Assembly (NCBI GenBank): GCA_016794825.1
Contig: JAEUJH010000748.1
Coordinates: 1 to 32,059, forward strand
Direction: 5' to 3'
DNA length: 32,059 nt
DNA from: Gemmatimonadota bacterium
GTDB lineage: Bacteria > Gemmatimonadota > Gemmatimonadetes > Gemmatimonadales > GWC2-71-9
Shown here: positions 1 to 32,059 of the stretch, piece by piece
How the letters are laid out: each line of letters opens with the position of its first letter
Position numbering within the stretch: the stretch's first letter is position 1
The notes under the pieces: model-generated
What the model was told of the DNA's origin: nothing
The model's database searches: none
The model's input: only the letters and a program-made list of their open reading frames with translations
Translations under genes and position numbers: made by a program

Positions 1-1
1 T

Positions 2-1237
2 CATCCCCACGTCGTGCTCCTCGACGTCAAGATGGCGGGCCTCGACGGCCTCGAGGTCCTGGCCCGGCTCAAGGCGCAGGATCCCGACGCGACGGTGGTG
101 ATGATCTCGGGCCACGGGACGATCGCCACGGCCGTGCAGGCGACGCAGCGAGGCGCCTTCGACTTCCTCGAAAAACCGCTCGACGCCGATCGTCTACTCG
201 TCACGCTCCGCAACGCCATGGCCCACGCCTCGCTGTCGGGCGAGAACGAGCGCCTCAAAGGGGCCATCGACACCCAGTACCCGATGGTGGGGTCGAGCGA
301 AGCCCTCCGGACCGTCCGGGAGCTGATCGCCCGCGTCGGTCCGACCGACGCTCGGGTGCTGATCACCGGCGAGAACGGAACCGGCAAGGAGCTGGTGGCG
401 CGGGCCATCCACGAGTCGTCGCCCCGGCGCGAGCGGGCCTTCGTCGAGGTCAACTGCGCGGCGATTCCGACCGAGTTGATCGAGAGCGAACTGTTCGGTC
501 ACATGAAGGGGAGCTTTACCGGCGCGGTCGGCGATCGGCCCGGAAAGTTCGAACTGGCCGACGGCGGCACCCTCTTCCTCGACGAGATCGGCGACATGTC
601 GCTCTCGGCGCAGGCCAAGGTCCTGCGAGTGCTCCAGGAAGGGGTGGTGACCCGGATCGGGGCGCCGAAGCCGGTCGTGGTGGACGTTCGGGTCCTGGCC
701 GCCACCAACAAGGACCTCGAGGCCGAGATCGTCGAGGGGCGGTTCCGCGAAGATCTGTTCTATCGGCTGAACGTCGTGCCGATCGCGGTGCCGGCGCTGC
801 GGGAGCGGCTGGAGGACATTCCCGAACTGATTGCCCATTTCGTCGACCGGCTGGGCGGCCGGGCCGGGATCGTGAGCAAGCCGTTCGCGATCGACGCGGT
901 CCGCCGGCTCGAAAAGCGGTACTGGCCGGGCAACGTCCGGGAGTTGCGGAACGCCGTTGAGAGGCTGTTGATCCTCTCGGCGGGGCGGGGGGTCACCGCC
1001 GCCGACGTCGATCGCCACCTGCCGGCCAACGCGCCCGCCCCGACGATCGAAGCTCCGGATCCCGAGCGGGTCGGCGCCCTGGAGTCGGTCAAGCAGGACA
1101 CCGAACGCCTGTACATCCTCCAGAAGTTGCGGGAGTACGACTGGAACGTGTCCGAAACGGCTCGGGCGCTGGGCATTCCCCGCTCGAACCTGTACAAGAA
1201 GATCATCAAGCACCAATTGAACCGGGGGTCGAGGTGA
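2..1237 (+). CDS. Sigma-54-dependent response regulator (NtrC family), 5' end cut off by the window
   Basis: The reading frame is open to the first base and begins inside a receiver domain (visible residues HPHVVLLDVKMAG). The upstream start is therefore outside the window, and the GTG at 14 is only an internal codon. Asp8 of the visible part is the expected phospho-acceptor, and FLEKP supplies the conserved receiver lysine. The AAA+ sigma-54 interaction domain follows, with Walker A GENGTGKE (nt 368-391), the sigma-54 loop as GSFTGA (nt 509-526; canonical GAFTGA) and Walker B-like GTLFLDEIG. A Fis-type helix-turn-helix closes the protein (VSETARALGIPRSNLYKK). It should activate sigma-54 promoters when phosphorylated by an unseen histidine kinase. 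The stop overlaps the GTG of the next gene by four bases (GTGA), so the two are probably cotranscribed. Family certain; signal and targets unknown. Confidence 0.93.
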   Translation, partial: HPHVVLLDVKMAGLDGLEVLARLKAQDPDATVVMISGHGTIATAVQATQRGAFDFLEKPLDADRLLVTLRNAMAHASLSGENERLKGAIDTQYPMVGSSEALRTVRELIARVGPTDARVLITGENGTGKELVARAIHESSPRRERAFVEVNCAAIPTELIESELFGHMKGSFTGAVGDRPGKFELADGGTLFLDEIGDMSLSAQAKVLRVLQEGVVTRIGAPKPVVVDVRVLAATNKDLEAEIVEGRFREDLFYRLNVVPIAVPALRERLEDIPELIAHFVDRLGGRAGIVSKPFAIDAVRRLEKRYWPGNVRELRNAVERLLILSAGRGVTAADVDRHLPANAPAPTIEAPDPERVGALESVKQDTERLYILQKLREYDWNVSETARALGIPRSNLYKKIIKHQLNRGSR

Positions 1238-1698
1238 GCGCCGAACAGCCCCGCGACTGGGACAAGGAAATGGCGGAGATCGACAAGATCATCGCCAAAA
1301 CGCCGCCCGCGCAGCTTGGCTCAGGGGCGGGTGGGCCGCCGGCGCCCGCCAAGGGCGGGGGAGCGGCCGCTCCGGCCCGGGCCGCGGCTCCGCCGACGGG
1401 AAGGGCCGCCGTCCTGGCGACCTGGGTCCGCGTCGGGCTTGGCGTGGCGCTCGGCATCGGGATGACGCAGTGGCCCTATTTCCACGCCTGCGGGACGTCG
1501 CTCTTCATTTACCTCGGGGCCGTCGGCGTCGTCGGCATCAGCGGATTGTGGGGGATGGTGTCGAGCTGGCGCCGGCGGATGGGCCTGGCCCATTCGGTGT
1601 CGCTGGCCGTGTTGCTGTGGAGCGGCGTCCTGGCCGCGGCCACCGTGTTGCCCCGGGTCGGCTACGCCAAACGGGCGGCGACCTGGATCTGTCCCTAA
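1234..1698 (+). CDS. Small membrane protein of unknown function, translationally coupled to the response regulator
   Basis: This 154-residue protein starts at a GTG that overlaps the preceding stop. Residues 1-25 are charged and probably helical (DWDKEMAEIDKIIAK). A linker rich in Ala, Pro and Gly follows (about 26-56). Three hydrophobic segments lie at about 59-79, 89-109 and 119-141, with a basic SWRRR turn between the second and third. I do not recognise a named family. The reading frame is supported by the hydrophobicity pattern and the tight coupling. A link to the response regulator, for example as a target or sensor accessory, is only inference from position. It converges with the candidate SRP RNA on the other strand. 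Confidence 0.75.
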   Translation: MSAEQPRDWDKEMAEIDKIIAKTPPAQLGSGAGGPPAPAKGGGAAAPARAAAPPTGRAAVLATWVRVGLGVALGIGMTQWPYFHACGTSLFIYLGAVGVVGISGLWGMVSSWRRRMGLAHSVSLAVLLWSGVLAAATVLPRVGYAKRAATWICP

Positions 1699-1721
1699 CC
1701 CAGCAACGGCCCCATCGCGTC

Positions 1722-1816
1722 CACCCGGCGGCGATCCGGTAGTCGCCCACGGGTGGCGCTGCTACCTTCCGGGCCAGTCGCGTCGGACGGCGCGACGTTC
1801 GCCGATCGCGGGCCCG
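1722..1816 (-). ncRNA. ffs: Candidate bacterial SRP RNA (4.5S type)
   Basis: Read on the minus strand, the non-coding gap between 1698 and 1866 contains the signal recognition particle hairpin: CTGG-CCC-GGAA-GG-TAGCAG, with the GGAA tetraloop at 1770-1767. This matches the helix 8 consensus, a GGAA loop capped by CC/GG and flanked by the CAGG-like/AGCAG internal loop. Around it, complementary blocks can close a long hairpin: GTCGC with GCGAC, GCGATC (1809-1804) with GATCGC (1736-1731), and CCC with GGG. This gives about 95 nt, the usual size of the short bacterial form. The RNA binds Ffh and targets membrane proteins to the translocon. The ends are estimated from pairing, and no clear terminator is visible. 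A covariance search was not possible here. Confidence 0.75.
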
Positions 1817-1865
1817 TGGGTCCGCTGGATCGAAACTGATTCGCCTCGCACCTCGACCTGCAGCC

Positions 1866-3356
1866 ATGGCCAAGACCTTCCGGAACTTCATCGCGGGCGA
1901 CTGGGTCGCTCCGACGACGGGCGCCTATTTCGAGAACCGCAATCCGGCCGACCGGACCGACCTGATCGGCCGATTTCCCGACTCCGCCCCCGCCGACCTC
2001 GAGCGCGCGGTGGCGGCCGCCAAGCGCGGATTCGAGCGCTGGTCGAAAGTGCCCGCGCCCGCCCGGGGCGACATTCTCCGTCGGATTGGCGACCTTCTCG
2101 TCGAGCGCAAGGACCGACTGGCCGACGCGATGACCCGCGAAATGGGCAAGGTCCTGGCCGAAACCCGCGGTGACGTCCAGGAAGCGATCGACACGGCCTA
2201 CTACGCCGCCTCCGAAGGCCGGCGGCTCTTCGGCCACGTGGTGCCCTCCGAGCTCAAGCGGAAGTGGGCCATGAGCTATCGTCGCCCGATCGGGGTGGTC
2301 GGGTTGGTGACGCCGTTCAACTTCCCGCTGGCCATTCCGACCTGGAAGATGTTCCCGGCCCTGGTCTGCGGGAACACGGTGGTCCTCAAGCCCTCCGAAG
2401 ACGTCCCCCATACGGCGACCCTCCTGGTCGAGATCCTGCTCGAGGCGGGGCTTCCGGCCGACGCGATCCAGTTGGTGCACGGCCGGGGCGAAACCGTCGG
2501 CAAGGCGCTGGTGGAGCATCCGGACGTGCCGGTCATCTCGTTCACCGGGTCGACCACCACCGGGGCGATCGTCGGCGAAACCTGCGGGAGGCTGCACAAG
2601 CGGGTTTCGCTGGAAATGGGTGGCAAGAACGCCATGATCGTGATGGACGACGCCGATCTGGACCTGGCGCTCGATGGCGTCCTCTGGGGTGCGTTCGGCA
2701 CGACCGGACAGCGGTGCACCGCCACCAGCCGGCTGCTCCTCCACCGGCGGATTCACGACCGGTTCGTCCGTCGCCTGGCCGAGGCGGCCGAGGGGCTCTC
2801 GCTGGGCGATGGCCGCGAGCCGCGGACCCAGGTGGGGCCGCTGATCCACGAGGAAGCGCGCGCCAAGGTCGAAAAGTACGTGTCCATCGGCACCGATCAG
2901 GGCGCCGAGGTCGTCGTTGGCGGGAAGCGGCCCACCGGCGCGCGGGTTCGGAACGGGTGGTTCTACCGCCCCACGATCCTGGCGGGCGTCCGGCCGAATC
3001 ACCGGGTGGCCCAGGAGGAGATTTTCGGTCCGGTGCTGAGCGTGATCCGGTTTTCCAACTTCGACGAGGCGGTCCGGATCAATAACGGGGTCAAATACGG
3101 TCTCTCGAGCTCGGTGTACACCCGGGATGTCAATCTCGGCTTCCGGGCCCTCGAGGAACTCGACAACGGGATCACCTACGTCAACGCCCCCACCATCGGG
3201 GCCGAGGCGCATCTCCCGTTCGGCGGGATCAAGCAGACCGGCAACGGTCACCGCGAAGTGGGTTGGGAGGGATACCACTTCTTCTCGGAAACCAAGGTCT
3301 GTTACGTGGACTATTCGGGCACGCTGCAGCGGGCCCAGATCGACAATTATGACTGA
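1866..3356 (+). CDS. NAD(P)-dependent aldehyde dehydrogenase
   Basis: The 496-residue length is normal for the ALDH superfamily. It oxidises an aldehyde to the carboxylate using NAD(P)+. The oxyanion asparagine is N152 in TPFNFP, the coenzyme-domain motif is FTGSTTTG (227-233), the general base is E250 in SLEMGGK, and the catalytic nucleophile is C284 in GQRCTATSR. All are intact. The tail motif LPFGGIKQTGNGHREVG and the terminal VDYSGTLQRAQID resemble semialdehyde-type members, but the substrate cannot be decided from sequence. No strong Shine-Dalgarno precedes the ATG. The gene stands alone, divergent from the candidate SRP RNA, with about 50 bases between them. A sigma factor gene follows after 74 bases. 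Confidence 0.95.
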   Translation: MAKTFRNFIAGDWVAPTTGAYFENRNPADRTDLIGRFPDSAPADLERAVAAAKRGFERWSKVPAPARGDILRRIGDLLVERKDRLADAMTREMGKVLAETRGDVQEAIDTAYYAASEGRRLFGHVVPSELKRKWAMSYRRPIGVVGLVTPFNFPLAIPTWKMFPALVCGNTVVLKPSEDVPHTATLLVEILLEAGLPADAIQLVHGRGETVGKALVEHPDVPVISFTGSTTTGAIVGETCGRLHKRVSLEMGGKNAMIVMDDADLDLALDGVLWGAFGTTGQRCTATSRLLLHRRIHDRFVRRLAEAAEGLSLGDGREPRTQVGPLIHEEARAKVEKYVSIGTDQGAEVVVGGKRPTGARVRNGWFYRPTILAGVRPNHRVAQEEIFGPVLSVIRFSNFDEAVRINNGVKYGLSSSVYTRDVNLGFRALEELDNGITYVNAPTIGAEAHLPFGGIKQTGNGHREVGWEGYHFFSETKVCYVDYSGTLQRAQIDNYD

Positions 3357-3362
3357 GCCCCG

Positions 3363-3392
3363 TTGCGCCCATTGGGCGACGCGGGATAGGTT
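3363..3392 (+). promoter_or_regulatory. Candidate promoter of the sigma factor gene
   Basis: TTGCGC (3363-3368), an 18-base spacer and TAGGTT (3387-3392) lie in the 74-base gap after the aldehyde dehydrogenase. They would start transcription about 30 bases before the sigma factor ATG. The -10 box is identical to that proposed for rpsF in this window. Pattern match only. Confidence 0.35.
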
Positions 3393-3430
3393 GATCACCA
3401 ACGAGTCGAAGGCCCGAGGCGCCCATTAGC

Positions 3431-4300
3431 ATGCGTCCCATACGGGTCGGCCCTGGCAAGGGTGGGTCGACCTCCGACGACGGTTCGCTTGACCAGTATC
3501 TCCGGGAGATCAGCCGGTATCCGCTGATCAACCAGGAGGAAGAGGTCTCGCTGGCCAAGCGCATCCACGTCGGGGACGAGGAGGCGCTCGACAAGCTCGT
3601 GCGCAGCAATCTCCGTTTCGTCGTGTCGGTGGCCAAGAAATACCAGAACCAGGGCGTCTCGCTCTCCGACCTGATCAACGAGGGCAACCTTGGCCTGATC
3701 CGGGCGGCGCACAAATTCGACGAGACGAAGGGGATCAAGTTCATCTCCTACGCCGTCTGGTGGATCCGTCAGGCCATCCTCCAGGCCCTGGCGGAGCAGA
3801 GTCGGATCGTCCGGGTCCCGCTCAACCGCGCCGGCACCCTCCATCGGATTACCCGGCGCAGTTCGGCCCTCCAGCAGGAACTCGGTCGGGAGCCCACGGC
3901 GGCCGAGGTGGCGGAGGGCATGGACATCGGGGTCGAGGAGGTCGAGAAGACCCTGTCCATTTCGCAGAACCACGTCTCCCTCGACGCGCCCCTCGCCCCC
4001 GGCGAGGAGAACCGCCTCCTCGATTACCTGCCGGACACCCAGAACCCCGGCCCCGACGCCGAGACGTTCGAGCGGGCCCTGACGCAGTCGATCGAGGAGG
4101 TCCTCTCCAGCCTCCGCGAGCGCGAGGCCAAGATCCTCCGCCTCTATTTCGGGCTCGACAGCCCGGAGCCGATGACCCTCGAGGAAATCGGGGCTCAACT
4201 CGGAATCACCCGCGAGCGGGTTCGCCAGATCAAGGAGAAGGCGCTGAGCCGGCTCCGCCACGTCAGCCGGTCCAAGGCACTCGAGAGCTTTCTGACCTGA
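3431..4300 (+). CDS. rpoD: Primary-type RNA polymerase sigma-70 factor lacking region 1.1
   Basis: This 289-residue sigma factor directs RNA polymerase to promoters. Region 1.2 starts almost at once (DQYLREI, 21-27). Region 2 is highly conserved (SNLRFVVSVAKKYQNQG at 59-75; ISYAVWWIRQAI at 105-116), region 3 runs from about 130 to 200, and the region 4.2 helix-turn-helix is MTLEEIGAQLGITRERVRQIK (248-268). The protein has no region 1.1 and no long 1.2-2.1 insert. Its length and sequence style are those of the Bacteroidetes primary sigma rather than the much longer proteobacterial RpoD. It is followed after three bases by yajQ. The symbol reflects primary-type regions 2 and 4; a group 2 paralogue cannot be excluded from one window. 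Confidence 0.85.
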   Translation: MRPIRVGPGKGGSTSDDGSLDQYLREISRYPLINQEEEVSLAKRIHVGDEEALDKLVRSNLRFVVSVAKKYQNQGVSLSDLINEGNLGLIRAAHKFDETKGIKFISYAVWWIRQAILQALAEQSRIVRVPLNRAGTLHRITRRSSALQQELGREPTAAEVAEGMDIGVEEVEKTLSISQNHVSLDAPLAPGEENRLLDYLPDTQNPGPDAETFERALTQSIEEVLSSLREREAKILRLYFGLDSPEPMTLEEIGAQLGITRERVRQIKEKALSRLRHVSRSKALESFLT

Positions 4301-4303
4301 CCC

Positions 4304-4807
4304 ATGGCATCCAATTCTTCCTTCGATATTTCCACCGGCGCCGATCTCCAGGAAGTCGACAACGCGGTCAATCAGACGATCAAGGAGATCGCCCAGCGGT
4401 ACGACTTCAAGGGCTCCAACTGCACGGTCGAGTTCGACCGCACCAAGGCCGAGATTCGTCTCTTTGCCGATGACGAGTTCCGGATGAAGCAGTTGATCGA
4501 CGTGCTCGAGGCCAAGTGCGCCAAGCGGCAGGTGCCCGCCAAGAACCTCGCCAAGGGCGATCTGGTGCCCGGCGCCGGTACCTCGGTCCGTTGCACCCTG
4601 TCCCTGAAACAGGGGATCGACCAGGAAACGGCCAAGAAGATCGGGAAGGCCATCAAGGAACAGGGGTTCAAGAAGGTCCAGACCCAGATTCAGGGCGAAG
4701 AGGTCAGGGTCATCAGTCCCTCCCGCGACGAACTGCAGACGGTCATCGCCTTTCTCCGCAGTCAGGATTTTGGAATCGAACTCAAGTTCGGCAATTATCG
4801 GGGCTAG
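4304..4807 (+). CDS. yajQ: YajQ family nucleotide-binding protein
   Basis: This 167-residue protein has the family length and hallmarks throughout: SSFDI near the N-terminus, QRYDFKGS (36-43), the lysine-rich centre with VRCTLSLKQGID, GFKKVQTQIQGEEVRV, and the ending FGIELKFGNYRG. YajQ proteins are small cytoplasmic two-domain proteins; some members bind cyclic di-GMP and act as regulators, while others bind tRNA or GTP. The gene starts three bases after the sigma factor stop. Its last 38 bases are overlapped by the proposed start of the SpoIID-like gene. Identity is firm; the ligand in this organism is not known. Confidence 0.95.
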   Translation: MASNSSFDISTGADLQEVDNAVNQTIKEIAQRYDFKGSNCTVEFDRTKAEIRLFADDEFRMKQLIDVLEAKCAKRQVPAKNLAKGDLVPGAGTSVRCTLSLKQGIDQETAKKIGKAIKEQGFKKVQTQIQGEEVRVISPSRDELQTVIAFLRSQDFGIELKFGNYRG

Positions 4808-6038
4808 CCGCCGCCTCGGAGTCTGGTTGGCGGTCGCCGCGCTGCTCGGCGGCTGCCCCCGGATCGAGGTGGGCGGTGTCCCCGAGACCGAAAGCGCCGA
4901 ACCGGTCATCCGCGTCGGCTTGGGCGGGCCCGCCCGCGAACTGACCGTTGGCGGAGGCGACGGCCTGATCGTGGCCGCGCCCGACGGTGGCGGTCTGGCC
5001 GCCATTCCGGCCGGCCGACCCGCCACCGCCTCGGTCGAGGGGTCCATCGTGGTCGTCCGGTCGGGCGGATCGATGACGACGGGCGCCACGGTGTCGGTCA
5101 AACCGGGCGACCCCTCGGGCTTCGTGCGGGTCAACGGGCGGGACTACCGCGGCGAACTCCTCCTGACGCCGGCCACGGGCGGGATCCTGGCCGTCAACGT
5201 CCTGACGCTCGAGGGGTACGTGGCCGGCGTCGTCAACGCCGAAATGGGCCGCCGTCCCCCGGCCGACAGCCAGGCCGTCTTTGCCCAGGCCGTCATTTCC
5301 CGAACCGTGGCGGTCCGTTCCATCGGGCGCTATCGCGTTCGGGGCTACGATCTCGTCAGCACGGTGTCGGATCAGGCCTATGGCGGGGTGGTGAGCGAAA
5401 CCGAAGCCGGGTGGGCGGCGGTTCGAGCCACCCGGGGCGAGGTCCTGACGTACAACGGCGCGGTGATCGAGGCGTTCTTCCACTCGACCTGCGGTGGGCG
5501 GACCGAGGCGGTCGAGGAGGTGTTCTCGGGCGCGCCTCAGGTCTACCTCCGGTCGGTGTCGGATCGCGATCCTGCCGGGACGGCGTATTGCGCCATCTCG
5601 CCCCGGTTCCGGTGGCGCGAGGAGTGGGCTGGCGAGGATCTGGTGAGGGTGCTCCGCGCCAACGCCGGGATCGCCAAGCTGTCCGGCGACCAGATTCCGG
5701 TGCCGGGCGACCTCCAGGTCGGCGCCCGCTCGCCCACGGGCCGGGTGGCCGAGTTGTTGGTGACCGGCGGCGGCCGGGTCGTTCCGCTGGGTGGGCAACA
5801 GGTCGTCCGGCAGGTGCTCCGGGGCGCGGACGGCGGCTGGCTCCGGAGCACCGCGTTCTCCGTTCAGGCCACCCGGTCCGGGGGCCGGATCGTCCGACTG
5901 GTGGCGGAGGGCGGGGGCAACGGGCACGGCGTCGGGATGTGCCAATGGGGCGCTGTGGGCCGGGCTCGCGCCGGCTTCTCGTACCCGGACATCCTCTCCG
6001 CTTATTTTCCGGGGACAGAGATTCGCCGCCTTTTCTGA
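4770..6038 (+). CDS. SpoIID/LytB-domain lipoprotein, likely peptidoglycan lytic transglycosylase
   Basis: Starting from the TTG at 4770 the protein has 422 residues. Its N-terminus has two arginines (14-15), a hydrophobic stretch (about 16-26) and a lipobox LGGC with Cys29, so it is probably a lipoprotein. No better start exists, because the signal peptide begins inside the yajQ overlap. The SpoIID core follows: EGYVAGVVNAEMG with catalytic-type E158, the HSTCGGRTE segment (238-246), and GHGVGMCQWGA near the C-terminus. SpoIID enzymes cut glycan strands that lack stem peptides. The organism shows no other sporulation gene here, so a general role in cell wall turnover or division is more likely. 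A Gfo/Idh gene begins nine bases after the stop. Confidence 0.88.
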   Translation: MESNSSSAIIGASRRLGVWLAVAALLGGCPRIEVGGVPETESAEPVIRVGLGGPARELTVGGGDGLIVAAPDGGGLAAIPAGRPATASVEGSIVVVRSGGSMTTGATVSVKPGDPSGFVRVNGRDYRGELLLTPATGGILAVNVLTLEGYVAGVVNAEMGRRPPADSQAVFAQAVISRTVAVRSIGRYRVRGYDLVSTVSDQAYGGVVSETEAGWAAVRATRGEVLTYNGAVIEAFFHSTCGGRTEAVEEVFSGAPQVYLRSVSDRDPAGTAYCAISPRFRWREEWAGEDLVRVLRANAGIAKLSGDQIPVPGDLQVGARSPTGRVAELLVTGGGRVVPLGGQQVVRQVLRGADGGWLRSTAFSVQATRSGGRIVRLVAEGGGNGHGVGMCQWGAVGRARAGFSYPDILSAYFPGTEIRRLF

Positions 6039-6047
6039 AGGGTGACC

Positions 6048-7130
6048 ATGACGAGCACTCGGCGCTCAGGCCCTCACGCGAGACCGGTCCCGGCCTCCCG
6101 CACTCCCGAACTGGAGAGCCTCCAGGATCCCGTTCGCCTCGGCATCATCGGCGGAGGCGCCATCGTGCAGGTGGCCCACCTGCCGGTGCTCCGGAAAACC
6201 AAGGCGGTCCAACTGGTGGCGTTGTGCGATTCCGACCTGGTCAAGGCTCGGGCCCTGGCCGAGCGGTCCGGCATCGACAACGTCTACGATGACTTCGAGG
6301 ACCTGCTCCAGCACGAGCAACTCGACGCTGTCCTGATCGCCACGCCCAACCACCTCCACGAGTCGCACATCCTCGCCGCCCTCTCGGCCGGCCTTCACGT
6401 GCTGGTCGAGAAGCCCATGGCCCTGACCGCGGCGGGGGCCCAGAAGGTCATCCGGGCGGCGGAGCGGCGCGATCGGGTGGTCATGGTGGGCATGACCCAC
6501 CGGTACCGACCCGACGTCCAGGCCGTCCGGAGCTTCGTCCAGGCCGGCGAGCTCGGCGAAATCACGAGCGCCCGGGCCAGCTGGCACCTGGCTCGCCCGG
6601 CCCGGGCTCCGCTGGGCTGGCGCCAGAAGCGGTCCGAGGCGGGTGGCGGGGCCATGCTCGACCTGGGCCTCACCATGCTCGACCTCGGTCTGTGGCTGGC
6701 GGGGAATCCGGTCCCGGCCCGGGTCAGCGCCGCCTTGAGCCGCCCCGATGGCGACCGGGCGGTCGAGCAGTCGGGCAGCGCCTTCGTGGTGTGCGAGAAT
6801 GGCGCCGCCATCTTCGTCGACGTCACTTGGCGACACATCGGGGAGGGGGAGCGGTTCGGCGCCGGCATCCGCGGCTCGAAGGGCTCGGCCGGGATCAACC
6901 CGCTCCACGTCTGGAAGGAAATCCACGGCATGGCCCACGACGTGTCGCCGACCGGATCGTTCAACCGGGAGAACACGTTCGTCGCCTCGTTCCGGGCCCA
7001 GTGGGCTCACTTCCTCGCCGCCGTGGGTGGCCGGGTGGCCCCGCCGTCGCTCGAGGAGCAGGCCATGGTGCTCCGGGTCCTGGAAGCGATCTACAAGTCG
7101 GACGCCGACGGTCGCGACGTGCCGTTGTGA
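6048..7130 (+). CDS. Gfo/Idh/MocA family NAD(P)-dependent oxidoreductase
   Basis: This 360-residue protein has an N-terminal Rossmann fold with GIIGGGAIV (33-41), a DAVLIATPNHLH segment and the family signature EKP (121-123, VEKPMAL). A C-terminal substrate domain follows (GGGAMLDLGLTMLDLGLWL). Members reduce or oxidise sugars and related cyclic alcohols. I chose the ATG at 6048, because AAGGG lies five bases before it, over the in-frame GTG at 6042. The first 27 residues are an unusual basic, proline-rich extension before the Rossmann fold. The gene lies between a SpoIID-like lipoprotein and a DUF4105 membrane protein, which may hint at an envelope sugar substrate, but the substrate is unknown. 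Confidence 0.9.
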   Translation: MTSTRRSGPHARPVPASRTPELESLQDPVRLGIIGGGAIVQVAHLPVLRKTKAVQLVALCDSDLVKARALAERSGIDNVYDDFEDLLQHEQLDAVLIATPNHLHESHILAALSAGLHVLVEKPMALTAAGAQKVIRAAERRDRVVMVGMTHRYRPDVQAVRSFVQAGELGEITSARASWHLARPARAPLGWRQKRSEAGGGAMLDLGLTMLDLGLWLAGNPVPARVSAALSRPDGDRAVEQSGSAFVVCENGAAIFVDVTWRHIGEGERFGAGIRGSKGSAGINPLHVWKEIHGMAHDVSPTGSFNRENTFVASFRAQWAHFLAAVGGRVAPPSLEEQAMVLRVLEAIYKSDADGRDVPL

Positions 7131-8383
7131 TCGGCGCGACGTGGCTGGGTCTGGCGCTCTCGGTCCTGGCCGCGCCGCCAATCCAGGCGCCGCCGGAGGT
7201 TCGAGTCGATTCTGTTCCCGGCTCCGAGCTGACGGTCTATCTCCTTACGTTCGAGCCCGGTGAGCTGATCTGGGAGCGGTTCGGTCACAATGCGTTGTGG
7301 ATTCGTGACCATCGAACTGGCCGGGACTGGGCCTACGACTACGGCCGCTTCAGCTTCGGTCGAACGGTCACTGACAACCTCCGGTTCATCGGCCGGTTTG
7401 CGGTCGGCGACCTCAACTACTCGATGGGCGAGGGCGACGTCCGGGCCTACCTGGCCGCCTACGAGCGGGCGGGGCGGGCCATCTGGTCGCAGGAACTCGA
7501 CCTGCCTCCGGCGGCGCGGGCCGCCCTCCGCGACTTCCTGGAATGGAACATCCGGGACGAGAACCGCGAGTACCAGTACAACTACTATCTCGACAACTGC
7601 TCGACCCGGATCCGGGACGCGCTCGACCGGGTGATCGGGGGCCAGCTGCGGGCCTGGGCCGACACCGTCCGTACCCCGTGGACCTATCGCGACCATACCC
7701 GCCGGACCACCGAATCCGGGGTCGCGCTCTACACCGCCTTGATGCTCGGCCTGGGACAGCCGGTCGATCGCCCGATTTCGGCGTGGCAGGAGATGTTCCT
7801 GCCGATTTCCCTGCGCCCGTTTCTCGATCGGATCACCATCGAGGATCCGGACGGGCGTCGCCACCCGCTGGTCAAGGAAGCCAAGCTGCTGGTCGCGAGC
7901 GATCGGTTCCTGGTCCCGGCCGAGCCCGCGCGTCCGACCGGCCGATATCTGGCCGTGGGGTCGGTCGTGGGTCTGCTGCTGGCCACCCTCGGACGGATGG
8001 CCTCGCGCTCCGGGCGCTGGCGGCTGGCGTTCGGTGGGGCTGCCGTCGGGTGGTCGTTCCTGGCCGGGCTCGGCGGGCTCGTCCTGGCCGCGATCTGGGG
8101 GTTCACGACCCACCGTTTCAGCTATGCCAATGAAAACCTGCTTCAGCTGAACCTGGTTTCCCTGGCCCTGGCGGCGGTCCTGCCGGCGGCCCTGTGGCGC
8201 GGCCTCCGGCGTCGGCGCCTGGCGCTCGGCCTGGCCGGCCTGACGGCTGGCTTGAGCATCGTCGGGCTGGTATTGAAGGTCCTCCCCTCGTTCTACCAGG
8301 ACAACTTCGACGCCATCGCGCTGGCCCTGCCGGTCCACCTGGGGCTCCTCGTCGGCCTGTGGCTGACGGACCAGCCGGTCTGA
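7127..8383 (+). CDS. DUF4105 (Lnb N-terminal periplasmic domain) membrane protein
   Basis: I place the start at the GTG at 7127, which overlaps the previous stop by four bases (GTGA) and gives a signal peptide at once (WLGLALSVLAAPP). The frame remains open far upstream, but that part is antisense-like shadow of the oxidoreductase. The 418-residue product has an N-terminal periplasmic DUF4105 domain with ERFGHNALWIRD (H54) and YNYYLDNCSTRIRD (N157, C158). About five transmembrane segments follow from residue 272 to the end. The conserved His and Cys suggest a papain-like enzyme, which is inference; the biochemical role of the family is not established. The terminator at 8401-8423 follows. Confidence 0.85.
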   Translation: MIGATWLGLALSVLAAPPIQAPPEVRVDSVPGSELTVYLLTFEPGELIWERFGHNALWIRDHRTGRDWAYDYGRFSFGRTVTDNLRFIGRFAVGDLNYSMGEGDVRAYLAAYERAGRAIWSQELDLPPAARAALRDFLEWNIRDENREYQYNYYLDNCSTRIRDALDRVIGGQLRAWADTVRTPWTYRDHTRRTTESGVALYTALMLGLGQPVDRPISAWQEMFLPISLRPFLDRITIEDPDGRRHPLVKEAKLLVASDRFLVPAEPARPTGRYLAVGSVVGLLLATLGRMASRSGRWRLAFGGAAVGWSFLAGLGGLVLAAIWGFTTHRFSYANENLLQLNLVSLALAAVLPAALWRGLRRRRLALGLAGLTAGLSIVGLVLKVLPSFYQDNFDAIALALPVHLGLLVGLWLTDQPV

Positions 8384-8400
8384 ATCCCTGATAAAACGAA

Positions 8401-8423
8401 GGGCGGGCCTCGGTGGCCCGCCC
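8401..8423. terminator. Bidirectional hairpin terminator between convergent genes
   Basis: A perfect nine-base inverted repeat (GGGCGGGCC / GGCCCGCCC) with a five-base loop sits between the DUF4105 stop and the CsgG-like stop. On the minus strand the stem is followed by TTCGTTTTATC, a usable U-rich tail. On the plus strand the tail is weaker (CTCGGTTCG). Confidence 0.8.
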
Positions 8424-8453
8424 CTCGGTTCGTCTCGCAACTCCCCTGTTCGT

Positions 8454-9146
8454 TCAGGCGCCGCCGAGCCGCTTCAGCCCTTCCTGGGCCTCCGCGTATT
8501 CCGGGAAGGCCTTGATGGCGGCGCTGTAGAACTCGATCGCTCGCTTCTTGTCGCCCTTGTCCTGGTAGAGCAGGGCCCGGCTGTAGAGGGCCAGGGCGTC
8601 GGTCGGGACGTTCCGGGCCCGGGCCGCCTGCGCCTTGGCCGCGGGAAGCGGCGGCAGCTTGGTGCCCTCCATGATCCGCTCGGCCACCGACTGGATGATC
8701 CGGAACATCTGCTTCCGGTCGGACAGCTTGGGATCGCTCCGGACGACCTTGATGATCTCACTGGTTTCGACGTCGACGATCCGGGCGTCGACCCGGAAGT
8801 CGCCGTACAGGTCGATGAACGTTCCCGCGATCATGTACCGCGCGCCGACGAGCTTGCCGATCTTGGCGGCGGTTTGGGCGTCGACCCGGTCGGCCGCGGC
8901 GAGCCCCTGCTCGTCGAGGAGTTTCTGGACCTGGTCCCGTTCGACCAACCGCACCGCGGGGTTCTGGCCCAGTTCGCCCACCAGCATACCGGCAATGCCG
9001 CGTCGGAGCGCGTCGAAGTCTTCCTTGTCCTTGCCATAGCTGCCACCGTTTTCGAACGGCAGCACCGCCATGCCCGGGCGGGTGTCCTGGGCGGTGGCCG
9101 TACCGGCCAGCGCGGTCAGGAGCGACAGCAGCGTCAATCGGCGCAT
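8454..9146 (-). CDS. CsgG-like protein with C-terminal TPR segment
   Basis: The start is the ATG at 9146, preceded by GAGGAGG at good spacing; the open frame runs further upstream but without coding signs. The 230-residue product opens with a signal peptide ending around GTATAQ. It continues with the CsgG/FlgT-type fold: MAVLPFENGG, a long helix with LVERDQVQKLLDEQ, GARYMIAGTFIDLYGDFRVDARIVDVETSEI. At the C-terminus is a TPR-like pair (ALALYSRALLYQDKGDKKRAIEFYSAAI). CsgG proteins form outer-membrane export channels, but this one has no lipobox cysteine, so a soluble periplasmic CsgG-related protein is more likely. It is last in the operon with the hydrolase and Crp regulator (13-base gap). 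Confidence 0.85.
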   Translation of the reverse strand: MRRLTLLSLLTALAGTATAQDTRPGMAVLPFENGGSYGKDKEDFDALRRGIAGMLVGELGQNPAVRLVERDQVQKLLDEQGLAAADRVDAQTAAKIGKLVGARYMIAGTFIDLYGDFRVDARIVDVETSEIIKVVRSDPKLSDRKQMFRIIQSVAERIMEGTKLPPLPAAKAQAARARNVPTDALALYSRALLYQDKGDKKRAIEFYSAAIKAFPEYAEAQEGLKRLGGA

Positions 9147-9159
9147 CGAACCGTCCTCC

Positions 9160-10011
9160 TCAGCAGCGGAGTGTATGACCCTCGGCCGCGATGGTGACGT
9201 CGAGCGAGCCCCCGTGGCGCACCCGACTTCGTTCCGCCTCCTCGAGCAACCGCTCGAGCGTGGCGTCGTCGTGGCTTGGCGCGTGGTGAAACAGCACCAG
9301 GCGCCGAACCCCGGCTTCGAGCGCCAGGCCAACCGCCTCGGCAGCACTCGAATGACCCCAGCCGACCCGTCCCGCCAATTCGGCATCGAAGTACATGGCG
9401 TCGTGGGCCAGCGTATCCGAACCTTGCAAGAACCGTACGAATTGACGCCGCTGATCCGGTCCAGCCGCGCCCAACTCGTTGTCGGTCAGGTAGCTGAATC
9501 GCGGCCCGCCGGATTTCGGCGCGATCGCGTAGCCGAGCGTGGCGCCGGGATGGCAGAGGGTCATGGCCCGCACCGAAAACCCGCCGATCTCGTGTTCACC
9601 GGGGTCGATTTCGCTCACCTCGAGGCGCGAGGCCAGCGCGGCCGCCGGCACCGGGAAGACCGCGGGCGCCATCTGCCCGTGAATGACCGACTCGATCGAC
9701 GGACCGGGCTGCCGCGGGCCGAGGATGGTGATGTGGTTGCCGGCCCGGTAGAGCGGGGCGAAGAACGGAAGCCCCTGGATGTGGTCCCAATGGGTGTGCG
9801 ACAACAGCACGGTCAACCGTCGGGGCGCCTCGCCCTCGTCGGATACCAATTCGCGGCCGAGTACCCGGATTCCGGTGCCGGCGTCGAGGATGATCGTGTC
9901 GGTGCCGGCGCTGACGGCGACGCAGGGCGTGTTGCCGCCGTAGCGGACCGTCTCGGCGCCCGGCGTCGGGATCGATCCTCGGGTACCCCACCAGCGAACG
10001 GACAGGGTCAT
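9160..10011 (-). CDS. Metallo-beta-lactamase-fold hydrolase (PhnP / cyclic phosphodiesterase-like)
   Basis: The 283-residue protein starts at the ATG at 10011, separated by one base from the stop of the Crp-type gene. It opens with WWGTRGSIPTPG and RYGGNTPCVAV, typical of the COG1235-like group. The metal site is HTHWDH (H72, H74, D76, H77), with later ligands likely in LCHPGAT, YLTDNE and LFHHAPSHDD. The fold binds two metal ions and hydrolyses phosphodiesters or related bonds; tRNase Z, PhnP and cyclic-nucleotide phosphodiesterases are relatives. The one-base spacing to a cyclic-nucleotide-type regulator makes a cNMP phosphodiesterase an attractive but unproven guess. Confidence 0.9.
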   Translation of the reverse strand: MTLSVRWWGTRGSIPTPGAETVRYGGNTPCVAVSAGTDTIILDAGTGIRVLGRELVSDEGEAPRRLTVLLSHTHWDHIQGLPFFAPLYRAGNHITILGPRQPGPSIESVIHGQMAPAVFPVPAAALASRLEVSEIDPGEHEIGGFSVRAMTLCHPGATLGYAIAPKSGGPRFSYLTDNELGAAGPDQRRQFVRFLQGSDTLAHDAMYFDAELAGRVGWGHSSAAEAVGLALEAGVRRLVLFHHAPSHDDATLERLLEEAERSRVRHGGSLDVTIAAEGHTLRC

Positions 10012-10012
10012 T

Positions 10013-10702
10013 TCAACCGCGCTGGGCCGCGATCCGGAGTTGGTCCGGGTGAACCAGGCTGATTTCCCGCCGATTGATCGCGATGACGCCCTGGACCGCC
10101 AGGCTGCGCATCGTCCGCGACACCGTCTCCCGACTGGCCCCGACCATCTGGGCAATCGTGGCGTGAGTCAGCTTGCGGCTGATCCGGGTGCCGCCTTCCT
10201 CGCGGGCCAGCTCCAGGAGCAGGTGGGCGATCCGCCCGTTCACGTCGAGCAGGGCCATGCTGGTGATGGTCTCGTCGGCGCGGCGGAGCCGGCGCGACAG
10301 CTCCCGAAGGAGCGCGATCCCCAAGTCGGGCGAGGCCTTGAGGCGGGCCCGGAAATCATCCCGGCGGAGCTGGAGGAGGGTGGCGTCGGTCATGGCGATG
10401 ACGTGGGCCGACCGGGGCTCGTCGTCGAGGAGCGCCATTTCGCCGAAGAAGCCGCCGGCCGACTGGACCGAGAGGATGACCTCCCGCCCGTCTTCCGCGA
10501 ACACCGCGACCTTGACCTGTCCCGCCGCGATCAGGAACATGGCGTCGCCGGGGTCGCCCTGGGCGACGATGATGGCGCCCCGGGAGAACTGGCGCTCCCG
10601 GAACAGGGCGGCGAGGGCCTGGTGCTCCGCCTCCCCCAGGTGCTGGAAGATCGGGATCCGGCGGAGGACGTCGCTGGTGGCGGCGGACATGGCGTCCAGC
10701 AT
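10013..10702 (-). CDS. Crp/Fnr family transcriptional regulator
   Basis: The product is 229 residues if it starts at the ATG at 10702; a second ATG at 10690 is equally possible, and neither has a strong Shine-Dalgarno. The cyclic-nucleotide domain has FFGEMALLDDEPRSAHV, which keeps the Glu (E88), Arg (R97) and Ser (S98) of the CRP phosphate-binding cassette. There is no cysteine cluster as in FNR. The winged helix carries the recognition segment GASRETVSRTM, the same RE..R pattern as E. coli CRP, so a TGTGA-type site is expected. It heads a three-gene operon with the hydrolase and CsgG-like protein. The effector is inferred to be cAMP or a related nucleotide. Confidence 0.92.
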   Translation of the reverse strand: MLDAMSAATSDVLRRIPIFQHLGEAEHQALAALFRERQFSRGAIIVAQGDPGDAMFLIAAGQVKVAVFAEDGREVILSVQSAGGFFGEMALLDDEPRSAHVIAMTDATLLQLRRDDFRARLKASPDLGIALLRELSRRLRRADETITSMALLDVNGRIAHLLLELAREEGGTRISRKLTHATIAQMVGASRETVSRTMRSLAVQGVIAINRREISLVHPDQLRIAAQRG

Positions 10703-10768
10703 AGCACGACGGTCGGTTGCCGGGTAGGCAGGGAGGCCCCGGTCAGGGCGGGCAGGACCGGGGGAGAC

Positions 10769-10797
10769 TTGCCTAAGTCGAGCCATGACACTAGCTT
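10769..10797 (+). promoter_or_regulatory. Candidate promoter of the rpmE-prfA operon
   Basis: TTGCCT (10769-10774), a 17-base spacer and TAGCTT (10792-10797) lie in the divergent gap between the Crp-type gene and rpmE. The predicted start near 10804 places the hairpin at 10807-10830 at the very 5' end of the message, with a leader of about 55 bases. Confidence 0.45.
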
Positions 10798-10806
10798 CCG
10801 TGGCTT

Positions 10807-10830
10807 CCCGATACCAGGATTGGTGTCGGG
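10807..10830 (+). promoter_or_regulatory. Stem-loop in the rpmE leader, possible L31 autoregulatory element
   Basis: A ten-base-pair stem (CCCGATACCA with TGGTGTCGGG, one G-U pair) closes a GGAT tetraloop 29 bases before the rpmE start and just after the predicted transcription start. L31 leaders in several phyla carry structured autoregulatory RNAs, so this is a plausible local version. It has no U tail, so it is unlikely to be a terminator. Confidence 0.45.
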
Positions 10831-10859
10831 GTCACGGTTCAGCCAGTGGGAGTGTCGTC

Positions 10860-11084
10860 GTGAAGCCCAATCTCCATCCGGTCTATCACAAGATCGCCGC
10901 CAAGTGCGCCTGCGGGAACACCTTCGAGACCCGTTCGACGTCGGCGTCGATCCACGTCGAAGTCTGCGCGGTCTGCCACCCGTACTTCACCGGCCGGCAG
11001 CGCCTGGTCGACACCGCGGGTCGGGTCGATCGGTTCCGCCGCAAGTACGCCGGCTCGGAGGCCGCGCAGGCCCGCAAGGAGTAA
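10860..11084 (+). CDS. rpmE: 50S ribosomal protein L31, zinc-binding form
   Basis: The gene starts at the GTG at 10860 (KPNLHPVYHKI...), preceded by GGGAG at seven bases. The longer open frame from 10785 would add 25 residues not found in L31 and would run through the leader hairpin. The 74-residue product keeps CAC near residue 18 and CAVCHPYFTG, giving the C-x-C and C-x-x-C pattern of the zinc-containing L31 type. It binds the large subunit near the central protuberance. It leads the operon and prfA follows after three bases. Confidence 0.96.
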   Translation: MKPNLHPVYHKIAAKCACGNTFETRSTSASIHVEVCAVCHPYFTGRQRLVDTAGRVDRFRRKYAGSEAAQARKE

Positions 11085-11087
11085 GCA

Positions 11088-12146
11088 ATGGAGGCCAAAC
11101 TCCGCCAAGCGCTTCAGCGGGCGGAGGAGGTCTCTCGCGAGTTGACCGACCCCGGTCTCGCGAAAGATCCTGCCCGACTGTCCGCCCTTGGGCGCGAGCA
11201 TTCCCGGCTCGCGCCCATTGTGCGTTTGGGTCAACAGTATCTGCAGGCCCAGACCGAACTGGCCGAGGGCCGGGAACTGCTCGCGAGCGACGATCCCGAA
11301 ATGGTGGCCCTGGCCCAGGCTGACGTCGATCGCCTGTCCAGCGAACTGGCCCGGCTCGAGCCCATCCTCGAGGACCTGCTGGTTCCCCGCGACCCGCTCG
11401 AGGATCGGAGCGCGATCCTCGAAATCCGGGCCGGGACCGGGGGCGACGAGGCGGCCCTGTTTGCCGCCGAACTGCTCCGGATGTACACCCGTTTTGCCGA
11501 GCGGCACGGGCTCCGGGTCGAGCCGATGTCGGTGAGTGACGCCGCGCTCGGCGGCATCAAGGAAGCGATCGTGGCGATCAAGGGCACCGACGCCTACGGT
11601 CTCTTCCGGCGCGAATCGGGCGTCCACCGGGTCCAGCGGGTGCCGGCCACCGAGGGCGCGGGGCGGATCCATACGTCGGCCGCCACGGTGGCGGTCCTGC
11701 CGGAGGCGGAGGAAGTCGACGTCAAGATCGAGCCGAACGATCTCCGCATCGACGTCTACCGATCGAGCGGGCCGGGCGGGCAGAGCGTCAACACCACCGA
11801 CAGCGCGGTGCGCATTACGCATTTGCCCAGCGGCATCGTGGTGTCGCAGCAGGACCAGAAGTCGCAGCTCCAGAACAAGATCAAGGCCATGGAGGTGCTG
11901 CGGGCCCGGTTGCTCGACAAGATGATCTCCGATCAGGAGTCCGCCCGGGCCCGCGACCGTCGCGCCATGGTCGGCACCGGCGACCGCTCGGCCAAGATCC
12001 GGACCTACAACTTCCCGCAGAGCCGGGTCACCGACCATCGCATCAATCTCTCGGTCCACAACCTGGCGGAGATTATGGATGGCCGACTGGACGAGATGGT
12101 AAAGGCGCTGCGACTGGCCAGCCGCGAGGAAGCGGGCGCGGTCTGA
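11088..12146 (+). CDS. prfA: Peptide chain release factor 1
   Basis: The 352-residue length is normal for RF1. The stop-codon recognition motif is PAT in RVPATEGAGR, which marks RF1 (UAG/UAA) rather than RF2 (SPF). The catalytic GGQ is at 230-232 within GPGGQSVNTTDSAVR. The start ATG has AAGGAG at six bases, formed by the end of rpmE. GGQ methylation by the PrmC encoded next is the known pathway link. The order rpmE-prfA-prmC is widely conserved. Confidence 0.98.
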   Translation: MEAKLRQALQRAEEVSRELTDPGLAKDPARLSALGREHSRLAPIVRLGQQYLQAQTELAEGRELLASDDPEMVALAQADVDRLSSELARLEPILEDLLVPRDPLEDRSAILEIRAGTGGDEAALFAAELLRMYTRFAERHGLRVEPMSVSDAALGGIKEAIVAIKGTDAYGLFRRESGVHRVQRVPATEGAGRIHTSAATVAVLPEAEEVDVKIEPNDLRIDVYRSSGPGGQSVNTTDSAVRITHLPSGIVVSQQDQKSQLQNKIKAMEVLRARLLDKMISDQESARARDRRAMVGTGDRSAKIRTYNFPQSRVTDHRINLSVHNLAEIMDGRLDEMVKALRLASREEAGAV

Positions 12147-12153
12147 GGCCTCG

Positions 12154-12999
12154 GTGGACCGCCGGTTGACCGTCCAGGGAGCGCTCGACCGGGCGACCGA
12201 GACGTTCGCCGCGGCCGGGATCGTCGAACCGCGGCGGGAGGCGGTCCGACTGCTGGCCGATCTGCTCGACTGGACGCCGGCCGACGTGGCGCTGGGACGC
12301 GGCCAGGTCATCGAGCCGGATCGTCGGCGCTGGATCGATCGCGCCGTGGCCCGGCGGGCGGCTGGGGAGCCGTTGCCGTACGTCACCGGACTGGCGGGCT
12401 TCCGTCAGTTGGTCCTCCGATCGGATCGGCGAGCGCTCATTCCGCGGCCCGAAACCGAGGGCCTCGTCGATCGAGCGCTGGCGCGGGTGCCTCGCGGGGT
12501 GGCGGTCGACGTCGGGACCGGGACCGGATGTCTGGCGCTGTCCCTCCGTCAGGAGGGGGCCTACGACCTGGTGGTCGGCATCGATCGGTCGGCCGACGCC
12601 TTGGCCCTGGCCGATGCCAACCGGCGGCGGACCGGGATCTCGGTGGCGCTGGTGCGGGCCGATCTGCTGTCCGCGTGCGGCGCGGAGGCGGTCGACCTCG
12701 TCGTCAGCAACCCGCCGTATCTCACCCGGGCCGAGTATCTTGCGCTCGATCCCGGCGTGCGAGACTACGAGCCGGCGGGGGCGCTCGAGAGCGGCGACGA
12801 CGGTCTCGAGGCGAGCCGGCGCCTGGTGACCGAGGCCCTCGCGGTGGTCCGCCCCGGCGGATGGCTGCTGATGGAAATCGCGGCGGAGCGGCCCGAGGCA
12901 TCGGCGGCGCTCGCGGCGGGGGCGGGATGGACCGGCATTCACATCGACGATGACCTGTTCGGGCGCCCGCGATTTCTCGTGGCGCGGAAGGAGGCGTGA
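12154..12999 (+). CDS. prmC: Release factor glutamine methyltransferase PrmC
   Basis: The 281-residue protein begins at a GTG seven bases after prfA. It has the PrmC N-terminal helical domain (LLADLLDWTPADVAL, RRAAGEPLPYVTG), the AdoMet motif VDVGTGTGCLALSL and the substrate-binding NPPY motif (186-189, VSNPPYLT). PrmC methylates the glutamine of GGQ in RF1 and RF2 and so speeds termination. Position directly behind prfA supports the assignment. Its stop shares a base with the next start. Confidence 0.96.
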   Translation: MDRRLTVQGALDRATETFAAAGIVEPRREAVRLLADLLDWTPADVALGRGQVIEPDRRRWIDRAVARRAAGEPLPYVTGLAGFRQLVLRSDRRALIPRPETEGLVDRALARVPRGVAVDVGTGTGCLALSLRQEGAYDLVVGIDRSADALALADANRRRTGISVALVRADLLSACGAEAVDLVVSNPPYLTRAEYLALDPGVRDYEPAGALESGDDGLEASRRLVTEALAVVRPGGWLLMEIAAERPEASAALAAGAGWTGIHIDDDLFGRPRFLVARKEA

Positions 13000-13352
13000 T
13001 GATCGAGGAAAAGGCGATGGAACTGGGCCGGATTATCGGTCAGTCCACCGAGTATCAGGCCCTGCGGCGGGCCGAGCAGGATCTCAAGAACGACGCCGAC
13101 ACCATGGGCAAGCTCGATCAGATCCAGACCCTGGCCCGCCAGATCGATCAGATCGTGTCGCAGGGCGCCATGCCCGACGACGCCATGACGACGGCGTACG
13201 AGGAGGCGGTCCGGGCGCTGGAACTGTCCGGGGTCGGACAGACCTACGTCGTCGCCCGCGCCAACTTCGACAAGCTGATGGCTCGCGTCAATCAGCAGAT
13301 GAGTCACGGGATCGAGCGGGGAGCGACCAGCAGCATCATCACGCTGGGGTGA
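12999..13352 (+). CDS. YlbF/YmcA family protein
   Basis: The 117-residue, mostly helical protein matches the YlbF/YmcA (Com_YlbF) family in length and pattern: an N-terminal helix with LGRIIGQSTEYQALRRAEQDL, a middle helix with MGKLDQIQTLARQI, and a C-terminal helix ending NFDKLMARVNQQ. In Bacillus such proteins form a complex that modulates RNase Y and competence or biofilm regulators; the role in Gram-negatives is unknown. I chose the ATG at 12999, four bases after AAGGAGG, over the GTG at 12996, which would leave too little spacing. The stop overlaps the tmk start (TGATG). Confidence 0.8.
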   Translation: MIEEKAMELGRIIGQSTEYQALRRAEQDLKNDADTMGKLDQIQTLARQIDQIVSQGAMPDDAMTTAYEEAVRALELSGVGQTYVVARANFDKLMARVNQQMSHGIERGATSSIITLG

Positions 13353-13978
13353 TGGCGGGGTTCTTTCTGGTGCTCGAGGGCCCCGAGGGGGCCGGCAAGA
13401 GCACCTTGGCCCGGGCGCTGACCGCCCGGATGCGGACCGCCGGCGTCGAGCCCGTGGTCGTTCGCGAACCGGGAGGAACCCCGGCCGCGGAAGCGCTCCG
13501 GCACGAGTTGCTGCACGACGATCGAGCCTGGACCCCGGCGGCCGAGTTGCTGTACATCGCCGCCGCCCGGGCCGATCTGGTGGCCAAGGTAATTCGGCCG
13601 GCCCTTCGGGATGGGCGCGTGGTGCTGTCCGATCGATTCGACTTGTCGACTCGGGCCTATCAGATCGGCGGGCGGGGGCTGCCGGCGCTCGAGGTCGAGT
13701 GGGTCAACCAAGCGGCCACCGGCGGCCTGGTTCCGGACCTGACGCTGGTCCTCGACGTTCCGCCCGAGGTGGGGCAGGCCCGGCAGGTGGCGAGCGGGAA
13801 GCGGCAGGACCGCCTCGATCGGGAGGCGGAGGCGTTTCACCAGCGAGTGGCCGCCGTGTATCGGGACGCGACGGGACCGGGCCTGGTCCACCTCGACGCG
13901 ACCGGGACGGCGGAGGCGCTCGCCGACGCGGCGTGGCGAGCCCTGCGGCGCGCTCGCCCAGACTTGTTCGGGGAGTGA
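13352..13978 (+). CDS. tmk: Thymidylate kinase
   Basis: The 208-residue protein phosphorylates dTMP to dTDP with ATP. The P-loop is GPEGAGKST (10-18), REPGGTPAAEALR is the dTMP-binding segment, the DR(F) motif is SDRFDLST (93-100), and the lid region is KRQDRLDRE. The start overlaps the previous stop by one base. It provides dTTP for replication; a physical link to the neighbouring wall and translation genes is not implied. Confidence 0.96.
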   Translation: MAGFFLVLEGPEGAGKSTLARALTARMRTAGVEPVVVREPGGTPAAEALRHELLHDDRAWTPAAELLYIAAARADLVAKVIRPALRDGRVVLSDRFDLSTRAYQIGGRGLPALEVEWVNQAATGGLVPDLTLVLDVPPEVGQARQVASGKRQDRLDREAEAFHQRVAAVYRDATGPGLVHLDATGTAEALADAAWRALRRARPDLFGE

Positions 13979-13982
13979 TCCG

Positions 13983-15290
13983 GTGACGCGGTGGAAGATG
14001 GCGGTGGCGGTCCTGGTGGCGATCGGCGCGTTCTTCGCCGGGGGCTGGTTGCTGCGCAAGGGCATGACCTCCGCGCCGCCGGCCGATTCGGCGGCCGTGC
14101 CGGTTCCCGGCGGGACCCGCCTGTTCAATGCGGTCCTTCAGACGGTGCGGAGCTACGCCGTCGATTCGCTCGATGAATCCTCCATCTACAAGCTGGCCGC
14201 GTCGGGCGTGCTCGCGGAACTCGGCGATCCCTACGCGGCCCTGGTGTCCGACCGCGACACGGCCGTGCCACCCGATCAGCTCGGCGCCAAGCCGGTTCTC
14301 GGTCTCTACCTCGATTGGTCCGACGGTTTCGTCGGCGTGGTGTCGGTGGTGCCCGGAAGCCCCGCGGCGGTGGCCGGGGCGCGGGCTGGCGACGTGGTGC
14401 TGCGAGTCGGGGCGACACAGATCTCGGCCCAACGGCCGGATGAGGTCGCGCGGTTGATCGACGAGGCCAAGGACAGCACGGTCCGGGTTCGCCTCGGTCG
14501 GGAGACCATGCCGGCGCCGCTCTGGGTCACGATCTCGAGAGGCCCGACCCCCGAAATGCCGCCCCCGTCCGTGGAGCGTCCGGGCACCGGACCCACCATC
14601 GTCCGGATCCACCGGATCGACTCCGCGGCGGTGCGGGCCTTGGCCGGCGTGCTCGACAGCGCCGCCGCTCGACCCCGTTCCAGCCTCATTCTGGACCTCC
14701 GCGGCGCGGTGGGTGGCACGCTCGCCGACGCGGTGGCCTTTGCCGACCTCCTGCTCGCGCCGGGGCAGACGATCGTCACGGCCCGCGGCCGGACCGGAAC
14801 CGCGTCGACGCCGTTCCTCGATCAGCGGCCGACGCCCGCGCCGGAGCTGCCGGTGGTGGTGCTGGTCGACCGCGGTACCGCCGGCGCCGCCGAGGTGGTG
14901 GCGGGGGCGCTCCAGGACCACGACCGAGCCGCGCTCGTCGGCGAGACCACGTTCGGGCGCGGGGCGCGTCTGTCGTTCTTCCCGCTGGGCAACGGGTCCT
15001 CGCTCCGCCTGACCACCGAGGTGTGGCTCACCCCGAGCGGCCGGGTCATTCAGCGGTTCATTCCCCCGCCGGTTCCCGAAGGCTCGACCGACACGCTGCC
15101 CGATCGCCCGAAGTTCAAGACGGACGGCGGCCGGACGGTTCTGGGGGGTGGGGGCGTGGTCCCCGATCGCGAGGTCCCGCTCGACGCCGAACCGAGTCGG
15201 GCCAGCGACCCCGTCCTCGATGCCGCCCGCCAGCTCCTGGCCCGCGCCTCCGACCGGAAGGCCCTGCTCGCGGCGGTTTCGGCGAACTGA
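13983..15290 (+). CDS. C-terminal processing protease (S41) homologue lacking the catalytic Ser and Lys
   Basis: The 435-residue protein begins at a GTG four bases after tmk. Residues 1-20 form a signal anchor, about 100-175 a PDZ domain (SVVPGSPAAVAGARAGDVV), and about 190-360 an S41 core. In active CtpA/Prc enzymes the nucleophile is the middle serine of GSASASE, with the lysine of TFGKG 25 residues later. Here the segment reads RGTAGAAEVVAGALQDH and then TFGRG. The serine position is Gly301 (codon 14883-14885) and the lysine position is Arg326 (14958-14960). The usual DLRxNPGG is also altered to DLRGAVGG. I infer a pseudo-protease that may still bind peptide C-termini through its PDZ domain. 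It is otherwise full length with an intact frame. Confidence 0.87.
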   Translation: MTRWKMAVAVLVAIGAFFAGGWLLRKGMTSAPPADSAAVPVPGGTRLFNAVLQTVRSYAVDSLDESSIYKLAASGVLAELGDPYAALVSDRDTAVPPDQLGAKPVLGLYLDWSDGFVGVVSVVPGSPAAVAGARAGDVVLRVGATQISAQRPDEVARLIDEAKDSTVRVRLGRETMPAPLWVTISRGPTPEMPPPSVERPGTGPTIVRIHRIDSAAVRALAGVLDSAAARPRSSLILDLRGAVGGTLADAVAFADLLLAPGQTIVTARGRTGTASTPFLDQRPTPAPELPVVVLVDRGTAGAAEVVAGALQDHDRAALVGETTFGRGARLSFFPLGNGSSLRLTTEVWLTPSGRVIQRFIPPPVPEGSTDTLPDRPKFKTDGGRTVLGGGGVVPDREVPLDAEPSRASDPVLDAARQLLARASDRKALLAAVSAN

Positions 15291-15293
15291 TCC

Positions 15294-16151
15294 GTGGCTT
15301 CCATTCCCAAGACGGTTCTGGTCGGCGCCGGGCGGCTCAGTCGGGGCCTTGGCCTGGTGCTGGCCCAGCGGGGGGCGCCGATCCGGTTCGCGGTTCGGCG
15401 CCCAACCGGCGACCTGCCGGCGCCTTCGGGACCCATCGACGACGCGGCCACTTATCGGGGTGTGCGGTGGTTCCTGATCGGGGTGCCCGACGACGCCATC
15501 TGGGGGGTGGCCCGTCAGCTTGGCGCCCTCGGGGTCGTCGGACCCGGTTCGACCGTCCTCCATCTGTCCGGGGTGTACGGCCGGGAGGTGCTCAAGCCCC
15601 TCCGGCTGACCGGCGCGGCCCTGGGCTCGTTCCATCCGCTCCAGAGCTTTGCCCTGCCGGCCACGGCGCCTGAGCGCCTCCCTGGCGCGTCGGTGGGCGT
15701 GGAAGGGGATCCGAGGGCACTCCGGGCCTCGCGGCGGCTGGCGCGGCTCCTGGGCCTGGTGCCGGTGACGATTCCCGAAGGCGCGAAGCCCGCCTACCAC
15801 GCGGCCGCCACCATCGTGTCGTCCTACGTCGTGGTGCTGTACGAGATGGCGGTGCGGCTCGCGGAGGATGCCGGGATCGACCCGGTGGCGGCCCGGACCA
15901 TGTACCGACCGCTCCTGGCCGGCACGGTGGCCAATCTCGGCCTGCTGCCGCCCGCCCACGCGCTGACCGGCGCGGTGCGCCGCGGCGATCTGGCGACGAT
16001 CAAGGCGCACCTGGCCGCGCTGGGCCGGAGCGATCGGGCGCTGTATCGGGAGTTGGGGCGGCGGGCTCTGGCGCTGGCCCGGCGTCATCACCTCGACCCC
16101 GAACGGATCGCGGCGATGGCCGACCTGCTGGCCGACCGGGAGAAACGTTAG
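15294..16151 (+). CDS. Rossmann-like and DUF2520 domain protein
   Basis: The 285-residue protein starts at a GTG three bases after the S41 homologue. An N-terminal Rossmann-like domain (VLVGAGRLSRGLGLVL) resembles NADP-dependent reductases such as ProC. FHPLQSFA and a helical DUF2520 domain follow (YHAAATIVSSYVVVLYEMA). The family is widespread and often sits near pantothenate or biosynthesis genes, but its reaction is not known. It is the last gene of the rpmE operon and converges with the LolA-like gene with a four-base gap and no visible terminator. Confidence 0.88.
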   Translation: MASIPKTVLVGAGRLSRGLGLVLAQRGAPIRFAVRRPTGDLPAPSGPIDDAATYRGVRWFLIGVPDDAIWGVARQLGALGVVGPGSTVLHLSGVYGREVLKPLRLTGAALGSFHPLQSFALPATAPERLPGASVGVEGDPRALRASRRLARLLGLVPVTIPEGAKPAYHAAATIVSSYVVVLYEMAVRLAEDAGIDPVAARTMYRPLLAGTVANLGLLPPAHALTGAVRRGDLATIKAHLAALGRSDRALYRELGRRALALARRHHLDPERIAAMADLLADREKR

Positions 16152-16155
16152 GCGG

Positions 16156-16833
16156 TCAGCCGGCCGGATCGGCCACCACCCGGACGCCGGGCGGGACCGT
16201 GAAGGTGAACGTGGACCGCGGCGTCGGGGCGTTGGGCCGGAGCCGGCTCAGCGCCACGATCCGTCGGGCGCCCGGGGCTTCCTCGAGTTCGATCCGGCGG
16301 GGCAGGGCGTCGTCGACCCCGATCCAGAGCGTGGCCCGCGCAAACGACACGCTGCCGGTCGTCGGTACCAGGTCGACCACGTCGGTGGCCCGGCCGCTCA
16401 CGGTGTCGCGTTTGACGTACGAGGCTCGGTAGCGGTCCTGAGGTCGGTCGAGCAACTGCGCCAGCAGATTGACGCCGTAGACCGGATCGGTCGGGAGGGG
16501 CCGGCGGTAGACCACGTCGGGGGCCGTGCTCGGGGTGTAGACCCAGATGTACTTGCCATCGACCACCACCGCCTCGCCGGCCGGGTCCGAAAACCGCATC
16601 GCGAAGAAGTTGTTGCCCGACTGGTAGACGGTGCCCCGACTGGTCAGGGTATCGCCCTGGGAGCGGTCCTCGATGGTCTGGACGAACTCGGCCTGCAGGG
16701 AGTTGAGGGCGCGGTAGGCCCGACTGGCCCGTCCCACGATCGACGCCGGATCCTGTCCCTCGACCGACCCGGCCGCCAGCGCCGCCAGGCAGCCGCCCCA
16801 AAGAATCGCCTGGCCCCATCGTCCGTTCACCAC
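16156..16833 (-). CDS. LolA-like outer-membrane lipoprotein carrier protein
   Basis: I chose the GTG at 16833 because GGGGAGG lies five bases upstream; a second GTG directly follows. The 225-residue product has a signal peptide (ILWGGCLAALAAGSVEGQ) and the LolA fold: RAYRALNSLQAEFVQ, then beta strands with GTVYQSGNNFFAMRFSDP and VVDGKYIWVYTP. LolA carries lipoproteins across the periplasm to the outer membrane. Several lipoproteins in this window (SpoIID-like, SPOR) could be clients. A LolA-like relative with another cargo cannot be ruled out. Confidence 0.85.
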   Translation of the reverse strand: MVNGRWGQAILWGGCLAALAAGSVEGQDPASIVGRASRAYRALNSLQAEFVQTIEDRSQGDTLTSRGTVYQSGNNFFAMRFSDPAGEAVVVDGKYIWVYTPSTAPDVVYRRPLPTDPVYGVNLLAQLLDRPQDRYRASYVKRDTVSGRATDVVDLVPTTGSVSFARATLWIGVDDALPRRIELEEAPGARRIVALSRLRPNAPTPRSTFTFTVPPGVRVVADPAG

Positions 16834-16886
16834 TGGTTCCTCCCCAAGACCCTGAATCTCCGGCGCGGTTCCGCACCGGCCGCCAC

Positions 16887-16908
16887 GTCCCCGTCGGTCG
16901 ACGGGGAC
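16887..16908 (-). other. Strong stem-loop between aroF and the LolA-like gene
   Basis: A perfect nine-base stem (GTCCCCGTC / GACGGGGAC) with a four-base loop lies in the 144-base gap after aroF, 54 bases before the LolA-like start. There is no U tail on either strand, so it may be a processing or pausing hairpin, or a weak terminator. I see no gene or clear promoter in the rest of the gap. Confidence 0.5.
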
Positions 16909-16977
16909 TGGAGGATGACGTCGCCGCGCCCCCGGGTCAACACGGGAGCCGGGCGGAGGTACCAGGCCCAACCGGTG

Positions 16978-18033
16978 TCAGCTGGATTGGAGTGGGGCGG
17001 TCGGGGCCCGACCCGTCGCCACCGTTCGATCGAGGACCGCGGCAATGCCACGGACTTCCTCCATCAGCAGGGCAAACTGCTCGGGATACAGGCTCTGGGC
17101 GCCATCGGACAGGGCCTGATCGGGCTGGACGTGCACCTCGATCAACAGTCCGTCCGCCCCGGCGGCCACCGCGGCGCGGGCCATCGGCCGGACCAGCGCC
17201 CGTCGCCCCGTGCCATGACTCGGGTCGGCCAGGACCGGGAGGTGGGAGATTTGCTTGACGGCCGGAATGACGTTGAGATCGAAGACGTTCCGAGTGGTGG
17301 CGTCGGCCCCGCGGATGCCCCGTTCGCACAGGATGACGTTCGGGTTGCCCTCCGCCAGGACGTACTCGGCCGACATCAGCCATTCGGTGACGGAGGCCGT
17401 CGGGCCCCGCTTGAGGAGGATCGGTTTCCCGGTGCGGCCGGCCCGCTTGAGCAGGCTGTAGTTCTGCATGTTGCGGGCGCCGATCTGGATGATGTCGGCC
17501 ACCTGCGCCACCTGGTCGAGCCCCTCGTCGTCCATGGCCTCGGTGACGATCAACAACCCGGTGTCGCGGCGGACATCCGCCAGGAGTTCGAGGCCGCGGT
17601 CGCCGAGACCCTGGAAGGCGTACGGGGAGGTTCGAGGCTTGAACGCGCCGGCACGCAGTGCCACGGCGCCGGCCTGCTTGACCGCCTCGGCCGTCCGGCG
17701 GATCTGTACTTCGCTTTCGACCGAGCAGGGCCCGGCCACGACCAGCAGGGCATTGCCGCCGACCGTGATGCCGCCGGGCAGCCGGATGATCGTCGGGTCG
17801 GACCGCCACTCCCGCGCGACCATCCGGTACGGCTTGGTCAGGCTGACGATTTCCTCGACCCCGGGCAGGGCGGAGAACCGGGCGCCGTCGATCCGGCCGT
17901 CGTTGCCCGTCACCGCCACGGCCCGTCGCCGAAGCCCGGGGATCGGGACCGCCTGGCACCCCGACTCCTGGATCAACGCCACCACCCGCTGCTCGTCGGT
18001 GGCGGAGGCGTCGGGGCGAAAGAGGATCAGCAT
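16978..18033 (-). CDS. aroF: 3-deoxy-7-phosphoheptulonate (DAHP) synthase, type I-beta with N-terminal regulatory domain
   Basis: The 351-residue enzyme joins phosphoenolpyruvate and erythrose 4-phosphate in the first step of the shikimate pathway. Residues 1-70 form the ferredoxin-like (ACT-type) domain that in related enzymes gives feedback inhibition by aromatic amino acids. The barrel follows, with AGPCSVE (metal-binding C103), GAFKPRTSPYAFQG, KPILLKRG, LCERGIRG and the metal-binding DPSHGTGRR. Active-site motifs are intact. It starts four bases after the smc stop, so the two are cotranscribed. Confidence 0.97.
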   Translation of the reverse strand: MLILFRPDASATDEQRVVALIQESGCQAVPIPGLRRRAVAVTGNDGRIDGARFSALPGVEEIVSLTKPYRMVAREWRSDPTIIRLPGGITVGGNALLVVAGPCSVESEVQIRRTAEAVKQAGAVALRAGAFKPRTSPYAFQGLGDRGLELLADVRRDTGLLIVTEAMDDEGLDQVAQVADIIQIGARNMQNYSLLKRAGRTGKPILLKRGPTASVTEWLMSAEYVLAEGNPNVILCERGIRGADATTRNVFDLNVIPAVKQISHLPVLADPSHGTGRRALVRPMARAAVAAGADGLLIEVHVQPDQALSDGAQSLYPEQFALLMEEVRGIAAVLDRTVATGRAPTAPLQSS

Positions 18034-18037
18034 CGGA

Positions 18038-21000
18038 TCAGGCGGCCTTCTCCTGATCGCCGAGACGGACGCCGACGATCGTGGAGACGCCCGGCTCCTG
18101 CATGGTGACGCCGAAGACCGCGTCGGCCGCCTGCATGGTGCGCGGGTTGTGGGTGATTACCACGAACTGGGTCTGTCCCTTGAACTCGTGGAGCAGGTTG
18201 GTGAACCGACCGACGTTGGAGTCGTCGAGCGGCGCGTCCACTTCGTCCATGAGGCAGAACGGACTCGGCTTGGTCAGGTAGATGCTGAACAGCAGCGACA
18301 CGGCCACCAGGGTCCGCTCGCCGGAGCTGAGCAGGTGGATCCGCTGGGTCTTCTTGCCCCGCGGGGCGGCGTGGATCTCGATCTCGGCTTCCAGCGGATC
18401 GTCCTGGTTGGACAGCCGCAGGTCGCATTCGCCCCCGCCGAAGAGGGTCTGGAAGACCTTCTGGAAATTGGCCTGGACCGCGGCAAAGGTCTCGAGGAAC
18501 AAGGTCTTGGCGGTGCCGTCGATTTCCTTGATGGCCTGGAGCAGCGACTGCCGGGCCGCCACGAGGTCGTCCCGCTGGGCGGTCAGGAACTCGTGACGCT
18601 TGGTTTCCTCGGCGTGCTCTTCCACGGCCAGCGGATTGACCGGTCCGATGGCCTCGAGGGCCTGGACGATCCGACCGATCTCGGTTTCGAGCGTTTCCCG
18701 GTCGAGGTCGAGGAGCTGGACCTTGGCGATCAGGTCGTCGAACGGGGCCCGCCACTCGGTTTCCACCCGGTCGATGATGCTCCGCCGGACGCCGGCCACC
18801 TCGGTCAGCTCGACTTCCAGGCGATGGTATTCCTCGCTCGCGCCGTCGAGTTCGTCGCGGAGTCCGTGGACCGACTGTTCGGCGGTCTGGAGCGCGGCGT
18901 TGGCGCCGGCCAGCGCCCCTTCGGCGTTGGCGGCGGTGGCTTCGAGTTCCACCAGGGTGGCCACCCGTTCCCGCCGCTGTTCGGCCCATTCGGCGTGCTG
19001 GGTGCTGAGCGCCACGGACTCCTGCTCGAGTTGAGCGATTTCCTGGCTCAGCGTGGCCGCGGCCTGAGTGGCGAGCGCGATGGTCTGATTGGCCCGCTCG
19101 AGCCGCTCGTTGGTGGCCCGGAGCCGAGCGGCGACGTGGGCCTCCTGCACCTGCCAGTGGACCCGGCCCTCGCGAGCCGCTTCCTGCTCGCCCTCGAGCG
19201 ACGCGAGGGTGGCCCGGGCCGCGCCCAGGCTTTCCTCCTGCCGGACTCGGGCAAAGTCACCCTCGCGGAGGGCGGTCACGACCTCGGACTGCCGATTGGC
19301 CGCCCGGGCGATCCGCTCGTTGAGCCGTCCCAGCTGGTTGTCGGCGTCCTGACGCTCGCGGGCCAGGGTCAGCATCAGGCGATGGGCGTCGTCGCGCGCC
19401 ATGGTGGCCTGGCGCTCCCGCTCCCGGGCTTGTTCCACCACGGACTGCGACTCGGCCGCCATCCGCTCGACCTCGACCAGCCGTTCGCGAGTGCTGGTCA
19501 GCCGCTCGATGATGCTCCGGAGGTGCCCTTCCTGCACGTCGATGTCCTGACCGAGCGCCACCAGATCGGCGCGACGCCGGATCGGACCTGACGGGGTGGC
19601 GGCTCCGGTCAGCAGCACCGCGCCGCTCCGCCGCTTGAGGACTCGGCCGGACGGATGGAGAATCTCCGAGCCGCGGAGCAGGGCATCGATCCAGCTCGCG
19701 GCCGGCCCCTCGGCCGAGAGCCGATTGGTCAGCGGATGGACGCTGTTGCCTTCGTCCGGCGGGCCCGGATGGACGGGGAGGAGGACCAGCGCGCCCGGCT
19801 GGGTCTCCTCGTACCAGGTGTGGATCTCGTTGACCGCGTTCCAGTCGCGCACCAGGATCGCGTGCATCCACTCGCCGAGGAGCCGTTCGGCCAGCTCGGC
19901 ATCGTCGCGGTTGGTGGAGATGAAGTCGGACAGCGGGCCAAGCACGGCGTCGCCGAACCGCTCCCGGGCGGCCAGGAGGGACTGCGCCGCCGGGGCGAGC
20001 CCGACCCGGTCGCGCTCCAGCTCCTCGAGGGCGGCCCGCCGGGCGGTCAGCTGCGCCAGCGACTCCTCGGCCAGGCGGCGTTCGTCCCGCTCCGAGGCCT
20101 CGCGCTCCCGGGTTTCGGCCACCAGATGGCGGGCCCGGTCGGCCGCGGCGGTGGCGATCAGGGTGTCGCGACCGCGATCGGCGGCGTCCTGCTCCGCGGT
20201 CTGGGCGCGGCCCTCGACCTCGGCATAGTCCTGCGCCAGGCCGGCGCAGTGCGCCTGCTGCTGGGCCAGCGCCTCCCGCAGCGAGGCCAATTCGCCTTCG
20301 AGCGCGGTCCGTTCGCCCTCCAGGGCCCGGAGGCTCTGCGCCTGGGCATGGACGGCCTCCTCCAGCCGGCGGACCTCTTCCCGGTGCGTCGACAGCCGCT
20401 GGCGAACCTCCTCCTCGACCTGGGCCCGGCTGGCCAGCTGCTGCTGGATCCCGGCGTGTTCCTCTTCGGCCAGGGTCCGGTCGGCCGCGGCCTGATCGCG
20501 CTCGAGCGCGGCCTGCTGGGTGCGGACCTCGACCTGCTGGCGCTCCTCTTCGTCCCGGTCGCGCCGGGCGCGGGCGTGGGCCAGGCGTTCGGCCGCCACG
20601 GCCAGATCGCCGTCGAGCTTGCCGAGCGCAAGCTGAACCTGGGAGAGGTCGCGGGCGACGATGGCACGATGCTCCTCGGCCCGGCTGCGGTCGCGGGAGC
20701 AGATTTCCTGCTGCTGGGTGGCCTGCGCCAGGCGTTCGCGGAGGTCGGGCAGCGCGTTCTTCAGCAGCTCGTGCCGGGTGGCCATGCCACCGGCCTTTTC
20801 CTCGAGTTCATCGAGGAGCCGCCGCGCCAGGGTCAGCTGAACCGAGAACTTCTCCTCCATCAGCTTCCCGTGCCGCTCGGCCTTGCCCTTCTGGCGGGCC
20901 AGGCTCCGAATCTGGGACTGCACTTCGGTGAGCAGATCCTCGAGCCGCTGGAGGTCGGCCGCGGTCTCTTCGAGGCGGCGTTCGGTCGAGTGCTTGCGGT

Positions 21001-21514
21001 CGCGATAGAGACCGATCCCGGCGGCCTCCTCGAACAGCGATCGGCGCTCGTCGGCGCGATCGGAGAGGAGGAGGTCGATCATCTTGGCTTCCATCACGAC
21101 GCCCGCGTCGCTGCCGAGGCCGGTGCCGCGGAGCAGGTCGTTGACGTCGCGCAGGCGGACCGGACTCTTGTTGATGAAATATTCGCTTTGGCCCGACCGG
21201 GTGAGCCGGCGGGTGATGACGACCTCGCGGTAGGCGATCGGGAGGTCGCCGTCCGCGTTATCGAGATAGAGCGACACCTCGGTGACGTTGACCGGGCGTC
21301 GGTTGACGGAGCCCTGGAAGATCACGTCTTCCATCTTGCCGCCCCGGAGCAGCCGCGCCGACGTCTCGCCGAGGACCCAGCGGACGGCGTCGGAGACGTT
21401 GGATTTGCCGCAGCCGTTGGGGCCGACGATGGCGGTGACGCCGTGATCGAATTCGAGGGTGACGGTATCAGCGAAGGACTTGAAGCCGGAGAGCTCCAGC
21501 TTGAGCAGTTTCAT
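18038..21514 (-). CDS. smc: Chromosome segregation protein SMC
   Basis: The 1158-residue protein has the full SMC layout. Walker A is GPNGCGKSN (31-39) in the N-terminal head, followed by a long coiled coil, a hinge at about 515-650 (VLGPLSDFISTNRDDAEL), a second coiled coil, and the C-terminal head with signature LLSSGERTL (about 1060) and Walker B CLMDEVDAPLDD. SMC condenses and resolves the chromosome with ScpA and ScpB, which are not in this window. The signature reads SSGE where most SMCs have SGGE. The frame stays open upstream to 23059, but that part is a shadow of the SPOR gene; MKLLKLELSGFKSF is the true start. Confidence 0.97.
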   Translation of the reverse strand: MKLLKLELSGFKSFADTVTLEFDHGVTAIVGPNGCGKSNVSDAVRWVLGETSARLLRGGKMEDVIFQGSVNRRPVNVTEVSLYLDNADGDLPIAYREVVITRRLTRSGQSEYFINKSPVRLRDVNDLLRGTGLGSDAGVVMEAKMIDLLLSDRADERRSLFEEAAGIGLYRDRKHSTERRLEETAADLQRLEDLLTEVQSQIRSLARQKGKAERHGKLMEEKFSVQLTLARRLLDELEEKAGGMATRHELLKNALPDLRERLAQATQQQEICSRDRSRAEEHRAIVARDLSQVQLALGKLDGDLAVAAERLAHARARRDRDEEERQQVEVRTQQAALERDQAAADRTLAEEEHAGIQQQLASRAQVEEEVRQRLSTHREEVRRLEEAVHAQAQSLRALEGERTALEGELASLREALAQQQAHCAGLAQDYAEVEGRAQTAEQDAADRGRDTLIATAAADRARHLVAETREREASERDERRLAEESLAQLTARRAALEELERDRVGLAPAAQSLLAARERFGDAVLGPLSDFISTNRDDAELAERLLGEWMHAILVRDWNAVNEIHTWYEETQPGALVLLPVHPGPPDEGNSVHPLTNRLSAEGPAASWIDALLRGSEILHPSGRVLKRRSGAVLLTGAATPSGPIRRRADLVALGQDIDVQEGHLRSIIERLTSTRERLVEVERMAAESQSVVEQARERERQATMARDDAHRLMLTLARERQDADNQLGRLNERIARAANRQSEVVTALREGDFARVRQEESLGAARATLASLEGEQEAAREGRVHWQVQEAHVAARLRATNERLERANQTIALATQAAATLSQEIAQLEQESVALSTQHAEWAEQRRERVATLVELEATAANAEGALAGANAALQTAEQSVHGLRDELDGASEEYHRLEVELTEVAGVRRSIIDRVETEWRAPFDDLIAKVQLLDLDRETLETEIGRIVQALEAIGPVNPLAVEEHAEETKRHEFLTAQRDDLVAARQSLLQAIKEIDGTAKTLFLETFAAVQANFQKVFQTLFGGGECDLRLSNQDDPLEAEIEIHAAPRGKKTQRIHLLSSGERTLVAVSLLFSIYLTKPSPFCLMDEVDAPLDDSNVGRFTNLLHEFKGQTQFVVITHNPRTMQAADAVFGVTMQEPGVSTIVGVRLGDQEKAA

Positions 21515-21540
21515 GGGCAGTCCAGGAGAGCGGTTCGGCG

Positions 21541-21558
21541 GCGGGGATCGGTCCCCGC
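21541..21558 (-). other. Stem-loop in the smc leader
   Basis: A perfect seven-base stem (GCGGGGA / TCCCCGC) with a four-base loop sits 27 bases before the smc start, downstream of the terminator. Its role is unknown; it could modulate smc translation or read-through. Confidence 0.45.
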
Positions 21559-21567
21559 GAAGGCCCC

Positions 21568-21597
21568 AAAATAGCCGGGGACCGGAGCCTCCGGCTA
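21568..21597 (-). terminator. Rho-independent terminator overlapping the SPOR gene stop codon
   Basis: Read on the minus strand, TAGCCGG, whose TAG is the stop codon, pairs with CCGGCTA twelve bases later and is followed at once by TTTT. This separates the rpsF operon from smc, which must then depend on read-through or its own promoter in the 80-base gap. Confidence 0.65.
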
Positions 21598-23052
21598 CTG
21601 CTTGATCGGGGGATTGGTGAGGATGAAATACGGCCGGCCGAGCTTCCGGCCGGTTTCTTCGGCCGCCTCCCGGGTGGCGTAGGGACCGACCACCACCCGG
21701 TAGCCCTCGTCGGCCGACCCGGGGTCGAGGACCTGGGCGGGGTAGCCGGCCGTGGTCAGTTGCTTGGCGTATTCCCGCGACCACTCCGCGTTCTGGGAGC
21801 TGCTGACCTGGAGGAAGATCCGGTCGGTGGTGGGCGCCACGGCCTGGGAGTCGGCCACCAGGAGGCTGTCCTGGGCCACCAGGATCGACTCGGCCGCCGC
21901 CACGGCCCTCGTCAGTCGCTCCTTGGGCAGCCAGGGGGTGACGACCCACAGATCGGCCGCTCCGCCGACGATCCGGCCCAGTTCGGGGTGGTCGGGCTGC
22001 CCGAGGCCGACCGTCACCAGGTCGCCGCGCCGCCGAGTGACCAGGGTCGCGGCCCCCGCCACCGTGGGGAGGTCGTCGTCCCATTCGGTGTCGGCCGTCA
22101 TGACCAGCCGCCCGGTGGCCAGGTCCACCACCCAGGCGCTGTCGCCGTCGGCGGGCCGGGCCAGGAGCCACCGCCCGGACTGATCGGTCCGAAGCCGTCG
22201 CGGCACTCCAGGCAACTCCAGGGTGGCGAGGCGGTCGAGGGCGTAGCGGTCGATCACCTCGATCGACTGGTCGTCGTGCGCCAGGTAGATCCGGTGGCCG
22301 GACGGGCTGAAGACGATGTGCCGCACGGGGGCACCCGCCTCGAAGCTCCGGGTCGGAAACGGATCCTCGGTCTGGAACAGCACGACCTCGCGCCCCTTGG
22401 CCACCGCCACCTGGTCGCCCCAATAGGTCGCGGCTGGCTCGCCATCGGGTGCGTCGAGGCTGGCGAGCTGCCGCTCGGCGCCGAGGATCAGGAGCCGCCG
22501 CGGCTTGGTGCCGAGGACGGCGATGTACCGGTCGCCGAGGGTTCCGGTATGGAAGACCGGCGCCACCGGCAGCGGGGGACGATAGAGGGTCGGCAGGCCG
22601 GCCTGGAGCCGGCTGACTCGGCGGGCGGCGTTGACCGTGAACACCGAGCCGTCGGCGACCATGACCGCCGCTTCGATCCCGGTGGCCTGGGTGCGGATGC
22701 CCCGGGATTCGAGGTCGACGGTAAAGAGGTTCTTGGCGGTGTCGACGGCGAACAGGAGACGGGTTTCGGCGCTGACGCCGAGGACCTCGCGGATCCGAGG
22801 CGCCTCGGTCCGGCTGGTCCAGATCGGCTCGCCGAGGCTGTCCGGATCGTAGGCCTCGACCAGGCCTCCGTGCCGCGGGACTCGGAGGAGTGATACCTGA
22901 CCGCCGACCGCGGGAAGGTCGGGCGGGAGCTCGGCGCCCCGGCCGGGGCACCCGGCCAAAAGCACGAGGCCCGCGACCAGCGAACCGAGCGTGGTCGCGG
23001 GCCTCGAAATCGAACGAGAGATCAGAAGGTCGGTCCGAGACTGATCGTCCAC
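21595..23052 (-). CDS. Lipoprotein with beta-propeller-like repeats and C-terminal SPOR domain
   Basis: From a GTG at 23052 the protein has 485 residues; the first 31 bases overlap the end of the Omp85 fusion gene. The N-terminus is a lipoprotein signal with lipobox LLAGC (Cys at about 35). The middle (about 50-380) has repeated strands like a WD40/YVTN propeller (FSPSGHRIYLAHDDQSIEV, LRTDQSGRWLLARP). The C-terminal 75 residues form a SPOR domain (IFLQVSSSQNAEWSREYAKQL ... GYRVVVGPYATREAAEETGRKL). SPOR domains bind glycan strands stripped of stem peptides, usually at the division septum. A structural or scaffolding wall role is likely. Confidence 0.85.
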   Translation of the reverse strand: MDDQSRTDLLISRSISRPATTLGSLVAGLVLLAGCPGRGAELPPDLPAVGGQVSLLRVPRHGGLVEAYDPDSLGEPIWTSRTEAPRIREVLGVSAETRLLFAVDTAKNLFTVDLESRGIRTQATGIEAAVMVADGSVFTVNAARRVSRLQAGLPTLYRPPLPVAPVFHTGTLGDRYIAVLGTKPRRLLILGAERQLASLDAPDGEPAATYWGDQVAVAKGREVVLFQTEDPFPTRSFEAGAPVRHIVFSPSGHRIYLAHDDQSIEVIDRYALDRLATLELPGVPRRLRTDQSGRWLLARPADGDSAWVVDLATGRLVMTADTEWDDDLPTVAGAATLVTRRRGDLVTVGLGQPDHPELGRIVGGAADLWVVTPWLPKERLTRAVAAAESILVAQDSLLVADSQAVAPTTDRIFLQVSSSQNAEWSREYAKQLTTAGYPAQVLDPGSADEGYRVVVGPYATREAAEETGRKLGRPYFILTNPPIKQ

Positions 23053-26000
23053 ACCCCACCCACGCCGGAGCGTTGCAGCGGTCGCGCGTAGTCGAGCCGG
23101 AGGATCACGAAATTAAGGAGATTGGCGCGGATCCCCAAGCCGACGCTGGTCAGCGGGGTTCGCACGCAGCCGCCCACCGACTTGCCGGTCTGGGGGTCGA
23201 AACTGCAGGGCGTCGCATCGGAGCGATTGAGCCGGACCGACATCCCATCTTCCCAGAACACGCCCGCGTCGAAGAAGGCCGCGGCCTCGATGGCCCCGGG
23301 GAAGCCGCGGAGCGGAATGAATCCGAGTCCGGCCGCGATCAACGGGAAGCGGAGTTCGGCGTTGAAGACCGCCGCCCGGGTCCCGATCAGCTCGTCGAAG
23401 GCCGAGCACCCGCTGAACGACTGGGCGTCGGTGCCCTCGATGCACTCGTTCCGCCGGAACGACCCCGCCGTGTAGCCGCGGATCAGTTCGGTGTTGCCGC
23501 CGTAGAAGCGGAACCGCGACTCGTCCCGGCCCATCCGGCCGACGAACATGGCGCGGGTCGCGAACGTCACGTTGCCGGCGACGCGGTCGTAGCGCCGGCT
23601 GTCGGCCGTGACGGAGGTGAACCGCCAGCCCTGACCGAACACCTCGAGGTTCTGACTCACCGCGAACCGGGCTCGACGCCCGAGGAACGGGCCCACGTAG
23701 GCGGACAGCGAGTTGTCGTAGACGTAGGCCAGCGAGGGCTGGACGTAGGTGATGTTCTCGAGGTTGGTGGTTTCGAGGGTCGGATCCCGGCTCAGGGTAC
23801 CGCTCCCGATGAAGAACGGCTCCCGGATCTGGAGCAGGTCGTCGCTGATGTTGGCCAGCGACGCCGAGGCCTCGATTCGGGCAAACCGGCTGAACGGGTA
23901 GTATCCGCTGGCCGACACGTCCCGGATCACCAGCCGCCGGATGTTGGTGACGTAGGTGTTTTCCTGGGCCGTCGGTCCGGGCTCGATCGACGAGTAGTCG
24001 TAGAAGAAGTACGGCATCTGCGACACGCCGATGCCCCAGTTGAGGCGCCGACTGAGGTTGATGTACTGCGCCAGGAACTGGGTTTCCGGCAGCCGGCCGT
24101 TGAGCGAGGCCCCGACGATCATCTGCTGGTTCGACAGCATGTCGCCGAGGACGATCGTGGCCGACCCGGTGACGCCGCGGCCGAAGTTGTCGCGGACGTA
24201 GCCGATCGTGGGGCGGGCGACGTACTCGGGCTCGAACTTGGCCTTGTACGGCTTGTGGACGAAGTCGACGGTGTCCGGCGGCCGGATCTCGGTCGAATCG
24301 AGGAGCTTGGCGATGGTGACCGGCGCCGGCAGCTTGAGCGAATCCGGCACTGGCGGGAGCGAGTCCGTCCGTCGGAACCCGGCGGGTCCGCGGTAGATCG
24401 ACGTCGACCGGAGGATCTCGGGCGGCTTCGGGGTCGTGGTCGTGTCGACCGCCGGCAGGGGCCGGGGCCCGGGAATCGGGGTGGCCTGGACGAGGACCTG
24501 GGGCCGCGGCGCCTGGCCGGAGCGCCAGGGCTCCTTCTTGAGGGACCGCGGATTGGGCATCGTGTAGACGTCGTACTGGCCCTGCTCGAAGTACACGAAC
24601 GCAACCCGATCCGATCCCCGCGACCACGACAGCACGGGCGAGAGCGGGGTGATGCCCTGGATCCCGGTATAGAAGTCGGTCAGCTGATAGATCTGGCGGT
24701 CCGCCAGATCGAACAGGAACAGGTTGGCCACGTTGTCGCGATCGGAGACGAACGCGATCGACTTGCCGTCCGGCGCCCACTGAGGGCTGGAATTGCGCCC
24801 CTCCTCCATCCCGGGGAGCACCTCGATCCGCCCGTCATCGAGATGATAGAGCGCGATGCGGAGATCGCTCCACTTGAGCTCGTCGAAGTTGGTCTCGGGG
24901 CCGCGATCAGTCGCGAAGGCGATCGTCTTCCCGTCCGGCGACCAGACCGGGTGCATGTCGGCGAACTTGTCGTTCGTGAGCCGCCGGAGATCGGTGCCGT
25001 CGATGTTGATCGTGAACAGATCAGACAGGCCGCCGTCGAGCCCGGTAAAGACCAGCCGCTTGCCGTCGGGGCTGAACGTCGGGGTCGTCACGCCGCTCAG
25101 CGGAACGGTAATGCGCCGGATCTGCTTGTTGCGTTCGGGGTCGACCAGGACGATGTCGTCCTTCCCGCTTCGCTTGGCCGCGAAGGCGAGCATCTTCCCG
25201 TCTTCCGACCACGCCGACGATGACGAGATGTAGCGGAAGGTCTCGTAGTTGCTGCCGTAGCTCGATTTGAGGAGCCGTCGGATCGGCTTCCCGGTGGTCC
25301 CGTCGGCCAGCCACAGGTCGACGAAGAAGAAGTCCTTTTCGCTGAAGTAGGCCACCCGCGACCCGTCGGGCGAGAGCGCCGGGGCCAGGTGCCAGGTGCC
25401 CTCCGAGAGCTTCTCGGTCAGCAACGGCTGCGAGACCGCGCGGGCCTTGACCCGATTGCCGATTTCCGGCAGGTACTGTCGGGTGACCGCGTCGCGCCAC
25501 TGCTCGACCAGTTGCTCGAAGTTCATCCCCAGCACCCGCCGGAGCGCGAGGTCGAGCCCGCCGCCCACGGCGTTCTTGGTGATGGCGCCAATGGCCTCGT
25601 CGCCCCAGCGCTGGCCGATGTAGGTGATGAGGGCGTGGCCGAACTGGTAGGGGAAGACGGTCAGGAAATCGCGCGCGGTCGGCAGCTTGCCCTCGAGGGC
25701 GCCGTCCCGAAGCCACATGGCGGTCTTGGAATCGACCGGTCCGAGCGAGAAGTACTCCGACATGCCCTCGCCGAACCAGAGCGGCGCGTTGGCGGAGATG
25801 ATGCCCTGGATCCCGGCTCCGCCGCGGCCCCGCGACCAGATGTCGAACTGGAACTGGTGCACCATTTCGTGCGCCAGGACGTGCTCGTTGTCGGCGTACG
25901 ATCCGGACAGCGGGAAGGTGTTCCGGTGGCGGAGGAAGTCGGTAAAGCCGCCCGTGCCTTCGTCGACGTCGCCGCCGCCCAGGTTGGTCTGCTGGAAATC

Positions 26001-26270
26001 GCTGTGCGAGGCGTAGAGGATGATCGGCTTGCGGTCCTCGAACTCGTGGTTCAGGACCCGGGAAAGCCGGGCATAGGAACGTTCGGCCAGCCGGGCGATG
26101 TCCATCGCGGCGGCCCGTTCCTCGGGGTAGTAGTAGACGTCGAAGTGCTCGGTCTGAACGATCCGGAAATCGAACCGGCCGTACTGGACCCGGTTCCGCC
26201 CGAAGTACTGGGCGGCCAGGGCCGACGGCAGCAGGATCGCGGCGAGGAGCGCTAGCAGGAGTCGACGCAT
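23022..26270 (-). CDS. Outer-membrane fusion: HExxH peptidase-like domain, TolB-like propeller and Omp85 barrel
   Basis: The 1082-residue protein starts with a signal peptide (MRRLLLALLAAILLPSALAA). Residues 30-290 look like a gluzincin (peptidase MA type): HEMVH (134-138) and a third ligand E168 in WFGEGMSEYF, spaced HExxH-x29-E. Residues 290-600 hold about six TolB/PD40 repeats (FSPDGKRLVFTG, WSPDGKTIAFATDR, WAPDGKSIAFVSDR). A proline-rich linker follows. From about 690 to the end is an Omp85/BamA barrel, with the lid-loop motif IRGY (930-933) and a C-terminal phenylalanine (WTISLGPTF). No POTRA domain is visible. It starts three bases after the rsfS stop. It should sit in the outer membrane with the peptidase and propeller in the periplasm or outside; orientation and substrate are unknown. 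Confidence 0.9.
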   Translation of the reverse strand: MRRLLLALLAAILLPSALAAQYFGRNRVQYGRFDFRIVQTEHFDVYYYPEERAAAMDIARLAERSYARLSRVLNHEFEDRKPIILYASHSDFQQTNLGGGDVDEGTGGFTDFLRHRNTFPLSGSYADNEHVLAHEMVHQFQFDIWSRGRGGAGIQGIISANAPLWFGEGMSEYFSLGPVDSKTAMWLRDGALEGKLPTARDFLTVFPYQFGHALITYIGQRWGDEAIGAITKNAVGGGLDLALRRVLGMNFEQLVEQWRDAVTRQYLPEIGNRVKARAVSQPLLTEKLSEGTWHLAPALSPDGSRVAYFSEKDFFFVDLWLADGTTGKPIRRLLKSSYGSNYETFRYISSSSAWSEDGKMLAFAAKRSGKDDIVLVDPERNKQIRRITVPLSGVTTPTFSPDGKRLVFTGLDGGLSDLFTINIDGTDLRRLTNDKFADMHPVWSPDGKTIAFATDRGPETNFDELKWSDLRIALYHLDDGRIEVLPGMEEGRNSSPQWAPDGKSIAFVSDRDNVANLFLFDLADRQIYQLTDFYTGIQGITPLSPVLSWSRGSDRVAFVYFEQGQYDVYTMPNPRSLKKEPWRSGQAPRPQVLVQATPIPGPRPLPAVDTTTTPKPPEILRSTSIYRGPAGFRRTDSLPPVPDSLKLPAPVTIAKLLDSTEIRPPDTVDFVHKPYKAKFEPEYVARPTIGYVRDNFGRGVTGSATIVLGDMLSNQQMIVGASLNGRLPETQFLAQYINLSRRLNWGIGVSQMPYFFYDYSSIEPGPTAQENTYVTNIRRLVIRDVSASGYYPFSRFARIEASASLANISDDLLQIREPFFIGSGTLSRDPTLETTNLENITYVQPSLAYVYDNSLSAYVGPFLGRRARFAVSQNLEVFGQGWRFTSVTADSRRYDRVAGNVTFATRAMFVGRMGRDESRFRFYGGNTELIRGYTAGSFRRNECIEGTDAQSFSGCSAFDELIGTRAAVFNAELRFPLIAAGLGFIPLRGFPGAIEAAAFFDAGVFWEDGMSVRLNRSDATPCSFDPQTGKSVGGCVRTPLTSVGLGIRANLLNFVILRLDYARPLQRSGVGGVWTISLGPTF

Positions 26271-26273
26271 GGT

Positions 26274-26681
26274 TCAGACCTTTCGTTCGGGCGTCGGCGC
26301 GTAGGCGACGGCGGGCGCGTCGTTCCAGAGCCGCTCGAGCTGGTAGAACGCCCGGGCCTCCGGATGAAACACGTGGACGACGAAGTCGACGAAGTCGAGC
26401 AGGGCCCAGCGACCGCTCTGGAGTCCCTCGACGTGGTGCGCGTGGATCCCGAGCCGTCCCAACCGGTCGAGGACCGCGTCGGCAATGCCCCGGACGTGGG
26501 CGTCCGAGGTGCCCGAGGCGACGACGAAGAAGTCGGCCGCGTCGGACAGACCGCGGAGGTCGAGCGCCACCAGGTCGCGCGCCTTCCGGTCGTCGGCCGC
26601 GTCGAGCGCCGCCGTGATGGCCGGGGGAATGGCGGCCCGGGCTTTGGGCGACGCCGGTCGGGTGGTCCGGTCAGCCTTCAC
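26274..26681 (-). CDS. rsfS: Ribosomal silencing factor RsfS
   Basis: The 135-residue protein begins at a GTG at 26681, with GAGG seven bases upstream, and overlaps the end of the FakAB fusion by 11 bases. The core DLVALDLRGLSDAADFFVVASG, GRWALLDFVDFVVHVFHPEARAFYQLERLW is the RsfS (DUF143) fold. RsfS binds L14 and blocks 50S-30S joining in starvation. The family start is normally nearer the core, so about 25 N-terminal residues are an extension. Location behind a set of ribosomal protein genes fits the role. Confidence 0.93.
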   Translation of the reverse strand: MKADRTTRPASPKARAAIPPAITAALDAADDRKARDLVALDLRGLSDAADFFVVASGTSDAHVRGIADAVLDRLGRLGIHAHHVEGLQSGRWALLDFVDFVVHVFHPEARAFYQLERLWNDAPAVAYAPTPERKV

Positions 26682-28488
26682 TCGAATCCTCGACTTGATA
26701 GAACACGGCCCAGGCGCCGACTCCGGCGTGGGTTCCGAGCACACCGGTGGCCAGGGCCACGAAACAGTCCCGGGGTCGGTACGCGGCGACCAGCGCCGTT
26801 CGGAGCCGTTCGGCCACCTCGGGCGCCTCGGCGTGCACGATGCCGAACCGGAGGGCCTTGGGGCGGGGCGTGAGGGCCCGGTCGACCAGCTGGAGGACCC
26901 GGGCAACCAGCGACTCCCGGCCGCGAACCCGGTCGACCGGGATGATCCGTCCGGCGCCGTCGAGAGACAGGATTGGCTTGACGTCGAGCATCCCCGCCAG
27001 CCACGCCTTGCCTCTCGATACGCGGCCGGATCGCAAAAGGTTCTCATAAGTATCGACTGTCAAGAACAGGCCGGAACGGGCCCGAATCCTTTCCAGTTCC
27101 GTGACAATCGCTTTTGCGCCCCACCCTGACTCGGCCAGCTCCACCGCCCGCAGGGCCAACATTCCGAGCCCGAGCGACGCCGATCGGCTGTCGACCAGAT
27201 GGACGTTGGTCAGGTTTCCGGCCTTGACCGCCGCCTGCCCGGCTTGAAACGTACCCGAGACGCCGCTCGAAAGCAGAACCGCCACCACCTCGTCGGCCTC
27301 GACCGTCGCGGATCGGAACACCCGGACGAAGTCGCCCGGCGTGGGCTGGGAGGTCGTCGGCAGCTGCCGGGTGGCCCGGAGGAGCCGGTAGAACTCCTCG
27401 GGCTTGAGGCCGAGGCGGTCCTGGTAGGTGGTGTCGCCGAAGGTGACCTGGAGGGGCACCATCGCGATCCGGTGCCGGTCGAGGATCGAGTCGGCGAGGT
27501 CGGCCGAGGAGTCGACCACGATGGCCACCGGCCGGCGGGTGGCATGCGACAGGGCCCGGTGCTGGGCCCGCATGTCGTCGGCTTTGCGGAAGGTGACCGT
27601 GCCCCACCGCTCACCCAGGGCAAAGACGGCTTCCGGCGTGTCGGTGTGGACGTGGAGCTTGAGGATGTCGCCCACCTGGGCCACGACCACGGACCCGCCG
27701 AACTGGTGGAGGGCCAGGCGGACTTCGTTCGAGCTCGGCAGCTGCTCGCCCCGGATCAGGCACTCGGTGCAGAACTGGTAGTCGCGCTCGGCGGCGACCG
27801 TGAAATCGGCCGCGGCGCTGTGCTCGCCAGTGGTCCCGGTCGACGGCGCGGCCGGGAGAATCGGATCGCCCCGGATCAGCCGGACGACGCCCTCGAGCAT
27901 CCGGACGAACCCCTTGCCGCCGGCGTCCACCACGCCGGCTTCGCGGAGGACCGCCAGCAGGGTGGGGGTTCGGGCCAGGGCGGCCTCGCCCTCCGCGAGC
28001 ATCCGGCGCATGAAGGCGCCGAAGTCCCGCGTTTCGGCCGCGGCCCGCTCGGCCGCCTCGGCGGCGTCGCGGGCGACCGTCAGGATGGTGCCTTCCCGCG
28101 GCTCGTCGAGCGACGCATACAGGGTGTCGGCGCCGCGGCGGATGGCCTGGGCGACGGCGGGGGCGTCGGCGGTGGGGCGGTCGCCGATCGCGTCGGCAAA
28201 GCCGAGGAGGAAGTGGGCGAGCATCATCCCGGAATTGCCGCGGGCGCCCAGAACGGCGGCCCGGGCGGCGGTCCGGGCGGTCTCGCCTAACGGCGCGTCG
28301 CCGAGCGCCTGGAGGGCGTCGGCGACGGCGCGGAGCGTGAGACTGAAGTTGGTGCCGGTGTCGCCGTCGGGGACCGGAAAGACGTTGAGCCGGTTGATCT
28401 CGTCGCGGCCGGCCTGGACCCAGTCGGCGGCCGCGTACATGGACCGGGCCAGTCGCGGCCCATCCACGTACGCGATTCCGATGCCCAT
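26671..28488 (-). CDS. Fused fatty acid kinase: FakA-type DhaL and middle domains joined to a FakB-type DegV domain
   Basis: The 605-residue protein joins two partners that are separate in Firmicutes. Residues 1-200 are a DhaL (Dak2) nucleotide-binding domain with NVFPVPDGDTGTN (35-47), GARGNSGMM and VVDAGGKGF. About 230-310 match the FakA middle domain, with a Cys pair (C240, C243) and HVHTDTP (H279, H281), likely zinc ligands. From about 320 a DegV domain has VVDSSADL, TTSQPTPGDF (378-387) and LLSSGVSGTF, the fatty-acid binding loops of FakB. FakA phosphorylates fatty acids bound by FakB for lipid synthesis. Here the acyl phosphate would be made in one chain. The gene starts four bases after rplI. 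Confidence 0.9.
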   Translation of the reverse strand: MGIGIAYVDGPRLARSMYAAADWVQAGRDEINRLNVFPVPDGDTGTNFSLTLRAVADALQALGDAPLGETARTAARAAVLGARGNSGMMLAHFLLGFADAIGDRPTADAPAVAQAIRRGADTLYASLDEPREGTILTVARDAAEAAERAAAETRDFGAFMRRMLAEGEAALARTPTLLAVLREAGVVDAGGKGFVRMLEGVVRLIRGDPILPAAPSTGTTGEHSAAADFTVAAERDYQFCTECLIRGEQLPSSNEVRLALHQFGGSVVVAQVGDILKLHVHTDTPEAVFALGERWGTVTFRKADDMRAQHRALSHATRRPVAIVVDSSADLADSILDRHRIAMVPLQVTFGDTTYQDRLGLKPEEFYRLLRATRQLPTTSQPTPGDFVRVFRSATVEADEVVAVLLSSGVSGTFQAGQAAVKAGNLTNVHLVDSRSASLGLGMLALRAVELAESGWGAKAIVTELERIRARSGLFLTVDTYENLLRSGRVSRGKAWLAGMLDVKPILSLDGAGRIIPVDRVRGRESLVARVLQLVDRALTPRPKALRFGIVHAEAPEVAERLRTALVAAYRPRDCFVALATGVLGTHAGVGAWAVFYQVEDSSEG

Positions 28489-28492
28489 CCGA

Positions 28493-28942
28493 TCAGGCCT
28501 GCTCGACGGTCACCTTGAACTCGGCGTGGACCTCGGGGTGGAGCCGGATCGCCACCGAGTGGAAGCCGAGCTGCTTGAGCGGATGCTCCAACTCGATCTT
28601 CCGCTTGTCGATGGCAAAGCCCGCCTTCTCGAGCGCGTCCGCCAGGTCGGCCGTGGTGATCGAGCCGAACAGCTTGTCGCCCTCGCCGGCCTTGGCCTTG
28701 ATGGTGAGATGGACCGCGGCGAGCCGGGTGGCCAGCGCCTGCGCCTCGGACTTTTCGGCCGACGCGCGGACGAGCTTGGCCTTCTGCTCGTTCTCGATCC
28801 GCTTCTTGTTGCCCTCGCTGGCCTCGAACGCCAGGCCGCGGGGGAGGAGGAAGTTGCGGGCGTAGCCGGGCTTGACCCGGACCAGCGCGCCGGCCTTGCC
28901 GAGGCCCTTCACGTCTTCACGGAGAATCACTTCCATCTGCAT
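28493..28942 (-). CDS. rplI: 50S ribosomal protein L9
   Basis: The 149-residue protein starts at ATG 28942 (MQMEVILREDV), with GGAGG five bases upstream; an earlier ATG would add six residues and lose this site. The N-terminal L9 domain has GLGKAGALVRVKPGYARNFLLPRGLA, followed by the long helix and the C-terminal domain (GSITTADLADALEKAG). L9 spans the L1 stalk of the 50S subunit. It overlaps the end of the DUF2232 gene by 26 bases, consistent with translational coupling. Confidence 0.97.
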   Translation of the reverse strand: MQMEVILREDVKGLGKAGALVRVKPGYARNFLLPRGLAFEASEGNKKRIENEQKAKLVRASAEKSEAQALATRLAAVHLTIKAKAGEGDKLFGSITTADLADALEKAGFAIDKRKIELEHPLKQLGFHSVAIRLHPEVHAEFKVTVEQA

Positions 28943-29864
28943 TGCCGCCTCCAGCATTCGGAACCGCGCGGTTCCGGAAGTCGAGCCACGTATCGGCCAC
29001 GCCGAGGGACACCATCGTCCCGAGTGCGATCGGCAGGGCCAGGAAGGAGAGCACCAGCATCAGAATCTTGCCCGGCAGGGGCCAGCCCCGCGCCGCCGTG
29101 GCCACGATGGCGGCCCCGCGCGTCGCGTAGAGGCCGACCCAGGTCACCAGGGCGCTGCCGGCCACCCGGTTGATCAGATCGCCAAGCGGAACCAGCACCA
29201 GACCGAGGGTAAAGATAGCACCCCAGATCAGGTGATCGTTGAACCGGAAAGTGGCCAGCGGACCCGGAACGGGACCGAGCGGCTGGGCGGCAATCCGGTG
29301 GTACCACCGCCACGCCAGCCCCAGGCCGGCCAGCGCCTGGAGGGCCAGCAGGCCGGGGAAGACCCGGGCCACCGCTGGCGCCGTGGCCATGGCGCCGGTC
29401 CGCTGGTCGGCTGGGGCGTCGGTCAGCCAGACCTCGAGCGACCGCCGCAGATCGGCGACGATCACGGTGTCGAGCTCGGCGATGGTGATGCCACTGGCGC
29501 TGCACCAGCCAACCACCCCGGCCGCCGCAACCGCGACCGCCACCAGCGCCCGTTCCAACGTCGGGGCTTTCCAGGCCAGCGCCAGGAGCGTGAACACCGC
29601 GCCCATCATGATGGCCCCGGACGAGATGATGCGGGCCGGGAGGCTGGGAGGGTCGAAGTCGCCCAGCAGCCGGGCGGTGCCGGCCAGGGTCAGCGCCAGC
29701 CAGAGCCACTCCCGGCCCGTCCGGGGCCGGGAAAAGATGAGGAGGAGCGCCAGCGGGACCAACAGAAAAAGTGGTGGCGCCAGAAACACGAACGCCACCA
29801 CCAGAACCGCGGTGCCCACCATCGGAGGGCGACCCGGAAGGGAGGCCGCCCCGGGGTCGGTCAT
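28917..29864 (-). CDS. DUF2232 (YybS-like) multi-pass membrane protein
   Basis: The 315-residue protein has about eight hydrophobic segments, with a longer loop around residues 135-160. In many bacteria a DUF2232/YybS protein sits between rpsR and rplI, as here, which supports the call. Sequence identity is low in this family, so I rely on topology and position. Function is unknown. The ATG overlaps the rpsR stop by one base (TGATG), and the end overlaps rplI. Confidence 0.8.
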   Translation of the reverse strand: MTDPGAASLPGRPPMVGTAVLVVAFVFLAPPLFLLVPLALLLIFSRPRTGREWLWLALTLAGTARLLGDFDPPSLPARIISSGAIMMGAVFTLLALAWKAPTLERALVAVAVAAAGVVGWCSASGITIAELDTVIVADLRRSLEVWLTDAPADQRTGAMATAPAVARVFPGLLALQALAGLGLAWRWYHRIAAQPLGPVPGPLATFRFNDHLIWGAIFTLGLVLVPLGDLINRVAGSALVTWVGLYATRGAAIVATAARGWPLPGKILMLVLSFLALPIALGTMVSLGVADTWLDFRNRAVPNAGGGNADGSDSP

Positions 29865-30085
29865 CAGCCCGAGTACCCCTTGATGTAGGGGAGCAGGGCC
29901 AGGTATCGGGCCCGCTTGATCGCGACCGCGATCTGCCGCTGGTGCCGCGCGGTGACGCCGCTCAGCCGGCGCGGGAGGATCTTGCCCCGCTCGGTCAGGA
30001 ACCGGGACAGGAGCTTCTCGTCTTTGTAGTCGACGATCCGGATCCGGAGTTCGGCCAGCGGATCGCCCTTCTTATGGCGGCTCAT
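29864..30085 (-). CDS. rpsR: 30S ribosomal protein S18
   Basis: The 73-residue protein starts at ATG 30085, overlapping the rpsF stop (ATGA), with GAGGAGG provided by the acidic tail codons of rpsF. The S18 core is intact: [43 protein letters not shown]18 binds 16S rRNA with S6. The open frame upstream inside rpsF is not S18. There is no ssb gene between rpsF and rpsR, unlike in many bacteria. Confidence 0.97.
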
Positions 30086-30435
30086 TCGTCGTCCTCCTCT
30101 TCGGACTCGGGCGGCTTGACGGCGGCGTAGTTCGGCGGCGTCGGCGGCTCGTCGTTGAGCACCACCAGGTGCCGCAGCACCCCTTCGTCGAGCTTGATGG
30201 CGCGCTCGAACTCGGGGAGCAGCTTCATGTCGGTCTCGAAGTTGGCGACCACGTAGTAACCCGTGTCGCGCTTCTTGATCGCGTAGGCGAGAGTGCGGCG
30301 ACCCCAGTGGTTGAAGCGAGCCGCTTCGACCCCGGGCGTCTGCACCAGCGCGTGGAACGTGGTGAGTTTGGAATTGATGGTCTCTTCGTCCAGGGCAGGA
30401 TCGAAGATGTAGACCACCTCGTACGGTCGGGCCAT
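30082..30435 (-). CDS. rpsF: 30S ribosomal protein S6
   Basis: The 117-residue protein starts at ATG 30435 ([13 protein letters not shown]), with AAGGAAGG at five bases; an upstream in-frame start is not needed. The S6 fold is clear ([34 protein letters not shown]). It ends in an acidic tail (ESEEEDDE), as S6 often does in species where it is modified by glutamate addition. It is the first gene of the long minus-strand operon. Confidence 0.97.
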
Positions 30436-30512
30436 GCACACCTTCCTTTGGTCTGGTTCTGCCCCCACCTGGGTGCGGGAGGGAGGGGGAGGATGAGTTT
30501 TGACAGCCCCTA

Positions 30513-30541
30513 AACCTAGCTCGCGAGCGGGTTTACGTCAA
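30513..30541 (-). promoter_or_regulatory. Candidate promoter of the rpsF operon
   Basis: On the minus strand TTGACG (30541-30536), a 17-base spacer and TAGGTT (30518-30513) form a near-consensus sigma-70 promoter, giving a leader of about 70 bases. The spacer contains a perfect ten-base palindrome, GCTCGCGAGC (30519-30528), which could be an operator. Confidence 0.6.
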
Positions 30542-30561
30542 CCGGCCCCGGCGGCTAAGAT
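30532..30561 (+). promoter_or_regulatory. Candidate promoter of the MOSC gene, leaderless
   Basis: TTTACG (30532-30537), an 18-base spacer and TAAGAT (30556-30561) lie directly before the MOSC gene. The start codon begins six bases after the -10 box, so transcription would start at or near the A of ATG, giving a leaderless message. No Shine-Dalgarno is visible. Confidence 0.5.
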
Positions 30562-30567
30562 TAGGGC

Positions 30568-31224
30568 ATGCGAATCGAATCGATCCAGACCGGGCAACCC
30601 CGGACCCTCGGCCGCGCGGACGCGGAGGACCCGATGGAGCGAACCTGGACCAGCGCCATCGCCAAGGAGCCGGTCGAGGGACGCCTCTGGACCGGCCACG
30701 AAGGCCTGAGCGGCGACAGCCAGGTCAATCGGAAGGTCCATGGGGGGCCGGAGCGGGCGCTCCTCCTGTACTGCGCGGCCCACTACCCCAGGTGGCGGGC
30801 CGAGTGGGGCTCGAAGGACCTCGGCCCCGGCGGATTTGGCGAGAATCTGACCGTGTCGGGGCTCGACGAGACCACGGTGTGCGTCGGCGACATGTTCCAG
30901 GTCGGCGACCTCCGGCTGGAAGTCTCCGGACCCCGGGAGCCGTGCCTCAACCTGGTGCGTCGGCACCGGCGCCCCGAGCTGATCGACCGGGTCGTGGCCA
31001 CCGGTCGGAGCGGCTGGTATGTCCGGGTGTTGAACGAAGGATGGCTGGAGAAGGGTCTGCCAATCACGCTGCTCGACCGGCCCTATCCCCAGTGGCCGAT
31101 TGCCCGAGCCGCCACCGTCAAGCGCGAACGGACCAGCCGGCCGGAAGAGGCCGCGCTCCTGGCGTCGTGCCCCGCGCTGCTGGCGGACTGGCGGGCCCGG
31201 TTGGCCGGCACCCCTACACGTTGA
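30568..31224 (+). CDS. MOSC domain protein (YiiM-like)
   Basis: The 218-residue protein matches the YiiM group: RKVHGGPERALLLYCAAHYP, GGFGENLTVSGLDE, and the conserved cysteine C126 in SGPREPCLNL that in MOSC domains carries sulfur or binds molybdenum cofactor. YiiM-type proteins reduce N-hydroxylated compounds or handle sulfur for metal cofactors. A short helical tail follows the MOSC domain. Its stop lies inside the 3' end of ychF on the opposite strand (11-base convergent overlap). No molybdenum enzyme is in view. Confidence 0.9.
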   Translation: MRIESIQTGQPRTLGRADAEDPMERTWTSAIAKEPVEGRLWTGHEGLSGDSQVNRKVHGGPERALLLYCAAHYPRWRAEWGSKDLGPGGFGENLTVSGLDETTVCVGDMFQVGDLRLEVSGPREPCLNLVRRHRRPELIDRVVATGRSGWYVRVLNEGWLEKGLPITLLDRPYPQWPIARAATVKRERTSRPEEAALLASCPALLADWRARLAGTPTR

Positions 31225-32059
31225 AGCGAAAGAGGAGGACGTCGCCATCCTGGACCACGTACTCCTTGCCTTCGGAGCGGACCAGACCTTGCTCCCGCGC
31301 TGGTTTCCACCCGCCCACCCGCACGAAGTCGTCGAACGCCACCGTCTCCGCCCGGATGAAGCCCCGTTCGAAGTCGGTGTGGATCACCGCCGCAGCCTGA
31401 GGCGCCCGGTCGCCCCGATGGATGGTCCAGGCCCGGACCTCTTTCTCGCCGGCGGTGAAGTAGCTCTGTAATCCGAGCAGATGGTAGGCCGCCCGGGCCA
31501 ATCGATCGAGCCCGGATTCGTGCAGGCCGAGCGAGTCGAGGAAGTCCTTGCGGTCCTCGGGGGCCAACTCGGCCAGTTCCATCTCGACCCGGGCCGAGAA
31601 CAGGACCACCTCGGCCTCCTCGCCCGACGCGGTGATGGCGGCCTGGAGGGCGGCGACGTGGGCGTTGCCGGTGTTGAGGTCCGCCTCGCCGACGTTGGCG
31701 GCGTACAGCACCGGCTTGGCGGTGAGGAGGTTGAACTGGCGGAAGGTCGGCAACTCCTCGGCCGTCGGCACCACCGTCCGGGCCGGCTGGCCACGAGAGA
31801 GGGCATCCTTGACCGCTTCGAGGAGGCGGGCCTCGACCTTGGCCTGGGCGTCGCCGGAGCGAGCGGTGCGGACGGCCTTGTCGAGCCGTTTCTCCACCCC
31901 GGCGAGGTCGGCCAGTCCCAGCTCCAGGTTGATCACGTCGCGGTCGCGGACCGGATCGACCGATCCCATGACGTGCTGGATGTCGTCGTCCTCGAAGCAC
32001 CGGATGACGTGGACGATGGCATCGACTTCCCGGATGTTGGCCAGGAACTGGTTCCCGAG
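31214..32059 (-). CDS. ychF: Redox-regulated/ribosome-binding ATPase YchF, 5' end outside the window
   Basis: The last 281 residues are visible and the frame is open to the window edge. They run from the G domain (LGNQFLANIREVDAIVHVIRC, DPVRDRDVINLELGLADL) through the coiled-coil insert to the TGS domain (FDDFVRVGGW, YVVQDGDVLLFRFNV). The P-loop lies beyond the edge. YchF is an Obg-family protein that prefers ATP and binds ribosomes. About 80 residues of the usual 363 are missing. Confidence 0.96.
   Translation of the reverse strand, partial: LGNQFLANIREVDAIVHVIRCFEDDDIQHVMGSVDPVRDRDVINLELGLADLAGVEKRLDKAVRTARSGDAQAKVEARLLEAVKDALSRGQPARTVVPTAEELPTFRQFNLLTAKPVLYAANVGEADLNTGNAHVAALQAAITASGEEAEVVLFSARVEMELAELAPEDRKDFLDSLGLHESGLDRLARAAYHLLGLQSYFTAGEKEVRAWTIHRGDRAPQAAAVIHTDFERGFIRAETVAFDDFVRVGGWKPAREQGLVRSEGKEYVVQDGDVLLFRFNV

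Follow-up and report, generated by a model that had tools for sequence, protein, structure and literature searches.

A gene on the minus strand of the window (the whole 32,059-nucleotide stretch of Gemmatimonadota DNA analysed here) encodes a 1082-residue protein that joins, in one chain, a signal peptide, a gluzincin-type peptidase domain, a TolB-like beta-propeller, a disordered linker, and an Omp85-type barrel in which the usual POTRA domains were not detected. The peptidase is probably active, as judged from its residues, and relatives occur almost throughout the phylum. Our tentative proposal is that the protein may serve as an outer-membrane-anchored zinc peptidase.

Domain architecture of the protein

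The open reading frame (23022 to 26270, minus strand) starts with ATG, and the N terminus of the deduced protein is hydrophobic, as it also is in homologues. An AlphaFold model of the chain, built with 57 homologues, had a pLDDT of 83.9 and a pTM of 0.79. The features of the gene are as follows, with window coordinates first.

23022 to 26270, minus strand: whole gene, running from the signal peptide through peptidase, propeller, and linker to the barrel
26211 to 26270, minus strand: Sec-type signal peptide, residues 1 to 20 (MRRLLLALLAAILLPSALAA), from sequence
25446 to 26207, minus strand: gluzincin-type peptidase domain, about residues 22 to 275, from Foldseek and profile matches
25857 to 25871, minus strand: HEMVH, predicted zinc-binding and catalytic motif, residues 134 to 138; H134, E135, and H138 the same in 57/57 homologues
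25767 to 25769, minus strand: E168, predicted third zinc ligand (HExxH-x29-E), the same in 57/57
25647 to 25649, minus strand: Y208, likely transition-state tyrosine, the same in 57/57 and aligned with the collagenase tyrosine
24555 to 25430, minus strand: TolB-like beta-propeller of about six blades, residues 281 to 572, from PD40 and Foldseek TolB matches
24330 to 24497, minus strand: disordered proline-rich linker, residues 592 to 647, pLDDT below 50
23025 to 24209, minus strand: Omp85-type barrel of about 16 strands, residues 688 to 1082, C-terminal residue aromatic, from the model, Foldseek, and PF01103
23472 to 23483, minus strand: IRGY lid motif, residues 930 to 933, in the loop between strands 11 and 12, aligned with BamA VRGF; R931 and G932 in 57/57
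23406 to 23444, minus strand: cysteine pair C943/C955 of the lid loop (54/57 and 55/57), aligned with the BamA lid-loop cysteine region
23343 to 23357, minus strand: ELRFP, residues 972 to 976, on strand 12; E972, R974, and P976 in 57/57
23262 to 23276, minus strand: FFDAG (FxDxG), residues 999 to 1003, on strand 13; D1001 and G1003 in 57/57

Residue conservation was assessed across 57 homologues with identity down to 34%. Twelve positions were invariant (57/57), namely H134, E135, H138, E168, and Y208 in the N-terminal domain and R931, G932, E972, R974, P976, D1001, and G1003 in the barrel. The strong constraint on both ends of the protein makes it unlikely that the enzyme is dead or the barrel decayed. 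A chance motif or a fusion of open reading frames was ruled out by the presence of stop-free full-length homologues throughout Gemmatimonadota, and we regard the domain anatomy as well supported.

The initial annotation, made from the sequence alone, had described a peptidase, a propeller, and a POTRA-less Omp85 barrel with an IRGY motif in one chain, had proposed a zinc site at the HExxH, and had suggested predicting the structure of the whole chain. Sequence and model bear out this arrangement, with the whole-chain model matching both TolB and BamA. The predicted zinc site lies in a gluzincin-like fold whose catalytic residues are complete, and the Omp85 character of the C terminus is upheld by the model, the BamA matches in Foldseek, and PF01103.

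The N-terminal domain resembles gluzincin peptidases

When the N-terminal domain was modelled alone, the top 50 Foldseek matches were all gluzincins of clan MA(E) (M1/M9/M61), the best having a probability of 1.0 with a modest E value of 3.6e-3. The sequence profile of the domain matched the microbial collagenase 7wss (E value of 7e-4), with the Glu-Gly motif in register together with a tyrosine 44 residues on, corresponding to Y208. In the Grimontia collagenase Ghcol, Glu520 and Tyr564 have the same 44-residue spacing, and the Y564A substitution impairs catalysis (PMC9304777). The HExxH and the downstream glutamate zinc ligand of clan MA(E) gluzincins were present in 57/57 homologues and in all intact relatives. 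The HExxH was kept by every intact N-terminal domain among more than 200 homologous open reading frames, a count that includes divergent Acidobacteriota frames retrieved with a profile, independently of the motif.

In Pfam searches the domain fell under the cut-off of every curated peptidase family. The window protein scored 16 bits against a cut-off of 32.4 for Peptidase_MA_2 and 15 bits against 23.8 for BSP, and M9 matches were obtained with other members of the family but none with the window protein. With the M9 collagenases and BSP/Peptidase_MA_2 it shares the gluzincin core, the HExxH...E...Y order, and the active-site tyrosine, but it is under all of these family cut-offs and lacks the collagenase activator domain. 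As predicted from sequence and model, the domain is a gluzincin fold with a full set of catalytic residues. Because these residues are invariant in 57/57 homologues and the HExxH is found in all intact relatives, the domain appears to be an active enzyme under selection. A pseudo-enzyme was rejected because the active site is invariant, and the zinc peptidase is probably active.

Propeller and Omp85 barrel

The propeller was matched by PD40 in five stretches (Pfam, E value of 2.3e-31), the AlphaFold model has about six blades between residues 281 and 572, and Foldseek matched the full model to TolB with an E value of 3e-11. The protein thus shares the propeller fold and PD40 repeats with TolB, but it is far under the TolB cut-off (TIGR02800, 124.5 bits against 343), and its relatives hold a separate TolB-like gene. 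Replacement of TolB was ruled out, as TolB-like and Pal genes are paired elsewhere in the genomes of relatives and Pal is present in the genome from which the window comes. A PD40 protein encoded on C646 was also considered as TolB and rejected; its gene adjoins a signal-peptidase-like gene, with no recognizable Tol cluster.

Foldseek matched the barrel to BamA with E values of about 4e-9 to 3e-8 and a TM score to the isolated E. coli barrel of up to 0.58. In a profile search of the genome PF01103 scored 52.5 bits, over the cut-off, whereas the family was absent from the hmmscan output for the window protein by itself, a discrepancy between tools; when homologous barrels were matched one by one, 20 of the 26 hit PF01103. 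A profile of the barrel family matched BamA 5or1 (E value of 4.4e-5) and the POTRA-domain protein 9ccg (E value of 2.6e-5), and against BamA the RGY, cysteine-pair, E-x-x-x-P, and FxDxG regions were in register. The RGY in the loop between strands 11 and 12, the ELRFP on strand 12, and the FxDxG on strand 13 follow the Omp85 layout. The protein has the hallmarks of the superfamily, namely a homologous barrel of about 16 strands, (V/I)RG(F/Y) in loop 6, and FxDxG on strand 13. In 36/57 homologues the whole chain contains only two cysteines. Pfam searches of the window protein found no POTRA match and, unlike in PlpD-type Omp85 proteins, no patatin domain; the BamA model likewise gave no match to it.

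Gene order around the barrel gene

The genes of the window all lie on the minus strand in the order ychF, orf236, rpsF, rpsR, DUF2232, rplI, a Dak2/DegV fusion, rsfS, the barrel gene, SPOR, and smc. The immediate neighbours are as follows.

26274 to 26676, minus strand: rsfS (RsfS E value of 3.6e-30), 5' end not fixed
21595 to 23052, minus strand: SPOR lipoprotein gene with lipobox LLAGC and a C-terminal SPOR domain (E value of 9e-9), start codon not fixed

The ATG of the barrel gene is 3 nt past the rsfS stop, and the SPOR gene may overlap the barrel gene in the window, an overlap that is seen in some loci. The placement behind ribosomal genes and before a SPOR lipoprotein given in the initial annotation stands, but its gene list had omitted DUF2232 and the Dak2/DegV gene. 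Among operon-type Gemmatimonadota loci with enough flanking sequence, a set in which a few genomes are present twice, rsfS immediately preceded the barrel gene in 73/73, and SPOR immediately followed it in 66/67. A second, free-standing form of the gene has no widely common neighbours, and no SPOR neighbour of the free copies was detected. In a FastTree phylogeny the operon and free forms were largely separate, and with a midpoint root the free form, to which the Acidobacteriota copies belong, was nested among operon forms (the tree row L066 is a free form).

In other families the barrel gene lies elsewhere, and the interval between rsfS and smc (L270 to L281) is empty or holds one SPOR gene or, in L281, two. 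The barrel gene is missing from this locus with SPOR kept in L273, L274, and L281, while both are missing in L275, L277, and L279, where smc follows rsfS and no SPOR match was found. An obligate pairing with the SPOR gene, which was also considered, is weakened by its persistence without the barrel gene in some lineages. Because some lineages keep SPOR alone and others have neither gene, the SPOR partner is frequent without being required. The operon is not needed for function, since the gene lies outside it in many relatives and in entire lineages. Judging from gene order, expression of the barrel gene may be linked to growth; a promoter scan of the operon gave nothing usable.

SPOR domains bind septal glycan strands, and this, together with the adjoining and in some loci overlapping SPOR gene, would suit a tether or division module in which the propeller binds the SPOR lipoprotein as TolB binds Pal, joining the outer membrane to septal peptidoglycan. 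We consider such a module improbable: TolB-like and Pal pairs are present separately, SPOR genes outlast the departure of the barrel gene in L273, L274, and L281, free copies lack a detected SPOR gene, and the invariant active site would be left unexplained.

Several other observations were made in this region. The SPOR lipoprotein gave weak beta-propeller matches ahead of its SPOR domain, and the two adjoining genes, barrel and SPOR, may both carry propellers. The 605-residue Dak2/DegV protein (26671 to 28488, minus strand) has a DAK2/FakA-like kinase part fused to a DegV (FakB-like) part; FakA-like and FakB-like parts are normally separate subunits of fatty-acid kinase, and the fusion is found at this position in only some related loci. 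The product of orf236 (30538 to 31248, minus strand), between ychF and rpsF, matched nothing in Pfam or NCBIfam and appears to be fast-evolving, with 52% identity to its counterpart in L120, where most neighbouring genes exceed 90%.

Distribution of the family

Stop-free relatives at an E value of 1e-60 or lower were found in 197/200 Gemmatimonadota genomes. The best unrelated PD40 protein of the same genome as the window reached only 1.5e-17, so matches at this threshold are not due to the propeller alone. Two of the three Gemmatimonadota genomes without such a match still hold a very distant relative, and many genomes hold multiple copies. Beyond the phylum, the N-terminal domain was found in 48/99 Acidobacteriota genomes, mostly in frames of 930 to 1100 residues. 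Members also occur in Latescibacterota and Aminicenantes, where the loci were found via the HExxH motif, which is thus not independent evidence in that set. A Salinibacter plasmid relative of 633 residues has the peptidase and propeller with no barrel match. On this plasmid, pSR116 of Salinibacter ruber (L178, 5908 to 9725), the barrel-less gene is followed by one matching serine carboxypeptidase S10, possibly a split or alternative arrangement. It was the only plasmid-borne relative found, and no match to viruses or phages was found.

Relationship to BamA and other known proteins

BamA is encoded separately in the same genome, by L051, which exceeds the TIGR03303 cut-off of 297 with 395 bits. 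L050 encodes another Omp85 protein that has POTRA; it is of the BamA/TamA type and under the cut-offs. Co-occurrence with BamA, a check proposed in the initial annotation, is found in the organism itself, and replacement of BamA is ruled out by the presence of these two proteins. Two other large open reading frames of the genome, L053 (C406) and L056 (C447), end in Omp85-type barrels and begin with about 500 residues that have no Pfam family or POTRA match.

The closest published description is that of Heinz and Lithgow in 2014, whose main text defines a WD40-Omp85 subfamily, in which a TolB-like propeller is present and POTRA is lacking, and a separate 'Metallo' subfamily with a PF00149 domain (PMC4104836). 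With its N-terminal TolB-like propeller, Omp85 barrel, and lack of POTRA, the window protein fits the WD40-Omp85 subfamily by this description. It differs in adding an N-terminal gluzincin, which is absent from that main text, and in being phylum-wide in Gemmatimonadota, whereas most additional subfamilies are reported there as conserved at genus level only (PMC4104836). Of the earlier suggestion of an undescribed system, the fused peptidase stands as an addition to that main text, but the WD40-Omp85 part had been described in 2014 (PMC4104836). In the literature searched, we found no other paper that names the gluzincin-propeller-Omp85 architecture and no experimental study of the function of the protein.

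The initial annotation had envisaged a one-chain machine in which the peptidase cuts dedicated substrates that the barrel then inserts or translocates. Conservation of the lid-lock residues (RGY, ELRxP, FxDxG) and of the lid cysteines matches that of functional insertases and translocases, and could reflect active insertion or translocation instead of anchoring. A default role in protein assembly was proposed for all Omp85 subfamilies by Heinz and Lithgow (PMC4104836). Processing followed by insertion nevertheless seems to us unlikely for a protein without POTRA, in a cell that already has BamA as well as another Omp85 protein with POTRA, and whose free-standing copies have no conserved adjoining substrate gene.

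PlpD of Pseudomonas aeruginosa, a patatin-Omp85 protein, likewise joins an enzyme domain to the N-terminal side of an Omp85 barrel, but it is a patatin lipase with POTRA and has no propeller or peptidase. Its enzyme domain stays in the periplasm (PMC11116518). The failure of the equivalent idea for PlpD bears on whether the barrel might display the peptidase and propeller on the cell surface, or release them there, to act as an extracellular enzyme, as do the housekeeping operon and near-universal presence, which do not suggest a nutrient enzyme, and the need to pass folded domains through a barrel that retains its lid. Self-secretion is doubtful on these grounds, even though the disordered, proline-rich stretch joining propeller to barrel resembles a passenger linker, the peptidase is weakly similar to secreted collagenase and basic secretory peptidases, many genomes have multiple copies, and Salinibacter has a barrel-less version.

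The nearest precedent in function is BepA, a zinc peptidase that acts on LptD bound to BAM, where it brings about either maturation or degradation of a barrel protein (PMC8423444). The likeness that we propose is that of a periplasmic HExxH zinc peptidase at the site of outer-membrane barrel assembly; BepA is a separate soluble M48 protein without barrel or propeller, and the comparison is by analogy, not homology.

Proposed function

We propose, tentatively and by analogy, that the protein may be a periplasmic zinc peptidase, anchored in the outer membrane, that carries out quality control or maturation of barrels, a self-contained counterpart of BepA on an Omp85 scaffold. We rank this reading first, ahead of processing followed by insertion, then self-secretion, and lastly the SPOR-linked tether. 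Throughout, the step from anatomy to function is one that we infer. Omp85 barrels have periplasmic N termini and, as the PlpD enzyme domain is periplasmic, the peptidase and propeller are expected to lie in the periplasm under the barrel. The barrel would place the protein in the outer membrane and anchor both N-terminal domains on the periplasmic side, where they would be kept as the PlpD enzyme domain is. The propeller may present substrates to the peptidase or gate their access, and the peptidase would trim or degrade envelope or outer-membrane proteins. The likeliest substrates would be assembling or misassembled barrel proteins, as with BepA on BAM, handled here by one chain. A housekeeping enzyme that works on its own would be consistent with the phylum-wide core distribution and with free copies that have no widely conserved neighbours.

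A more ambitious reading, which we judge unlikely, is that of a phylum-defining outer-membrane machine in one chain, in which the propeller would recognise a substrate, the peptidase would cut it, and the barrel would insert or pass it. Such a machine would work alongside BAM and be expressed together with genes for the ribosome and for chromosome segregation.

Significance

Omp85 proteins build outer membranes, and to our knowledge nearly all that has been learned of them comes from POTRA-bearing members. The family described here appears, from its sequences, to be a POTRA-less Omp85 protein fused to a probably active zinc peptidase and kept phylum-wide in Gemmatimonadota and in about half of the sampled Acidobacteriota genomes. 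If it acts in quality control, it would be a protease built into a barrel scaffold; if it inserts substrates, insertion would be coupled to cutting. The invariant catalytic and lid residues offer clean point mutants with which the two readings could be told apart. Should the one-chain machine prove true, proteolytic maturation would be coupled to outer-membrane assembly.
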